A stretch of 64,000 nt of DNA from Draconibacterium orientale. Lineage in GTDB: Bacteria; Bacteroidota; Bacteroidia; Bacteroidales; Prolixibacteraceae. The stretch lies in NCBI RefSeq assembly GCF_000626635.1, contig NZ_CP007451.1, positions 3,171,501 through 3,235,500 of the forward strand, given 5' to 3'. The notes beneath the pieces are model-generated. The model was not told where the DNA came from. It did not search any database and saw only the letters and a list, made by a program, of their open reading frames with translations. The translations under genes were made by a program, and so were the position numbers. Below are positions 1 through 64,000 of this stretch, in pieces; position 1 is the first letter of the stretch; each line of letters begins with the position of its first letter.

Positions 1-968
1 CAACGGCAGGATTGGCCGGTGTGGCTATGTCGAACCAAACAGGATATCCTTTTGCATTGGATATTGCCGGTTATAACTATACCGAAAGTTTATACGATCA
101 CGACCACGAAAAATATCCGAACCGTGTTCTTTACGGTAGTGAAAACCGTCATGACATAGAAGCCTGGAAAGCAGTAACATCTCGCGATTTTGTGTTTGGC
201 CAGTTTCTGTGGACAGGTATCGATTATTTGGGCGAATCGGGCCGCTGGCCGTCACGCGGTTTTTATTCCGGCCTGCTCGATTTTGGAGGTTTCATTAAAC
301 CACGAGGCTATTTCCGTAAGTCGTTGTGGTCGGATAAACCAATGGCTTACCTCGGAACTTATTCCGTATCAGAAAGAAACAGAGACAGAGGCCCATCGAT
401 GGATGCCTGGCCAATCTGGAACTACGAGCCAGGCCAATCTGTTCGTGTGGTGTGTTACACCAATGCAGCACAGGCAGAATTGCACCTGAACGGTAAAGTG
501 GTAGGAGAGAAGAAGCCGTACAACAACGAAACAGGAATTATTTTCTGGGATATTCCCTATGAGGATGGAAAACTGGAAGTGATTGGCATGGATGAAAACG
601 GAAACAAGGTGAGCCAGAATGCCATACAATCATCAGGTCGCCCGAATGAAATAAAAGTTATTTCCGATGAAACAACGATAGAAAAGGGGAAAGTGGCCCA
701 TATCGTAATTCAGGTGGTTGATGAAGATGGAATACCGGTGATGTTATCTGATGATGAAGTGAGCTGTGAGGTACACGGTGATGCCAAACTGTTGGGTCTG
801 GAGGCAAGCAATAATTCAGATATGACGGATTACACCGATAACAAACAGCGCGTATTTCACGGGCGAATGATCGCTTATATCCGGGCCGGAGAACAAACAG
901 GAAAAGTTAAGGTAGAATTCTCGGCCAACTGGTTAAAGCCGGCAGAAACAAGTTTTGAAATCCGCTAA
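1..968 (+). CDS. Glycoside hydrolase family 2 protein (3' part, beta-galactosidase-like)
   Basis: The gene is cut at its 5' end by the window edge; the frame is open from base 3, and the first TTG at 12 is unlikely to be the true start. What remains is the C-terminal end of the TIM barrel followed by beta-sandwich domains. The glutamate in the motif YGSEN (codon 141-143) fits the GH2 nucleophile, and the following FVFGQFLWTGIDYLGE segment is typical of GH2 barrels. The region from about base 440 (SVRVVCYTNAAQAELHLNGK) resembles the DUF4982 and C-terminal Ig-like domains of Bacteroidota GH2 enzymes. It probably removes terminal galactosyl or glucuronyl residues in the periplasm. It lies convergent to the hybrid regulator of the adjacent SusCD locus, so it belongs to that locus by position. 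The exact substrate cannot be told from the fragment. Confidence 0.85.
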   Translation, partial: TAGLAGVAMSNQTGYPFALDIAGYNYTESLYDHDHEKYPNRVLYGSENRHDIEAWKAVTSRDFVFGQFLWTGIDYLGESGRWPSRGFYSGLLDFGGFIKPRGYFRKSLWSDKPMAYLGTYSVSERNRDRGPSMDAWPIWNYEPGQSVRVVCYTNAAQAELHLNGKVVGEKKPYNNETGIIFWDIPYEDGKLEVIGMDENGNKVSQNAIQSSGRPNEIKVISDETTIEKGKVAHIVIQVVDEDGIPVMLSDDEVSCEVHGDAKLLGLEASNNSDMTDYTDNKQRVFHGRMIAYIRAGEQTGKVKVEFSANWLKPAETSFEIR

Positions 969-1047
969 AGAAATCAAAAAAATCAGTTACAAACTTTCTG
1001 GTTTTTTTAGCGAAATACCTCGCAAGAAGCGACGGAAGTGATAAAAA

Positions 1048-1083
1048 GAAAAGCAACAAACTAATACTGGTTTGTTGCTTTTC
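1048..1083. terminator. Bidirectional intrinsic terminator between GH2 gene and hybrid regulator
   Basis: A perfect 14-bp inverted repeat (GAAAAGCAACAAAC / GTTTGTTGCTTTTC) with an 8-base loop sits between two convergent genes. It has A-rich sequence on its left side and T-rich sequence on its right, so it can terminate transcripts from both directions. Confidence 0.8.
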
Positions 1084-1085
1084 TT

Positions 1086-4000
1086 TTACGATTCTTTCAG
1101 TTTCTGAAGGTATTCACTCGGATTCATCCCAAATTCTTCTTTAAAACACTGGCGGAAATAACTGCTGCTGTTTATGCCAACCTGGTACATAATTTCAGAA
1201 ATATTGTATTGATTGGTTAGCATAAGTTTTTCCGCAAAGTTTATCCTTACTTTTCGGATGAACTCATTGGCAGTTAAATTGGTAAGTGCTTTAATTTTGC
1301 GATACAAGGTGGAGTGGCTCATGTTTAACTGAGCAGCAACATAGGAGATACTCAATTCTTCGTCTTCCAGGTTTTCTTCGATTACAGAAGTGAGTTTTTT
1401 CAAAAATTCCCTATCCAGTTCTCCTATGGATTCATTTAAAATTTCTTGTTTTTGCTTAAATTTTGAAGAGGTTGACAACGAATATTTGTTCCTGGCGTCG
1501 ATTATATTCTTCAGTCGGCTTTTTAGTAGGTTACTGCTAAAAGGCTTGGTTAAATAGGAATCGGCTCCGGCATCGTATCCCAGCTTCTGGTCGAGTAGGG
1601 AGCCTTTCGCAGTTAAAAGAACAACCGGAACGTGACTGGTGCGTACATCCTTTTTCATGAGCTTACACATTTCAATCCCGTCCATAATAGGCATCATAAT
1701 ATCGCTGATTACGATGTCGGGTATTGCATCGCATGCCGTATCAAAACCAATTTTTCCGTTTTCAGCAGAAATAATGGTGTAGGTATCACTTAGTGAATCT
1801 TTAATGTATTCAATAATTTCGGCATCGTCGTCAACAACCAGAATAACACCCTTCGAATTTTCTTCGGTTTCTTCTATATGTGTATCTTCCGGATAGTAGT
1901 GTGTTGCATCGGGATAACTGTTATCTGTTAAAAGCCTCACTTTAAATGTGGTGCCTTCGTGCAATTTGCTCGATACTTCTATTTCGGCGTCGTGCAATTC
2001 AACCATACTTTTTACCAATGCCAATCCAATTCCGGTACCTTTTACCGGGTGTGAAGCATTTCGTGCCTGGTAATACCGCTCAAAAATGTGAACTAAATCC
2101 TGTTCCGAAATGCCATAGCCGGTATCCGAAACTTCAATTTCAGTATAGTCGATATTAGCTTCGGTTTTACGGGTTAACTGCAGTTTTATGCTGCCCTCTT
2201 TTGTGTATTTGAATGCATTCGATAACAGATTGTCCATTATTATGGTAATCACGTCAGGATCGAAGTACATTTCCATTTTTTTATCCGGAACGTTAATCTG
2301 AAAATCAATACCTGCATTTTGGTTCAGGTCTCTGTATTTTTCTCCAATTTCGTAAATGTATTTGGACAAATCGTCCTTTGTAACAGCAAGTTTACGGCTT
2401 TTATTTTCAGATTTACGGAACTCCAGGATTTGATTAACCGTTTGAAGCAAGCGGTTGGCAACACGTTGCATCATGTGCAATTTTTTCGACTGCTCCGGCT
2501 TTATTGAATCATCAGCGATCAAATCTTCCAATGGCCCCAGAATAAGTGTCATTGGGCTTCTGAGCTCGTGTGTGATGTTAATAAAAAACCGAAGTTTTTC
2601 TTCATTTAAATCCTGTTCCTGCTGCCTGCTTTTCTTCTCTAATAACAGATCATTCTCAATTTTTAATTTATTGGCGTAAAAGCGCAGTGCATAGATAATG
2701 AGCGTAACCAGTATAGCTAAGTATAGTAGTTTCATCCACCAGGTTAACCAGATTGGCGGTTTTATTCTGATCGACAGCGAGGTGATTTCCTCGGGCCATT
2801 CATTGTTTTGTATTCTTGTTTTCAGATTGAATGTGTAATTCCCGGGTTTTAAATTACGGAACGTAACTTCTTTTCCTGTATTTACCAGAAACCACCCGTT
2901 GTCTAAACCCTGCATTTGGTAGATAAATTCCACCTTATTTGAAAGGGAATAGTCCAATACGTTAAAATCAATTTGAAATGAGTTTTGATGATGTTTTAAT
3001 TCTATGTCTTGGCCAAAAGGTATTTCGGTAAATTGATTTAGATAGTTTTTGTTGTCGGCGATTGAAAATGAGGTTAGCGCCGCTGTGGGGTTCGGAATGG
3101 TTGTGTGTTCCAGGAACTGATCGAACCAGCTTGTTCCGTTTTGTGAGCCAAAATAAATTTTCCCATTATTTGTTTTTGCCACCGAAGCCGGCAGATAATC
3201 GCCCGGAACAATGCCGTCGCTAACATCGAAATTGCTCACATGCATGGTGTTTAAATCAATGTGGCTTATCCCGTTTATTGTGCTCACCCATATTTCATCT
3301 GCCGTTTTCCCTTCAACAATGCTTCTTATATCAGCGCCTGCCAACCCCGATAGTTTACCCAAACGCATAATTGAATCAGTGTGGATACTGTTAAATAAAA
3401 AAAGATCATTTTGGCTGGCAATCCACATTCTGTTTTTCGAGTCTTTGTAAATGTGGTTTACGGCAAAAAAATCATGCGACTGGCCTAAATTCCGAAGCAG
3501 CTTAAAATCACGATCAAATACACAAAGCCCTCCGGCTAATGTGCCCACCCAAATATTTTGCTCACTGTCTTCAGCAATTGTTCTTATTAAATCGTCTGGT
3601 AAGTCGGAATTTTCGGTAGTATAAACCAAGCTCTTTCCTGATTTGGGATTGTACATGTGCAATCCAATATCGGTGGCAAACCATAAATTGTTCCCCGAAT
3701 CTTCCAGAAAGGAGTATATCGGAATGTTTTTTAAATCGTTAAAAGCGTTAAGCGCTGTAAATTTATCCTGTTTGGTATGGTAAAAATAGATGTCGCCTGT
3801 GGAGGTGCCGATAATTATTTCGTTATTATGTGCCTTGTAAACACTCATAAAATTCTGAGTAATATTGGCATTGTTAATGCTATTTATTTGTCGGCGTTTT
3901 TCTCCGTCTTTATAAATACCAATACCGCCAAATCCGTTTGCCAGCCAAACCCGATCTTTCGAATCAGTGCATATTCCGGGTACTGTTTTGGCATTCAGGC

Positions 4001-5129
4001 TGTTGGTGTTTCCGGTATAGGGTAGGTAACGTATTTTATTAAAGTCGTTTTCGTGTGCAGGAATAAAGTTTAAGCCCGATCCCAAACCTCCGGCCCATAT
4101 GTTTCCGAACGAATCCTGGAAAACGCTCTGCACTGATAATCCGGCTAAGCCATCGGGGGTTTCAGAAGCTAAAATACGATCGAAGGTAACCGATGAAAGG
4201 TCATCGAAAAAGGTGAGCGTTTTTAAATCTAAAATATTCAAACCACCGCCCTCTGTTCCTATGTATAATTTATGATCGGGGGTTTCGATTATTTTCTGTA
4301 TAAAATTATTGGACAGCGAACGGATGTTTTTCGGATCGTTTTTAAAAGAAATCATCCTATGGTTTTCGGGATTGAATAAAGCGAGGCCGTTGCGTGTACC
4401 AATCCATATTCGTTCTTTGGAATCTTTCAGAAAACAGGTTACCGTATTGTCGGGCAGCGATGCCGGATTATCGGGATCGTTTTTGAAATGCAGTGCCGAC
4501 ATGGTTTTAGTGTTGATAATACTAAATCCTTCGGTAACATGTCCAACGTAAATCCTTTCTTCGCTGTCGAATAATACCGTCCAGTTTAAATCCGAACCAA
4601 GGCCCTGTACATTTGATTGGCTGTAGTTGGTAAAACGTTGTGTCTTTCTGTCTAAACGATCGATACCTGCATTGTACGTGGCAAACCACAGGTTTCCTTC
4701 TTTATCTCCATCAATATGGGTAATACCATTTGCACTAAGGTCGTTTTTTGATGGATCACCGTAATCATGCTCATAGTGCGTAAATTCATGTGTTCGATAG
4801 TTGTAGGCATCCACACCGCTTTTTTCCGATGCAATCCACACCACATCGTCAAATTTATCAGCATAAACATAGTTAAGCACATTGCTGCAAATTGAGTTCG
4901 GATCAGCGTCGTTGGTTTTATAAACTTTAAAAGTGTTGGCATCAAAACGGTTTAATCCATCCTTCGTGCTAATCCAGATAAAACCATCATTGTCCTGGGT
5001 TATGCTTACTACGTTAATATTTGATAAGCCGTCTTCTGCACTTAATTTTTTTATTTCAATACCATAGGCCTGATATAAAAATAAAACAACACAAACTAGT
5101 ATAAATAGTATTGATCTGATCAATTTCAT
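1086..5129 (-). CDS. Hybrid two-component system sensor/regulator (HTCS) of the SusCD locus
   Basis: This 1347-residue protein has the full HTCS architecture. It starts with a signal/anchor segment (residues 1-23) and a long periplasmic sensor of two-component-regulator propeller repeats (to about 690; recurring IWIGT/GLN motifs). A Y_Y_Y domain follows (about 700-775), then a transmembrane helix near 790-815 (WWMKLLYLAILVTLIIYAL). The cytoplasmic part has a HisKA domain with the phospho-accepting His in FFINITHELRSPM, an HATPase_c domain (NAFKYT, DTGYG, GTGIGLAL), a receiver domain with phospho-acceptor Asp in VISDIMMPIMDG, and a C-terminal AraC-type helix-turn-helix (NMSHSTLYRKIKALT, FRQCFKEEFGMNPSEYL). 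Such one-protein phosphorelays bind an oligosaccharide in the periplasm and activate the adjacent sus genes. It is divergent from susC at 5882, which fits that job. Confidence 0.95.
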   Translation of the reverse strand: MKLIRSILFILVCVVLFLYQAYGIEIKKLSAEDGLSNINVVSITQDNDGFIWISTKDGLNRFDANTFKVYKTNDADPNSICSNVLNYVYADKFDDVVWIASEKSGVDAYNYRTHEFTHYEHDYGDPSKNDLSANGITHIDGDKEGNLWFATYNAGIDRLDRKTQRFTNYSQSNVQGLGSDLNWTVLFDSEERIYVGHVTEGFSIINTKTMSALHFKNDPDNPASLPDNTVTCFLKDSKERIWIGTRNGLALFNPENHRMISFKNDPKNIRSLSNNFIQKIIETPDHKLYIGTEGGGLNILDLKTLTFFDDLSSVTFDRILASETPDGLAGLSVQSVFQDSFGNIWAGGLGSGLNFIPAHENDFNKIRYLPYTGNTNSLNAKTVPGICTDSKDRVWLANGFGGIGIYKDGEKRRQINSINNANITQNFMSVYKAHNNEIIIGTSTGDIYFYHTKQDKFTALNAFNDLKNIPIYSFLEDSGNNLWFATDIGLHMYNPKSGKSLVYTTENSDLPDDLIRTIAEDSEQNIWVGTLAGGLCVFDRDFKLLRNLGQSHDFFAVNHIYKDSKNRMWIASQNDLFLFNSIHTDSIMRLGKLSGLAGADIRSIVEGKTADEIWVSTINGISHIDLNTMHVSNFDVSDGIVPGDYLPASVAKTNNGKIYFGSQNGTSWFDQFLEHTTIPNPTAALTSFSIADNKNYLNQFTEIPFGQDIELKHHQNSFQIDFNVLDYSLSNKVEFIYQMQGLDNGWFLVNTGKEVTFRNLKPGNYTFNLKTRIQNNEWPEEITSLSIRIKPPIWLTWWMKLLYLAILVTLIIYALRFYANKLKIENDLLLEKKSRQQEQDLNEEKLRFFINITHELRSPMTLILGPLEDLIADDSIKPEQSKKLHMMQRVANRLLQTVNQILEFRKSENKSRKLAVTKDDLSKYIYEIGEKYRDLNQNAGIDFQINVPDKKMEMYFDPDVITIIMDNLLSNAFKYTKEGSIKLQLTRKTEANIDYTEIEVSDTGYGISEQDLVHIFERYYQARNASHPVKGTGIGLALVKSMVELHDAEIEVSSKLHEGTTFKVRLLTDNSYPDATHYYPEDTHIEETEENSKGVILVVDDDAEIIEYIKDSLSDTYTIISAENGKIGFDTACDAIPDIVISDIMMPIMDGIEMCKLMKKDVRTSHVPVVLLTAKGSLLDQKLGYDAGADSYLTKPFSSNLLKSRLKNIIDARNKYSLSTSSKFKQKQEILNESIGELDREFLKKLTSVIEENLEDEELSISYVAAQLNMSHSTLYRKIKALTNLTANEFIRKVRINFAEKLMLTNQYNISEIMYQVGINSSSYFRQCFKEEFGMNPSEYLQKLKES

Positions 5130-5881
5130 TTCTGCTTTAGTTAATCCATTCCAATCACTCGTAAAATTAATGAAATCTTGCGAAGCACCTCTTTGTAAAA
5201 AAAATCAAACAATGGTTTGACCGGTTTTCGGTGGATGAATGATGAGAATGTGACGCATGTGTTCTTAACCTGCTAAGTAGTTTAAATAATCCGAAGTTTG
5301 AACGCAGAATTAAATACTTTTGCGCCTCAAAATTAGAATAGTCATCTGATTAAAAATCGACAGAATAATGTTTAGTGTATTATTGAAAATCCTGAACCTC
5401 TTCCCGTGTTGGCATTTATTTGTCTCTTGTGTGAAACGAACATGAATTTTCCTCATTCTAAATTCACAGATGAAATGGGATAGTTGCGGTTCGAAAAACC
5501 ATTTTTTTCATCAATAAACAGAATTTAAACCAGCTCCTGTGGTACTATTTGCGCCTGTATGGTTTACGGTAGAGAATCTGTTGGGGTGGTTAAAAGTTAG
5601 TAATGAGTAATTTGTAAGTGGCTGATAGTTAGTAATGTATTGGCTGGTGTGAATTTGCGACCCTTTTTGACGGATTTAAGATTAGCCGGAATTTTGCACC
5701 TCGCTACTTTCGTCTGTCTAAAAGCCAATATTATAACGAATAAAACTAAAAGAAAAACAGAAATAAATGTAATAAACTATTCGCTTGCCGATTCTGGCAA
5801 TAAAAAGAAGCACGAATTAAAACCGCTGTTTCTTTTCAAAAACAAAATAATTATTCAAGTTTCTATTAAAACTATTCAAAA
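5130..5881. other. Divergent intergenic region between regulator and susC
   Basis: This 752-base stretch has no convincing gene; a short open frame at 5640-5885 lacks protein-like composition. It must carry the susC promoter and presumably the regulator binding site. The only clear signal I see is the -7-like box at 5315-5322, which would leave a leader of about 550 bases before susC. Confidence 0.5.
5315..5322 (+). promoter_or_regulatory. Candidate Bacteroidota -7 promoter box upstream of susC
   Basis: TACTTTTG matches the Bacteroidota -7 consensus TAnnTTTG and is followed by CGCC, a common context. The nearest upstream TTTG (5297-5300) is only 14 bases away, closer than the usual spacing of about 19, so the -33 element is uncertain. 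Confidence 0.45.
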
Positions 5882-8800
5882 ATGATGGAAAAAAATCGAT
5901 GTATTCATGGATTAAGCCCATGTGTGCAAAAAATGCTCAGACTTATGACGCTAACGGTTTTAATGATGTTCATCTTCAATGTTGGAGTGATGGCATCTGG
6001 AAATACCGTTACGGGTGTTCAGCAAAATTCTATTTCAGGTAAAGTAATCGATGAGTCAGGTGAAACATTACCTGGTGTTACAGTATTACTAAAAGGAACT
6101 ACCAACGGTACTGTTACCAACATTGATGGGCTATTTACCCTTTCGGGAGTAAAAGAAGGTGATGTGTTGCAGTTTTCGTTTGTTGGAATGAAATCGCAGG
6201 AAATTACAATTGCCAGTCAGACTTCAATTGATGTAACCATGATGCAGGAAACTGTAGGTATGGAAGAAGTTGTGGTGGTTGGTTTTGGTACGCAAAAAAA
6301 AGTTAACCTAACCGGTGCAGTTGGTGTAGTTGATAATGAAAAACTGGAAGCACGACCTGTACAAAATGCATCGCAAATGTTGCAGGGTTTGGTTTCGGGT
6401 CTAAACATTAGCCAAACAGGTGGTAGCCTGGAAGATAGTCCAACTATTAATATCAGGGGTACGGCCACTATTGGTCAGGGATCTACCGGATCGCCACTGG
6501 TACTTATCGATGGTATGGAGGGCGATATCAATGCTATTAACCCACAGGATATCGAAAGTATTTCGGTACTGAAAGATGCTGCTGCTTCATCAATTTACGG
6601 TTCACGTGCACCATTTGGTGTAATTTTGGTTACCACAAAAAAAGGTGCCGAAGGCAAAATGGTGATTAACTACAACAATAACTTCCGTTGGAGTTCGCCA
6701 ATTAACGTGCCCGATATGATGGACTCGTACACCTTTGCCACTTTCTTTAACGATGCCAATATTAATGGTGGAGGCGGTGCCTTTTTCGATGAGGAAAGAA
6801 TGCAACGTATTCTTAACTATCAAAACGGATTAACAAGAGACGAAATAATCCAAAACCCGGATAACCCGCAATACTGGGCTGATGGTTATGGCTACGGACA
6901 AGCAAATAACGACTGGTACGATGTGATCTATAAAGATTATTCTTTCTCGCAGGAACACAATATGAGTATCAGTGGCGGAAATAAAGCAATTAAATATTAT
7001 GCTTCAGGAAACTTCCTCGATCAGAGTGGTTTAATGGAGTTTAATACCGATAAGTTTAAACGCTATACAACAACCGTAAAAGTTTCGGCACAACTAACCG
7101 ATTGGGCAAAAGCCACGGTAAGCAACCGTTTTATCCGCGAAGATTTTGGCCGACCAGCTTCCTTAACCAACGACTTATTTGCCGATTTGGCACGCCAGGG
7201 CTGGCCTGTACTTCCCGTTTACGATCCGAATGGATATTTATACTCTTCGCCTTCGCCGGCTTTGGGTTTAAGTGATCGTGGCCGCGATAAAAGTCAGAAG
7301 GACTGGCTTTATCAACAAGCACAGTTAGTGTTGGAACCCGTTAAAGACTGGATAATTACAGGTGAACTGAATTACCGTACTCAAAACGATTTCAGAAGCT
7401 GGGATTTACAGAAAACTTATAACCACGATGTTGACGGAAACCCGGTGTTGTACAGCAGTAGTTCGCTGGTTCATGAACAGGCATTCCGTGAAAACTATGT
7501 GAACAGCAACTTGTTTACCGAATATACTAAAGAAGTAGGCGAAGGACACAATTTTAAAGTGCTTGTGGGTTTCCAGTCTGAAGTATTAAAAAGACGTGCT
7601 ATTTCGGCCGAGCGCAACGGAATTATGGTTCCATCGTTACCAACTTTAAATACAACTTCAGGTACCGATGCCAATGGCGAAGTAACTGCTCCGCTGGTGT
7701 CGGGAGATTATAACCACTGGTCAACACAAGGTTTCTTTGGTCGTATAAACTATAACTATAAAGAACGTTATTTAATTGAAGGTAACCTTCGTTACGATGG
7801 AACATCACGTTTCCGTTCCGACCGACGCTGGAACTGGTTCCCTTCAGTATCAGCAGGATGGAATATTGCCCGCGAACCATTTTGGGAAGATATGCAGGAC
7901 ATAATCGGAACAATGAAACTGCGTGGCTCGTATGGCGAACTGGGTAACCAAAATACCTCAAACTGGTACCCAACTTATGTTACAATGCCTGTAGGAACTT
8001 CAAACGGAGGTTGGTTGGTAAATGGCGTACAGCCTAATACAGCTTCTGCTCCTGGTTTGGTAAGCCAATCGTTAACCTGGGAAAGGGTAAAAAGCTGGGA
8101 CGTAGGTTTGGATATGTCGTTTATCAGCGGAAAACTTTCTACATCATTCGATTATTATACCCGTTATACCAACGATATGGTTGGACCGGCACCTGAGTTA
8201 CCTGTTATTTTAGGTAATAATGTTCCCTCGGTTAATAATACCGACTTAAAAACCTATGGTTTTGAATTGGAAGCAACATGGAAAGACCGTTTGAAAAATG
8301 GCCTGGGTTACAGTGTGCAGGTATTATTATCGGACGCACAAACCGTTATTGAAAAATATCCGAATCCGACCGGAAACCTTGATACTTATGTTGAAGGCCG
8401 TAAACTGGGTGAGATTTGGGGATACGAAACCATTGATATTGCCAGAAACGAAGGAGACATGGAAGCTCACCTGGCTACCTTGCCAAACGGCGGACAGGAT
8501 GCACTGGGCAGCCAATGGGAGCAAGGAGATATTATGTATCGCGATTTAAACGATGATGGTAAAATTGATAATGGTGCCAACACCATTAACGACCATGGCG
8601 ATATTAAAGTAATTGGAAACAGTACTGCACGTTTCCCGTTCTCGGTTGATTTAGCCGCCGACTGGAAAGGCTTCGATATTCGTGCTTTCTTCCAGGGTGT
8701 TCTGAAAAGCGATTACTACATTAACAGCTACTATTTCTGGGGTGCCTGGGACTGGGGCATTTGGTGGTCTTCGGGTTTAACTCAACACGAAGATTATTTC

Positions 8801-9139
8801 AGAGCCGACGCTGATCACCCGCTCGGACAAAACCTTGATGCTTATTATCCACGTCCGTTGTTTAACGGTAAAAACCATCAGTCGCAAACTGGTTATTTAC
8901 AGGATGCCTCTTACATTCGTTTGAAAAACCTGCAGTTTGGTTATACCATTCCGGAGCGTTGGGCTAATTCTATTGGAATTGAGAAACTGCGTGTTTACGT
9001 TTCCGGAGAAAATATCTGGACGGGTACTAAAATGACCAAGATTTTCGATCCTGAAACAGTGTTCAATCCTGACCGATGGACGGGAACAAATTACCCGTTA
9101 AACAGAACTATTTCATTAGGTGTGAGTGTTAATTTATAA
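5882..9139 (+). CDS. SusC/RagA-family TonB-dependent outer-membrane transporter
   Basis: This 1085-residue protein is a glycan-importing TonB-dependent receptor. After a hydrophobic signal region (residues about 18-39) comes a carboxypeptidase-D regulatory-like domain (about 50-127; ISGKVIDESGETLPGV) characteristic of the SusC family. Next is the sequence MEEVVVVGFGTQKK that precedes the plug, the plug domain (DGMEGDINAINPQDIESI, SIYGSRAPFGVILVTTK), and a long beta barrel ending in the aromatic-poor strand ISLGVSVNL. It imports oligosaccharides through the outer membrane with the SusD partner encoded just downstream. I chose the ATG at 5882; a second ATG follows directly and would make no practical difference. 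The divergent hybrid regulator is its probable activator. The glycan cannot be predicted from the sequence. Confidence 0.96.
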   Translation: MMEKNRCIHGLSPCVQKMLRLMTLTVLMMFIFNVGVMASGNTVTGVQQNSISGKVIDESGETLPGVTVLLKGTTNGTVTNIDGLFTLSGVKEGDVLQFSFVGMKSQEITIASQTSIDVTMMQETVGMEEVVVVGFGTQKKVNLTGAVGVVDNEKLEARPVQNASQMLQGLVSGLNISQTGGSLEDSPTINIRGTATIGQGSTGSPLVLIDGMEGDINAINPQDIESISVLKDAAASSIYGSRAPFGVILVTTKKGAEGKMVINYNNNFRWSSPINVPDMMDSYTFATFFNDANINGGGGAFFDEERMQRILNYQNGLTRDEIIQNPDNPQYWADGYGYGQANNDWYDVIYKDYSFSQEHNMSISGGNKAIKYYASGNFLDQSGLMEFNTDKFKRYTTTVKVSAQLTDWAKATVSNRFIREDFGRPASLTNDLFADLARQGWPVLPVYDPNGYLYSSPSPALGLSDRGRDKSQKDWLYQQAQLVLEPVKDWIITGELNYRTQNDFRSWDLQKTYNHDVDGNPVLYSSSSLVHEQAFRENYVNSNLFTEYTKEVGEGHNFKVLVGFQSEVLKRRAISAERNGIMVPSLPTLNTTSGTDANGEVTAPLVSGDYNHWSTQGFFGRINYNYKERYLIEGNLRYDGTSRFRSDRRWNWFPSVSAGWNIAREPFWEDMQDIIGTMKLRGSYGELGNQNTSNWYPTYVTMPVGTSNGGWLVNGVQPNTASAPGLVSQSLTWERVKSWDVGLDMSFISGKLSTSFDYYTRYTNDMVGPAPELPVILGNNVPSVNNTDLKTYGFELEATWKDRLKNGLGYSVQVLLSDAQTVIEKYPNPTGNLDTYVEGRKLGEIWGYETIDIARNEGDMEAHLATLPNGGQDALGSQWEQGDIMYRDLNDDGKIDNGANTINDHGDIKVIGNSTARFPFSVDLAADWKGFDIRAFFQGVLKSDYYINSYYFWGAWDWGIWWSSGLTQHEDYFRADADHPLGQNLDAYYPRPLFNGKNHQSQTGYLQDASYIRLKNLQFGYTIPERWANSIGIEKLRVYVSGENIWTGTKMTKIFDPETVFNPDRWTGTNYPLNRTISLGVSVNL

Positions 9140-9210
9140 TTCTGATTACAAATGAAACGCGCATGAGAAAGATTACCGCATACAGGCGAATGCTTAAAAT
9201 CGTGCGGGTT

Positions 9211-9234
9211 CCCTGTCTGCCGACAGGCAGGCAG
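9211..9234. repeat. Small palindromic intergenic repeat between susC and susD
   Basis: CTGTCTGCC (9213-9221), loop GACA and GGCAGGCAG form a 9-bp stem with one G-U wobble. When translated it gives the C-L-P-T-G-R-Q pattern on one strand and C-L-P-V-G-R-Q on the other, a pattern I recall from spurious translations of a dispersed Bacteroidota palindrome. It lies in the susC-susD spacer and may affect the relative level of the two messages. Confidence 0.55.
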
Positions 9235-9267
9235 CTTATACCTTTAATAACAAACAATTTAAATAAG

Positions 9268-11262
9268 ATGAAAAAACAATATAATCTTTTATTAGTAGTA
9301 CTACTTGGGGGGATCGCGTTTTTCACCTCGTGCGAAAACAATCTTCTTGACAGAGAGCCTCTTTCAAGTATTACTCCGGAGCAATACCTTTGGGATGAAT
9401 CGCAATTGGCAGCCTATTCCATTGATAGATATGGTGCTTTACCAACCCATGGTACATGGTCGTTTGGTACTTTCGGAAACGATGCCAATACCGATAACCA
9501 GGCCAGTATCGGTTACGATAATAAATATGCACCGGGCCAGTGGCGCGTAGGCCAATCGGGTGGCGAATGGAATTTCTGGAACATTAACCAGTGTAACTAT
9601 TTTCTGCAAACCGTTTTGCCACGCTGGAAAGCAGGCGAAATTACCGGTAGCACCGAAAAAGTTAATCACTATATCGGAGAAATGTATTTCTTCAGAGCAT
9701 GGGAATATTTCCAAAAAGTACAAACTATTGGCGATTGCCCTATTGTGAAAAGCGTACTGAAGGACGAACAAACCGAGCTGACCGAAGCCAGTAAGCGAAC
9801 GCCACGTTCGGAAGTGGTTCGTTTTATTGTTGCCGACCTCGATTCAGCCATTAATTTAATGATGGTTACCTCTCCTGATGCTGCACAAAACCGATTAAAT
9901 AAAGCTTGTGCACAGCTTCTGAAATCGCGGGTTACACTTTACGAAGCAACCTGGTTGAAGTATTTTAAAGGTACTGCTTTTGTACCGAACGGAACAGATT
10001 GGCCGGGAGCATCAAAAGCCTACAACGACGGCTACCAATTCCAGGCCGGAAGTATTGATGGCGAGATTGAATGGTTATTGAGCGAATCAATGGAAGCTGC
10101 AGCTGAAGTAGCCGATAATTATCCGCTGGTAGAAAACAACGGTATATTACAACAATCAACTGCTGATGCCAATAACCCTTATTTCGATATGTTTAGCGAT
10201 GTGGATATGTCGGGGTATGCCGAAGTTTTGTTGTGGAGACAATACGATAAAGGTTTAGGAATAACACATAACGTTCCGGTTTATGCCCAACGTGGTAACC
10301 ACGGAGTAGGCTTAACTAAAGGAATGGTTGATGGTTTTGTTATGGCAAATGGTTTACCTATTTATGCTGAAGGTTCAGGATATCACGGCGACGACTATGT
10401 TGAGGATGTGAGAACAGATCGCGACGGCAGATTGTGGTTATTCCTGAAACAGCCCGACCAGGTTAACGTACTTTACGAGTCGGTAGAAGGAACCCACGCT
10501 ACACCGGTTGAACCCGTTCCTGAAATTACAAACACAAACGTAGAACAAGGATACAGCACCGGATATGCAATTCGTAAAGGATTAAATTACGATGCAGCGC
10601 AATGTGCAAACGGTGGTGGTTACACCGGAGCAATTGTGTTCAGAGCAACCGAAGCTTATTTGAACTACATGGAAGCATGTTACGAAAAGAATGGTTCGCT
10701 GGATGGAAAGGCAAGCGCCTACTGGACAGCTATCAGAAACCGTGCAGGAGTAGATGCCGATTTCCAGAAAACAATTGCCAATACCAACATGGCCGAAGAA
10801 GCTAAAGGCGACTGGGGTGCATACTCGGCCGGTAGCCTAATCGACGAAACCTTGTATAACATCCGCCGCGAAAGACGTTGCGAGTTAATGGCTGAAGGAC
10901 TTCGCTGGATGGATTTAAAACGTTGGAGAGCACTGGATCAAATGATCGATGAGCCCTACCATGTTGAAGGTTTTAAACTTTGGGGACCAATGCTCGACTG
11001 GTACGATGCAGCTAAATTAACGCATAGCTCGGCTAATGCAAATGTATCTGCACCATCGGCAAGCGATTACCTGAGACCTTATGAAAAAACCGGAAAAGAA
11101 CTGGTGTACGAAGGATACCGTTGGACAATGGCACATTACCTGAGCCCAATTGCAACTCAACACTTCCTGATTACTTCGGAAAACGACGATACTTCTACTT
11201 CGCCGATTTATCAAAATCCGGGATGGTCAATTGAAGCGAATACATCTCCAACAGATTTATAA
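9268..11262 (+). CDS. SusD/RagB-family outer-membrane glycan-binding lipoprotein
   Basis: The product is a 664-residue surface lipoprotein that lids the SusC transporter and binds glycan. I chose ATG 9268 over the longer frame from 9163 because it gives a clean lipoprotein signal, MKKQYNLLLVVLLGGIAFF followed by TSC with the lipidated Cys at residue 22. The extra upstream residues would be translated from the palindromic repeat. The body shows SusD hallmarks: an N-terminal L-DREPLS segment, the RAWEYFQKVQTIGDCPIV helix of the TPR scaffold, and a C-terminal RRERRCELMAEGLRWMDLKRW motif typical of RagB/SusD proteins. It directly follows susC in the same orientation and is almost certainly co-transcribed. 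Confidence 0.95.
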   Translation: MKKQYNLLLVVLLGGIAFFTSCENNLLDREPLSSITPEQYLWDESQLAAYSIDRYGALPTHGTWSFGTFGNDANTDNQASIGYDNKYAPGQWRVGQSGGEWNFWNINQCNYFLQTVLPRWKAGEITGSTEKVNHYIGEMYFFRAWEYFQKVQTIGDCPIVKSVLKDEQTELTEASKRTPRSEVVRFIVADLDSAINLMMVTSPDAAQNRLNKACAQLLKSRVTLYEATWLKYFKGTAFVPNGTDWPGASKAYNDGYQFQAGSIDGEIEWLLSESMEAAAEVADNYPLVENNGILQQSTADANNPYFDMFSDVDMSGYAEVLLWRQYDKGLGITHNVPVYAQRGNHGVGLTKGMVDGFVMANGLPIYAEGSGYHGDDYVEDVRTDRDGRLWLFLKQPDQVNVLYESVEGTHATPVEPVPEITNTNVEQGYSTGYAIRKGLNYDAAQCANGGGYTGAIVFRATEAYLNYMEACYEKNGSLDGKASAYWTAIRNRAGVDADFQKTIANTNMAEEAKGDWGAYSAGSLIDETLYNIRRERRCELMAEGLRWMDLKRWRALDQMIDEPYHVEGFKLWGPMLDWYDAAKLTHSSANANVSAPSASDYLRPYEKTGKELVYEGYRWTMAHYLSPIATQHFLITSENDDTSTSPIYQNPGWSIEANTSPTDL

Positions 11263-11300
11263 AAGCAGGTTGTTTTTTTGAATCCTTTAAATGAATTAAA

Positions 11301-12821
11301 ATGAAAAATTTTAAAAGATATATGTCGAGATTGTCAGCAGTAGCACTTCTGCTTTCTCTGATTGTCGGATGTAACGACGATGACACTTTCGAGCCGATTA
11401 ACCCAAAGGCTGAATTTACTTACGAGATAAGTGCCGATAACCCATTCGAAGTGAGTTTTGTAAGTACCATTACCGATCGCGATTCGCTGCGCTGGAACTT
11501 TGGCGATGGCGAAACCTCTACTTTAGCTCACCCTTCGCATATTTATGCTGAAGTTGGTGCGTATGATTTAACTTTAACTGCCTATGGTGAGCCGGGTTCT
11601 GTTCCAACGGTAATCGATACAATAATAAACATTCAGGTTTTCGATCCGGAGGCAGACTTTTCCTATTCGGCAAGTACCGATAATCAGCTGGAAATTAAAT
11701 TTACGGCCTCAACCAGCTTTGCCAAATCGTATGCATGGGATTTTGGTGATGGCGGAACATCGGGTGTAAAGTCGCCAACACATATTTTCGACGAAGTTGG
11801 AACTTACACGGTAACCTTAACGGCCACCGGATTCGAGGGATCAACTCCAACTGTTGTTACCAAATCGGTAACTGTTGGCGAAGTTTTGGATAAACTTAGC
11901 GGTACTGTAATTGGTCACGAAGGATCGTGGGATGGCGTAAACGGTTTAATTGGTGCTGCACTTGACGGCGATTTATCAACCTTTGTTGATGCTGCAAGTG
12001 GCGACGAAGGATTTGTAGGTTACGACTTCGGCGAAGGCAACAAAGCCCGCATCAAGTTAATTCGCTATGCTCCACGTAATGGTTATACCGGTCGTGTTGT
12101 AGGTGCTGAAATCAGAGCTTCGAATGATGCCGACTACATGAATAATTACGATGTGCTGTATACAATTAGCGAAGAACCAGCCGAAGGAACACTTACAGAG
12201 GCTGCCATTTCGCTGACAAAAAGCTACCGCTATGTTTACTATTATTCGGCTCCGGGCGGGTATTGTAACGTGGCCGAAGTTGAATTTTATGGTGAGTTGA
12301 ATCCGTTTGAAGCAGGTTTGATCGATATGTCGAACTGGTCAGAGGCAGTAAATGTTGCCGGAATTTCTGTAGCGATTACTCCAAGTACTATTAGTTTTAG
12401 CGGAGGTGATGATAGCTGGCCTGGTACAGCTATTTATCAGCAGGTTACTGTTGAGGCAGGTACCTACAAACTCGATGGAAGTTTGATAATTGATGAGATT
12501 AATACGAATACCTGGTGCGAAATGTTCTTCAGTTCTGACGCGCCGCAGTCTGGTGTCGATTATTCTTCGGATGGTGGTTCAATGGCCGAGAATGGCGGAT
12601 TACAGGTTGCGTACAGTACCTGGAACGGAAGTCCGCAAACAGTGGGAACATATGATTTCTCGAGTACTGATGAAGGAGGAATGAATACTGCCGGTAATTA
12701 TCCAACCGACGGAATATACACCTTTAGCGAGCCTGCAACTTTTTATATTGTAATTAAAAGTGGAGCCGCACAGGCGTATAACTTTACACTGAATAAATTA
12801 GCATTTAGTAAGGTAAACTAG
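11301..12821 (+). CDS. PKD-domain surface lipoprotein of the SusCD locus
   Basis: This 506-residue lipoprotein has a signal peptide ending in LIVGC (lipidated Cys 24). Two PKD domains follow (about 36-110 and 115-190), each with the hallmark WxFGDG motif (WNFGDGETS, WDFGDGGTS). Residues about 195-330 look like a discoidin-type beta sandwich (AALDGDLSTFVDA, YDFGEG, AEIRAS). The last 170 residues form a separate beta-rich domain of unknown function that may belong to the DUF5013 group. It lies 38 bases after susD. Proteins in this position usually are surface glycan-binding proteins (SusE/F or SGBP) that feed the SusCD pair; that role is inferred from position and domains. No catalytic domain is visible. 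Confidence 0.85.
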   Translation: MKNFKRYMSRLSAVALLLSLIVGCNDDDTFEPINPKAEFTYEISADNPFEVSFVSTITDRDSLRWNFGDGETSTLAHPSHIYAEVGAYDLTLTAYGEPGSVPTVIDTIINIQVFDPEADFSYSASTDNQLEIKFTASTSFAKSYAWDFGDGGTSGVKSPTHIFDEVGTYTVTLTATGFEGSTPTVVTKSVTVGEVLDKLSGTVIGHEGSWDGVNGLIGAALDGDLSTFVDAASGDEGFVGYDFGEGNKARIKLIRYAPRNGYTGRVVGAEIRASNDADYMNNYDVLYTISEEPAEGTLTEAAISLTKSYRYVYYYSAPGGYCNVAEVEFYGELNPFEAGLIDMSNWSEAVNVAGISVAITPSTISFSGGDDSWPGTAIYQQVTVEAGTYKLDGSLIIDEINTNTWCEMFFSSDAPQSGVDYSSDGGSMAENGGLQVAYSTWNGSPQTVGTYDFSSTDEGGMNTAGNYPTDGIYTFSEPATFYIVIKSGAAQAYNFTLNKLAFSKVN

Positions 12822-12852
12822 TTGCAAACTGGTTGTTTATAGTTTTTAAAAT

Positions 12853-12868
12853 GAGGCTGTCCAAAAAG
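12853..12868. repeat. Left terminal inverted repeat of the IS element
   Basis: GAGGCTGTCCAAAAAG, exact inverted copy of 14612-14627. Confidence 0.9.
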
Positions 12869-12881
12869 GCGGTCTCTTTTT

Positions 12882-14552
12882 TTATGCTGCAATTTCAGAA
12901 TAGTAGTTTTTCATCCAGATTTTAGATTGTTGCTTTTTCAAGTTGTTGTTTTTTGTGCTTACTACTTCAAAAACAACAATAATGGCCCAAAAGACTGTTT
13001 TTTCCCGTTTTGAGGACATAATTATAGCTATTATCTTCCTCAGGTTATGCCCGATTGCCATTAAACCAAACTCGATTTCAACTTTGCTCAATCCCCGGAG
13101 GGTAAACCGGTTAAATTTGTTGTTCGATTTCAGCTGTCCGAATACAGCTTCGGGCTCAATGGGGCGTTTGCTCCGATGGTAAAGTCCTTCATCGCTCAAC
13201 AGTTTATCGCGTGCAATTTGTCGTAAACGATTCAGGTTGTGGTTAACTTCGATTTTCCGATCTCCTTTGGCTTTGTGGCATTGCCCCCGTAGCGGACAGC
13301 CCGTGCAGTTTTGTGCCTGGTAAATACTCACCTGGTAATCGAATCCCAGCTCTGATTTCCGTTTTCCTTTACCTGCGTTATGCAGGTGTTGTCCCATGGG
13401 GCATACATAATAGTCCTGCTCCTGGTTGTAGTACAGGTTTGCCTGCAGAAAAACATTGTTCCTGTAGCTTCTTTTTTGTTCTTTATGAAAGTAGTTATAC
13501 TTGACAAAAGCCTGGATATCTTTATTTTCCAGGTGCTGGTAATTTTCTTCGCTTCCATAGCCTGAGTCGGCCACAACGGTAGATGATTGTTTGTTGTAGA
13601 GTGCTTCAAACTGGTCGAGATGCGGAATTAGTGTAGCTGTATCGCCGGGGCGCTGGTGAAGTGAAAAGCCTGTAATAAACTGGTTTTCGGTACTGATTTG
13701 CGTGTTGTAAGCCGGCTTTAACTGGCCGTTTTTCATATGGTCTTCTTTCATGCGCATGAAAGTGGCATCGGTATCGGTTTTCGAGTAACTGTTACGGGTG
13801 CCCAGTGTTTCCAATTGCTGTTCATACTTTTGAAGTCGTGGCAATGCATCTTCTTCCAGTTGTTTTACCTGTTTTTGCTGTTTCTTATCCAGTTTCGACC
13901 GTTGCTCGTTTAGTTGACCGATTTTCTTCTTAAGCAACACTGCATTAACTGGTTGCGGCTGATCGTCTTCTGTTTGTTCAGCAGAATCGACATCAATACT
14001 TGCCTCAATATCTTTTAAAACAGTCTGGATTTTATGTTCAAGTTTCTCCTTGTATTTTTCAACCGACCCACGCCAAACAAAAGTATAGCGGTTAGATGCT
14101 GCCTCGATTTTCGTCCCATCTATGTACTGAACATCGAGGCTCACATAGCCCATCTCTGCCATTAGCTGTACCATTTGGGCAAACAAGGTTTGGATCTGGT
14201 GTTTCAGTTTCTGACTGCGAAAGTTGTTGATCGTTCGGAAATTAGGCGTTGCCTCGCCTGAAAGCCACATGTAATGGATGTTTTCTTCCAACTGGCGTGC
14301 AATCTTCCGGCATGAATAAACATTGTTCAGATAGCTGTAGAACAGGATCTTAAGCATGATCCGAGGGTGATAAGAACTGGTGCCACCACCTTTGTAGGTC
14401 GATAAAATATCGTCGATGTTTAAACCATCAACTATCTGGTTAACAAGACGAACAGGGTGATTAGCCGCTATTTTATCGCTTAAATTACTTGGAAACAGCA
14501 TCGATTGCTGGGAAGTAACGCTTTTAAATCGTACGTTTGATCTTATTGTCAT
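12882..14552 (-). CDS. IS1182-family DDE transposase
   Basis: The product is a 556-residue transposase of the IS1182 group. The N-terminal part ([36 protein letters not shown]) is the DUF772/InsH N-terminal domain. The catalytic acids fit the DDE pattern: Asp in YIDGTKIEA, Asp in [13 protein letters not shown], and Glu in [17 protein letters not shown]. Between them is a charged, Gln/Lys/Glu-rich insertion (about residues 165-265) and a cysteine cluster ([17 protein letters not shown]) typical of this family. I chose the ATG at 14552 ([12 protein letters not shown]); an upstream TTG at 14606 would start within the terminal hairpin. The frame is uninterrupted, so the element may still be active. 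Confidence 0.92.
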
Positions 14553-14611
14553 ATCCACCTTTAAGATACAAATCTTAAAGGGACAATAAAAACAAAGGCT
14601 GTCCAATTTTA

Positions 14612-14627
14612 CTTTTTGGACAGCCTC
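14612..14627. repeat. Right terminal inverted repeat of the IS element
   Basis: CTTTTTGGACAGCCTC, exact inverted copy of 12853-12868. Confidence 0.9.
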
Positions 14628-14647
14628 TTTTTATGTGGCCAGGTTTG

Positions 14648-15619
14648 TTACTCGTCATCATCATCAGATGAAGGCATTTTGAAAGAACCGAGATTTGTAA
14701 TTTGATAAGTCGAAAGATCGTATCTTGATTTTACGTTGTCATCTACACGGGTAACCTGCATTTTGTTAACGTCGCCCGATGTTTTATCTTTTGATGTCGA
14801 TTCCATTACATAACCGTATCCCATGCCGTTAGTTAATGCGCTGGTTTTGAAAAGTGTGCTGAAGAAGTCGCGATTGCTGGTTTTTAATTCTTCGGTAATC
14901 CAAAAATCCGATTCTACTTCGTCGGTATTATAGATGTACTGGTGGCATTGGTAGCCCGCAATATTTTTTGTTTTCCCGGTCTTTTTAACATCAGGGTGTG
15001 TGTAGCTCAAATCTGGCATTTCTTCATCACTATCAACTTCATCGGAGCTAAAATCTTCCAGGTTTTCGAAAAAGGTGCCAATGCCATATACGATACCTGT
15101 TTTCTCTCCATCGTTATTATTCAGTATAATCATGGCATTGTTTTTTGTGTCAATAATAAACATACCTTGTTCATTATCTCCAAAATCATTGGAAACAACC
15201 TCATATGCCAGGTTGCCGGTTTGGGCATTCAAGTATGTGATAAATTCTCCGTTGTGCGTTTGTTGTCCTTCGTTATCGTACATTTCAAGATGCATCTGTA
15301 TGAGTTGGTTAAATAAATAGGCATCATCAATAGCTACCGGGTCACCAGTCATTCCAAATCCCTGTAACATCGAGCTCATCCGATTCTGCATGGCATCTTC
15401 GTTAGAACTGTTGTTCCCTTCTTCTGTTCCGGAAATTGAATCGATGGAATTTTCAACTTTATCAAGGCCTTTGTCTAGTTCCTCATCAATCTTATCATCG
15501 AGGCGCTTTTCAATTTTGTTTTTGGTCTTTTTCTTTACACGATCTAATAAACTTTGCCCACAAGCTACCTGAACAAATAGTATCGATAAAACTGATAATA
15601 GTGCGATTCTTAGTTTCAT
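14648..15619 (-). CDS. Secreted DUF4412-type protein
   Basis: This 323-residue protein starts with a signal peptide (MKLRIALLSVLSILFVQVACGQ). A highly charged helical segment follows (about residues 25-65, KKKTKNKIEKRLDDKIDEELDKGLD), then a beta-rich domain (about 110-315) with the features of DUF4412 proteins of Bacteroidota (MYDNEGQQTHNGEFITYLN, GYQCHQYIY). The C-terminus is acidic (SSDDDDE). The VACG stretch could be read as a lipobox, but CGQSLL after it also fits a signal peptidase I site. It is likely periplasmic or outer-membrane associated; no function is known to me for the family. It sits just beyond the insertion sequence, which did not disrupt it. Confidence 0.7.
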   Translation of the reverse strand: MKLRIALLSVLSILFVQVACGQSLLDRVKKKTKNKIEKRLDDKIDEELDKGLDKVENSIDSISGTEEGNNSSNEDAMQNRMSSMLQGFGMTGDPVAIDDAYLFNQLIQMHLEMYDNEGQQTHNGEFITYLNAQTGNLAYEVVSNDFGDNEQGMFIIDTKNNAMIILNNNDGEKTGIVYGIGTFFENLEDFSSDEVDSDEEMPDLSYTHPDVKKTGKTKNIAGYQCHQYIYNTDEVESDFWITEELKTSNRDFFSTLFKTSALTNGMGYGYVMESTSKDKTSGDVNKMQVTRVDDNVKSRYDLSTYQITNLGSFKMPSSDDDDE

Positions 15620-15790
15620 ATGCTAATAGTTTTAATTCAGAAAATGAAATATAAATTTCGGACATTTTTAGATCAAAGTCAATTTCAATGTATTGCCATT
15701 TTGTTAAAAAAGTAATACAAGACCTTTTTTGTTTCTGAAAAATGCCTGTAAAAAGAGGGTACAACTAAACAATGCAACGAGTTTTTTTTG

Positions 15791-16441
15791 TTAAAGGCTG
15801 TATAATACCGAGAAGAAATGCATAATACTTCCGGCCAAAACAAACAGGTGCCAAATTCCGTGGCTGTATTTTAAGTTTCTCCACGCGTAAAAGATAACAC
15901 CTATTGAATAACAGGCTCCACCAATAAACAAAAAGGCAATGCTCGACGTGGGCAGATTTCTAACAATCGGGCCAATAGCCAATAAAAACATCCAGCCCAT
16001 GGCCAGGTAAATGCCAACCATTAATTTCCGGAAACGGGTTAAATAAATTGAGCGGACTACCATTCCGGCTATGGCCAAAGTCCATATTATTCCAAAAAGA
16101 GTCCAGCCCAAAGCTCCACGAATTGTGGTGAGTACAAATGGCGTGTAGGTGCCTGCTATAAGTAAAAATATGGCGGCATGATCGAATCGAACAAACAGGT
16201 TCTTTAATTTTTCGCGGGTGAAGCTATGGTAAAGCGTTGATGACAAATAGAGCAAAACCAAACTGCTCCCGAAAATACTGAAACTTACCACATGCCATAC
16301 GTTGCCTTTTATACTTGCAAATACGACTAAAAGTACAAGCGCAGCAATACTTAGCAAAGTCCCAATTCCATGGGTGATACTATTAAATATCTCCTCTCCA
16401 ATTGATAATGTGCGATATCCGGCTTCAACTTTTTTTCTCAT
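15791..16441 (-). CDS. Hemolysin III family (PAQR-type) integral membrane protein
   Basis: The product is about 216 residues from the chosen ATG at 16441 (MRKKVEAGYRTLSIGEEIFN); an earlier ATG at 16462 would add seven residues. It has seven predicted hydrophobic segments and the family signature residues: EEIFNSITHG near the N-terminus, STLYHSF in the middle with a metal-ligand His, FDHAAIFLLIAGTYTPF, and a C-terminal HxxxH-type pair in HGIWHLFVLAGSIMHFFSV. These His/Asp positions form the zinc site of the PAQR superfamily. Despite the family name, bacterial members are thought to act in membrane lipid homeostasis rather than as toxins. It stands alone between unrelated genes. Confidence 0.9.
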   Translation of the reverse strand: MRKKVEAGYRTLSIGEEIFNSITHGIGTLLSIAALVLLVVFASIKGNVWHVVSFSIFGSSLVLLYLSSTLYHSFTREKLKNLFVRFDHAAIFLLIAGTYTPFVLTTIRGALGWTLFGIIWTLAIAGMVVRSIYLTRFRKLMVGIYLAMGWMFLLAIGPIVRNLPTSSIAFLFIGGACYSIGVIFYAWRNLKYSHGIWHLFVLAGSIMHFFSVLYSL

Positions 16442-16601
16442 AATCGTTGCTTTTCGAAGCAAATTTAATTCTATCCGAAATTACTTAAAAATATCGTTGT
16501 TGGATTAGAATATGTTTAGTATAAATAAGTTGGAATAATAATGTTTTGTTAGCCAGTTTGTTATTGAAATCGTTTTTAAAGTATTTAGAATTGTGAAGGA
16601 A

Positions 16602-17108
16602 CTATTTTGGCCCAATTAACTCGATAAAATTTCCATCGGGATCTTGAACCAGCAGGAAAAAGCTATTCTCTCCGTTTTGTGATGGTTTGCCGCTTAATAC
16701 TTTTACCCTGTGTTCTTCTACACGGTCTAAAACAGGTTGCAGGTGCTTCACCATTAAAGTAATGTATTGCATTCCGGTGTCGTCGCTCATAAATTTCTGT
16801 TTCGGGTGTTTGGCTTTTGTTCCCAGGCTCATCAGTTTCCATTCGCTGGCTTCTTCACTGTCTTCCAGTTTTAAAATGGTAACATCCAGCTGGTAACTAT
16901 CTGTTAATCCCAGCTCGGTACATTGTTCTTTCGAAACCGAAAATTCGCCGGTTTTTACCATTCCAATAACATTGGTGTAAAAATCGATTGATTTTTCGAG
17001 GTCTTCAACAACAACGCCAACGCCAATTGCCGATTTGCTAAAGTTGCTTTGTGCTACCGAAAAAAGTGCAAAAAGAATCAGGAAAAGAGAAAATAGACTT
17101 TTTTTCAT
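16602..17108 (-). CDS. Secreted VOC-superfamily (glyoxalase-like) protein
   Basis: The 168-residue product carries a signal peptide (MKKSLFSLFLILFALFSVAQS) and one vicinal-oxygen-chelate domain (about residues 26-165). Signature elements are GVVVEDLEKSIDFYTNVIGM at the N-terminal beta-alpha unit and FFLLVQDPDGNFIELIGPK at the C-terminus, where the Glu of FIEL is a likely metal ligand. The export signal is unusual for glyoxalase-type enzymes, which are mostly cytosolic, so a periplasmic role such as binding or modifying a small molecule is possible. The substrate cannot be predicted. It is a single gene with no operon partner. Confidence 0.8.
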   Translation of the reverse strand: MKKSLFSLFLILFALFSVAQSNFSKSAIGVGVVVEDLEKSIDFYTNVIGMVKTGEFSVSKEQCTELGLTDSYQLDVTILKLEDSEEASEWKLMSLGTKAKHPKQKFMSDDTGMQYITLMVKHLQPVLDRVEEHRVKVLSGKPSQNGENSFFLLVQDPDGNFIELIGPK

Positions 17109-17170
17109 TGTTCTAGATTTAATTGATTTTTAGTGAATGTAAATTTATAGAATTAAAGAGAATAAATAAA

Positions 17171-17200
17171 TTGGCGGGAAATAAAGTTCGTCTATCTTTA
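17171..17200 (+). promoter_or_regulatory. Candidate Bacteroidota promoter for the 17215 gene
   Basis: TTG at 17171-17173, 19 bases, then TATCTTTA at 17193-17200 (one mismatch to TAnnTTTG). Transcription would start only a few bases before the ATG at 17215, giving an almost leaderless message. Confidence 0.45.
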
Positions 17201-17214
17201 TAAAAAGAACAAAA

Positions 17215-17622
17215 ATGAAGTTACCTGTTGTAAATAATACCAACCTGGAAAACCTGATGGACAAGGCTGAGATTGTTCAGCAAACGGCCGAGCAGATCAT
17301 GAAAGATTTTGGAATGTTTGGCGTTGAAATTACTTTTTCGGGCAATATCGACAATGCTTATCAGGAGCTGCACCAACAGCTGATTGACCAGATAACAGGG
17401 CTTGTGGAAACCAACTACGACTTGTTGTTATCAGTACTTTACCAGGTTGATATTACCAATCGCGAGATTGTTCAGGCCGAGCAGGATTTGCCTCATTATT
17501 CGCATATCGAAATTATTGCGCACCAGGTGATAGCCCGCGATTTGAAAAAGGTTTTGCTACGCCGGTATTTTAAAATGAAAGATGAGGAAGGCGGATTAGA
17601 AAGGGGTATTGACAAAACATGA
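17215..17622 (+). CDS. Conserved hypothetical protein, mostly alpha-helical
   Basis: This 135-residue cytosolic protein has no signal peptide or membrane segment. It is rich in Glu, Gln and hydrophobic residues with a helical pattern (DKAEIVQQTAEQIMKDF, YQELHQQLIDQITGLV, IIAHQVIARDLKKVLLRRYF) and a charged C-terminal tail. I do not recognise a named family. It has its own candidate promoter and a downstream hairpin terminator, so it is probably transcribed alone. The strong codon pattern and clean boundaries support a real gene. Confidence 0.7.
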   Translation: MKLPVVNNTNLENLMDKAEIVQQTAEQIMKDFGMFGVEITFSGNIDNAYQELHQQLIDQITGLVETNYDLLLSVLYQVDITNREIVQAEQDLPHYSHIEIIAHQVIARDLKKVLLRRYFKMKDEEGGLERGIDKT

Positions 17623-17644
17623 AAAAGCGCCTTACGACGCTTTT
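17623..17644 (+). terminator. Intrinsic terminator after the 17215 gene
   Basis: AAAAGCG (17623-17629) pairs with CGCTTTT (17638-17644), followed by a T-rich run. The A-rich 5' side allows it to serve the convergent gene as well. Confidence 0.6.
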
Positions 17645-17664
17645 CTGTTTTCTATTTTACTTTT

Positions 17665-18114
17665 TTAATAGCCAAAAACATAGCGGATATTAAACCCGAA
17701 ACCCTTTGCATGAAAATCGGTTTCTTCAACGATACTTATTGCCGGACGCCAATCGGCTCCCAGTGCAACAGGGATGTTGTTAAAATGATATTCCAGCCCA
17801 ATTTCTCCTACTGCTCCCAGCCAAAACGGATCGTCAATCCAAACATACGGGCCGGCTCCAACATACCAGTAAAACGCTTCCCTGTCAATCGGGCGGTACA
17901 GGAAATCCCACAGCAGATCAACTCCAACTCCATCTCCTATTGAAAGATCGGCATGAATGCGGCTAAATTTGCCGGTGCTAAAAATACCGTCAATAGCAAC
18001 ATTTCCGCCTGAAATATCACCAAAACGAACACCAAGTTCTTGTGCATTTGATGAAACAATTCCACCAATTACTATAGCTAAAACAGCTATAAGTTTTACC
18101 ATTGTTTTTTTCAT
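17665..18114 (-). CDS. Putative outer-membrane beta-barrel protein
   Basis: The product is 149 residues from the chosen ATG at 18114 (MKKTMVKLIAVLAIVIGGIVSSNAQ), which opens with a clean signal peptide; the frame extends upstream to 18186 but without a signal-like start. The mature part alternates polar and aromatic residues (LLWDFLYRP, FYWYVGAGPYVW, GAVGEIGLEYHF) and ends in an aromatic, FNIRYVFGY, as outer-membrane barrels do. It resembles small porin-fold proteins of Bacteroidota of unknown function. It is convergent with the 17215 gene. Confidence 0.7.
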   Translation of the reverse strand: MKKTMVKLIAVLAIVIGGIVSSNAQELGVRFGDISGGNVAIDGIFSTGKFSRIHADLSIGDGVGVDLLWDFLYRPIDREAFYWYVGAGPYVWIDDPFWLGAVGEIGLEYHFNNIPVALGADWRPAISIVEETDFHAKGFGFNIRYVFGY

Positions 18115-18257
18115 AATATTGAATTTAATGTTATGTGTTTTTTTTGAATCGGAAAGAACATAAGTAACAACGTTTATTTTATCCATTTAACAAAAACTCA
18201 AAAGGATAGTTTTAGCCCGACATAAATTTGGTACGAGAAATGCTTATCGCTAAGGAT

Positions 18258-19100
18258 CTACAGGGGGCGGGCAATCATTATTCCGGTGGCCGTTTTTTGG
18301 TTTTGAAGGTATTCAAACAGCGTTTCTTCCGATAAAATTACTTTTTCAGCTTTTGATGATGCGTGCATAAAATAAAGCTCATCGCCATTAAAAACGGCTA
18401 TTCCAACATGTGTAATATCAAGGCCGCCAATATTGGTAGTGATACCAAAAATATCGCCATTCTTAATGAAATGTTTTACCGTCTCCAGCTTTTCTGTAGG
18501 GATGTAGTATAGGTTGGTGTTTGTTAATTCCTGTTCCTGCTTGTGCAGCGCTTCAATAAATACCGCATTGTTTTTAAGTGGTTTGTAGCTACTGGGGTGT
18601 TGACTCATAAAATTAATCGTTTTATTAAAACTGGTATTGCCAATCGATTGCGAAACAGACTTTACCGTTTGCTTTTTGTCGTTATCCAAAATCCAGTCGC
18701 TGAAATAATGCAATCGCGAAGGGTAGCCGTTTATCTCTCCACCACGATAACGGATAAGTTGCAACTCGTTTTTAAATTGTTTAAACGAAGGCTTTCGTGT
18801 TTGGGCTGTTCGTGCCAGTGCCAGGCAGTTTTCGGCAAATGTGGTACAATCCAGTTCCTGCAGATTTACGATTAACTGTTCGGGTTCGGTTTCTAATGTG
18901 TGCGCAACGTAAGGCGTGTTCATCAATAGTTTTCCGGCAAAAACCACAAGTTCTGCTGTTGATTTTTCGCTGTGTTGTTGCAGTTCTGCAAGAATGTGTT
19001 TGCAAATTTCTTCATCAGCATTATTGCTACCATGCTGGGCAAGAAGGATTGAAACGCTAAAAAGCAGAGCGCCGGCTAACAGAAAAATTTTCTTTTTCAT
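18258..19100 (-). CDS. DUF1460 (NlpC/P60-like) secreted amidase-type hydrolase
   Basis: The 280-residue protein has a signal peptide (MKKKIFLLAGALLFSVSILLAQ) followed by a DUF1460 domain, a papain-like fold related to NlpC/P60 peptidases. The catalytic Cys is in LDCTTFAENCLAL and the catalytic His in LDITHVGIAVF, with FMHASSKAEKVI close to the C-terminus, all in the expected order. Members are thought to cleave amide bonds in peptidoglycan peptides or related conjugates in the periplasm; the substrate here is unknown. The gene stands alone, with a leader of no clear structure. Confidence 0.85.
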   Translation of the reverse strand: MKKKIFLLAGALLFSVSILLAQHGSNNADEEICKHILAELQQHSEKSTAELVVFAGKLLMNTPYVAHTLETEPEQLIVNLQELDCTTFAENCLALARTAQTRKPSFKQFKNELQLIRYRGGEINGYPSRLHYFSDWILDNDKKQTVKSVSQSIGNTSFNKTINFMSQHPSSYKPLKNNAVFIEALHKQEQELTNTNLYYIPTEKLETVKHFIKNGDIFGITTNIGGLDITHVGIAVFNGDELYFMHASSKAEKVILSEETLFEYLQNQKTATGIMIARPL

Positions 19101-19183
19101 TATAGATACATTTTTTTGATGCTAAAAAATAAAGGTATGATTTTTTTGTAAAAATGATAATTCCTGTGGTACATCACTTAACT

Positions 19184-19303
19184 CTACAACACTTCGAAAA
19201 GACGAAGGCCAAACCAAAGGGTTAAAAGCAGCATTGCAAAAGCAAAAATGGAATATAAAATGATTCGTATTTTACGATTCGATTTGTTTTTTCTTTGACT
19301 CAT
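19184..19303 (-). CDS. Small single-span membrane protein (39 aa)
   Basis: Starting at the ATG at 19303, this encodes MSQRKNKSNRKIRIILYSIF and a further hydrophobic run, ending in LFEVL. It has a basic N-terminus (nine Lys/Arg in the first 14 residues) and one transmembrane helix, so it would insert with the N-terminus inside. Very small basic-plus-helix proteins of this kind are common next to envelope genes in Bacteroidota. No function is known. The longer frame to 19423 has unlikely composition upstream. Confidence 0.5.
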   Translation of the reverse strand: MSQRKNKSNRKIRIILYSIFAFAMLLLTLWFGLRLFEVL

Positions 19304-19441
19304 CCTGAAATTATGTGTTATCAGCTTTGAGTTGATATACGAAAAAAAGAGTTTGAGGTTTTGATGAATAAAAATTGCCAATGAAATTGAAAACGGGAAA
19401 AAAGGTGGTACTTTTAGACACATGAATATTTAACCAATTTC

Positions 19442-20125
19442 ATGAAAAGATTGACGCTTTTGTTTTTTTTACTTTACCATTCTGTATGTTTTGGGCAAAT
19501 GTATTTGTCTGATGTTGAGTTCGACAAAGTGGGGTGCGAGCAGGTTGAGCATTTTGTGAAGAGCCAGATTAACAACAATACCGAAACTTTCTCGGATGTA
19601 AAACCCTCTTTGGAACCAACGGCCAGCACCAACGGTTTTCGTTTTCACGAGCGCGAATATGTAATAAAAGACAGCCTGCCAAAGGTGTGGTCGTTTTACG
19701 TTCATACCAATCCGACTATAGCGTGGAATGCATCGCGGTTTTCATTTGCAATGTTGTTTTCGAAGCCCAATAATGAGATGATCTATCAGAACGGGCATGT
19801 TGATGGAATTGATGCGGGCCAGGTTATTTATTTAAATCTGAATGTTTTAAGAATTAAAAAGCTGGCCACGGCTTTTGAGATTACAACGGTTGACGACAAA
19901 AAGAAAGTAATTGAGTTTAGTTATGTGGAGGACAATATTACGCATGGCAAGCAGCAGTTAACTTTTATAAAAATGCGAAGGGGTTACACAAAAATTATAC
20001 ATCGAACTTATTTTAAAAGCGAGTCAACTTTGCGCGACCACTTTTTATACCCTTATTTTCATACGCGCCTTACCAATACCTACCACCGAAACATGAAACA
20101 TTTGCTTAAGGCATCGGAGAATTAG
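19442..20125 (+). CDS. Secreted hypothetical protein
   Basis: The product is 227 residues with a signal peptide (MKRLTLLFFLLYHSVCFGQ). The remaining sequence is a mixed alpha/beta domain (VWSFYVHTNPTIAWN, VIEFSYVEDNITHGKQQLTFIKM, HTRLTNTYHRNMKHLL) that could be a START/SRPBCC-like lipid-binding fold judged by its pattern, but I do not recognise a family. It is probably periplasmic. It is the last gene before the 21-bp repeat array and is convergent with the macrodomain cluster. Confidence 0.65.
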   Translation: MKRLTLLFFLLYHSVCFGQMYLSDVEFDKVGCEQVEHFVKSQINNNTETFSDVKPSLEPTASTNGFRFHEREYVIKDSLPKVWSFYVHTNPTIAWNASRFSFAMLFSKPNNEMIYQNGHVDGIDAGQVIYLNLNVLRIKKLATAFEITTVDDKKKVIEFSYVEDNITHGKQQLTFIKMRRGYTKIIHRTYFKSESTLRDHFLYPYFHTRLTNTYHRNMKHLLKASEN

Positions 20126-20147
20126 TAGTTTCTACTACAACTATCGA

Positions 20148-20315
20148 GTTCTCCCACGCGAATTGTTCGATCTCCCACAAAAAGAATCACTTCTCCCTGC
20201 TTTGGAGGCCGTTCTCCCATGGTTTTCTGCTGTTCTCCCATGGCTATAGATGGTTCTCCCTCGATTAGGGGTAGTTCTCCCATACATTTTTCCGGTTCTC
20301 CCGCGGGAGATTTTA
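20148..20315. repeat. Array of eight units with exact 21-bp period, core GTTCTCCC
   Basis: Units start at 20148, 20169, 20190, 20211, 20232, 20253, 20274 and 20295, with no deviation in spacing. Six units begin exactly with GTTCTCCC; the other two are GATCTCCC and CTTCTCCC. The remaining 13 bases of each unit are essentially unrelated. The last unit contains the 14-bp perfect palindrome TCTCCCGCGGGAGA (20297-20310). The array lies between the 3' ends of two convergent genes. On the minus strand it stays open as a repeated G-R-T-x-x-x-x heptad (possible 48-residue frame at 20287-20141). It is not CRISPR-like, because only 8 of 21 bases are conserved. The function is unknown to me. Confidence 0.85.
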
Positions 20316-20402
20316 CAAAATGTCAGCGAATTGTGTTTTTTGTATGTGTAATTTTACTTTTTGTAAGGGAGAGCTGTCGTTGATAACAAGTAAATACCCC
20401 CA

Positions 20403-20906
20403 TTAGGTAAGCAGATTATTGTAGATGGAGTAATTCTCTTCATCGAACACACAAAATATCACCGTTTCAATTTCCTGATTGTTCACCAGAAAATCTTTCA
20501 CCGTTTGTGTGGCAATTTTAGCTGCCTCTTGTTTCGGGTAACCGTAAATGCCTGTGCTGATATTGGGAAAAGCAATGGTTTTTACACTGTTTTGCAGCGC
20601 CTCTTCCAAACTTCGGCGGTAACACGATGCCAGTTTTTCGGCTTCGTTGTATCGGCCTCCGTTATAAACCGGGCCAACGGTGTGAATCACATATTTTGCC
20701 GGAAGATTGTATCCTTTAGTAATTTTTGCATCGCCGGTTTCGCAGCCATTTAGTTGGCGGCATTCGTTTAAAAGTTCGGGGCCGGCTGCCCGGTGAATGG
20801 CTCCATCAACGCCGCCACCACCCAACAACGATTTGTTGGCGGCATTTACAATAGCATCAACTTCAAGTTGGGTAATATCGCTTCGGTGTAATTGAATTGT
20901 ACTCAT
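20403..20906 (-). CDS. Macrodomain protein (O-acetyl-ADP-ribose deacetylase type)
   Basis: The 167-residue protein from ATG 20906 ([20 protein letters not shown]) is a single macrodomain of the MacroD/YmdB type. Key motifs are [23 protein letters not shown] with the ligand-binding Asn and Asp, the phosphate-binding [14 protein letters not shown] loop, and [11 protein letters not shown]. Such enzymes hydrolyse O-acetyl-ADP-ribose or remove mono-ADP-ribose from glutamate or aspartate side chains. It is the last gene of a minus-strand cluster with two unknown-context genes and an amidohydrolase. The frame extends upstream to 20957, but the residues before the chosen ATG do not belong to the fold. 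Confidence 0.92.
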
Positions 20907-21016
20907 AACTGTGGCTTTTATATCTAATAATTCCCCAGGCTTTGCCATGGGAGTCAACTACAAGAATTTTCTTTATCCAAGATACAAAGTTTTCTGTTAC
21001 ACCGGGGCAAATCGTA

Positions 21017-21517
21017 TTAATCATCAACCAAATCTTCAATGTTTTCGTCTGATTCGGGAACAGCCATTTCTGCCGATCTGGCACGAACATCGTTGAAATT
21101 AAGTTGTTTACGTGCAGCTTTAACTACTATTCCAATTACAAATTTTATGGCAATATGTTCGGCCACCTCCGGGAGGTAAGGTATGTCAATTTTATCGTTG
21201 GCAAGGCGTGTTAAACGTCGCACCAATCGTTTGGCTTCCTTTTTCGAAATACCCTGGTCGGAGCTGCGGATGAGGTCGTAAAACTCGTTGGGTAAATGGT
21301 CGTATAAAAAGGTGTCGATTTTAAAGATCACTTTAACGAGAATCTTTTCTTCGCCGGTTTCATTGATAAAAGGCACATCAATTTTTTCGTTTAAGCGAAT
21401 GGCAAGATCTTTAATCTCGGCCTCCGTCATTTTGTTGCGCTTTTTAGGTTCGGCATAAAAATCATCCAGAAGCGACATAAATTCTTCTGTCGATAATTCG
21501 GCTACTTTTGTTGTCAT
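21017..21517 (-). CDS. Conserved hypothetical protein in the macrodomain cluster
   Basis: This 166-residue cytosolic protein starts at the ATG at 21517 (MTTKVAELSTEEFMSLLDDF). It contains two similar halves: IKDLAIRLNEKIDVPFINE (N-terminal) and VRRLTRLANDKIDIPYLPE (C-terminal), both with a K/N-x-K-I-D-[VI]-P core, which suggests an internal duplication of a helix-strand unit. An acidic tail (ESDENIEDLVDD) ends the protein. I do not recognise a family. The gene ends 110 bases before the macrodomain gene and starts 46 bases after the hydrolase-like gene, so they may be co-transcribed. Confidence 0.65.
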   Translation of the reverse strand: MTTKVAELSTEEFMSLLDDFYAEPKKRNKMTEAEIKDLAIRLNEKIDVPFINETGEEKILVKVIFKIDTFLYDHLPNEFYDLIRSSDQGISKKEAKRLVRRLTRLANDKIDIPYLPEVAEHIAIKFVIGIVVKAARKQLNFNDVRARSAEMAVPESDENIEDLVDD

Positions 21518-21563
21518 AATTATTTTGGATTTAATGTTGAATAAAATGTGTAATGTTTCGTTT

Positions 21564-22229
21564 TTAAGCCTGAAATAGTGATTCAAGCAAGTTGCGGGTT
21601 TCGTTGTTGTAAACGCCGTTTATTTCCAGTTCCGGTTTACGGGTTTGCAACTCCTTTACTCCGTTTTCGGTTTTTGGGCCAAAATCACCATCCGAAGTTC
21701 CCACGTTAATATTCAGCAGTTTTAAGGCATTCTGCAAGGCAACCACAGGGGCACCTTTACTGCCTTTTTGAAGTAAGGGGTGGGGAATAATGAGTTGTTC
21801 CCGAGCAGCCAACCGTTGATACGACAAAACGGTATTTATGCGGTAAGCCGAAACCGATACGCGGTTGCCCTGGTTGCCGCCCAGGCAGTAAACCCGCTTT
21901 TTGTCGGTAGAAATACCCAAGAAAAAACCAACATGCCCTTTCCACGATTCGGGACTTTCGCGCCAGAAAACCACCACATCACCCGGTTCGGGATGTATGG
22001 TTTTTACACCCACATTGAGCCACGAACGTGCATTGGGTTTTTTCGAGTATTCCAGGCCGGCTTTCATGGCCACCCAGTTAACAAAATTGCTGCACCACGG
22101 AATTTCGTCGGAGGTAATGCCTGCAATGCCTGCTTCTTGTGCGTATTTTAAAACTTCCGGGTTATGTTCCGAGCCAATAATTTCTTCGGTACCCAGCTCG
22201 GCAAAAGCTATTTTTAATAAATCTTCCAT
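21564..22229 (-). CDS. TIGR02594-type peptidoglycan hydrolase-like protein with peptidoglycan-binding domain
   Basis: The 221-residue product has an N-terminal CHAP-like domain of the TIGR02594 group: the catalytic Cys in EIPWCSNFVNWVAMKAGL, the His in SWKGHVGFFLGI and the segment PGDVVVFWRESPESW. A C-terminal PG_binding_1 domain follows (about 158-218; GSKGAPVVALQNALKLL, GTSDGDFGPKTENGVKELQ). There is no signal peptide, as in phage endolysins and toxin-like amidases that are exported or released by other means. It lies 11 bases after the amidohydrolase gene, consistent with one transcript. It could be an endolysin captured from a phage; no other phage genes are nearby. Confidence 0.85.
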   Translation of the reverse strand: MEDLLKIAFAELGTEEIIGSEHNPEVLKYAQEAGIAGITSDEIPWCSNFVNWVAMKAGLEYSKKPNARSWLNVGVKTIHPEPGDVVVFWRESPESWKGHVGFFLGISTDKKRVYCLGGNQGNRVSVSAYRINTVLSYQRLAAREQLIIPHPLLQKGSKGAPVVALQNALKLLNINVGTSDGDFGPKTENGVKELQTRKPELEINGVYNNETRNLLESLFQA

Positions 22230-22240
22230 TTTAATTTGCT

Positions 22241-23821
22241 TTACAGATTTATACCTAAAAATCGTTTGGGATTAGCGCTGGCAATGGTGTCGAAATCATC
22301 GCCAAATGCTGCCTTAAAATCGGAGAAATATTGTTCCATGCTTGGCCCGAAAAACTGGGTGAGGTAATAATCGGAGCCATACAGGATTTTCGATCTTTCG
22401 TAATCGGTAAGCTTATCAAAGAAACTGGTTTTAAAAGTGCTAAGTGTTTCGCGAATGCTGAAAACCATTTCCTGACTGGTTGGCGATTCGATAACCGTTC
22501 CTTCCGAAAAACAGGAGAGGTCGGTATAGGCATTCGGGTATTTCGGGTTTTTAATGATATCGAAAATGGCCTTTGCCCAGTTGTCGATAAAGCCGGTTCG
22601 GTAAAGCGCATTCCACACTTTGGCGCGTTCGGCGATGGTGAGGTCGTCGCGCAGAATTCGTTTTCTACGTTTCAAGGTGTAGGCTTCGCGGATTATTTTC
22701 TTGTCCTTATTCGACAGCGACATAATCGCATCTTCAAATTCCTCTTCATCCACCCGTTTTTGTTCTTCCGGGAAGTTGTAATTTATGTAGTCCATAATCT
22801 GACCACTGCCGCCAAAATGCGCAAAATTGATGGTCAGTTCCGGATATTTTTTCATTACCAGTTCCCACAGTTTGGGGTGGTTTAGTTTTGTTGCGCGTTC
22901 GGCAATGGCCTTGTGTACTTTACGGCTAAAAAAGCGATAGTCGAAAACCAGCGGCTTTTTTGGTTTTAGCGTGTTTCCGTTTAAGAGTACATCGCCGCGC
23001 ACTTTTAGCACCGACGACAAACAGGCAAATCCGCTGTTTGAATTGTGCACCGTTATCGGGATATTGTGCTCCTGGCATAAGGCATAAATTCCTGATGTGT
23101 TGCGGGTTCCCATTAATACCGGGTCGGTAGGAGAGAATCCGGCCGGAGCATACAATTTTACACCGGCAAAGCGGCCATCTTCGGCAATAATTTTCTCTTT
23201 TAGCTTATCAACCAGGTTGACTTTGCCTTTGTATTCGCGGCGCGGATCGACACTAAAAAACGGTTTTATTGTTTCGTATTCACCTGCCAGGTACTCCAGA
23301 TCTGCAATTTGCTGGGCGTAGTTGGCATTATCGAAAATTTCCACTTCCTCATCCGATTTCCGGTCAAAACTGTCTTCAAATTGTTTTACATGGTCTCTGA
23401 TTTTGTCGAAAGCTTCGGCCAGTTCTTCGCTCTGAAGTTTACGGTTTACACGCATTTTAATAAAAGGCAGCGCCACCGATAGCAGCCAGAAAATTCGTTT
23501 TATACGTTTGCGGTAACGTTTATTCTGGTTCTCGTCGTCGTCGTTATCATCGGCATAAGTCAGGTCAAACATCAGCGGCGTGGTAATCACTTTTCCCCGG
23601 TAAACCTTGTCGAGTGCTTCAAACACATCTTCGCTCGATGGCTGCGTAACTTCTTCCAGCGTGCGGTTAATACCGTCAATTTTAAATCTCAGTTCGGCCG
23701 ATGTAACTCCTTTGTCCACCAGGTCTTTAATGGCAAGTAGCGATTGAACCACATTTACCAGTTTGCGTATAATCACGTCTTTGTTAAAAATGTGGCAATG
23801 AATGTCATAGTAAGTTGTCAT
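22241..23821 (-). CDS. Amidohydrolase-family (TIM-barrel metal-dependent hydrolase) protein
   Basis: The 526-residue protein begins at ATG 23821 with MTTYYDIHCHIFNKDV, where HxH supplies two metal ligands of the amidohydrolase superfamily. Further ligand-type motifs are IPITVHNSNSG (His after the fifth strand), INFAHFGGSGQIMDY (His) and SKILYGSDYYLTQ (Asp after the eighth strand). This set matches the Amidohydro_2 group. An insertion of about 150 charged residues (50-200) and another helical segment make it longer than typical members of about 300 residues. The substrate is unknown. It is the first gene of the minus-strand cluster that ends in the macrodomain gene. Confidence 0.8.
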   Translation of the reverse strand: MTTYYDIHCHIFNKDVIIRKLVNVVQSLLAIKDLVDKGVTSAELRFKIDGINRTLEEVTQPSSEDVFEALDKVYRGKVITTPLMFDLTYADDNDDDENQNKRYRKRIKRIFWLLSVALPFIKMRVNRKLQSEELAEAFDKIRDHVKQFEDSFDRKSDEEVEIFDNANYAQQIADLEYLAGEYETIKPFFSVDPRREYKGKVNLVDKLKEKIIAEDGRFAGVKLYAPAGFSPTDPVLMGTRNTSGIYALCQEHNIPITVHNSNSGFACLSSVLKVRGDVLLNGNTLKPKKPLVFDYRFFSRKVHKAIAERATKLNHPKLWELVMKKYPELTINFAHFGGSGQIMDYINYNFPEEQKRVDEEEFEDAIMSLSNKDKKIIREAYTLKRRKRILRDDLTIAERAKVWNALYRTGFIDNWAKAIFDIIKNPKYPNAYTDLSCFSEGTVIESPTSQEMVFSIRETLSTFKTSFFDKLTDYERSKILYGSDYYLTQFFGPSMEQYFSDFKAAFGDDFDTIASANPKRFLGINL

Positions 23822-24127
23822 AATTATGGGTTTAAAAAACATTAAGCTTTGTTTAGGCTATATTAATGTAGAAGCGGCAGTTCCATTGGGAACCGTAACT
23901 AAAAACAAAAGCCTTGAATTGTGTTTCATGTGTTGTTGGTTTGTGTTTGCAATCTCCGGGTCACCACTTCAGAGTTTGTTCAATTATTTGATTTACAAGT
24001 TATGAAATGAAGTGATAAATAACAACTAATTGGTATGAATATATTTGGGAGTTGCTTTAAAAATAAAAAAGTCACTATCGGTAAACGATAGTGACTTTCT
24101 CGTTGAATATTGAATTGTGATTTTGCT
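23822..24127. other. Intergenic region between amidohydrolase and glpF
   Basis: It holds the promoter region of the amidohydrolase cluster on its left side, a small GTTCC/GGAAC hairpin (23880-23893), and the glpF terminator at 24068-24098 on its right side. I see no gene in it. Confidence 0.5.
24068..24098 (-). terminator. Strong intrinsic terminator of the glycerol operon
   Basis: A perfect 13-bp stem (AAAGTCACTATCG / CGATAGTGACTTT) with a 5-base loop; on the minus strand it is followed by a T tract. It lies 30 bases after the glpF stop codon. Confidence 0.85.
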
Positions 24128-24862
24128 CTAACAAGAACAAAACAACGCTGCAGCCAGGGCAGCTCCTGCAATTGGGCCCAGGATTGGTACCCATGCGTAA
24201 GCCCAGTCGGAACTTCCTTTGTTGGGTGCTTTTAACAGGCTGTGGACGATACGTGGCCCAAGGTCGCGGGCAGGGTTTATGGCGTAGCCCGTTGGGCCGC
24301 CAAGACTTAAGCCTATTGCCGTTACCAACAGTGCAACGGGAAGTGCTCCAATTGATCCCAGACCAACTTCAACAGTCTGTAGCTGCTGGGTTTCAAACTT
24401 AAAATCGGAGATGTAAAAGATCACAAAAATGAGTACAAAGGTTCCGATAAGTTCGGTTATAAAATTGTTCCTGTAATTTCTTATGGCCGGCGATGTGGCA
24501 AAAACACCCAAATATCCGTCTTTATCGGTGTTGGCCTTAAAATGATCGCGGTAGGTAAACCAAACCAATACGGCACCGAGCATGGCGCCTATTATTTCGC
24601 CGGCAATATATACCGGAACTTTAGCCCACGGGAATATCCCGCCAAATGCGAGGCCAAGTGTTACTGCCGGGTTTAAGTGCGCTCCGCTAATGGGGCCGGC
24701 AACTATTACTGCCATCATTACTGCCAGTCCCCAACCCAGTGAAATTACAATCCATCCGCCGTTGTGCCCCTTTGTATTTTTTAGTACAACATTTGCCACA
24801 ACTCCATTTCCCAGGAGAATCATAATCATTGTGGCAATTATCTCTGCTACAAATTCATTCAT
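24128..24862 (-). CDS. glpF: Glycerol uptake facilitator (aquaglyceroporin)
   Basis: This 244-residue inner-membrane channel of the MIP family has the two pore-forming NPA motifs, in SGAHLNPAVTLG and GYAINPARDLGPR. The Asp in PARDLGPR is characteristic of glycerol facilitators as opposed to water-selective aquaporins. Six hydrophobic segments are visible. It is the last gene of the operon padR-glpK-glpD-glpF and starts 53 bases after glpD. Glycerol would diffuse in through it and be trapped by the kinase. The C-terminus ends in ALFCSC, with two Cys. Confidence 0.95.
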   Translation of the reverse strand: MNEFVAEIIATMIMILLGNGVVANVVLKNTKGHNGGWIVISLGWGLAVMMAVIVAGPISGAHLNPAVTLGLAFGGIFPWAKVPVYIAGEIIGAMLGAVLVWFTYRDHFKANTDKDGYLGVFATSPAIRNYRNNFITELIGTFVLIFVIFYISDFKFETQQLQTVEVGLGSIGALPVALLVTAIGLSLGGPTGYAINPARDLGPRIVHSLLKAPNKGSSDWAYAWVPILGPIAGAALAAALFCSC

Positions 24863-24915
24863 TTTAGTTATAGGTTTATTTTAATATTCTTTATTGTTTC
24901 GTTTTAATTAAATGG

Positions 24916-26475
24916 TTAGAGGTAATAACCTTTGGCAATTTGGGTAAATTCTTCAACTTGTTGATTAATCCAACCGGTATCTTTATTTAATTCGTTTGCC
25001 ATTATTTGTGCCACTTTGGGCGCCATTTCTTCGGCTGCACGCGCATCGAGATATAAAGCTCGTACCCGGCGAGCCAGTACATCATCAAGTGTTATTGCCA
25101 TTTCTTTTTTGCAAGCCCAAACCACTTCGGCAACCGTAAACTCAAGCCGTTCGTGAAGTTTTTCTCCCAATTCCGGATCGTTTTCAATCATCTCCTTAAT
25201 TTCTTTTGCTTCCGATCCATATACATAAAAATGATCGTTATGATCAATGTTTTTTGTGTATCCGTGAATGGCCAGGTTTTCGGTTTGGCAGGGGCGTTCG
25301 GGTAAGCCAGCCAAAATAACGGCATTGTTTATGGTATCTTCGCCCATTTTGCGGTAGGTTGTCCATTTTCCGCCGGTAATAGTAATTAGCCCCGATAAAC
25401 TCATGATAACTTTATGGCTGCGTGAAATTTCCTTGGTTTTTTTGTCTTCTCCTTCGGGGGCGGCAAGTGGCCGTAGCCCGGCAAAAATACTTTTTACATC
25501 GCTTCTTTTCGGAGGGCGTGTAAGGTAGCGTTTGGCAGTGCTTAGTATAAACTCAATTTCTTCTTCCAGTGCTCTTGGTTCAAGGCTGGCATTTTCAATA
25601 AGGGTGTCGGTAGTGCCAACTACTACTTTCCCGCGCCACGGAACGGCAAAAAGCACGCGCCCGTCATCGGTTTTGGGAATCATTATTGCATGGTCACCTT
25701 TCAGAAAATCATGATCGAGTACAAGATGGATTCCCTGGCTGGGCACCACTTTTTTGGGAGTGCCGGGTTCATCCATTTGTAAAATTTCGTCGGTAAAAAC
25801 TCCGGTTGCGTTTACCACTGCTTTGGCTCGTATTTCAAATTCATCGCCATCAATCATATCTTTGGCTTTTACCCCGCAAATCATTCCATCTTTGTCTTTT
25901 AGCAGACCAATAACTTTGGTATAATTTACGGCCACTCCATCGTAATCAATAATGGTTTGTGCAAGGTTTATCGAAAGTCGGGCATCATCAAATTGTCCGT
26001 CGTGGTATATCACGCCACCTGTTAAGCCTTCTTCTTTCAGGGTGGGTAAAGCTTCCAGTGTTTCCTGCTTGGTGAGGTGCACCGAAGGCCCCAGTCCCAG
26101 TTTTCCGGCCATCATGTCGTAAACTTTTAAGCCGATGGTGTAAAAGGGGCCGCCCCACCATTCGTAGTTAGGAATAATAAACGACTGGTTTTTTACCAGG
26201 TGAGGCGCATTTTGCAGCATTAATCCGCGTTCGCGCAGGGCTTCCAAAACCAGCGAGATGTCGCCCTGTGCCAAATAGCGCACACCACCGTGCACCAGTT
26301 TGGTACTTCGGCTCGAGGTTCCTTTGCCAAAATCGGCCCCTTCGAGCAGCAGTGTTTTGTATTTTCGGGTAGCCGATTCGAGTGCGACTCCCAATCCTGA
26401 AGCACCACCGCCGATTACAACAATATCCCATTCAATATCGGCTTTGGCTTTCCGTAATTGTTTATGTCTTTTCAT
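24916..26475 (-). CDS. glpD: FAD-dependent glycerol-3-phosphate dehydrogenase
   Basis: The 519-residue enzyme oxidises glycerol-3-phosphate to dihydroxyacetone phosphate at the membrane and passes electrons to quinone. The FAD-binding motif VIGGGASGLGVALE lies near residues 20-33, followed by KGTSSRSTKLVHGGVRYLAQGD, a GlpD signature. The segment ITITGGKWTTYRKMGEDTINN and the C-terminal DAO_C domain (VVWACKKEMAITLDDVLARRVRAL) are also present. It lies 23 bases after glpK in the same operon. No second subunit (GlpB/GlpC) is nearby, so this is the homodimeric aerobic type. Confidence 0.95.
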   Translation of the reverse strand: MKRHKQLRKAKADIEWDIVVIGGGASGLGVALESATRKYKTLLLEGADFGKGTSSRSTKLVHGGVRYLAQGDISLVLEALRERGLMLQNAPHLVKNQSFIIPNYEWWGGPFYTIGLKVYDMMAGKLGLGPSVHLTKQETLEALPTLKEEGLTGGVIYHDGQFDDARLSINLAQTIIDYDGVAVNYTKVIGLLKDKDGMICGVKAKDMIDGDEFEIRAKAVVNATGVFTDEILQMDEPGTPKKVVPSQGIHLVLDHDFLKGDHAIMIPKTDDGRVLFAVPWRGKVVVGTTDTLIENASLEPRALEEEIEFILSTAKRYLTRPPKRSDVKSIFAGLRPLAAPEGEDKKTKEISRSHKVIMSLSGLITITGGKWTTYRKMGEDTINNAVILAGLPERPCQTENLAIHGYTKNIDHNDHFYVYGSEAKEIKEMIENDPELGEKLHERLEFTVAEVVWACKKEMAITLDDVLARRVRALYLDARAAEEMAPKVAQIMANELNKDTGWINQQVEEFTQIAKGYYL

Positions 26476-26498
26476 AAGTATTAGGTTTAGTCGGTAGT

Positions 26499-28004
26499 TT
26501 ACTCATCATCATCGTCGTCAATCCATTCCTTGGCTTTTGTGAGTGCTTTTTGCCATTTGCGTATGGATTTTTCCATCACCTCTTTCGAGATTTGAGGCGT
26601 AAAAGTTTTGTCTTTTTCCCATTGCGATTGCAGGTCGTTCAGATCGTGCCAGTAGCCAACCGCTAAACCGGCCAGATAGGCAGCTCCCAGAGCAGTGGTT
26701 TCCAGTTGTCGGGGACGGATTACCGGCGACTGCAGTGTTTCCGACTGAAATTGCAGCAGCAGGTTGTTGGCTGCCGCGCCGCCATCAACACGTAGTTCTT
26801 TAATTTCAATGCCCGAGTCGGCTTCCATGGCTTTCAGCACATCCATCACCTGAAAGGCAATTCCTTCTAATGTTGCCCGTGCAAAATGTCCGTTCGATGT
26901 TCCCCGGGTTATGCCAACCACAATGCCTCGTGCGTATTGGTCCCAGTGTGGAGCTCCAAGCCCGGTTAGTGCCGGAACAAAATAAACACCACCATTATCT
27001 TCCACCGATAAAGCCAGTTCCTCAATTTCAGGGGCACTGTTTATCAGGCCCAGCTGGTCGCGAAGCCACTGAACGGCGGCCCCTGCAATAAAAATGCTTC
27101 CTTCCAGCGCGTAGGATACTTTTCCGTCTATCTTCCAGGCGATGGTAGTTACCAGATTGTTTTCCGAAAGGATGGCTTTTTCTCCGGTATTAAGCAACAT
27201 GAAGCAGCCGGTTCCGTAGGTGTTTTTTGCCATTCCGGGATGTATGCATTGCTGGCCAAACAAGGCTGCCTGCTGGTCGCCGGCAATACCGGCAATTGGT
27301 ATTTCGTGCGCAAATATTGTTGTTTTGGTGTGTCCAACTATTTCGCTTGATGCACAAACCTTAGGAAGCATACTTTCGGGAATATCAAACAGTTCCAGTA
27401 GCTCTTTATCCCAACAGCAATCGTGTATATTGTAGAGTAATGTTCTGCTGGCATTGGTAATATCAGTAACGTGTTTGTCGCCCCGGGTAAGTTTCCATAT
27501 TAACCACGAATCAACGGTGCCAAATGCCAATTTCCCCTCATTTGCTTTTTCTCGTGCGCCTTTCACATTTTCAAGAATCCATTGCACTTTGGTGCCCGAA
27601 AAATAAGCATCAATTACCAGTCCTGTTTTGTTGCGAATCAGTTTCTGGTATCCTTTTTCTTTTAGTGCATCGCAGTATTTGGCTGTTCGCCGGTCTTGCC
27701 AAACAATGGCATTGTACACCGGTTCGCCGGTTTCGCGCTCCCAAACTATGGTTGTTTCGCGTTGGTTGGTTATACCAATTGCAGCAATATTTTTTCCGTT
27801 AATACCAATTTTTGTAATGGCCTCGGCTGCAACCGCTGCCTGCGACGACCAAATTTCGTTGGGGTCGTGTTCTACCCAGCCCGGTTTCGGAAATATCTGT
27901 TCAAACTCTTTGTGGGCAACCGATTTTATGGCACCATGCTGATCGAAAACAATGGCACGCGAACTGGTTGTGCCCTGGTCAAACGCAAGTATGTATTTAT
28001 TCAT
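26499..28004 (-). CDS. glpK: Glycerol kinase
   Basis: The 501-residue FGGY-family kinase phosphorylates glycerol to glycerol-3-phosphate with ATP. Motifs are the N-terminal phosphate loop [18 protein letters not shown], the substrate region [32 protein letters not shown] and the ATP-binding [17 protein letters not shown]. The C-terminus is acidic (IDDDDDE), an extension beyond the usual family end. The gene starts only 5 bases after the PadR-type regulator and is followed by glpD. Confidence 0.97.
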
Positions 28005-28009
28005 AAGGT

Positions 28010-28369
28010 TTATGGTTTTAAGTTCTTGATTTTAAGTAGTGAGTTATCGATCATCTGAAAATAGGCATTCATCAGTTCTATCTGTTCGGTGCCTTTATTG
28101 GTGATCGTGTAATATTTTCGTGGAATTCCCGATTCAAGCTCTTGCCAACGCGAGGTTAGCATTCCATCTTTTTTTAATCGGTTTAACAGGGGGTACAGTG
28201 TGCCTTCTGCAATTTCAATCGATGATAACTCCCGAATTTTATCAATGAGTTCGTAGCCGTAGTAGGTTTTTTTCTCAAGGAAAAGTAAGATCATGTATTC
28301 AATCAATCCTTTCTTGATTTGCGACTTCCACCGAATGTTAAAATCTTGCCCTGTTTTAATATTGGTCAT
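28010..28369 (-). CDS. PadR-family transcriptional regulator of the glycerol operon
   Basis: From the ATG at 28369 the product is 119 residues, a single PadR winged-helix domain. Signature segments are [46 protein letters not shown] and [18 protein letters not shown]. An in-frame extension to 28426 is not needed for the fold. It is the first gene of the operon with glpK, glpD and glpF, and a dyad-symmetric site resembling PadR operators lies 30 bases upstream. It therefore probably represses its own operon; the inducer, perhaps glycerol-3-phosphate, is a guess. Confidence 0.88.
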
Positions 28370-28398
28370 AAATTTTGTTTTCAGAATATCCCCGACTA

Positions 28399-28416
28399 AT
28401 GTATAAACAAATACAT
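28399..28416. promoter_or_regulatory. Candidate PadR operator upstream of the glycerol operon
   Basis: ATGTAT-AAACAA-ATACAT is an inverted repeat with ATGT/ACAT ends, the type of half-site known for PadR-family operators (spacing here 10 bases, usually 8). Read on the minus strand it overlaps TGTATTTG, one mismatch from the -7 consensus, so bound repressor would block the polymerase. Confidence 0.5.
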
Positions 28417-28548
28417 AGTAATACAAGGTAAGTAGTAAAATAGAATACTGTTTTAGAGCACATGGGGTTAGTGGCTGATAATTTGTGGGGTAACAGCGTT
28501 TGGGGGATTTGTTCGTGTATTTTAGAAAATGGTTGAATTGCTGCTGTT

Positions 28549-28708
28549 ATACCAAGTTGACCACAAAATGCCGCATATGAATTTGTTCTTTTCCGTTTCT
28601 ACTGCGTTGAAAAATTATAACGTAGCTCGGCTATGCTAAAATTTTCGCCTTGTACAAACGGAAAATAACCGGCATATCCAATACGGCATTTTATAATCAA
28701 ATTGGTAT
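28549..28708. repeat. MITE-like hairpin element, 160 bp
   Basis: The ends are imperfect inverted repeats of about 30 bases (ATACCAAGTTGACCACAAAA on the left; ATACCAATTTGATTATAAAA on the right strand), both followed by TGCCG. Inside lies a second nested inverted repeat (TTTTCCGTTT / AAACGGAAAA) and a third (AACGTAGC / GCTATGCT). The whole can fold into one long hairpin. It has no coding capacity and touches the stop codon of the 28708 gene, for which it may serve as a terminator. Confidence 0.6.
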
Positions 28709-29361
28709 TAGCTTTCAAACTTAACCGGAGCAAAAAATTCAGGACGATGATAATCCGGGTTTTCCGTGTTAATAGCATTCCAGGTTACAAAGTGCGGATC
28801 AGAAGTTTCGTCGCCACATTTATAGAAATTAGCTTTGGCCTCAAGTCCGTTTAATCGCTGTACTTTATCAAAAGCAAAACACTGCGTTGGTATGCAGATC
28901 ATCATTTCCCACGAAAAACTTCCCGACTTTTCAGCAAAGGGCTCATTGCCAAGGCTCGATTCAATATCGATTTGTTTTATCACTTCCGGCAAAATGGGCG
29001 TGCGGTTTTCGCGTCCCGGGCCATAACCAACATGAGGGGTTCCAATGCAGTTAAACTCAAAATTGTAATAATTCGTTCCGTCTATCGAAATAAAAAACTC
29101 AACCGTGCTGTCTTTGTAAACATCGCCGTTTATTTTGGTTTCCTGCGCCAGAATATTTTTCTCCTGAACGTAAAATTTCAACCAGATTTCATTCCCGGTG
29201 TGTGCAATTCTGAATTTTATTTCGGGCTTGTACGGAAAAGCTTTTTCCCAATTCAAAATGTCAATAACCTCAGTTTTCGTGTTTTTCTCTAAAAGTAAAG
29301 CCGCTTCCTGCACTGAAAGTGAGCTTGTTGTGTTGATTTTTGTAACGGTAAGATTCTTCAT
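28708..29361 (-). CDS. CBM9-like carbohydrate-binding protein
   Basis: The 217-residue protein lacks a signal peptide and looks like a lone CBM9-type beta sandwich. Typical features are IWLKFYVQEKNILAQ, VYKDSTVEFFISIDGTNYYNFEFNCIG, GSFSWEMMICIPTQCF and LEAKANFYKCGDE. In this family (CBM9-like of Bacteroidota) many members are attached to glycosidases or occur singly; a cytosolic one is unusual and its ligand is unknown. The stop codon overlaps the edge of the MITE-like element. It is divergent from the SNF2 helicase gene. Confidence 0.75.
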   Translation of the reverse strand: MKNLTVTKINTTSSLSVQEAALLLEKNTKTEVIDILNWEKAFPYKPEIKFRIAHTGNEIWLKFYVQEKNILAQETKINGDVYKDSTVEFFISIDGTNYYNFEFNCIGTPHVGYGPGRENRTPILPEVIKQIDIESSLGNEPFAEKSGSFSWEMMICIPTQCFAFDKVQRLNGLEAKANFYKCGDETSDPHFVTWNAINTENPDYHRPEFFAPVKFES

Positions 29362-29443
29362 GCTGTATGTTTTATGTCTGTAAAGATGTTATTTTTCTCT
29401 CAACATTTTTACTGAATTAAGTCAGGTTACCCCCCGGCTTTTA

Positions 29444-29451
29444 TATATTTG
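29444..29451 (+). promoter_or_regulatory. Candidate -7 promoter box for the SNF2 helicase gene
   Basis: TATATTTG is a full match to TAnnTTTG, 74 bases before the ATG; no convincing -33 element precedes it. Confidence 0.4.
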
Positions 29452-29525
29452 AGGTTCTTTAATTCGAACTGTTACGCCAGCCAAAACTGAAAAGTTGCGT
29501 GCGTATCTTTTTTTTGAAGTAGTAA

Positions 29526-32468
29526 ATGAACCGATTTGAATTTATAATAGCCTTAACCGAGCATCGTTTCTTGGGGCTGGTTTTTCAGCCTTTTTTAATT
29601 GAAAAGAAGGAGCGTTTTTATTCGGTGGTGCGATTGGTAAAACCGCACGATTTAAATGATCCGGAATATTCGTTTAAACCCTACGAAAAAGAGCTGGTTC
29701 AGTTAATTGAGAAGTACAGTGATGAGGTGCTCACCAAAAAGTTTTCACGTGCGGGCAGCGTGTCCGATTTTTATGCATCGTTGCGCCCCGGTTATTTTGA
29801 AAAACAGGTAACACCTTTTATCGAGAAATGCATGATGCAGGTGTGCTCCATTTTAATGCTGAGCCCGGTGCGTTTGTTTCGTAAAGAGGCCAAATATTCG
29901 AACCTGTACGACGAAGACGAATTGAAAGTACCGCCGTTTTTTGCCCGGCCTGAATTTGAATTTGAGCGCACCGAAACCCAAACCCGTTATAAGTTGCGCA
30001 TATTTTTGGAAGAAAAGGAAATGCTGTTATCCGCGCGGTCGGTTGAGTTGGTAACCAACGATCCGTGTTTGTTAATTTACCGAAATCAGCTGGTGGCGTT
30101 TGAAAAACTGAATGCCAAAAAGCTGATGCCCTTTTTCGAGAAAGATTACGTAACGGTGCCGAACACCATCGAGGACAAATATTATTCGGGTTTTGTGCTG
30201 AATACCGTACGCGATTACGATGTAAAAGCCAGAGGTTTCGAAGTGGTTAAGGCAACTGCCGGGAAAAAAGCTGTATTGTCGCTCGAAAATAACCTGCAAT
30301 ACCGGCCGTGTTTGGTGCTGAATTTCGAATATGGCGACGAAAAATTCCTGCCCGATTCGGCCCGGGAAATGGCGGTTAGCGTGAAAAAGCAAAACGGCAC
30401 CTTTGTGTATTATAAAACCACGCGCGATTTCACCTGGGAAAAGAAAATACTTCAGCTTATAAAAAATACCGGTTTAAAGGATGATAACGGATCATATACC
30501 ATAAACGGCGTTTCCCTGCTTGAACCGCAAAATGCGCTGTACTATTTTGTGAACTGGCTAAACGATAAACGGCCACAGCTGGAAGAAAAAGGGATTGTGA
30601 TAAAACAGGAACAGCTGGAGAAAAAGTTTTATACCGGAAGCCAAAAACTGGAATTAAAAACGCAAACAAAAGGCGACTGGTTTGATGTTTATGCGGTGGT
30701 GAAATTTGGTGAATTCAGCATTCCATTTATTCAGCTAAAAAAATACATTTTAAACGATACACGCGAGTTTGAACTGCCAAACGGCGAAATTGCCGTATTG
30801 CCTGAGGAATGGTTTGCCCGCTACAAAGGACTTTTGCCTTTTGGAAAACAACAGGGCGAGCATATAAAATTCGAGAAGCACCATTTTACCTTACTGCAAA
30901 ATTCCATTCAGGAAGTTGACAAGGAGGTAAAACAAAAATATGAAAAGCTGGTGAACGCTGAAATGGAGCATCAGGTGCTGCCTGCGAACTTAAAAGCCAA
31001 GCTGCGAAATTACCAGGAAGAAGGTTTTAACTGGATGTATGGTTTGTACCGAAACGGATTGGGCGGTTGCCTGGCCGACGATATGGGGCTGGGAAAAACC
31101 CTGCAAACTCTTACGCTGCTGTTGAAATTGAAACGCTTAAAACAGGAAATAAAAATTCATAATCCTGTTGATGCAAGCGGCCAGCGCGATTTATTTGCCG
31201 ACGAATCAAAATCGGAAGCCGTTGTTCAGCCCGCAAGTTTAATTGTTGTCCCCACATCGCTGGTGCACAACTGGAGCAACGAAATACGAAAGTTCACTCC
31301 GGCACTTAAAGTTTATCAGCATGTGGGAACGCAACGAAAAAAAGCTGAGGAATTGGGAAGGCTGGCTTCGTACTACGACATTATTATTACCACCTACGGA
31401 ACGGTACGTAACGATATCGACAAGTTGCGCGGAACCGAATTCTTTTACCTGATTTTAGACGAAAGCCAGTCGATAAAGAATTCCGGATCGAAAACCTATA
31501 AGGCGGTAATGGATATTAAAGCGCGTTACAAACTGGTAATTACCGGAACGCCTATCGAAAATTCGCTGTCGGATTTATGGTCGCAAATGAATTTTCTGAA
31601 TCCCGGTATGTTGGGGAACCTGGCCTTTTTCAGGCGTACTTTTATTACCCCAATTGAAAAGCATGCCAACGAAGAGCAAATGGACAAATTGCAACTGATG
31701 ATTCGCCCGTTTGTTTTGCGTCGTAAAAAAGTGGAGGTAGCCAAAGATCTTCCACCACTTATGGAAGAAGTGCGTATTTGCCCCATGGCCGGCGAACAGC
31801 AAAAACTGTACGAGCAGGAGAAGTCGGTGATTCGGAATACCATTCTATCGACCATTGAAAAAGAGGGGCTCAAAAAATCGCAGTTTGTGGTTTTGCAGGG
31901 GCTTACCAAATTGCGTCAGTTAGCAAATCATCCGTCGTTGGTTGATGATGAGGCAGCGGAAGGGTCGGGTAAATTCGACGAGATTTTCCGGATGTTAAGC
32001 AACCTCGTGGCAGAGAAACATAAAGTGCTGGTGTTCTCTTCGTTTGTTACCCACCTCGAATTGCTGCAGCGTAAAATTGAAAAAGAAAAGTGGAAGTACA
32101 GCAAGCTTACCGGGCAAACCACAAAACGCGAAAAAGTAATAAAGGCATTTCAGGAAGATGAGGAGAACCGGATTTTCCTGATTTCGTTGAAAGCCGGTGG
32201 AGTAGGGCTTAATCTTACCGAGGCCGACTATGTTTTTATCATCGATCCGTGGTGGAACCCCGCAGCCGAAAACCAGGCGATAAACCGGGCGCACCGCATC
32301 GGGCAGGATAAGCATGTTTTTGTGTATCGTTTTATTACCGAAAATTCGATCGAGGAAAAAATCCAGAAACTAAAAGACCGCAAAAGCTCGCTGGCCGATA
32401 AATTCATCAACTCCAATAATCCGTTTGAGCAGGTTACGCAGGAGGAAATTGTGGAGTTGTTCAATTAG
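29526..32468 (+). CDS. SNF2/SWI2-family DNA-dependent ATPase (helicase-like)
   Basis: The 980-residue protein has a helicase core in its C-terminal half. The Walker A is in LADDMGLGKTLQTL (about residue 520), Walker B in FFYLILDESQSIKN (about 645), then LVITGTPIENSLSDLWSQM (motif III region). The helicase C domain (about 800-930) carries FLISLKAGGVGLNLTEADYV and NQAINRAHRIGQ (motif VI). The N-terminal 480 residues are of the bacterial SNF2-associated type and unassigned. Bacterial members remodel nucleoprotein or recycle RNA polymerase (as RapA does); the role here is not defined. There are no adjacent methyltransferase or nuclease genes that would mark a defence system. Confidence 0.92.
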   Translation: MNRFEFIIALTEHRFLGLVFQPFLIEKKERFYSVVRLVKPHDLNDPEYSFKPYEKELVQLIEKYSDEVLTKKFSRAGSVSDFYASLRPGYFEKQVTPFIEKCMMQVCSILMLSPVRLFRKEAKYSNLYDEDELKVPPFFARPEFEFERTETQTRYKLRIFLEEKEMLLSARSVELVTNDPCLLIYRNQLVAFEKLNAKKLMPFFEKDYVTVPNTIEDKYYSGFVLNTVRDYDVKARGFEVVKATAGKKAVLSLENNLQYRPCLVLNFEYGDEKFLPDSAREMAVSVKKQNGTFVYYKTTRDFTWEKKILQLIKNTGLKDDNGSYTINGVSLLEPQNALYYFVNWLNDKRPQLEEKGIVIKQEQLEKKFYTGSQKLELKTQTKGDWFDVYAVVKFGEFSIPFIQLKKYILNDTREFELPNGEIAVLPEEWFARYKGLLPFGKQQGEHIKFEKHHFTLLQNSIQEVDKEVKQKYEKLVNAEMEHQVLPANLKAKLRNYQEEGFNWMYGLYRNGLGGCLADDMGLGKTLQTLTLLLKLKRLKQEIKIHNPVDASGQRDLFADESKSEAVVQPASLIVVPTSLVHNWSNEIRKFTPALKVYQHVGTQRKKAEELGRLASYYDIIITTYGTVRNDIDKLRGTEFFYLILDESQSIKNSGSKTYKAVMDIKARYKLVITGTPIENSLSDLWSQMNFLNPGMLGNLAFFRRTFITPIEKHANEEQMDKLQLMIRPFVLRRKKVEVAKDLPPLMEEVRICPMAGEQQKLYEQEKSVIRNTILSTIEKEGLKKSQFVVLQGLTKLRQLANHPSLVDDEAAEGSGKFDEIFRMLSNLVAEKHKVLVFSSFVTHLELLQRKIEKEKWKYSKLTGQTTKREKVIKAFQEDEENRIFLISLKAGGVGLNLTEADYVFIIDPWWNPAAENQAINRAHRIGQDKHVFVYRFITENSIEEKIQKLKDRKSSLADKFINSNNPFEQVTQEEIVELFN

Positions 32469-32629
32469 TGAGAAGGCAAAAGTTAAAAGTAGAAAGGCAA
32501 AAGTGAGGAGTGAGTGAAAAGATTGATGGAGATTGAAGGAGAGATTGATGAAGATTGAAAAACGCTCGCTACTCTCGGCTTGTACTCTGTTTTTTAAATC
32601 AATCTAAATTTCAATCTGTTTTAATCCGG

Positions 32630-33370
32630 CTATCGTTTTTTATTCCGAACGTACATCAGTTTGTATTTTCCCTGGCCAACGCGCTGATCGATTTCAAACA
32701 TTCCGGTGGAGTCGATCAGTGGTGTAAGTTTTTCAAAACCATAGTTTCGCGAGTCGAAGTTCGGTTGTTTTTTTTGCAGTAAACTTCCCACGTCGCCAAG
32801 GAAAGCCCAGCCGTCGTCGTCGGCCAGGTCCGATATTGTTTTCGAAATAAGGCGAATAACTTTAGGCGTTATCTTGTCAACGCCACCTTTTTTTACTGAC
32901 TTGCTGGAGGTGTTGCTCTCGTTCTCTTTCGAGCGGCTTTTCAGAATTTCGATGTAAATAAAGCGGTCGCACGATACGATAAACGGATCAGGCGTTTTTT
33001 TCTCGCCAATGCCAATAACGTACATGCCGGCTTCGCGAAGGCGGGTTGCCAGCCGGGTAAAGTCGCTATCGCTCGATACCAGGCAAAATCCATTTACTTT
33101 TTCGCTGTAAAGAATGTCCATGGCATCGATGATCATAGCCGAATCGGTGGCATTTTTACCAGTGGTGTAACCGTATTGTTGAATTGGCGTTATTGCGTTA
33201 TCGAGCAAAAGGGTTTTCCACTTCGTTAAACCTGGCCGGGTCCAGTCGCCATAAATACGTTTAATGGTTGGATTGCCATATTTGGCAATCTCCTCCATCA
33301 TTTCTTTAACGTATGCAGAGGGAATATTATCGCCATCGATAAGCACCGCTAACTTTAAATCTTTTCCCAT
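32630..33370 (-). CDS. NYN-domain (LabA/PIN-like) protein with C-terminal LOTUS/OST-HTH domain
   Basis: The 246-residue protein has an N-terminal NYN nuclease-like domain (about 6-150). The acidic residues of the active site lie in AVLIDGDNIPSAYV, NATDSAMIIDAMDILY and FCLVSSDSDFTRLATRLRE. A C-terminal OST-HTH/LOTUS domain (about 168-242) follows a Ser/Lys-rich linker. NYN proteins are RNases or tRNA/rRNA-processing enzymes and LOTUS domains bind RNA, so an RNA-degrading or RNA-maturing role is likely. It lies 47 bases downstream of the cold-shock gene in the same orientation, which supports an RNA-linked function. Confidence 0.88.
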   Translation of the reverse strand: MGKDLKLAVLIDGDNIPSAYVKEMMEEIAKYGNPTIKRIYGDWTRPGLTKWKTLLLDNAITPIQQYGYTTGKNATDSAMIIDAMDILYSEKVNGFCLVSSDSDFTRLATRLREAGMYVIGIGEKKTPDPFIVSCDRFIYIEILKSRSKENESNTSSKSVKKGGVDKITPKVIRLISKTISDLADDDGWAFLGDVGSLLQKKQPNFDSRNYGFEKLTPLIDSTGMFEIDQRVGQGKYKLMYVRNKKR

Positions 33371-33417
33371 CTTGTAAACTGTTTTGGCAGAAGCTGCCGT
33401 TTATTTTGTTGAACAGA

Positions 33418-33870
33418 TTAGCCCGAAACCTTCACGTTCATTGCCGCCGGTCCTTTGGGCCCTTGTCCTTCTTCGTAGGTAACGCGGTTGCCTTCTTTTA
33501 AATCGCCTTCCACTTCGTTTATGTGAACAAAAATATTCTGATTATTCGCCAGGTTGCGAATAAATCCGTATCCTTTTTGTTCGTTAAAGAAAGTAACCAC
33601 ACCTTGTTTTTCTTTCGGCTCTGCTTCTCCGTAGCCGCCTTTTGGTACACTTACATCAATATCTTCAATGTTTACTTCTTCTTTTTGTGTTTCATCAGGC
33701 GGAGTGTCGGTGATGTTACCAAACTCGTCAACATAGGCAATCATGTCGTCCAATCCTGAGTTGCCGCCATTTTCTTTACGAGCCTGTTTTCTTGCTTCTT
33801 TTTCTTTTCTCTTCTTTGCTTGTTTTTTTCTTACTTCTTTTTTACCAAATGTTTCTTTCGATCTTCCCAT
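33418..33870 (-). CDS. Cold-shock-domain protein with basic N-terminal extension
   Basis: The 150-residue protein ends in a cold-shock domain (about 87-149) with RNP1 (KGYGFIRNL) and RNP2-like (NIFVHINEV) motifs. The first 35 residues are extremely basic (MGRSKETFGKKEVRKKQAKK and more), and the middle (about 36-85) is acidic and probably disordered. This layout is common in Bacteroidota CSD proteins of 140-160 residues. It binds single-stranded RNA or DNA. A -7 box at 34037-34044 implies a leader of about 160 bases, as in cspA-type messages. The NYN/LOTUS gene follows it. Confidence 0.9.
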   Translation of the reverse strand: MGRSKETFGKKEVRKKQAKKRKEKEARKQARKENGGNSGLDDMIAYVDEFGNITDTPPDETQKEEVNIEDIDVSVPKGGYGEAEPKEKQGVVTFFNEQKGYGFIRNLANNQNIFVHINEVEGDLKEGNRVTYEEGQGPKGPAAMNVKVSG

Positions 33871-34036
33871 ATATGTTTTTAATAGTGATTTTAGCTTACT
33901 GACCTCGAATTTAATAAATATCAGTAGCTATTAAAAAAGTTTTTCATGTTAAGAAATGAGATTTAAAGAAAAGTCAACTATCCTAAGACGGGGGCGTAGG
34001 AGGTAAAATCAAAATTCTTAAACCTAAAATCCGCGA

Positions 34037-34044
34037 CAAAGGTA
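34037..34044 (-). promoter_or_regulatory. Candidate -7 promoter box for the cold-shock gene
   Basis: On the minus strand the sequence is TACCTTTG, a full match to TAnnTTTG, about 167 bases before the ATG. No clear -33 element was found. Confidence 0.45.
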
Positions 34045-34400
34045 CATTAATTTTAAATACTACATAAATTAGTTATAACTGTTTATTGCTATAGTGGTTT
34101 TGTAACAGACGTAATATTTAGAAATCGTTACTTTTTTTGCCTAAATGAGGATATACGGGTCTTAAGTTCATTATGATTTTCAATGCGTGTTTTCTTCGAA
34201 AAAATACTTCAAATCTAACCTTAATGTTAACTGCCTGATATTTATGTTGTAAAGCAGGTGTGCTGAAAATATTTTTTTTGATAGTCTATAAATTCTTCAT
34301 AGTTAAATATTTGCATATGTAAAAAGAAATAATTCTTTATTTAAACTTTCAGAATGATATTAAAAAGCCTCAAAAAATATTAAATCGATAGTTCGCGGAA

Positions 34401-34429
34401 TTGCTATGTGATAATGAAATATATATTTG
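34401..34429 (+). promoter_or_regulatory. Candidate promoter of the oadGAB operon
   Basis: TTG at 34401-34403, an 18-base spacer, then TATATTTG at 34422-34429, which matches the Bacteroidota -33/-7 arrangement. Transcription would begin about 30 bases before the oadG start. Confidence 0.6.
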
Positions 34430-34467
34430 CAAGCTCTAAAAAATCAATTTAAACAAAAAATACAAAA

Positions 34468-34722
34468 ATGAGCGAAGCTTTAAAATTGATGCTTACGGGC
34501 ATGAGCACCGTCTTTTTTATCCTCATTATGGTAGTGGTTTTGGGTAATATTATTATTCGAATTACCAATCGTTTTTCAGTTGCAGTTGTCGATCATCCGG
34601 GGGCTGCAGCACCGTCGCAACAAGAAATAAACCCATTAAAACTGGCTGCCATTGTTTCTGCGGTAGAAATTACCACAAAAGGAAAAGGCCGGGTAACATT
34701 GGTAGAGAAAATAAATGAGTAG
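34468..34722 (+). CDS. oadG: Sodium-pumping decarboxylase gamma subunit
   Basis: This 84-residue membrane protein has one N-terminal transmembrane helix (MSTVFFILIMVVVLGNIIIR) and a short cytosolic tail. The layout is that of OadG, which anchors the alpha subunit to the membrane and helps assemble the complex. A Gly-Met-Ser/Thr segment at the start of the helix (LTGMSTVF) is typical of the family. It is the first gene of oadG-oadA-oadB, with 135 bases between it and oadA. The assignment rests mainly on the neighbourhood, as the family is short and variable. Confidence 0.85.
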   Translation: MSEALKLMLTGMSTVFFILIMVVVLGNIIIRITNRFSVAVVDHPGAAAPSQQEINPLKLAAIVSAVEITTKGKGRVTLVEKINE

Positions 34723-34857
34723 TTAACGGATATCAACTTCAGAACCTTTTCCGTGGAGGCGATTCAACGAATTGGACAGAATAGAGCAAACGAAGGAAAA
34801 AAACGGCCAAGAAGTAAACGGTATCTTTTTTATCCAATAAACCAAAAATAAACAGAA

Positions 34858-36735
34858 ATGAAGAAGGAGATCAAATTTAGCTTGCTGTATAGAGATATGT
34901 GGCAATCATCGGGGAAATATGTTCCCAAAGTAGAACAACTGGAAAAAGTTGCACCCGCAATAATCGATATGGGATGTTTCGACAGGGTCGAGACCAACGG
35001 TGGTGGATTCGAGCAGATCAACCTTTTGTTTGGCGAAAATCCGAACATTGCCAACCGCAGATGGACACAGCCTTTTAACGATGCCGGTATTCAAACGCAC
35101 ATGTTAGAGCGTGCTTTAAACGGTATTCGAATGAGCCCGGTGTCTGCCGACGTTCGTAAGCTGATGTTTAAAGTGAAAAAATTACAGGGAACGGATATTG
35201 CCCGTTCTTTCTGTGGATTGAACGATCCGCGAAACCTGGAGAACTCGATTAAGTTTGCCAAAGAAGGTGGAATGATTTCGCAGGCAGCGCTGAGTTTAAC
35301 CATTTCGGAAGTGCACACGGTGGAATATTACACCAATCTGGCCAACATCTTAATTGAAATGGGTGCCGACGAGATTTGTGTTAAAGATATGGCGGGTATT
35401 GGCCGTCCGGCTTTCATCGGAAAAATCATCAAGAATATAAAAACAGCGCATCCTAAAACTACTGTTCAGTACCACGGTCATTCGGGACCTGGTTTTTCAA
35501 TGGCCAGTATTTTAGAGGCTGCACGCGCCGGAGTTGATTATGTAGATGTTGCTATGGAACCACTGTCGTGGGGAACAGGTCATGCCGATGTTTTGGCCGT
35601 TCAGGGCATGTTGAAAGATGCCGGTTATGCAGTAAAAGAGGTGAACATGAAAGCCTACATGGAAGTGCGTTCGATGACACAGGAGTTTATCGACGATTTC
35701 CTGGGTTACTACATCAACCCGAAAAACCGTCACATGAACTCGTTGCTGATCGGCTCGGGACTTCCCGGCGGAATGATGGGCAGTTTGATGGCCGACCTGG
35801 GTAACAACCTCGAGAGCCTGAACAAGTGGCTGACAAAACGCAACAAATCAACCTTAACGCAGGACGATCTGCTGATTAAACTGTTTGATGAGGTAGAATA
35901 CATTTGGCCGAAGTTAGGTTACCCGCCGCTGGTAACACCATTTAGCCAGTACGTGAAAAACCTGGCCCTGATGAATGTGTTGCAGGTAATTAAAGGCCGC
36001 GAGCGCTGGAGTATGATTGCCGATAACATCTGGGATATGATTATTGGTAAATCGGGAAAACTTCCCGGAGAATTGGCACCTGAAATTGTGGAGCTGGCAA
36101 AAGCAAACGGAAAAGAATTCTTTACCGGCGTACCGCAGGAGCTGTACCCGGATAACCTGGATGTGTTCAGAAAAGAAATGGACGACAATGGTTGGGATTA
36201 TGGTCAGGACGACGAAGAATTGTTGGAGCTGGCTATGCATCCCGAGCAATACCGTGCCTACAAATCGGGTAAAGCAAAAGCCGATTTCGAAGCCGATCTG
36301 GCCGCTCAAAAAGCAGCTAAAGAACCAAAAGCAGAGAAAGTTGAAGTTCCTGCAGGTGCATTCGAGCCAAAATCGATGATAATTGATGTAAACGGCGAGA
36401 AATTTAAAGTGGGCGTTAGCTACGACGGTGCTGAGGCTGCTCCGGCTGCTGCAAGCCCTGCTCCTGCAAAAGTAGAAGCTGCTCCCGTGGCATCGGGTAA
36501 TGTAGCTTCGGAAGTTATTGCCCCACTGGAAGGAAAATTCATGTTAACAAAAGATACATCGGAAACCGCGCTTAAAATTGGCGATAAAGTAAAAGAGGGG
36601 GATTTGATTTGCTACATCGAATCGATGAAAACCTACAACGCCGTAGTTGCCGAGAGCGACGGAACAGTTACTGCCATTTTAAAAGCCAATGGCGATAACG
36701 TGGACGAAGACGATGTTTTGGTGCAACTATCATAA
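34858..36735 (+). CDS. oadA: Biotin-dependent decarboxylase alpha subunit (oxaloacetate decarboxylase type)
   Basis: The 625-residue protein joins an N-terminal carboxyltransferase TIM barrel (about 1-300), a PYC_OADA helical domain (about 310-460), an Ala/Pro linker (about 520-545), and a C-terminal biotinyl domain (about 550-625) with the biotin lysine in IESMKTYNAV. Likely metal and carboxylysine residues lie in LLYRDMWQSSG, EICVKDMAGIGRP and VQYHGHSGPG. These motifs differ from the classical enterobacterial ones (RDAHQS, HTHDTSG), as in other Bacteroidota versions. It transfers CO2 from the substrate to biotin. The substrate is most likely oxaloacetate, but another oxo-acid or acyl-CoA cannot be excluded. 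Confidence 0.88.
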   Translation: MKKEIKFSLLYRDMWQSSGKYVPKVEQLEKVAPAIIDMGCFDRVETNGGGFEQINLLFGENPNIANRRWTQPFNDAGIQTHMLERALNGIRMSPVSADVRKLMFKVKKLQGTDIARSFCGLNDPRNLENSIKFAKEGGMISQAALSLTISEVHTVEYYTNLANILIEMGADEICVKDMAGIGRPAFIGKIIKNIKTAHPKTTVQYHGHSGPGFSMASILEAARAGVDYVDVAMEPLSWGTGHADVLAVQGMLKDAGYAVKEVNMKAYMEVRSMTQEFIDDFLGYYINPKNRHMNSLLIGSGLPGGMMGSLMADLGNNLESLNKWLTKRNKSTLTQDDLLIKLFDEVEYIWPKLGYPPLVTPFSQYVKNLALMNVLQVIKGRERWSMIADNIWDMIIGKSGKLPGELAPEIVELAKANGKEFFTGVPQELYPDNLDVFRKEMDDNGWDYGQDDEELLELAMHPEQYRAYKSGKAKADFEADLAAQKAAKEPKAEKVEVPAGAFEPKSMIIDVNGEKFKVGVSYDGAEAAPAAASPAPAKVEAAPVASGNVASEVIAPLEGKFMLTKDTSETALKIGDKVKEGDLICYIESMKTYNAVVAESDGTVTAILKANGDNVDEDDVLVQLS

Positions 36736-36744
36736 AACTATTTT

Positions 36745-37950
36745 ATGGAGATTTTATCAGAACTGTTTAACATGACCGCACTGGGCGATATCACGTATCA
36801 AACGTTGATTATGTGGGCGATATCGTTTGTGCTGCTTTATCTGGGAATAAAGAAAGGCTACGAGCCGCTGTTGCTTATCCCGATAGCATTTGGTGTGCTG
36901 CTGGCCAACTTCCCCGGGGGACAAATGGGCGTTGTAAACCCCGAACTGATTGAGCTGGAAGGACACCGGTATATGAACCTGTTTGAAATTGCGCACGATT
37001 ACGGGATTATGAATTACCTGTATTATTCGCTGATAAAAACCGGATTGCTGCCTCCTGTAATTTTTATGGGGGTTGGCGTATTAACCGATTTTGGCCCGAT
37101 GTTGCGTAACCTGAAACTGGCCCTGTTTGGCGCCGCTGCACAGATCGGTATTTTCTCGATCTTGCTGGGAGCTATTGCCGTTGGTTTTACGCCTAAAGAA
37201 GCTGCTTCGCTGGGTATTATTGGTGGTGCCGATGGCCCAACCGCGATTTACACTACCATTAAACTGGCGCCGCACTTGCTTGGCCCAATTGCTATTGCGG
37301 CGTATTCGTACATGGCGCTGGTACCTGTTATTATTCCATTGGTCGCAAAGTTATTTATCTCGAAAAAGGAGTTCACCATCAACATGAAACAGATGGAGAA
37401 ACAGTACCCCGCAAAATACGAGATCAAAAATATAAAAGCGGCCAAAATTATTTTCCCTATTGCTTTGGGAACACTGTCTGCTGTTTTGGTTCCGTCGTCG
37501 GTGCCGCTGTTGGGAATGCTGTTGTTTGGTAACCTGATTAAAGAGGTTGGCTCGTCGACAAGCCGTTTGGCCGATGCCGCACAGGGACCAATTATGAACA
37601 CCGCAACCATTTTCCTGGGGCTTACCGTTGGAGCAACAATGACCGCAGAAGTTTTCCTTTCGGAAAAAACACTGGGTATTGTGGTCGGAGGTTTTGTAGC
37701 CTTCGCCATATCAATTGCCGGTGGTATTTTTGCCGTGAAACTGGTAAACCTGTTCAGCAAGAAAAAAATCAACCCGCTTATTGGAGCAACCGGTTTGAGT
37801 GCCGTGCCAATGGCGTCGCGTGTGGCTAACGAGCTGGCGTTGAAATACGATAAAAAGAACCACATCCTTCAGTATTGTATGGCCAGTAACATCTCGGGTG
37901 TAATTGGCTCGGCAGTGGCTGCAGGTGTGCTTATTTCGTTTTTAATGTAG
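36745..37950 (+). CDS. oadB: Sodium-translocating decarboxylase beta subunit
   Basis: The 401-residue membrane protein has about nine to eleven hydrophobic segments and the conserved sodium-site motifs of OadB/MmdB/GcdB. These are MGVGVLTDFGPML (the family Asp), LGIIGGADGPTAIY (re-entrant loop) and the C-terminal GATGLSAVPMASRVANE and HILQYCMASNISGVIGSAVAAGV. It decarboxylates carboxybiotin delivered by the alpha subunit and exports sodium ions. It begins 9 bases after oadA and is followed by a strong terminator. Confidence 0.95.
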   Translation: MEILSELFNMTALGDITYQTLIMWAISFVLLYLGIKKGYEPLLLIPIAFGVLLANFPGGQMGVVNPELIELEGHRYMNLFEIAHDYGIMNYLYYSLIKTGLLPPVIFMGVGVLTDFGPMLRNLKLALFGAAAQIGIFSILLGAIAVGFTPKEAASLGIIGGADGPTAIYTTIKLAPHLLGPIAIAAYSYMALVPVIIPLVAKLFISKKEFTINMKQMEKQYPAKYEIKNIKAAKIIFPIALGTLSAVLVPSSVPLLGMLLFGNLIKEVGSSTSRLADAAQGPIMNTATIFLGLTVGATMTAEVFLSEKTLGIVVGGFVAFAISIAGGIFAVKLVNLFSKKKINPLIGATGLSAVPMASRVANELALKYDKKNHILQYCMASNISGVIGSAVAAGVLISFLM

Positions 37951-37969
37951 TTATAATATAGAATTTGAT

Positions 37970-38003
37970 AAAAGGGGGAGGCCGCAAGGTTTCCCCTTTT
38001 TTT
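37970..38003 (+). terminator. Intrinsic terminator of the oad operon
   Basis: AAAAGGGG pairs with CCCCTTTT around a G/C-rich loop, followed by a T tract ending at 38003. The group II intron begins one base later at 38005. Confidence 0.8.
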
Positions 38004-38415
38004 GGTGTGCCGTGCATGGTAAATAGCTATAGGGTGAAAGTCCTGAATGGGGGTTTGTAGTGCCAACCATTAGCCGAAGGCAAGGGTGTCCATCGTGAGG
38101 TGGAATCTGAAGGAAGCTGAAAGCAAATTTCTGACCCGAGGAACACGAACATCATTAGGCATTTCCAATGGGATAAGTTTGCCAAACAAAACGAAGTCCA
38201 AAACTACACGGACATTGGAGTGTAGATGGTGCGGGTGGATGGAATGAAAGTTATTTATCTTACCGCGGGAGGTCTCACGGAGGTGTGGAAACAGAGTATG
38301 AAACACGGTTGGAAAAGATTTATCGTGAGAAGTCAGCCGAGGCCATAGTACCATAACCGACAACTTATGGGAAGGGCCGAACCTTAATGAGTGAGAAGTA
38401 AATGAATGTTACTCA

Positions 38416-39834
38416 ATGAAAGGAACAATGCAGAAAATCTTTGATGATTCGAAGACCTGTCCGCAAAAGAATAGGACGGCATCCGAAGGCTATGCGGGAG
38501 GGCAGACTTTTATAGAGATAACAGAAAACAACCTCACTCCCAACTATCAGTCAGAGAATGGATTGTTAGAACGTATCCTTTCATCCTCCAACCTAAACAC
38601 AGCTTACAAACAAGTTAAGCGGAATAAAGGAGCAGGAGGTGTTGATAAGATGCAAGTTGAATCCTTAAAGGATTATCTTGTCTGTCACAAGGATAAGTTA
38701 CTGGCCTCTATTCATAAAGGTAAATACCGCCCCAATCCTGTGAGACGGGTGGATATACCTAAAGAAAACGGGAAGAAGCGTCAGTTGGGTATCCCCACAG
38801 TCGTAGACAGGGTTATCCAACAAAGTATCGCACAACAACTACAGTTGATCTTTGCCCCCGAGTTTTCGGATCACAGTTACGGTTTCCGTCCAAAACACAG
38901 TGCCCATCAGGCACTTCAAAAATGGCAGGCTTACATCACGCAAGGTTGTGGTTATGCAGTTGATTTAGACCTCGAACGTTTCTTTGACACAGTATGCCAC
39001 AGCAAACACATTGAGGTATTATCCCGAAAGGTAAAAGATGGGCGGGTCATATCGCTTATCCATAAATACCTTAATGCAGGAGTGATGAAGGACGGTAAGT
39101 TTGAAGAAAGCTATGAAGGGGTGGCGCAGGGAGGACCGTTAAGTCCATTATTGAGTAATATTTTTCTTAATGAACTGGACAGGGAACTAGAGAAGCGGGG
39201 CCATAAGTTTGTTCGCTACGCCGACGACCTGGTCATCTTCTGCCGAAGCCAACGAAGTGCCGAACGGACAATGAAGAACATCGTTCCTTTTATTGAAAAG
39301 AAATTGTTTTTAATAGTCAATCGGGACAAGAGTAAGGTTGCATCAAACAGGAACATTAGGTTTCTTGGTTACTCTTTCTATAAATTTAGAGGGAAATTTA
39401 GAGGGAAAGGCAGGCTGCGCATTCACCCGAGAAGTGTGGATAAGATGAGAGCTAGAATCAGAGAACTTACATCCCGCAGTAACGGTTGGGGAAACGACCG
39501 AAGAAAGGTTGCGCTCCGGCAGTACGTCACTGGTTGGGTGCAATACTTCAAGCTGGCAGATATGCAGAAGCTTCTAATCAAAGTTGATGAATGGTATCGT
39601 CGAAGGTTGCGCATGGTTATTTGGAAACAATGGAAACGAATAAAGACCAAGGGTAAGAACCTGATTAAGTTGGGTGTAAATAAGTACAAGGCATGGGAGT
39701 GGGCGAATACAAGGAAAGGCTATTGGCGATTAGCGCATAGCTGGATCCTTTCTACCTCCATTACCAATGAAAGGTTACGAATTACTGGCTACGTTTTCTT
39801 TTCGGATTGTTATCGTAAGGTAAGAAGTTGTTAA
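38416..39834 (+). CDS. ltrA: Group II intron reverse transcriptase/maturase
   Basis: The 472-residue protein helps the intron splice and copies it during retrohoming. Reverse-transcriptase blocks are clear: RRVDIPKENGKKRQLGIPTV, DHSYGFRPKHSAHQAL, AVDLDLERFFDTV, GVAQGGPLSPLLSNI and the catalytic RYADDLVIF. The maturase X domain follows (about 330-450; ALRQYVTGWVQYFKLAD). There is no HNH endonuclease domain, so it belongs to the endonuclease-less type. A 12-base direct duplication near 39380 (KFRGKFRGK) is within the frame and does not break it. The ATG at 38416 is preceded by ribozyme sequence. Confidence 0.95.
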   Translation: MKGTMQKIFDDSKTCPQKNRTASEGYAGGQTFIEITENNLTPNYQSENGLLERILSSSNLNTAYKQVKRNKGAGGVDKMQVESLKDYLVCHKDKLLASIHKGKYRPNPVRRVDIPKENGKKRQLGIPTVVDRVIQQSIAQQLQLIFAPEFSDHSYGFRPKHSAHQALQKWQAYITQGCGYAVDLDLERFFDTVCHSKHIEVLSRKVKDGRVISLIHKYLNAGVMKDGKFEESYEGVAQGGPLSPLLSNIFLNELDRELEKRGHKFVRYADDLVIFCRSQRSAERTMKNIVPFIEKKLFLIVNRDKSKVASNRNIRFLGYSFYKFRGKFRGKGRLRIHPRSVDKMRARIRELTSRSNGWGNDRRKVALRQYVTGWVQYFKLADMQKLLIKVDEWYRRRLRMVIWKQWKRIKTKGKNLIKLGVNKYKAWEWANTRKGYWRLAHSWILSTSITNERLRITGYVFFSDCYRKVRSC

Positions 39835-39840
39835 TTAAGG

Positions 39841-39931
39841 AACCGCCGTATACGAGAACCGTACGTACGGTGGTGTGAGAGGTCGGGAAATAAAGTAGGA
39901 GGAAAACTATTTTATTTTCCTCCTACTCGAT
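39841..39931 (+). ncRNA. Group II intron domains V and VI
   Basis: Domain V is the catalytic hairpin ACCGCCGTA...TACGGTGGT beginning at 39841. Domain VI is a long stem GTAGGAGGA/TCCTCCTAC that should carry the branch-point adenosine on its 3' side, ending in CTACTCGAT. The remaining sequence up to 40187 holds no further gene and includes the presumed promoter of the kinase. Confidence 0.75.
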
Positions 39932-40187
39932 CCTGATTAATTCGTTGTACAATTTCTTTTTTTTGTAAATAATTCCTGCACTTACGCTGTTGCGAGCTTC
40001 TTCCCCAAAAGAACCAAAAACAATAAAGTCATTGAAAACGAAGTGAAGTAATCTGTTTATCTGTAATTATTTTAACCGGACAACTGCTTATGTTAATAGG
40101 GATACATGGCCTGTTTCTCTCTTCGGAAATATGTTATTCATAACTTAATTAGTTTTAGAAATTTGCTATTTTTATAAAAAACAGAAT

Positions 40188-41660
40188 ATGGAATTGCATA
40201 ACACCAATAGCAATCCCGCAAACCAATTGGAACAACTTCGTCGTGATTACGATGAACTAAAGCGAAAATTGGAAAAAAGCATCAGTCAACAAAAGCATAT
40301 CGAAAAAAAGCTGAACGAAAGCGAACAGAGGTTTGCTGTTCTGTTCAGGAAATCAGTATTCCCGGCAATTGTAACCAGGCTAACCGATGGGGTAATTGTT
40401 GACGTAAATGAGGCTTTTGAGCGAGAGTTCGGATTCTCCAAAAAAGAGGTGCTTGGTAAAACTTCGGTTCAGCTCGGTATAAATCCTAATGTAAAAGAAC
40501 GAAAACAACTGCACGAAAAGATTAGAGAAGATGGTGCTTTGCATCATCATGACATTGTATTATACTCCAAAACGGGAGAAAAAGCTTATTACGAAAGCAA
40601 CAGCGATAAACTCGTTATAAATGGCGAGGAATACCTTTTTAACACCGTACGCAATATAAGCGATTATAAAAATGCAATTCGGAAGCAGAAAGAAAATTTT
40701 GACCTGATACGTATTGCCGGAGAACAGACAAAAATGGGAGGATGGAATGTAATACTGAGTGAAAACAGGGTATATTGGTCGGATGAGGTAGCAGCCATAC
40801 ACGAAATGCCTGCCGGTTATGCTCCATTGGTTGAAGATGGAACTAATTTTTATGCCCCCGAATGGCGCGATAAAATAACAGAAGCTTTTACAAAATGTGT
40901 GCAGCAAGGTATTCCCTACGATGAAGAGATGGAAATAATCACTTCAAGCGGGAAACGGGTTTGGGTGCGAACGCTGGGCGAAGCTGTGCGCAACAAAAAA
41001 GGGAAAATAGTTAAAATACAGGGTGCATTTCAGGATATTACAAAACGTAAACAAGCCGAGCAGGAACTACGAGAAAGTGAAGCGCGATACAAAGCCATTT
41101 TTGAAACAACCGGAACAGCTACTTTAATAGTAGGAGAAGATACCACTATTTTAATGGCGAACAATGAGTGTTTTGATATGTTTGGCTACGATCCTAATCA
41201 GCTTGCCGGGCATAAATGGACCCGGTTTGTTGCGCCTGAGAGCTTTGAGCTGATGATGGAAAATCATCGGTTAAGGCGGGAGAATCCGGAGTTGGCTCCT
41301 CGAAAATACGAAGTAAAATTGCTAAACAGCAAGGGAGGTAAACGAGATGTTATGCTAAACATTAACATGATTACCGGAACCGGAACGAGTGTGGTGTCGA
41401 TGTTGGATATAACAGAGCGTAAACAAGCCGAAGATCAGTTGCTGCAAAGTAAAACAAACCTGGAACAATACTTTCATAACGATATATCGGCCGATTACGT
41501 GGTCTCCCAATCGGGCGAAATAGTGAGTTGTAATAAAACGTTTTTAAATTTATTTGGCTTCGAATCGAAATCAGAAGCCGAACAGTTTGATATAGCAAAC
41601 CTGTATAAAAACCCCCAAACTCAGGGAAGAAATGGTTCAGGAGCTAAAACAACAGCGTAA
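40188..41660 (+). CDS. N-terminal fragment of multi-PAS sensor kinase
   Basis: The 490 residues contain a coiled-coil start (QLEQLRRDYDELKRKLEK), then PAS/PAC repeats at about 45-150, 165-285, 295-410 and the beginning of a fourth from 415. Typical PAC endings are GAFQDITKRKQAEQEL and SMLDITERKQAEDQ. There is no transmembrane segment, so it is a cytosolic sensor. The last 15 residues (QTQGRNGSGAKTTA) are out of the true frame and result from the first insertion. Alone it could not signal. Confidence 0.85.
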   Translation: MELHNTNSNPANQLEQLRRDYDELKRKLEKSISQQKHIEKKLNESEQRFAVLFRKSVFPAIVTRLTDGVIVDVNEAFEREFGFSKKEVLGKTSVQLGINPNVKERKQLHEKIREDGALHHHDIVLYSKTGEKAYYESNSDKLVINGEEYLFNTVRNISDYKNAIRKQKENFDLIRIAGEQTKMGGWNVILSENRVYWSDEVAAIHEMPAGYAPLVEDGTNFYAPEWRDKITEAFTKCVQQGIPYDEEMEIITSSGKRVWVRTLGEAVRNKKGKIVKIQGAFQDITKRKQAEQELRESEARYKAIFETTGTATLIVGEDTTILMANNECFDMFGYDPNQLAGHKWTRFVAPESFELMMENHRLRRENPELAPRKYEVKLLNSKGGKRDVMLNINMITGTGTSVVSMLDITERKQAEDQLLQSKTNLEQYFHNDISADYVVSQSGEIVSCNKTFLNLFGFESKSEAEQFDIANLYKNPQTQGRNGSGAKTTA

Positions 41661-41716
41661 AAATCGAGAACCGCGAACTGGAGCTAGTTTCAAAAAACGG
41701 ACGAACCATTTATGCA

Positions 41717-44506
41717 ATGGTAAATTCAATAGGTATATATAACCGCAACAATGAATTAGAAAAGATTAGAGGGTATATTGTTGATATAACACAACAAAAA
41801 AATACAGAAAGAAAACTTAAGAAAAGCGAAGAAAAATACCGCCGGTTTTTTGAAGAAGATCTAACCGGAAACTATCACGTAACACTCGATGGGAAGATAC
41901 TGATGTGTAACGATGCTTTTGTTAAAATGTTAAAGTACGAAAGTAAGGAGGAGCTTTATAAATTAAATACTTCAGAACTATATTTTACCCTCGCTAACCG
42001 GGAAACTTTTATTGCCCAACTTCGCGAAAATAGAAAACTACACAATAACGAGCTTACTTTGAAAGCCCGCGATGGATCGAAAGTTGAAGTTATTGAAAAT
42101 GTTATAGGATTATTCGACGATTCGGGAGAACTAACCGAATTTGTGGGCTACATGTGGGACGTTACTCCGCAAAAAAAGGTACAGCGCGAACTGTTAAAAA
42201 GCGAAGAAAGATACCGCTTATTGTTTGCTCACAATCCACAACCCATGTGGATATACGATTTAAATACACTCGCAATTTTAGAAGTAAACAAAGCAGCAGT
42301 AAAACATTATGGCTACACAAAAGGCGAATTCCTTTCGATGACGCTAAAGGACATCAGGCCTAAAGAAGATATCCCGGCTCTTTTGGAGGATGTGAAAAAT
42401 ACTAGTGCAGAACTGAATGGGGCCGGAGAATGGAGGCATCTTAAAAAGAACGGCGAAATTATTGATGTGGAAATTACCTCGCATTCAATTGTGTTTAATG
42501 ATAGAAATGCCAGACATGTTCTTATTAGCGATATAACCGAACGCAAAAGAACAGAAAAAGAGATGCTAAAACTCATGCACGTCGTTAAGCAGAGTCCGGT
42601 GTCGATAATTATTACCGATTTAAACGGCAATATCGAATATGTTAATCCAAAATTGCAGGAAGTAAGCGGCTATACATACGAAGAATTAATTGGTAAAAAC
42701 CCCAGTATTATGAAATCGGGCGAAACGCCCGACAGCGAGTACGAAACATTATGGCAAGCCATTTCTTCAGGTGTAGCCTGGAAGGGGGAATTTCATAACA
42801 AAAAGAAAAACGGTGAGTTGTATTGGGAATCGGCCTATATCTCGCCAATAAGAAACGAAAAAAATGAGATAATAAACTATGTAGCATTAAAGGAAGATAT
42901 TACCGAGCGGAAGAAATTTATTAACGATATGGAGATTGCCAAAGAAAATGCGGAAAGCAATCAACGCCTGTTCGAAACCATATTTGATAATGCCCCCATC
43001 GGAATAGCGCTGGTTGATAGTCGTACCGGGAAGTACCTGAAAATTAATCAGAGCAATTGCGATATGATCGGGTATTCTAAAGCCGAAATGAGTACCATGG
43101 ATTTTATGCAAATAACGCACCCCGATGACCTGGAAGTAGATTTACTGAGCATGAAAAAGCTGAGAAATCGGGAAATTTCTTATTACGACCTGGAAAAACG
43201 TTATATCTCAAAGCAAGGCAAAACGGTACACGTTCAGTTAACGGTTGTACCTTTATTGGTTTCTGAAGCCGGCGTACAAACCCATATTGCTATTGTGCAA
43301 GACATTTCGAACGATAAAAAGTTAATCGCTCAACTGGAGCAAAACAATACCGAATTGGTTATTGCAAAAGAACAAGCAGAGCAAAGCGACAAGCTAAAAT
43401 CAGCCTTTCTGGCAAATATGAGCCACGAAATACGCACCCCGATGAATGGGATTCTGGGGTTTACCGATTTACTTTTAACCCCGAATTTAAACGATGCCGA
43501 AAAAGAACATTTTATTAAAATTGTGCATAAAAGCGGGCAACGTATGTTAAGTACGGTGAATGATATTGTGGAAATATCGAAAATTGAAGCAGGGATTGTT
43601 AACGTTCATTCAGAACAAATTGATATAAATGAAACGGTGAAAGAACTGATCCTCTTTTTCGAACCCGAAGCCCGGGATAAGGGCATAATGCTACTGTTAC
43701 AACAGTTGTTACCAAACGAAAGAAGATACCTTTTTACCGACAAAAATAAACTGGACTCCATTTTCACTAATTTTATTAAAAATGCCATAAAGTACACCCA
43801 AAAGGGAACCATTAAAATAGGCTGCAGAGAAACCGGATCGGCGATTGAATTTTACGTGGAAGATACAGGTATTGGTATTCCGAAACACCGGTTGAACGCC
43901 ATTTTTGAACGATTTATTCAGGCCGATATTGAAGATACCCGGGTATTTGAGGGCTCCGGCCTGGGACTTGCAATTTCTAAATCATACGCCAAAATGCTGG
44001 GTGGAGAAATTAGAGTGGAGAGTGAAGAAGGGTTAGGCTCAACATTTTATTTCTCGTTACCCGTAAAACAGGATGGAGCCAATGGCGCTTATAATAACGG
44101 ACAAACAGCTAATAATATGCAGCAGGAAAAACCAAAGGATAACAAATTGAAAATTCTTATTGCTGAAGATGATGAAACCTCTTGCCAGTTTCTATCGCTC
44201 CTGGTTAAAAACTTTAGTAAAGAAATATTGGAAGCAAAAACAGGGGTAGAGGCGGTAGAACATTGTCGGAATAATAATGATATCGATATTATTTTTATGG
44301 ATATCCGTATGCCGGAAATGAATGGTTACGACGCAGTGCGCCATATAAGAGAATTTAATAGTGAGGTAGTAATTATAGCACAAACGGCTTATGCTTTTTC
44401 GTCCGACAGGGAAAAAGCTGCCGAAGCGGGATGTACCGATTTTATTACAAAACCAATTCAATCCGAGGAGTTGACCAGAATTGTAAAACAGTACTTCGCT
44501 ATTTGA
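41717..44506 (+). CDS. C-terminal fragment: PAS-HisKA-HATPase-receiver hybrid kinase
   Basis: The 929-residue frame begins in the middle of a PAS domain and continues with four more PAS/PAC domains (to about 545). A HisKA domain has the phospho-accepting His in FLANMSHEIRTPMNGILGF, and the HATPase_c domain has FTNFIKNAIKYTQKG, VEDTGIGIPKH and GSGLGLAISKSYA. A receiver domain (about 800-925) has DDE acidic residues in LIAEDDETSC, phospho-acceptor Asp in IIFMDIRMPEMNGY and the Lys in DFITKPIQ. No DNA-binding output is present, so a histidine phosphotransferase or another regulator must lie downstream. It may still be made from an internal start. Confidence 0.85.
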   Translation: MVNSIGIYNRNNELEKIRGYIVDITQQKNTERKLKKSEEKYRRFFEEDLTGNYHVTLDGKILMCNDAFVKMLKYESKEELYKLNTSELYFTLANRETFIAQLRENRKLHNNELTLKARDGSKVEVIENVIGLFDDSGELTEFVGYMWDVTPQKKVQRELLKSEERYRLLFAHNPQPMWIYDLNTLAILEVNKAAVKHYGYTKGEFLSMTLKDIRPKEDIPALLEDVKNTSAELNGAGEWRHLKKNGEIIDVEITSHSIVFNDRNARHVLISDITERKRTEKEMLKLMHVVKQSPVSIIITDLNGNIEYVNPKLQEVSGYTYEELIGKNPSIMKSGETPDSEYETLWQAISSGVAWKGEFHNKKKNGELYWESAYISPIRNEKNEIINYVALKEDITERKKFINDMEIAKENAESNQRLFETIFDNAPIGIALVDSRTGKYLKINQSNCDMIGYSKAEMSTMDFMQITHPDDLEVDLLSMKKLRNREISYYDLEKRYISKQGKTVHVQLTVVPLLVSEAGVQTHIAIVQDISNDKKLIAQLEQNNTELVIAKEQAEQSDKLKSAFLANMSHEIRTPMNGILGFTDLLLTPNLNDAEKEHFIKIVHKSGQRMLSTVNDIVEISKIEAGIVNVHSEQIDINETVKELILFFEPEARDKGIMLLLQQLLPNERRYLFTDKNKLDSIFTNFIKNAIKYTQKGTIKIGCRETGSAIEFYVEDTGIGIPKHRLNAIFERFIQADIEDTRVFEGSGLGLAISKSYAKMLGGEIRVESEEGLGSTFYFSLPVKQDGANGAYNNGQTANNMQQEKPKDNKLKILIAEDDETSCQFLSLLVKNFSKEILEAKTGVEAVEHCRNNNDIDIIFMDIRMPEMNGYDAVRHIREFNSEVVIIAQTAYAFSSDREKAAEAGCTDFITKPIQSEELTRIVKQYFAI

Positions 44507-44617
44507 ACAGCCCGGATAACAGGTTGTTACTAAATTTGAAGCGTTTTTGTTTTTTCGATACCAAATGAAAAAGCAATTTGTAATGTTTTGCCTATCGATT
44601 TTATAGCTTGCAATAAC

Positions 44618-45682
44618 ATGGAAAACATAAACAAAATATTCGATTCACTAATTCAGCCAGGCATTGTACTCGTTCTTATAATCGTTCTACTGGTTGTAAA
44701 CTCGTGGCTGTTTAAAAAGTTTAAAGCCGCTGCATCAGGCGAAAGTATTGTAAAACGCGCCATTTCGTTTTTTGTGGTTTTTGTTGGCGTGTTGGCATTT
44801 ATTCTTGTTTTGCCCATCGATAAATCGCTGAAAGGACAAATAATAGCTTTCCTCGGTATTATTATCAGTGCCGGAATTGCCTTAAGCTCAACCACCGTTT
44901 TAGGAAACCTTATGGCAGGAGTTATGAATAATTCGATGAATCGTTTTCGGAATGGCGACTTAATAAAGGTGGGCGACTTTCACGGGCGGGTAATTCGTAA
45001 AAGTATTTTTCACACCGAGATACAATTGGAAGACAGCAATTTTATTACCATCCCCAATTTGTATATGGCCAATAATCCGGTTAAGATAACCCGAAAAACA
45101 AACACGGTTATTTCTGCATCGGTGTCGTTGGGCTACGATATTTCGCGCAAACAAGTTGAAAAAGCATTAAAAGAGGCAGCAACATCTATCGGACTAAGCG
45201 ATCCGTATGTTTATATAACCGGTTTGGGCGATTTCTCGGTGGTTTACAAAGTTCATGGATTTTTGGAAGACAGTAGCAAATATTTTAGTACCAGTTCGCT
45301 GCTAAATGCCAAGGTAATGGATAAACTTCATGCTGAACGAATAGAAATTGTATCGCCAACTTTTATGAATCAGCGGCGTGCCGACGAAACCGTTTTTATT
45401 CCGAAGCAAGTGACACAAAAAGAAGAGCAGCCAGATGAAAAGTCTCCCGAAGATTTAATTTTTGATGAAGCGATTAAATCCGAAAAGCTGGAGATAAAAA
45501 AGGATTATCTCAACGAAATAGAAAAAAAGCAGGAAGCTTTAAAGGAAAAGCTTAAAAATGCAAATGATGATGCAGAGGAGGCGAAATTAAAGGCCTTAAT
45601 TCGGAAAAATGATGAATTGAAAGCACGCGTTGAGAAAAATATTAAAGAACAGGCTGAACGCAACAAAGATGCTTCAACATAA
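44618..45682 (+). CDS. MscS-family mechanosensitive ion channel
   Basis: From the ATG at 44618 (MENINKIFDSLIQPGIVLVL) the protein has 354 residues. It has three hydrophobic helices, the last (about 85-115) being the Gly/Ala-rich pore helix (GIALSSTTVLGNLMAGVMNNSMNRF). The beta domain follows with GDLIKVGDFHGRVIRKSIFHTEIQ and FITIPNLYMANNPV, both typical MscS signatures. The last 90 residues are a charged coiled-coil-like tail (EEQPDEKSPEDLI to KEQAERNKDAST) not found in the small E. coli MscS. It protects cells from hypo-osmotic shock. An earlier TTG start at 44588 is less likely. Confidence 0.92.
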   Translation: MENINKIFDSLIQPGIVLVLIIVLLVVNSWLFKKFKAAASGESIVKRAISFFVVFVGVLAFILVLPIDKSLKGQIIAFLGIIISAGIALSSTTVLGNLMAGVMNNSMNRFRNGDLIKVGDFHGRVIRKSIFHTEIQLEDSNFITIPNLYMANNPVKITRKTNTVISASVSLGYDISRKQVEKALKEAATSIGLSDPYVYITGLGDFSVVYKVHGFLEDSSKYFSTSSLLNAKVMDKLHAERIEIVSPTFMNQRRADETVFIPKQVTQKEEQPDEKSPEDLIFDEAIKSEKLEIKKDYLNEIEKKQEALKEKLKNANDDAEEAKLKALIRKNDELKARVEKNIKEQAERNKDAST

Positions 45683-45721
45683 TTATCGATTATCATAAGG
45701 AGAATCGTCACCCTCTTGTCC

Positions 45722-45762
45722 TGGTGAACTATAAAATTATTTTTCGTATCTTTTGTTCACCA
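45722..45762. repeat. Inverted repeat TGGTGAAC ... GTTCACCA
   Basis: Perfect 8-bp arms separated by 25 AT-rich bases, 40 bases after the mscS stop codon. It could be a transcript end structure or an operator. Confidence 0.45.
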
Positions 45763-45865
45763 AAACAACACAAGTGCATTTTACAACTATTACATATGCC
45801 TATTCAGTGTGTTTTTACTTGCCTGTGGTAACTGAAAACTGCAGAAATGCTGTGCAAAAATGTAG

Positions 45866-46135
45866 GCTATCGCAGTTGACAGGCAGTGTTTTCTCAAAAA
45901 AATGCATCCTTTCGCATGCTGCAACCCATGTTTTTTCAAAAAAGAGGGGCCTATCGCATGCGATAACCAGTGTTTTCTGCAAAGAGTGGCCCCTATCGCA
46001 TGCGATAGGCAATGGTTTTTCAATAAAACAGCCTCTTGCGCATGCGATAGGCAATAGATTCTTAACGAAATGCTCCCTTTCGCATGCGATAAGTAGTGTT
46101 TGCTCAAAAATATGGTGCTTATCGCACTTGCTGAA
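45866..46135. repeat. Array of seven units with exact 42-bp period, palindromic core
   Basis: Cores start at 45866, 45908, 45950, 45992, 46034, 46076 and 46118, each exactly 42 bases apart. The best core is the 18-bp perfect palindrome CCTATCGCATGCGATAGG (45992-46009). Outer units are degenerate. The other 24 bases are semi-conserved around CAGTGTTTTCTCAAAAA. On the plus strand the array reads as a 14-residue repeat L-S-H-A-I-G-x-x-F-S-K-K; on the minus strand it is open as well. The period equals four helical turns and twice the period of the 20148 array. It lies after mscS and before a hypothetical gene. The function is unknown to me. Confidence 0.88.
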
Positions 46136-46286
46136 ATCCCTATTGGTACTGATGTTTGGGGCGTTTAACGAAGATTTTCACTATTGTTTAAATGAAATTC
46201 CTCCGGAATTAAAATTCAATATAGTATTAATCCTCCCGGATACTTTCCAAGAACGGAATAACCCCCGGGACTAAAATTTATGAATT

Positions 46287-47018
46287 ATGCCATACCGACG
46301 TATGCCAGTTTCTATTATCGACAGAACCAAAGTGCTGGAAAAAACCAGCGAAAAAGCCACCAGTACGCCCGCCGATCAATGGGCGATAAGTACCGAAACG
46401 CAAACACGGCTCACCACGCTTTACCCGGCTTTTCGACAGGAAATAGCCGAGCGGCAGGAGCAGTTTGCCAAACAAGCCGAGGCTTCCGAAGTGGAAAATG
46501 CACAGCAAGTGGTGTTACATCGTTGCGTGTCGCATTTCTTCCAGGTTTTTAATTTAGCTGTTGAACGGGGTGTGTTTAGTGCATCAGATCGTTTGTACTA
46601 CGGATTGAATGCCAACCAGAGCGAACTGCCCAAACTAAGTACCGAACAAGACCTTACTACCTGGGCACTTAACCTAATAATGGGCGAGCAGAAACGTACA
46701 CAACAGACCGATCCCGAAGCCGCAGACCCGGTGCCTATGAGTAACCCGTCGGCAGCCGAAGTGCAGACCGAACTAATGCGATACAATGAGTTAAGCAGCG
46801 CACAGTCGGCCGAAAAGCAGGCTTTTGATGCCGAAAACAAAGATGTGCTGGATATGCTGCCAGAAATCGACGAATTGATACGTGATATTTACGATGAGGT
46901 AGAATTTTACTACCGCAAAGAAACACCCCCCAACCGCCGAAAACTAGCACGCGAGTGGGGTGTGAGCTATGTATCGAGGCCGGGCGAAGAACCCGATGAT
47001 GAGGTGGTGGAAGAGTGA
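46287..47018 (+). CDS. Hypothetical protein, helical, acidic tail
   Basis: The 243-residue cytosolic protein is mainly helical (QTRLTTLYPAFRQEIAERQEQF, VQTELMRYNELSSAQSAEKQAF). It has a segment typical of a folded end (DVLDMLPEIDELIRDIYDEVEFYYRKE, LAREWGVSYVSRPGEEPDDE) and an acidic C-terminus. I cannot name a family; proteins of this layout occur in Bacteroidota next to repeat regions. Alternative ATG codons occur at 46280 in another frame; the frame starting at 46287 is the one with protein-like codon use. A hairpin terminator follows. Confidence 0.6.
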   Translation: MPYRRMPVSIIDRTKVLEKTSEKATSTPADQWAISTETQTRLTTLYPAFRQEIAERQEQFAKQAEASEVENAQQVVLHRCVSHFFQVFNLAVERGVFSASDRLYYGLNANQSELPKLSTEQDLTTWALNLIMGEQKRTQQTDPEAADPVPMSNPSAAEVQTELMRYNELSSAQSAEKQAFDAENKDVLDMLPEIDELIRDIYDEVEFYYRKETPPNRRKLAREWGVSYVSRPGEEPDDEVVEE

Positions 47019-47042
47019 TTCCGCCGCTATACCAGTAAAACG

Positions 47043-47077
47043 AAAGGCTGTTCCGGAGGGCAGCCTTTTGTTTTTTG
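47043..47077 (+). terminator. Intrinsic terminator after the 46287 gene
   Basis: AAAGGCTG pairs with CAGCCTTT around a 10-base loop and is followed by a GTTTTTT tract. Confidence 0.75.
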
Positions 47078-47374
47078 GTCTCCCTGCCTATCGGTAACAT
47101 GTCGTTGCCCTTACGAACAGCGCTTTACTGTTGCCGACCGATGGCCCTGTTTCGTCACAGGGGCAAAGCCCCGGCATTTTATAGCATCATCCGTAAGGGT
47201 GATGATTCAAATTTTCAAAGGAATAGAATGTAAAATATTCCCATTTTCAAATGATTTTGCAACGATTTTTCGTTCGGAACAAGCTGACCAATTCTAATCA
47301 ATTTTAGACGCCGAACGATTTTTTATCGATCTTTTACCCGGCGCTTTGTGTCTTCGTAAACTCAGCCACTCGCA

Positions 47375-47470
47375 CCGGGCTATTGCCTGTCGCCCGCTTC
47401 GGGGCTTTAAGCACCAAGGGTGCGTAATCAATAGCCCGGGGGAAGCACCCGCAGGGAGCGCAACCCCGGG
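47375..47470. other. Possible structured RNA or folded repeat
   Basis: A perfect 11-bp stem CCGGGCTATTG (47375-47385) / CAATAGCCCGG (47429-47439) encloses two small hairpins (GCCC...GGGC near 47392-47405; GCACC AAG GGTGC at 47411-47423), giving a three-way junction. The 3' arm overlaps a second, mutually exclusive stem (CCCGGGG 47435-47441 / CCCCGGG 47464-47470). No gene lies downstream on either strand, so a cis-regulatory role is unlikely; it may be a small RNA or a dispersed repeat. Confidence 0.4.
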
Positions 47471-47588
47471 GATAGAAGAGAAAAATGACAAAGGCGCAAC
47501 TGCTACCGGTTTTTGAAATACAACCCTACCTTGCGCCGCATATTAAAAGTCGATTGTAAAGCAGAACTTTCTAAAATAGTTGTGTGTA

Positions 47589-47735
47589 CACCTCCTTTAA
47601 AAAAAGTGAGGACGCGGCTGCTTGTCCCCCTTGGCGAAGGGGGAATAAAAGGGGGATTGTTTGATCTGACTTGTTTTTGCATAATGAATCCTCCGACTCC
47701 TGCGGAGCCACCTCCTTTAAAAAAAAAGGAGGACG
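47589..47735. repeat. Pair of direct repeats CACCTCCTTTAAAAAAA flanking a hairpin
   Basis: Copies at 47589-47614 and 47709-47735 (the second with AAGGAGGACG where the first has GTGAGGACG). Between them is CCCCCTT-GGCG-AAGGGGG (47626-47643). Both look like parts of dispersed intergenic repeats. Confidence 0.5.
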
Positions 47736-47952
47736 AGCAACAAGAGGCAGGGTACCTACAAATCCGCCGGATTTTTTGGGGCTTGCTTTTGTTACATAGG
47801 AAATTTTATTTAAACTGTTGAAATTGAGTCCGAATGTAGGGTTTACTAAATAAATTGGATTGTAAGTTATGTTGGTGCTACATCCCCTCGCTCGTGCCAA
47901 TTCCCAATCGGAGTGCAATTAGTAAGCAGCAAATCAAACTTCATAAACAAAA

Positions 47953-47973
47953 AAAGCCGGTAAAACCGGCTTT
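47953..47973 (-). terminator. Intrinsic terminator of the TCA-cycle operon
   Basis: AAAGCCGG / CCGGCTTT with a 5-base loop; on the minus strand it is followed by a run of T. It lies 25 bases after the citrate synthase stop codon. Confidence 0.8.
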
Positions 47974-47997
47974 CTTAATATCATCTCGTTGCAACTC

Positions 47998-49317
47998 TTA
48001 GCAATCTGATCCTTTTCCTTCAGCTTGTTCTTTAAACCAGCTTAACGGGTGCGATGTTGGGCGCTCAATCGGCATACCGTAAATACGGTCGTTTACCAAC
48101 GATGCCAGTACTCCCAATGCACGCGATACACCAAACATTACGGTATAGAAGGTGTATTCCTTAATGCCGTAGTGGTACAGCAACGATCCGCTGTAGGCAT
48201 CAACATTAGGCCATGGATTTTTGATTTTTCCTACCGATCCCAGAATTGGAGGAACTACGCGGTACAACTGGTTGGCCAGGTTTACCATTTTATCGTCTTT
48301 AATGTACTTGTCGGCAAATTCCTGTTGTGCGGTAAAACGCGGGTCGGTTTTACGTAATACAGCGTGTCCGTAACCCGGAATTACGCGGCCACTTTCCAGT
48401 GTGTTTTTGCAATACTCGGCTACCTGTTCGTCGGTAGGTGTGTCGGTATCCAGTTCTTCAATCATTTCAAAAATCCAGAAAATTACATCCTGGTTTGCCA
48501 GACCGTGCAATGGTCCTGCCAGTCCGTTCATGGCTGCCGAATAACAGTAGTATGGATTGCTTAACGCAGATCCTACCAGGTGTGCTGTGTGTGCTGATAC
48601 ATTTCCTCCTTCGTGGTCGGCGTGGATAATCATGTACAGGCGGAACAAACGACGGATGTCTTCCGAGTCAAAACCCATCATATGCGCCAGGTTGCCGGCC
48701 CAGTCTAAACGAGGATTAGGCTCAATATGGTTGCCGTTGTGGAACTGACGACGGTAAATATAGGCAGCCACACGTGGTAAACGGGCAATCAGGTTCATTA
48801 CGTCTTCGTAAGTGGCATCCCAGAAATATTTTTTATTTACACCGGCGCGGTAGGCCTTCTGGAAAGTTGACTCGGTTGCCATAGAAAGGATCGCAGCACT
48901 GAACTGTGTCATTGGCTTCGATGTTTTTGGCATCGCATCAATTACATCGAAAGTGTGCTGCGGCACGTGTGCACGTGTTGCCAGGTCGCGCGACAGGTTC
49001 AGTGCATCTTCTTGCGATGGAATTTCGCCGATCAGCATCAGGTAAAGCAGCCCTTCAGGGATGGGTTCGCCATCCGGATTTATTTTTGGAAGTTTTTGCT
49101 GCAATTCAGGAATGGTATATCCTTTAAAACGGATTCCCTCTTCCGGGTCGAGTTTTGAAGTGTCGGTAACCAGCAAGGGGATACCTTTCATTCCGGTTAA
49201 TACTTGTCCGAGTTTTACTTCTCCGAGCACCACATCGGCATGTTCACTTTTGAGTCTTTGGAACTCCTTAGCGCACTTATTCGCTTTCTGGTAAAATCTG
49301 TACTTAATGTATTCCAT
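47998..49317 (-). CDS. gltA: Citrate synthase, eukaryotic-type
   Basis: The 439-residue enzyme condenses oxaloacetate with acetyl-CoA. Active-site segments are FNGNHIEPNPRLDWAGNLAHMMG, HADHEGGNVSAHTAHLVGSAL, NGLAGPLHGLANQDVIFW and the substrate-binding RVIPGYGHAVLRKTDPRF. The N-terminus (KLGQVLTGMKGIPLLVTDTSKLDPEEGIRF) and the closing SWFKE region match the mitochondrial-like type I form rather than the E. coli hexameric form, so allosteric inhibition by NADH is not expected. It is the last gene of the operon, 20 bases after the isocitrate dehydrogenase gene. Confidence 0.95.
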   Translation of the reverse strand: MEYIKYRFYQKANKCAKEFQRLKSEHADVVLGEVKLGQVLTGMKGIPLLVTDTSKLDPEEGIRFKGYTIPELQQKLPKINPDGEPIPEGLLYLMLIGEIPSQEDALNLSRDLATRAHVPQHTFDVIDAMPKTSKPMTQFSAAILSMATESTFQKAYRAGVNKKYFWDATYEDVMNLIARLPRVAAYIYRRQFHNGNHIEPNPRLDWAGNLAHMMGFDSEDIRRLFRLYMIIHADHEGGNVSAHTAHLVGSALSNPYYCYSAAMNGLAGPLHGLANQDVIFWIFEMIEELDTDTPTDEQVAEYCKNTLESGRVIPGYGHAVLRKTDPRFTAQQEFADKYIKDDKMVNLANQLYRVVPPILGSVGKIKNPWPNVDAYSGSLLYHYGIKEYTFYTVMFGVSRALGVLASLVNDRIYGMPIERPTSHPLSWFKEQAEGKGSDC

Positions 49318-49337
49318 CTGTTATTGTTATTGATTTA

Positions 49338-50603
49338 TTAATGCATATTCTTAATTATGGCATCGGCAAACTCCGACGTTGTTAGCAGAGTAGCTCCCTC
49401 CATTTGCGCATGCAGATCGCTGGTTACCTTACGTTTAGCAAATACGTGTTCCATTGCATCGTAAACGTGCTCAGCTGCTTCGTTCCATCCCATATACTCC
49501 AACATCATAACCGCCGACAGGATCAGTGATCCCGGGTTGGCTTTTCCGGTTCCGGCAATATTAGGCGCTGTTCCGTGAGTTGCCTCAAAAATGGCATAAC
49601 CACTTTGGTAGTTGATATTTGCTCCCGGCGAAATTCCAATTCCACCCACCATTGCTGCCAGCTGATCCGATACGTAATCGCCGTTCAGGTTCATGGTTGC
49701 AATTACCGAATGATCCCACGGGTGCAATAACGACTCCTGTAAAAAGGCATCGGTGATACAATCTTTAACGATCACTTTCCCGGCTTTGCGGGCTTCGTCG
49801 AGTGCTTTTTTAGCATCCAGTTCGCCTTTCTCCTTTTTCAGGGTTTCGTATTGTCGCCAGGTAAAAGTCTGTTCGCCAAATTCAGTTTCTGCCAGGTCGT
49901 AGCTCCAGTTTTTAAAGGCACCCTCGGTAAATTTCATAATGTTTCCTTTGTGAACAATGGTAACCGATGGCAACTGGCGATCGATGGCATATTCGATAGC
50001 TGCACGTGTTAAGCGCTCCGATCCGTCTTTCGAGATGGGTTTTACTCCAAACGACGACGACTCGGGGAAACGAACCTGGTCAACACCCATTTCGTTAAGC
50101 AGAAAATCCCTAAACTTTTTCGTTTCTTCTTCGCCCATCATGTATTCGATACCGGCGTAAATGTCTTCGGTGTTTTCACGGAAAATGTGCATGTCAACCA
50201 TCGACGGGTAACGAATAGGCGAGGGCACCCCTTTAAACCAGCGCACCGGGCGCACGCAAACGTACAAATCGAGCGTTTGGCGCAAAGCCACGTTCAACGA
50301 ACGTATTCCACCACCAACGGGTGTTTGCAGCGGGCCTTTTATACCGATGAGGTACTCTTTAAAAGCTTCGATTGTTTCGTCGGGCAGGTAACTCCCGGTT
50401 TCGTGGTAGGCTTTTTCGCCGGCCAATACTTCTTTCCAGGTAATCTTTTTCGATTCGCCGTAGGCTTTAGCTACTGCAGCATCGATTACACGTTGCGAAG
50501 GCAGGCTGATATCCTTTCCGATTCCATCACCCTCGATAAACGGAATGGTCGGATAATCCGGCACTACCAACTTCCCGTTGATTATTTTGGTTTTTTCTGT
50601 CAT
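49338..50603 (-). CDS. icd: Isocitrate dehydrogenase, E. coli-type fold, probably NAD-preferring
   Basis: The 421-residue enzyme converts isocitrate to 2-oxoglutarate. Substrate-binding motifs are clear: [24 protein letters not shown], the [12 protein letters not shown] loop, [17 protein letters not shown] and [19 protein letters not shown]. At positions that fix NADP use in the E. coli enzyme (Lys344, Tyr345, Val351, Tyr391, Arg395) this protein has Asn, Ile, Ala, Ser and Ala ([20 protein letters not shown]), judging by hand alignment. Loss of these residues argues for NAD. It lies in an operon with a second isocitrate dehydrogenase of another subfamily. Confidence 0.92.
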
Positions 50604-50619
50604 ATCAGTAATGTTTCAT

Positions 50620-50704
50620 TGTCATTTCGAAGGAGGTAACGACTGAGAAATCTGTTTCATAAGCGCTCAGAAGCTACAGATTTCTCTCTGCGTTCGAAAT
50701 GACA
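50620..50704. repeat. Dispersed hairpin repeat in the operon spacer
   Basis: TGTCATTTCGA at the left and TCGAAATGACA at the right are perfect 11-bp inverted ends of an 85-bp element. An inner inverted pair GAGAAATCTGT / ACAGATTTCTC is also perfect. This sequence type is, from memory, a common intergenic repeat in Bacteroidota. It fills almost the entire spacer between the two isocitrate dehydrogenase genes. Confidence 0.65.
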
Positions 50705-50705
50705 G

Positions 50706-51932
50706 TTAATTCAACTTTGCCTGTAAATTTTCGTCCAACGCTTCCAAAAACTGCTCAGTTGTTAAATAGTGCACTTCTTGCAATTCTTTACCGTGAATAA
50801 TCAAGGCCAGGTCTTTGGTCATTTTACCCGATTCTACGGTTTCAATACAAACTTGTTCCAGTGCATGTGCAAAATCAATCAGTTCCTGGTTTTCGTCTAG
50901 TTTACCGCGGAAAGCCAAACCTCGTGTCCATGCAAAAATCGATGCAATCGGATTCGTTGATGTTGGTTTTCCCTGCTGGTGCTGACGGAAGTGGCGTGTT
51001 ACCGTTCCGTGAGCTGCTTCGGCTTCCATGGTTTTTCCGTCGGGAGTAACCAATGTTGAAGTCATTAATCCCAACGAACCAAAACCTTGTGCAACGGTGT
51101 CGCTCTGTACGTCGCCATCGTAGTTTTTACAGGCCCAAACAAATCCGCCTTCCCATTTAAGGGCGGCAGCTACCATATCGTCGATCAAACGGTGTTCGTA
51201 CCAAATTCCGGCAGCTTCGAATTTCTCGCGGTATTCGTTCTCGTAAACCATCTGGAACAGGTCTTTAAAACGACCATCATAGGCTTTTAAGATGGTATTT
51301 TTTGTTGACATATACAGCGGCCACTTTTTGTCGAGTGCCTGGTTCATACACGAGTGGGCAAAACCAATAATCGACTCATCGGTGTTGTACATAGCCATCG
51401 CCAGTCCGTTTCCTTCGAAATCGAAAACTTCATGCGAGATCGGTTCACTGCCGTCTTCCGGCGTAAACGTAATCGTTAACTTACCTTTTCCTTTGGTGAG
51501 AAAATCGGTAGCACGATACTGATCGCCAAACGCGTGACGACCGATACAAATGGGCTGTTTCCACCCCGGTACCAAACGCGGAATATTCGAAATCATGATC
51601 GGCTCGCGGAAAACCGTTCCTCCCAAAATGTTGCGGATAGTTCCGTTTGGCGACTTCCACATTTTCTTCAGGCCGAATTCTTCCACACGGGCTTCATCGG
51701 GTGTAATGGTGGCACATTTTACCCCAACTCCATATTTCCGGATAGCGTGGGCTGCGTCTATAGTTATTTGGTCGTCGGTGGCATCGCGGCTTTCCATTCC
51801 CAAATCGTAATATTTCAAATCGATATCAAGATAGGGTAGAATGAGTTTTTGTTTGATGAAATCCCATATTACCCGGGTCATTTCATCACCGTCGAGTTCG
51901 ACAACCGGATTTTGTACTTTGATCTTTTGCAT
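50706..51932 (-). CDS. NADP-dependent isocitrate dehydrogenase, eukaryotic IDH1/2 type
   Basis: From ATG 51932 ([21 protein letters not shown]) the protein is 408 residues and closely resembles animal/fungal IDH1/2. Key segments are [38 protein letters not shown] (substrate loop), the metal-binding Asp in [29 protein letters not shown], and the NADP 2'-phosphate-binding Arg-His in [16 protein letters not shown], equivalent to human R314-H315. So NADP use is well supported. It lies upstream of icd in the operon, separated by a dispersed hairpin repeat. A TTG at 51944 is a less likely start. Confidence 0.95.
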
Positions 51933-52067
51933 GGTCGTAATCAATTAATTTACTGGTTATAATTATTTTGTTGTATGTCTTTTTATGTTTTCAGTATGCG
52001 GCGAATAGTTGGCCTGAATATTTGTTTAACTGTACCGGATTCGCCTTTTGTACTATTTTGTATTATA

Positions 52068-52087
52068 CCCCGGGCTGAAGCCCGGGG
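52068..52087. repeat. Palindromic repeat CCCCGGGCT / AGCCCGGGG
   Basis: A perfect 9-bp inverted repeat with a 2-base centre, within the aconitase-idh spacer. It is likely a member of a dispersed palindrome family. Confidence 0.6.
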
Positions 52088-52110
52088 CTAATTATCTTTC
52101 CTGTGATGAT

Positions 52111-52221
52111 CATTGAAATAGGAAAATTCAAGGCGTGAACTAATTTGAATACCGGAGTCCCGATTCTATCGGGATGAGGATTTCAAATTTGTGAAACAAC
52201 GCCGAAGTTTTCATTTCAATG
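52111..52221. repeat. Long imperfect hairpin element in the aconitase-idh spacer
   Basis: The ends CATTGAAAT and ATTTCAATG are perfect inverted copies. Further pairs follow inward (GAAAATTCAAGGCG with CGCCGAAGTTTTC; AATTTGAA with TTCAAATT), and the tip contains TCCCGAT-TCT-ATCGGGA (52158-52174). The 111-bp element lies 5 bases after the aconitase stop codon and could be a transcript-processing or stabilising hairpin. Confidence 0.6.
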
Positions 52222-52225
52222 CTTA

Positions 52226-54487
52226 TCACGCGTTTTGTTTTTTGATCAGATTCAATGCCGATCCGGCTTTAAACCACTCAATCTGTTGCTCATTGTAAGT
52301 GTGGTTCACTTTAATGGTGTCTTTCGATCCATCGGCATGAACGAGCTCCACAGTAAGTGGTTTGTCAGGTGCAAAATCCACCAGGTCAACAAAGTTGAAT
52401 GTATCGTCTTCCTGAACCAAGTCGTAATCGCTTTCATTATCGAACGTCAATCCTAACATTCCCTGTTTTTTCAGGTTGGTTTCGTGGATCCGTGCAAACG
52501 ATTTAACGATTACCGCTTTTACTCCCAAATGACGAGGCTCCATGGCGGCATGCTCGCGCGACGATCCTTCGCCATAGTTATGATCGCCAACCACAATCGT
52601 TGGAATTCCTTCAGCTTTGTACTGGCGCTGAACGGCAGGAACTGCATCGTATTCGCCGGTAAGCTGGTTTTTCACTTTGTTGGTTTCGCCATTAAACGCG
52701 TTAACGGCACCAATAAGCATGTTATTCGAAATGTTATCAAGGTGACCACGGAAACGTAACCACGGTCCGGCCATTGAAATGTGGTCGGTGGTACATTTTC
52801 CTTCGGCTTTAATCAGCAGTTTTGCACCTGTTATATTTTGTCCGTCCCATTTGTCGAAAGGCGATAAAAGCTGTAAACGATTCGAGTCGTCGGCAACATT
52901 CACCACAACGTTTGAACCGTCGGCTGCCGGAGCCTGGAACCCGGGATCTTTTACATCAAAGCCTTTGCTTGGCAATTCTTCGCCTGTTGGAAGGTCGAGT
53001 TTTACTTCTTCGCCGTTTTTGTTGGTCAGCGTGTCGGTAGCCGGATTAAAATCCAACCTGCCGGCAATGGCCAGCGCTGTTACCATTTCGGGCGATGTTA
53101 CAAAAGCGTGGGTATTCGGGTTCCCGTCGGCACGTTTCGAGAAGTTACGGTTGAACGAGTGCACAATCGTGTTTTTCTCTCCTTTTTCAGCTCCGGGGCG
53201 CGCCCACTGACCGATACATGGTCCACAGGCATTGGCAAATACTTTTCCGCCAATTTTTTCGAAAGTATCAATAAATCCATCGCGTTCGATGGTGTAACGC
53301 ACTTGCTCCGATCCCGGAGTAATGGTAAATTCCGATTTTGCGATCAAACCTTTTTCTTCGGCTTGTTTGGCAATCGATGCAGCGCGCGAAATATCTTCGT
53401 ACGATGAGTTGGTACAACTACCGATCAATCCCACCGATATATCCATTGGCCATCCATTGGCTTCGGCTTCAGCTTTCATTTTCGAGATAGGAGTAGCACG
53501 GTCGGGAGTAAATGGCCCGTTTACGTGTGGCTCCAGTTCTGAAAGATTGATCTCGATCAGCTCGTCGTAATATTGTTCAGGATTGGCATAAACCTCATCA
53601 TCGGCATCAAGGTGTTCTTTAACACCGTTGGCCAGATCGGCAACTTCTGCGCGACCTGTAGCGCGTAAATAACGCTCCATACTTTCGTCGTAAGCAAAAA
53701 TACTTGTGGTAGCACCTACTTCAGCACCCATATTACAGATCGTTCCTTTACCGGTTGCTGAAAGCGATTTTGCACCTTCGCCAAAGTATTCGATAATGGC
53801 CCCGGTTCCACCTTTTACGGTCAGGATTCCGGCCACTTTAAGAATTACATCTTTTGGAGCCGCCCAGCCACTTAGTTTCCCGGTGAGTTTTACACCGATC
53901 ATTTTGGGCATTTTTAGCTCCCAGGCCATTCCTGCCATCACATCAACAGCATCGGCACCGCCAACTCCAATGGCAACCATTCCCAGTCCACCCGCGTTAA
54001 CGGTGTGCGAGTCGGTTCCAATCATCATTCCACCCGGGAATGCATAATTTTCCAAAACCACCTGGTGAATAATACCGGCTCCCGGTTTCCAGAATCCTAT
54101 TCCGTATTTATTCGAAACGGACTCGAGGAAATCAAAAACTTCCTTATTAGCGGTTTTTGAAACAGAGAGGTCGGTTTTTCCTTCCACCTGCGCCTGAATC
54201 AAGTGATCGCAATGCACGGTTGACGGCACAGCTGTCCGCTTTTTTCCTGAGTTAATAAATTGAAGTAATGCCATCTGCGCAGTGGCGTCCTGCATGGCTA
54301 CCCGGTCGGGAGCAAAATCAACATAATCTGCTCCTCGTTTAAAGGCAGCTAATTCCTGCGCTGCAAACAGGTGAGAATAAAGAATTTTTTCTGCGTACGT
54401 CATTGGCTTATTCAGAATTCCTTTGGCTTGTTTCACCTTCTCAGGGAGTTCTGAATACACTTTTTTTACTAGGTCTAAATCAAACAT
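52226..54487 (-). CDS. acn: Aconitate hydratase (mitochondrial-like)
   Basis: From ATG 54487 ([20 protein letters not shown]) the protein is 753 residues. The iron-sulphur cluster ligands lie in [11 protein letters not shown] and [13 protein letters not shown] (three Cys). Substrate-site segments are [31 protein letters not shown], and, in the swivel domain, [24 protein letters not shown]. It interconverts citrate and isocitrate and is the first gene of the operon with the two isocitrate dehydrogenases and citrate synthase. A perfect FNR-type box lies about 200 bases upstream. Confidence 0.96.
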
Positions 54488-54795
54488 AAGATATTTAGTT
54501 TTTTTGAATATTGTCGACGTATTATTTGTCGCTTTTACTAACAATAAATATCGTGAAAAGTTGACTTAATTCCTATAGAAATTAACTATTACAGTTCACT
54601 GATATCGATATATACCGTACATAAATAAACCATAATATAAGTTTTCTATTTGTAATTTTAATCACATAACATAGCCGGGGAGATTTGATATATATCAATA
54701 TGTGGAATTAATGAATCGGATGAATTGTTACGGTCTGATATTCAGTGTGTTAATTTATGGTTTTGTGCTACATTGATAACCCGAATTGTGTTATG
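54488..54795. other. Intergenic region upstream of the TCA operon
   Basis: This 308-base AT-rich region separates the aconitase start from the 3' end of crtI. It holds the FNR-type box at 54685-54698. I did not find a full TAnnTTTG promoter box on the minus strand. Confidence 0.5.
54685..54698. promoter_or_regulatory. Perfect FNR/CRP-type box TTGATATATATCAA
   Basis: The 14-bp perfect palindrome matches the FNR consensus TTGAT-N4-ATCAA exactly. It lies 198 bases before the aconitase start codon and 98 bases from the crtI stop codon. By position it could link the TCA-cycle operon to oxygen supply or another signal sensed by a CRP/FNR-family protein. Confidence 0.5.
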
Positions 54796-56271
54796 TTATG
54801 AAACATGTTGCTGAATGCGCTTAAAAGCTAGTTTTGAGCTGATTATAGCCATCGGAATTCCGGCGCCGGGAACAGTGGAGGCACCAACATAAAAAACGTT
54901 CTTGTATTTCTCGTCGATATTGCGCGGGCGCATTATGCCAATTTGGTTCATGTTGTGCGAAAGGCCAAGTCCGGCGCCGCGATGTAAATTAAAGCGGTTT
55001 TGCCACACTTGTGGCGTATAAATGGTGCGCGATACGATTTCGTCTTTTATATTCGTTCCAATCCGTTCCGAGAAGTCTTCAATAATACTGTCAACGATCT
55101 GATCTTTATCCGACCAGTCTCTTTTGAAATAAAGGTTAGGCACCGGGCAAACAAAAAACAGGCTTTCGCAACCTTCGGGTGCGCAATCGTTATTGTGTTT
55201 CGAGAGGACATTTACATAGTAATACGGTTTCTGTAATGTCCCCGGGTCCTTCATTACATTTTCGGCATAGTCTTTATAATTCGTTCCCAGGTAATAGTTG
55301 TGATGATTTACCTGTGGTAGTTTGCATTTTAGCCCGATGTAAAAGGTAAGGTAGCCCATTGTCCAGCTCATTTTGTCGAGTTTGGGGGGAGCATAAGCCG
55401 GACGTTTAAAAATATTCCCTCTGAACCAGGCTGCATCCGAATTAATAAGGTAACTGTCGGCCGACCACGTTTTTCCGTTTTGATCGGTAAGCGATTGAAG
55501 TACTCCGTTGTTTTCTGTGAATCCTTTTATTTCGGTGTTGTAAAGGATTTTTACGTTTTCCTTTTTGAGCACATCCACAAAACCTTCAATAATTTTATAC
55601 ATTCCGCCTTTTACGTTGTAGTAGCCGTCGTGTTTAAATTCGGTGTACGAAAGCAGGCTGTAGATTCCCATGGTATCGAAAGGTGTACGCCCGAGGAAAA
55701 AAGCCACTAGCGAAATAATCTGTTGTGCCTGCGATGACGAAAAGTATTTTGTAACGTGGTTCCAGAAGCTTTTGAACAATACCGGAATATGCACCGGGTT
55801 TACACGCATTAATGCCCATACATAACCCGCCAGCGAGTCGAAGTTTTGTTTGATTACAATATCAACGGTGTCGAGGAAAAGCGCACCGGCTTTGTCCATG
55901 TAACGCTCAAACTTTTCTTTAAAATCGGGTTCGATGTCGGCAAATTGTTCGGCCAGTTTATCAATGTCTTTATACAAAAAATAGGTTTTGTCGTCGCCTC
56001 TGAAATTTACCGTGTAAAGCGGATCGAGTTCCACATATTCAAACGGCAGCTGAATGCCACATTCTTTGGCAAACTCCTCAAATTCGTATGACATGCTGAA
56101 AAAACTGGGACCGGTATCGAAAGTAAAACCATCTTTTTTTATCTGGTTCAGCCTTCCGCCGGCTTGTTCGTTCTTTTCCAGCATTTCAACTTTGTAACCG
56201 TTTTTTACCAGGCGAATTGCTGTTGCCAGTCCACCGATTCCGGCACCTACTATCAAAACCTTTTTCTTCAT
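54796..56271 (-). CDS. crtI: Phytoene desaturase
   Basis: The 491-residue FAD enzyme introduces double bases into phytoene to give lycopene. The dinucleotide-binding motif VLIVGAGIGGLATAIRLVKNG is at the N-terminus and the C-terminal signature FYVGASTVPGAGIPMAIISSKLA is intact. It is the last gene of a nine-gene operon; its start overlaps the stop of the TPR-type gene by 4 bases, implying coupled translation. The number of desaturation steps (four are needed for lycopene) cannot be read from the sequence. Confidence 0.95.
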   Translation of the reverse strand: MKKKVLIVGAGIGGLATAIRLVKNGYKVEMLEKNEQAGGRLNQIKKDGFTFDTGPSFFSMSYEFEEFAKECGIQLPFEYVELDPLYTVNFRGDDKTYFLYKDIDKLAEQFADIEPDFKEKFERYMDKAGALFLDTVDIVIKQNFDSLAGYVWALMRVNPVHIPVLFKSFWNHVTKYFSSSQAQQIISLVAFFLGRTPFDTMGIYSLLSYTEFKHDGYYNVKGGMYKIIEGFVDVLKKENVKILYNTEIKGFTENNGVLQSLTDQNGKTWSADSYLINSDAAWFRGNIFKRPAYAPPKLDKMSWTMGYLTFYIGLKCKLPQVNHHNYYLGTNYKDYAENVMKDPGTLQKPYYYVNVLSKHNNDCAPEGCESLFFVCPVPNLYFKRDWSDKDQIVDSIIEDFSERIGTNIKDEIVSRTIYTPQVWQNRFNLHRGAGLGLSHNMNQIGIMRPRNIDEKYKNVFYVGASTVPGAGIPMAIISSKLAFKRIQQHVS

Positions 56272-57011
56272 TGTTGTTTCAGTTTTGTTTTTAAGTCAGG
56301 ATAAAGTTCGTCTTTAATCCATTTAAAATTGGGTTCAAATTTTAATGCTTTCTCGTATATAACCTGCGCTTTGCCAAATTCGTTCAATTCTTCATAAGAT
56401 TGTGCGGTTAAACTCAGTAAACTCAGGTAATTCCAATTGTTCTTTAATTCTTCGGGTGAAGTCTCCATTTGCTTAATGGCCAGCAAAAAATGCTCGATGG
56501 CTACTTGTTTCGATCCGCCAAAAACAGCCGGCATATAAAAATACGCATTGCCATATTGCACATGGGCAAAAGGGAGTTGGTTGTTTAATTCCAGCGCCCG
56601 ATCAGCATTTTTAATACACCTGCGTCCAAAGATTGGTGCCTTTATTGGCGACAGGCCAATTTTAAAGCCCCAGAAAGCCGCTTCATACGCATTCACAAGT
56701 GCCGGATCAAAGTTTTTATTCTCCAAGATGTCCAGGTTGTTTTCAGCCAGATCGAGGTAATGTTTGGCTTTCTTATCATCATCTTCAGCCAGACAATAAC
56801 CAATGTAACCGTATTGGTAGTTTACCAGTTCGCTGAGGTAAGCCGCATTTCCTGTTTTGTTTTGCTCCATACTATCGATCACTATTTGCCAATCAATCAT
56901 GCGATTGCTAATATAGGCCGCATAAATTTTTTCCTTGTTCGAAGCAAAAGCACTTCCCGAAAGGGAAAAGGCTAAAAGCAGTGTAATTATGATATCGTTC
57001 TTCCTTTCCAT
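56268..57011 (-). CDS. Periplasmic TPR-like protein in the carotenoid operon
   Basis: The 247-residue protein has a signal peptide (DIIITLLLAFSLSGSAFA). Helix-turn-helix repeats with TPR character follow (YAAYISNRMIDWQIVIDSM; ALELNNQLPFAHVQYGNAYF; LLSLTAQSYEELNEFGKAQVIYEKALKFEP). It overlaps its neighbours on both sides (25 bases with the glycosyltransferase, 4 with crtI). It therefore belongs firmly to the operon, although TPR proteins are not standard carotenoid enzymes. A role in assembling the membrane enzymes or in placing pigment in the envelope is a guess. Confidence 0.75.
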   Translation of the reverse strand: MERKNDIIITLLLAFSLSGSAFASNKEKIYAAYISNRMIDWQIVIDSMEQNKTGNAAYLSELVNYQYGYIGYCLAEDDDKKAKHYLDLAENNLDILENKNFDPALVNAYEAAFWGFKIGLSPIKAPIFGRRCIKNADRALELNNQLPFAHVQYGNAYFYMPAVFGGSKQVAIEHFLLAIKQMETSPEELKNNWNYLSLLSLTAQSYEELNEFGKAQVIYEKALKFEPNFKWIKDELYPDLKTKLKQQ

Positions 57012-58078
57012 TGGTAGGCTTTTTTTGATTTATTGAGAAATGCTTTTATAATGAAAATACCCAGCACTACTTGTTGAGGAATTGCCAACAGCAGATTTTT
57101 TAACCGATTTTGATGGCTGATAACACTAATTAAAATACGAATGCTAACCAGCATGAACAAATAGATAAAAATGTGTACTGTTGGCAAAGCAATAAGAACG
57201 GGAATAAATCCCAGTGTGGTAATTAGCCAAAAAAGAACAGCCATTATCCCGGAGTTCCCGAAGAACATAATTACATTTTTTGAGAAGCCGTTTACAGCGT
57301 CGCTAAACGAATTGTACATGCGACAGGAAATTGAAGCATTTCCCGACAGACAAGCGATTTGTATTCCATTTTGCTTGAAGAAACGAGCTATTGAGATATC
57401 TTCCACTTTGTTATTCCGAAAGTTGTAATGCGGTTGTGTTTCACGATATATTTTGGCATCAAACAGCATAAACTGGCCGTTTGCTGCTGCCATCGACGAA
57501 ACGGGCATAACCCGTACAAAAATCAAGGGCAACAAACTTAGCAGAATGAAATTCATTATCGGCACCGTGAGGTATTCGCCCCAGGTGTGCATAATTTGTT
57601 TGGGGAAAATGGATAACAATCCTAAGTTGTGTTGTTGCACTTTGGCAATTGTTCCGGCGATTATTGCTCCCGAAATTCGAACATCAGCATCCAGAAACAA
57701 AAAGTAACTTCCTTTCGCTTCCAGTGCTAATTGGTAACAACCATAGTTTTTCCCCAACCAACCGTTTGGTAGTCCGTCAGAATTGAATAGCTGAAAACGC
57801 TGATCTGTTTTTGTGAACGATTCAACAATTTTAGCGGTTTTATCCGTCGATTGATCGTTAAAAACCAGTACCTCAAAATTTTGCCATTTCTGCTGTTGGA
57901 TATCCTTAAGCAGGCGGCCAATGTTTTGTTCTTCGTTACGCGCCGGAATAAGGATGGAAACCAGCGGACTAAAATCGTTTGGGCAAGGGGGAAGTGGCTG
58001 CCTGAAAATTGCATTCAGCAAAACAACACCAAGTTGTGTCGCCGTAAAACCGAATATGATCCACGCTGCAATTATCAT
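56987..58078 (-). CDS. Family 2 glycosyltransferase of the carotenoid operon (CrtQ-like)
   Basis: The 363-residue membrane-bound enzyme has an N-terminal helix (MIIAAWIIFGFTATQLGVVLL). A GT-A domain follows with SILIPARNEEQNIGRLL, EVLVFNDQSTDKT, the metal-binding FLFLDADVRI and the acceptor-side NNKVEDISIARFFK. C-terminal hydrophobic helices complete it. This layout matches CrtQ of the staphyloxanthin pathway, which glycosylates a carotenoid acid, and the neighbouring acyltransferase matches CrtO. It probably attaches a sugar to a hydroxyl or carboxyl end of the carotenoid. Confidence 0.85.
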   Translation of the reverse strand: MIIAAWIIFGFTATQLGVVLLNAIFRQPLPPCPNDFSPLVSILIPARNEEQNIGRLLKDIQQQKWQNFEVLVFNDQSTDKTAKIVESFTKTDQRFQLFNSDGLPNGWLGKNYGCYQLALEAKGSYFLFLDADVRISGAIIAGTIAKVQQHNLGLLSIFPKQIMHTWGEYLTVPIMNFILLSLLPLIFVRVMPVSSMAAANGQFMLFDAKIYRETQPHYNFRNNKVEDISIARFFKQNGIQIACLSGNASISCRMYNSFSDAVNGFSKNVIMFFGNSGIMAVLFWLITTLGFIPVLIALPTVHIFIYLFMLVSIRILISVISHQNRLKNLLLAIPQQVVLGIFIIKAFLNKSKKAYQWKGRTIS

Positions 58079-58080
58079 TG

Positions 58081-58701
58081 TTAAATCTCTTTTTTAGCTT
58101 GTGTTTGCAAACACTGTTCGTAAAAAGTGTTGTATGCGTTTTCTATTTCATCAACGTTCCAGGCACCGGTGTAATGATGCAGATTGAAAAACGCATTTGG
58201 TTTTGCATCGGCGAAATAATCGATGAGGTTGGCCTGAAAAATGATCTGAATATCATTTTTTGTGCGTTGCAGAATCTTTTCAGTTCCCTTCTCGAACACA
58301 AATTTGTTTTGATAGATGCTTTTTATGTTCCCCTGTGGAAATAACAAAACCAGGTTCTGTGCATCCGACAATAATTTGGCGGTGTAATCAAAGGTTTCAA
58401 AAATTGACTTCGATTGTTTTGTTATGGAAAAGCCACCGGTATATTGGAAAAACCAGTTTTTTCGAAGTTCTTCTTCAAGCATCATAAAATGGTATTTCCG
58501 TTTAAACAATTGCTGATTGGTGTACAAAGTCCATATTCCGTCCCACCAGCTCACGTGATTGCAAATCAAAAGAATTGGCAAGCTTTTATCCTGTACCGCG
58601 CCATTAATGGTAAACGACTGAAAGTGTCTTTTCATTTTCCAGAGTACATAATTTCTGAAAAACGGGTCGAGGACAAAATTATGTTTTGCTTTTATGATCA
58701 A
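58081..58701 (-). CDS. PlsC-family acyltransferase of the carotenoid operon
   Basis: The 206-residue protein has the catalytic NHxxxxD-type motif in LICNHVSWWDGIW (His-Val-Ser-Trp-Trp-Asp) and a conserved VLLFPQGNIKS segment (motif III, PxG). The Lys/Arg-rich region MMLEEELRKNWFF is also typical. In this operon it most likely esterifies the sugar or hydroxyl of the carotenoid with a fatty acid, as CrtO does in staphyloxanthin synthesis. It starts 5 bases after cruF and ends 3 bases before the glycosyltransferase gene. Confidence 0.8.
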   Translation of the reverse strand: MIIKAKHNFVLDPFFRNYVLWKMKRHFQSFTINGAVQDKSLPILLICNHVSWWDGIWTLYTNQQLFKRKYHFMMLEEELRKNWFFQYTGGFSITKQSKSIFETFDYTAKLLSDAQNLVLLFPQGNIKSIYQNKFVFEKGTEKILQRTKNDIQIIFQANLIDYFADAKPNAFFNLHHYTGAWNVDEIENAYNTFYEQCLQTQAKKEI

Positions 58702-58705
58702 AGTT

Positions 58706-59380
58706 TTAGTTTAAAGTTAAAAGTAAGGCGGCAAAAAATAAAGCCTGAATTCCAAAAACCACCGGTGCAATCCGGTTTTTCGTATTTATTTTCAACAGCT
58801 TGATGACCAGTGAAAAAAGCAATGCCAAAAGAAACCAGGCCACGTAGTTTTGCACCGGAACTGCTGATTCGCTGAACGTCCACATGGAAAGGTTCGGCGC
58901 TACTTGTTCCAAAAGCACATCGTAGGTCAGCAATAAAAATGATGCTCCAAAAACTTTAAATAGGGGATTCCAGTTGGTTCTTTCCATTACCGAGTTCGAC
59001 ACATAAACAAGCAGCAGCCAGTTTAGTCCGATAATAAGCGGCGTGTTAAAAAGTTTTATGCCCAATCCGTGACCGTATGTGTAGTGGCCAAAAATACTTC
59101 CGGTGTTTACACCAATCAACTCAACCATAAAACTTGCTGCGTAAATGAATATAAAGACCAATATTGTTTTTGCGGAAAATTTGCTGTGAAACAAGCCAAC
59201 GACCAAGCTACTCAGCAATAAAGCAAAAGGCGTTAAGTGGATGAAAAACGGACGGGTTGAGGGCATGGTGAGTCCTGAAAAACCTACCAGATAAAAAATA
59301 ATGATGATCGACACAAGGTAGCTGAAATTCGAACGGAAGGATTGTGCTATGTTTCTGATGTTAATCATTTGCTCCTCCAT
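58706..59380 (-). CDS. cruF: CruF-type carotenoid 1',2'-hydratase
   Basis: The 224-residue integral membrane protein belongs to the DUF422/carotenoid biosynthesis family, with about seven hydrophobic segments. Conserved residues are seen in ELIGVNTGSIFGHYTYG, LFNTPLIIGLNWLLLVY and SFLLLTYDVLLEQVAP. CruF adds water to the psi end of gamma-carotene, giving the 1'-hydroxyl that can then be glycosylated. It overlaps the lycopene cyclase gene by 16 bases. An alternative start at the ATG five codons in would end the overlap. Confidence 0.85.
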   Translation of the reverse strand: MEEQMINIRNIAQSFRSNFSYLVSIIIIFYLVGFSGLTMPSTRPFFIHLTPFALLLSSLVVGLFHSKFSAKTILVFIFIYAASFMVELIGVNTGSIFGHYTYGHGLGIKLFNTPLIIGLNWLLLVYVSNSVMERTNWNPLFKVFGASFLLLTYDVLLEQVAPNLSMWTFSESAVPVQNYVAWFLLALLFSLVIKLLKINTKNRIAPVVFGIQALFFAALLLTLN

Positions 59381-60051
59381 TTTATTAGCTGTTCAATAAG
59401 CAGAAAGTTATATAAAATCATGCTAAAAGCATAGGCAAAATCTTCAACAGGAATAGTGAAAACCCGTAATCCCAGGTTTTCGTTGTTGTTGTACCATACT
59501 ACTTCTCCATTGATATACGATCCGGTTAAAATTCCGTTTACGATCAAAAATGGAATAAGGATGACGATGAAAGTGATAAAAAACGAACGGGGAATTCTGC
59601 TGCTTAAAAGTAAAGCCAGCAGCAAAGCAACCGCGAGTTTCAGTGAAATGTAAAACGTGTAGCTTTTATCAATGTTGAAAACGGCTATTAATACGCACAA
59701 AACAATTAGTGCTATTGTCAATGCCATATTTATTGACTTGGGTATTTCCAGCTTTGGAAAATATTCCCGGATAGATTCGTGCAGGAAAATACTGGCATAG
59801 GGAATAACCACAAAAAACAGGATTTCTTCTAAAGGAAGCGAAAACAAATAAATGCCGGAAAGATATTCCGGGTTAAAACCCCAAATTCCCCGGTTTGTAA
59901 AATTCACATCGAAAATGATATACACCAAAGCCACCAACAGAATGGAAGAAAAAACATATTTCCACTGTTTGTAAAACTGCAGTCGTTTATCGAAACTGAG
60001 GAGCAAAGGCACTGCGCCGGAAGCCGTAAGTAGTATAAAGTACAATGACAT
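59365..60051 (-). CDS. Lycopene cyclase (CrtYcd-type, fused)
   Basis: The 228-residue membrane protein consists of two copies of the lycopene-cyclase domain, as in the fused CrtYcd type. The first copy has the conserved segment IYLFSLPLEEILFFVVIPYAS and the second shows the related region near VFTIPVEDFAYAFSMILYNFLL. Seven hydrophobic stretches are visible. It forms beta rings on lycopene; in operons with CruF the product is usually cyclised at one end only. The C-terminal end overlaps cruF. Confidence 0.88.
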   Translation of the reverse strand: MSLYFILLTASGAVPLLLSFDKRLQFYKQWKYVFSSILLVALVYIIFDVNFTNRGIWGFNPEYLSGIYLFSLPLEEILFFVVIPYASIFLHESIREYFPKLEIPKSINMALTIALIVLCVLIAVFNIDKSYTFYISLKLAVALLLALLLSSRIPRSFFITFIVILIPFLIVNGILTGSYINGEVVWYNNNENLGLRVFTIPVEDFAYAFSMILYNFLLIEQLIKWRSK

Positions 60052-60525
60052 TTATTTCTTTAAAAAACGAGATTGAAAAATCAGTAATCCATAGTTGTCA
60101 AAATCGCGAATGTTCTTTCCGCGATGATGTGCCAGGTGTGCCTCGCGAACGGCCCTGAGGTATTTATTTTTTGTATGGGTTAAAAACGGAATGTTGAGCC
60201 GTTGGTGGATCATTACATCGTGAATGGCGAAGTAGGTCAGCCCGTACAAACTAATTCCAATGCCCAAAGAAATTAGTGCCGGGATATGAAAGAAGAAACC
60301 AACGATAAGAACAACGATTGCCGGAATGGCGTAAACGAGGAAAAAGTAATCATTCTTTTCGAAGCCGGGTTTGTACAACTCGGTTTGCGAGGCGTTTTTT
60401 TTGTGGTCGTTTACATGATGATCGCGGTGCCATTTCCACAAAAAACCATGCATCACAAATTTATGGTTCGACCATGCAACGAACTCCATAAAACAAAAGG
60501 CTGCTATGGCAATTAGTATATTCAC
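60052..60525 (-). CDS. crtZ: Beta-carotene hydroxylase
   Basis: The 157-residue di-iron membrane hydroxylase of the sterol-desaturase family carries all four His clusters: HKFVMH, HRDHH, HDVMIHQR and HLAHH. It hydroxylates the beta ring at C-3. It is placed between idi (4-base overlap) and the lycopene cyclase (directly adjacent), so it is part of the same transcript. Confidence 0.95.
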   Translation of the reverse strand: MNILIAIAAFCFMEFVAWSNHKFVMHGFLWKWHRDHHVNDHKKNASQTELYKPGFEKNDYFFLVYAIPAIVVLIVGFFFHIPALISLGIGISLYGLTYFAIHDVMIHQRLNIPFLTHTKNKYLRAVREAHLAHHRGKNIRDFDNYGLLIFQSRFLKK

Positions 60526-61058
60526 GTTTGTACTTTTAAATGTTCTTCAACGCGCTCGTATATCTTTTTAAACCAAACGGTGTAGTTCTCCGGATTGTTC
60601 TTTATGTCCTTTCTTAATTCTTCGAAGTTGATGTATTTCCAACTGGAAACTTCATCGGCATTTGGCTCCGGCTTATCATCGCTGAAACCAATAAAAACAC
60701 GGTCGAGTTCGTGTTCAGTCAGCCGATTATCTAACTCTTCTTTGTAGGTAAAAGCAAATATTTCCTGTAAGGGCGCCTGCATTCCCATTTCTTGCATTAA
60801 TCGGCGGTTGGCTGCGTCAATGCTGGTTTCGCCGGGGAAGGGGTGGCTGCAGCAGGTATTGGTCCAAAGCCCGTTGGAGTGATACTTGTTTAAGGCCCGC
60901 TGATGAATGAGCCATTCGCCTTTTGAATTGACGATAAACACAGAAATGGCCCGATGGAGCAGCCCTTTTACGTGCGCCTCCATTTTTTCCATTTCTCCAA
61001 GTACCTTGTCGTTTTCGTTAACCAGGATAACTTTTTCTATTTTGTTGTTGTTCGTCAT
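60522..61058 (-). CDS. idi: Isopentenyl-diphosphate delta-isomerase, type I
   Basis: The 178-residue Nudix-fold enzyme balances isopentenyl and dimethylallyl diphosphate for carotenoid precursors. The catalytic Cys is in TNTCCSHPFPGE, the metal ligands in HRAISVFIVNSKGEWLIHQR and the catalytic Glu in KEELDNRLTEHELDRVF. It overlaps crtB and crtZ by 4 bases each. Presence of a dedicated idi in the operon suggests precursor supply is set together with pigment synthesis. Confidence 0.95.
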   Translation of the reverse strand: MTNNNKIEKVILVNENDKVLGEMEKMEAHVKGLLHRAISVFIVNSKGEWLIHQRALNKYHSNGLWTNTCCSHPFPGETSIDAANRRLMQEMGMQAPLQEIFAFTYKEELDNRLTEHELDRVFIGFSDDKPEPNADEVSSWKYINFEELRKDIKNNPENYTVWFKKIYERVEEHLKVQT

Positions 61059-61891
61059 ACGAGTCTGAGATTATAGAGTGTTTTTGCTTTTACCATGATC
61101 AGCATTTTTTTGTAGTTCGGAATGCGCACCCTGTTTTGCATAATTACCGATGCCGGCGTTTCTTTTAATTTATTTAGCAGTAAGCGATAATAATTATAAG
61201 CCAAAAGCACCGCCAGTTTCGATTTTCCGGGCAGCATTTTAATGCCTTCGTAAGCCGCTTCAAAATCGGTTTCAATATCTTTTATAATGCGCTTCTTTTC
61301 TTCGTCGCAGAAATCTTTGGTGCATAATTCCGCAAAATAAGTCCGGCCTAAGGTTTCGGTGTCTTCACGCAGGTCGCGCAAAAAGTTTACTTTCTGAAAA
61401 GCAGAGCCAAGTTTCATGGCAGGAGTCACCAGCTCGTCGAATTTTTCCTGATCACCATCGCAAAATACTTTTAAACACATCAAACCAACTACATCGGCCG
61501 AACCGTAAATGTATTGGTTAGCCTCAAGTTTTGTTTTGTATTCTTTTTTCTCCAGATCATATCTCATGCTGGTAAGAAAGGCATCGACATGAGCCAGCGA
61601 GATATTGTATTTTTTTACGGTGTACTGAAATGCCTGAAGAACCGGATTCAGACTGATGCCGCGTTTCATGGCATCTTTAAAATCTTCGTCAAATTTATTG
61701 AGCAGGTAGGCTTTGTCGTTATCGTGAAAAGTGTCCACTATTTCATCGGCCAAACGAACAAAACCGTAAATGCTGTAAATAGCATCCCGATGTTCTTTAC
61801 TCAACAAACTCGTGGCATACGAAAAGGAGGTGCTGTAACTGGCTGTTACAACCTTCGAGATCTTTATTGAACAGGCGTTGTACAATCTCAT
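61055..61891 (-). CDS. crtB: Phytoene synthase
   Basis: The 278-residue enzyme condenses two geranylgeranyl diphosphates. The two Asp-rich substrate-binding regions are present: FVRLADEIVDTFHD and VNFLRDLREDTETLGRTYF. The N-terminal SYSTSFSYATSLL is typical. It is the first gene of the operon; the 200 bases in front of it (61892-62091) must hold the promoter, but I found no full match to the -7 consensus and no known regulator site there. Confidence 0.95.
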   Translation of the reverse strand: MRLYNACSIKISKVVTASYSTSFSYATSLLSKEHRDAIYSIYGFVRLADEIVDTFHDNDKAYLLNKFDEDFKDAMKRGISLNPVLQAFQYTVKKYNISLAHVDAFLTSMRYDLEKKEYKTKLEANQYIYGSADVVGLMCLKVFCDGDQEKFDELVTPAMKLGSAFQKVNFLRDLREDTETLGRTYFAELCTKDFCDEEKKRIIKDIETDFEAAYEGIKMLPGKSKLAVLLAYNYYRLLLNKLKETPASVIMQNRVRIPNYKKMLIMVKAKTLYNLRLV

Positions 61892-62091
61892 CTACATTCT
61901 GGTTTCATGTTCATTACTACTGTAACCTACTAACAAAATCGCAATGCACTAAAATCTCAACAGTCTGATAACTCAGGTACTTCTAAAAATAAAGTATATG
62001 CGTATGATTTGCAATTAAACAACGCAGAATAATACCGTTTTGTTTACTAACAGGTAAGTTATAGTAATGGGGGATAGGAAGAAAAGGGGGG

Positions 62092-62847
62092 CTAGATTCT
62101 CACAATACAAGAATCGGGGAGCCATCCCTGGTTACCGTCGGCCAGTTTTATTTCGGTCCAGCTGTCGAGCTGATCGGTAATTTCCAGTTTTAATCCTTCG
62201 TAAATCAGGAACAGGTCGGTGCCGGTTTCGCTGGGCGAACTTTTTACCGTAACACGCGGGCAGAAAACGATGGCGGTGTTCCGGTTATTGATTCTGGCTT
62301 TTTGCTGTGCTGCGTGAGAGACCGCAAAACCTGACAAAAGCACTGCGAAAATGCCCACCCAAAACGACAGGCGTTTTACGGCAACCGTTTTGCTGAAGAA
62401 AAAAGCACCGAGCAGCAACAGGAACAATACAAAGGACGCAATGCTGATGGTTGCCCAGGTATCGGCCGGGTATTTATTGATTACCGAATTTTTCCAGCGC
62501 AGGAAAAACGGTTTTGGCAATTCCTCTATTTGAGTTACCACATACTGGTTGGCTACCTGAAGGTTAAAAGCAATGTCTTCGTCGTGCGGAGCCAGTACTT
62601 TGGCACGTTCGTAATTTAAAATGGCATTGTTAATGTCGCCGGTTTTAAAATAGGCATTTCCCAGGTTGAAATAGACTTTAGCCGATTCTTCGCCGGTAGC
62701 TAAAATCTGCTCGTAGGCAGAAACGGCCTGTTGGTATTCTTCGGTGGTGTAATAAGCGTTTGCTTTCTCCCAAAGTTGCTCATTTGTTTCCTGTGCGAAA
62801 CTAAAAAACGGAGCTATAAGTAGTATGAATATTAGTATCCTTTTCAT
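62092..62847 (-). CDS. batE: BatE-type TPR/SH3 protein
   Basis: From ATG 62847 (MKRILIFILLIAPFFSFAQ) the protein is 251 residues. It has a signal peptide, two or three TPR repeats (ANAYYTTEEYQQAVSAYEQIL, AKVYFNLGNAYFKTGDINNAILNYERA), two central transmembrane helices (WATISIASFVLFLLLLGAFFF; LSFWVGIFAVLLSGFAVS) and a C-terminal SH3-like domain (VTVKSSPSETGTDLFLIYEGL, GWLPDSCI). This is the BatE layout of the Bat (aerotolerance) operon in Bacteroidota. It starts 4 bases after batD. Confidence 0.9.
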   Translation of the reverse strand: MKRILIFILLIAPFFSFAQETNEQLWEKANAYYTTEEYQQAVSAYEQILATGEESAKVYFNLGNAYFKTGDINNAILNYERAKVLAPHDEDIAFNLQVANQYVVTQIEELPKPFFLRWKNSVINKYPADTWATISIASFVLFLLLLGAFFFSKTVAVKRLSFWVGIFAVLLSGFAVSHAAQQKARINNRNTAIVFCPRVTVKSSPSETGTDLFLIYEGLKLEITDQLDSWTEIKLADGNQGWLPDSCIVRI

Positions 62848-62851
62848 TGTT

Positions 62852-64000
62852 CTAGCGTTTAATTTGTTTTTCAAAACGGCTCATTGTGGTCTCAGCCTTC
62901 TTATACAAATCATGGCGTGCTTCTGATCCACCAGCCGGAGCATATCTTGCAAATTCGCATTGGTCAACCACTTCCTCAAAGTCTTTAATTACTTCCTCGG
63001 CAACATTTCTGTCCTGCAGTTTTGCCACTGCGTTTTCGCGGTTCAGGTCGGCAACCGGAATTCCCAGTTTGTCGCTCAAATAGCCCCAGAAAGCTTTTAA
63101 AATTGCTTCGTGGAAAGCTTCGTTGTTGTTGTGTTTCATATAACCGGCAGCTGCTTTCAGTCGTTTAACAGCAACGCGGTTGGCCTTTTTATTTCGTACC
63201 AGTGCAATGTTGGCATTTTCGCGGGCTTTTTTGCGGTACACAAAATACAGTACAACAAACAGCAGCGCACTAATCAGGTAGATCAGATAAAAGATGGTAC
63301 TTCCGTAGAAGGTGTGTCCTTTTACCTGTAACATCGGTTTGCCTGATTTAATGAAGCGGATATCCTGTCCGATCAATTGCAAGTCTTCTTTACGGCGCGA
63401 GCTGATAACGGTGGTCGATTGCTCTTCGGTTCCTTTTTCAACGTGCAGCTTGTAAGCCTGAGTCGATTTGGTTTCGTATTTTCCTGTAGCTGGGTTGAAA
63501 TACGCAAATCTGATCGGTGGAATTTCATAGTCGCCCTCAAAACGTGGCTGGAAAAGGTACTCAATGGTTTTATTTCCCGAAACGCCATTATCGTTGGCCT
63601 GTACATTGTCGGTTGCACGCGGGTCGTACACTTCAAAATCACTTGGCAGTTCCAGTTCAGGCGAACGAACCAGTCGGATATTTCCGTTACCCGATATTTT
63701 CATCGTTAGTGTAACCGCGTCGTTGGTGGTAACATTGGTACTGCTAATCTCCGACGAAACATTAAAGTTACCCACTCCGCCCATAAAATTGGCCGGTTCG
63801 GTTGGCAGGTCTTTTACATTCACCGAAACGGCATCGCTGGTAACGCGTGCTCGTACTGTACGGTAATTGTCAAAGAAATCATCGAAGAAACTGCGTGCTT
63901 TTACCCGCTCACGAATCAACAGTGCCATACTGAATGGCTCGATTGTTAATCGTCCGTTTTGCTGCGGGAAAAGGATGGTCTTTTTCAATGTGCCAACCTG
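62852..64000 (-). CDS. batD: BatD protein (3' part)
   Basis: The frame runs through the window edge at 64000; the TTG at 63988 is not the true start. The visible 382 residues hold the C-terminal part of the BatD 'oxygen tolerance' domain (NPATGKYETKSTQAYKLHVEKG; QPRFEGDYEIPPIRFAYF). A transmembrane helix (STIFYLIYLISALLFVVLYFV) and a cytosolic helical tail (FHEAILKAFWGYLSDKLGIPVADLN) follow. Bat proteins work with MoxR ATPase and VWA-domain proteins at the envelope in stress tolerance; the exact role is not settled. batE follows. Confidence 0.92.
   Translation of the reverse strand, partial: QVGTLKKTILFPQQNGRLTIEPFSMALLIRERVKARSFFDDFFDNYRTVRARVTSDAVSVNVKDLPTEPANFMGGVGNFNVSSEISSTNVTTNDAVTLTMKISGNGNIRLVRSPELELPSDFEVYDPRATDNVQANDNGVSGNKTIEYLFQPRFEGDYEIPPIRFAYFNPATGKYETKSTQAYKLHVEKGTEEQSTTVISSRRKEDLQLIGQDIRFIKSGKPMLQVKGHTFYGSTIFYLIYLISALLFVVLYFVYRKKARENANIALVRNKKANRVAVKRLKAAAGYMKHNNNEAFHEAILKAFWGYLSDKLGIPVADLNRENAVAKLQDRNVAEEVIKDFEEVVDQCEFARYAPAGGSEARHDLYKKAETTMSRFEKQIKR

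Follow-up and report, generated by a model that had tools for sequence, protein, structure and literature searches.

The 64,000-nucleotide window analysed here belongs to the 5.13-Mb single contig of its source genome, Draconibacterium orientale, and contains a run of palindromic units that recur with a period of exactly 42 bp. This locus raises the question of what kind of element such a run represents, be it a coding repeat, a structured RNA, a selfish repeat or a row of protein binding sites.

Structure of the array and its neighbourhood in the window

Direct reading of the forward strand revealed six head-to-tail units of exactly 42 bp each at positions 45867-46118, with starts at 45867, 45909, 45951, 45993, 46035 and 46077, followed at 46119-46130 by a closing half-site TTATCGCACTTG of a type found at array ends. 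The family consensus unit is CTATCGCATGCGAAAGGCAGTGTTTTTTCAAAAAAGTGGCCC and includes two dyads, located between positions 8/9 and 29/30 and 21 bp apart. The exact 42-bp period that had been claimed in the earlier note was recovered by Tandem Repeats Finder, which reported a period of 42, and by the lag-42 identity, which amounts to 0.67 across the array; 252-bp segments sampled elsewhere in the window do not exceed 0.43, nor do 5000 first-order Markov resamples exceed 0.37. Likewise, the 18-bp palindrome ascribed to the middle unit is perfect and reads CCTATCGCATGCGATAGG at 45992-46009. The array consists of six full units and this half-site, so that the seven of the earlier description are reached for the cores by including the half-site. 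The proposed decay at the edges, as in an array growing from the middle, was not borne out, as the end units represent distinct types common to several sites: the first core reads GCAGTT or GTAGTT in 22 of the 37 arrays collected in this study, and the half-site behind the last unit reads GCACTT or GCATTT in 16 of 37. Elsewhere in the window, a weak periodicity of 21 bp (identity 0.48) and of 63 bp (identity 0.43) was noticed at 20145-20400, and short tandem repeats are also present at 33787-33842 and 39382-39408.

The window copy is indeed open on both strands, with one forward and two reverse frames, as the earlier note had pointed out. A meaningful 14-residue peptide repeat is nevertheless contradicted by the relatives, in which the frame corresponding to the open forward frame of the window carries stops in 24 of 35 arrays and the matching reverse frame in 19 of 35. 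Moreover, the substitutions between orthologous arrays hit the three codon positions evenly (136, 147 and 144). A protein-coding repeat was rejected on these grounds; the arrays do not look coding and are free of coding constraint.

The array is preceded on the forward strand by a leader at 45724-45866, delineated by alignment, that consists of the promoter-like sequence GTG-N20-TATCTTTT at 45724-45754 and the conserved stretch CACCAAAACAACACAAGTGCATTTT. The promoter-like part resembles imperfectly the -7 box of Bacteroidota, which is given as TAnnTTTG in PMC9723704. Among 13 aligned leaders, eight that are found at different genomic places share this block closely (the window copy, L038, L039, L115, L117, L121, L124 and L196). 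The gap between the array and the following gene includes at 46194-46275 (forward strand) a G/C-rich conserved 5' untranslated stretch, TTCCTCCGGAA ... CCCCCGGGACTAAA, which was recognised by eye here and in L038, L039, L115, L117, L124 and L196 and possibly serves translational or termination control. The gene itself (46287-47018, forward strand) was characterised by homologue and family searches as an accessory paralogue encoding a protein of 243 aa that starts with MPYRR. Close homologues with at least 80% identity comprise seven copies in five genomes, all seven being preceded by leader and array, while the flanks of these seven cassettes differ by eye. Leader, array and gene therefore seem to travel together as a block, as far as can be judged from these sequence comparisons. 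The wider protein family (about 245 aa, start MPYRRLP; L193-L221) has a match in 36 of the 37 genomes of the genus, each of these 36 having a distant copy at 24-30% identity. Neither the 243-aa protein nor the family members scanned along with it had a Pfam or NCBIfam match above cut-off; the 243-aa protein yielded no PADLOC match either, and its predicted helical model (pLDDT 84.8, pTM 0.59) gave no Foldseek match at E <= 0.001. The earlier note had named a fragment of a known mobile element as a finding that would refute it; no such element turned up in what was searched, but the window copy does form part of the recurring cassette.

Genomic distribution and length change of the array family

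A BLAST search with the window array detected relatives in several species of the same genus. A profile of two units, applied at E <= 1e-4 with stricter filters by which weak matches were lost, was positive for arrays in 14 of the 140 family genomes, which without exception belong to the genus of the window (one of 23 genera); provided that all 37 genomes of this genus are among the 140, none of the 103 genomes of other genera contains an array. A permissive scan of the 37 genus genomes (E <= 0.01) yielded 16 positives, of which two have just one weak match each, and a search at the level of the order gave one weak match each in 36 of 393 genomes outside that of the window (best E 8.5e-4), which was taken as background. 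Exact-pattern searches found no match in viral contigs; the matches in a Clostridiales MAG (L033) and a Paludibacter MAG (L035) were rejected as arrays of this kind, as they involve two sites only. In the latter, two perfect TATCGCATGCGATA palindromes at L035 117-163 are situated 33 bp apart directly before an ORF and are perhaps an unrelated operator. The literature that was covered, mostly outside subscription journals, contained no description of such arrays in Bacteroidota by title or abstract.

The collected set comprises 37 arrays with 194 units; their intergenic sites are of about 11 kinds by our own grouping, and all 37 arrays are placed between ORFs or, at a contig end, beside one ORF. 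Among these collected arrays, for which the profile matches were fetched in part, the number of units per genome ranges from 2 to 42 and the number of array loci reaches at most eight. The genome of the window harbours two more arrays of six units each, at about 1.81 and 5.13 Mb (L112 and L113), and, near 4.948 Mb (L144), one lone 42-bp unit that is bordered by end half-sites and follows a pckA-like gene, possibly a minimal element or a remnant. The one array on which the earlier note was based is accordingly a member of a dispersed and lineage-restricted family. The gene names pckA, porP, susD, lptD, tolC and DUF2723 are used by the look of the proteins, as the scan of flanking genes for protein families covered the two neighbours of the window array and the homologues of one of them. 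Of the 36 loci with an upstream ORF, 29 have the nearest one in the same orientation as the array; many of these loci are orthologous, and two of the 36 ORFs look spurious. By eye, the genes directly before the arrays L036, L043, L112, L119 and L127 appear outer-membrane-like (PorP/SprF-, SusD-, LptD- and TolC-like). Two contigs of genome G009 end inside arrays (L120 1-306 and L123 3279-3403); assemblies may break at these repeats, so that arrays would be undercounted. A role as terminus marker was rejected, as the coarse GC skew is not clearly linked to the array position of 3.217 Mb: in 22 samples, the switch from plus to minus occurs near 4.8 Mb and that from minus to plus within 2-3 Mb.

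When the genomes were ranked by similarity of the DUF2723-like gene to the copy of the window genome, the 14 array-bearing genomes were exactly the 14 top scorers. With the pckA-like gene of G009 as query, array-free genomes, G017, G004, G032 and G020 being examples, score among the array-bearing ones. A single origin of the array family is therefore likely from these rankings, but not settled.

Array length differs between species, a point raised in the earlier note: among the 16 genomes displayed for the orthologous site of the pckA-like gene, two carry long arrays (7 and 6 units), the genome of the window carries one unit and 13 carry none. At the site before the DUF2723-like gene, an array is present in 8 of the 15 genomes displayed and missing in 7. 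Orthologous arrays differ in length by 42, 84 or 126 bp. The 18-unit array at L116 3057-3641 (genome G013) displays a higher-order repeat of 126 bp (3 x 42), a pattern suggestive of recent duplications of three units at a time. Within the 37 arrays, 155 of 157 spacings measure exactly 42 bp, the others being 84 and 40 bp, under a chaining rule that accepts spacings of 38-46 and 82-86 bp and ends a chain at a larger shift; an end unit of L044 that belongs to no chain measures 61 bp. Comparisons of orthologs yielded 1115 substitutions, 21 whole-unit gaps and four other gaps that pair up to 42 in the arrays, versus 1214 substitutions and 51 gaps in the flanks. This gap contrast corresponds to a Fisher value of about 1e-10 with the four other gaps included, an indicative figure given that the compared pairs overlap in sequences. 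As substitutions are similar in number, array letters not being clearly better conserved than flanks, and gaps of anything but whole units hardly occur, the letters of the arrays vary about as freely as their surroundings while the register stays fixed.

Symmetry, helical phasing and rival explanations

The 427 substitutions found in 12 ortholog pairs are unevenly distributed across the unit (chi-square P about 1e-8). The predicted dyad axis ranks first among the 42 possible mirror axes, both by information content (rho 0.86) and by substitutions (rho 0.64), so that the constraint on the unit is dyad-symmetric. The palindrome arms belong to different types in different arrays (TATC, TTCC, TTCT, CTTT and others), several types occurring together in one genome, and the arms match each other at 4.05 of 5 positions within arrays versus 3.26 when arms are dealt between arrays; none of 20000 shuffles of these arrays, which share common ancestry, was as high. 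Clear covariation was restricted to columns 4 and 13 among the first 80 units. With all unit types included, the column pairs 12-5, 13-4, 14-3, 15-2 and 24-35 were above shuffles, and no pairing was found for columns 18-41 to 20-39. Complementary arms could also arise without selection by template-switch correction.

The strongest harmonic of the AA/TT, A/T and G/C steps is located at 10.5 bp, that of the A/T steps slightly exceeding the 42-bp fundamental, and the G/C steps are 155 degrees out of phase with the A/T steps. Among 1000 column permutations, the observed 10.5-bp strength was reached by 0.3% for A/T and 1.3% for G/C. A 10.5-bp peak is present in 26 of 29 arrays versus 15 of 179 background segments, the arrays being non-independent owing to their common ancestry. 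Since the power of a 42-bp tandem repeat necessarily falls on a few harmonics (14, 10.5 or 8.4 bp) and the units are related by descent, these data are suggestive, not proof, of a real phasing signal. Preservation of the A/T versus G/C class by substitutions was not observed: the class is kept by 93 of 427 substitutions in arrays versus 135 of 465 in flanks (P = 0.014), i.e. slightly less in the arrays.

One rival explanation assumes that the arrays are transcribed into chains of 42-nt hairpins within 3' untranslated regions, or a 5' untranslated region in the case of the window, and stabilise, terminate or regulate messages. The prevailing co-orientation of the upstream ORF and the promoter-like leader are in line with this assumption, as is the finding that in all 36 arrays tested the hairpins exceed shuffled sequence in stability, with z = -4.67 on the forward and -3.57 on the reverse strand of the window array. 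Selected pairing on one strand should, however, cause G-U cells to outnumber A-C cells, and the totals over the whole dyad are equal (450 versus 447 in 175 distinct hairpins from 36 arrays), similar to those of the outer stem columns 12-17 (105 versus 96). Columns 21-27 alone favour G-U (225 versus 69), as a structured RNA would, by an excess carried by the non-covarying columns 21-23; by array, 21 are rich in G-U and 11 in A-C, with 4 ties (P = 0.11). Moreover, folding is better on the reverse strand in 27 of 36 arrays and on the forward strand in 9 (P = 0.001), whereas an RNA transcribed from the leader would require the forward strand to fold better. The limitation of clear covariation to columns 4 and 13 in the first 80 units, the near-absence of the loop-length variation that RNA hairpins tolerate and an Rfam search that returned two chance matches only (E = 1.3 and 2.6) argue in the same direction. 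On account of the equal totals and the better-folding reverse strand, we read the arrays as acting at the DNA level, and an origin of their features in untranslated-region RNA appears unlikely.

A different view regards the arrays as a selfish or neutral palindromic repeat of the REP or MITE type that becomes inserted between genes, grows and shrinks by whole units and keeps its palindromicity through template-switch correction. This would account for the presence or absence of arrays at the orthologous pckA-like and DUF2723-like sites, including sister species that lack an array at the same site, for the length steps of 42, 84 or 126 bp, for the higher-order repeat in L116 and for the end-unit types common to different sites. 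The mirror-symmetric constraint and the scarcity of gaps other than whole units speak against it, since they point to selection on the array itself. In addition, no mobilising enzyme was found among the positions listed, Y1_Tnp genes occurring in 35 of 37 genomes irrespective of arrays, and the collected loci number at most eight per genome; overall, this view is rather improbable, although it deserves to be kept in mind. Finally, the array might be the regulatory region or the partner of the adjacent 243-aa protein, either as a binding array or in an RNA-protein pair resembling a type III toxin-antitoxin system. The leader and array upstream of all seven close homologues of the gene fit this idea, which is hardly compatible with the 31 of 37 chained arrays that have no such gene beside them, with the 9 of 14 array-bearing genomes without a close paralogue and with a protein of no recognised family or fold, and which we regard as very improbable.

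Known repeat systems and a candidate site for DNA wrapping

The arrays were compared with known repeat systems. CRISPR loci likewise display a leader followed by regularly spaced short repeats; in the arrays the entire unit is repeated and unrelated spacers are absent, in agreement with the earlier note, and a CRISPR was rejected. Type III antitoxin RNAs share with the window array a tandem repetition of units of about 40 nt, preceded by a promoter-like leader and followed by a gene; the situation here differs in that 31 of 37 arrays lack the gene and in that no family is matched above cut-off by the neighbouring protein. The iteron arrays of plasmid origins are equally phased repeats of whole helical turns; the present arrays differ by their location at several chromosomal sites and by complementary arms that vary from array to array. 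Another likeness is to the REP and BIME-2 elements of enterobacteria, which are intergenic clusters of palindromic units with variable copy number and candidate gyrase sites, all 37 arrays being extragenic short palindromic repeats. REPs are described as keeping their palindromicity through complementary changes (PMC2817692), and the palindrome arms of the present arrays are also kept complementary. The differences concern orientation, spacing and copy number. The units of BIMEs alternate in orientation, whereas those found here are arranged head to tail with an exact 42-bp period and an almost invariant length between units; substantial length variation is reported for the inter-REP segments of Stenotrophomonas, and over 100 REP copies per genome (PMC2817692) contrast with the few units of the collected arrays. 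With model R1, the window array scored 71 bits on the forward and at most 39.5 on the reverse strand, a difference that is smaller in some arrays, L124 and L116 among them. REP palindromes bear a GTAG or CGTC tag at one end; in the present set, GTAG forms part of the first core in 9 of 37 arrays, is present somewhere in 22 of 37 and occupies positions 5-12 in 9 of 194 units, and CGTC occurs in 2 of 37. Regarding RAYT (Y1_Tnp) genes, which REPs flank, none of the eight positions listed, out of 12 in the genome of the window, lies within 30 kb of an array.

The gyrase motif of Escherichia coli is described as symmetric, about 130 bp in length and with a GC phasing of 10.75 bp, and BIME-2 palindrome arrays as containing gyrase cleavage sites above expectation and as behaving like strong sites irrespective of transcription (PMC6379681; for BIMEs also PMC2817692). 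The present arrays resemble strong gyrase sites, such as those of phage Mu and pSC101, in the symmetric alternation of A/T and G/C at about one helical turn (PMC6379681), subject to the caveats of ancestry and harmonics that apply to their own phasing, and differ from them by tandem repetition and palindromic arms; gyrase binding is a candidate property here. Because the arrays resemble gyrase and BIME-2 sites in symmetry, phasing, intergenic place and tandem form, we propose, as our leading though still tentative reading, a lineage-specific, non-coding intergenic DNA element of BIME-like type that presents helically registered palindromes to a candidate DNA-binding or DNA-wrapping protein. 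Several observations weigh against this reading: substitutions keep the A/T or G/C class slightly less often than in the flanks, the two strands are unlike in folding and in the G-U excess of columns 21-27, array letters do not clearly surpass flanking ones in conservation, and sister species have no array at the same site. The period of 42 bp would correspond to four turns of 10.5 bp and impose a strict helical register, by which the array would offer a row of equally oriented, symmetric and bendable sites, alternately rich in A/T and G/C. Such sites might be bound or wrapped by a protein, with DNA gyrase as the best-motivated candidate, a guess by analogy, and a nucleoid-associated protein as the alternative. 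Many arrays are situated 3' of a gene, where positive supercoils would accumulate from transcription, so that an effect on topology or chromosome organisation is conceivable; the window copy would act from its position between the promoter-like leader and the 243-aa gene.

In its boldest form, this DNA-wrapping reading states that a lineage of the Bacteroidota evolved its own chromosomal wrapping stations, i.e. register-locked tandem palindromes located behind envelope and metabolic genes and serving gyrase or a nucleoid protein as strong sites, with selection directed less at the letters than at the shape, spacing and self-complementarity of the DNA, a proposal that we consider doubtful but worth stating. 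The helical register predicts that an insert of 5 bp (half a turn) between units would abolish function and that one of 10 or 11 bp would not. If confirmed, the arrays would constitute a natural experiment in which selection holds a 42-bp spacing of four turns and the symmetry while the letters drift. If true, they would represent a BIME-like element of an origin separate from that of the classical REPs, which would support a role in chromosome topology for palindrome arrays located at the ends of genes.
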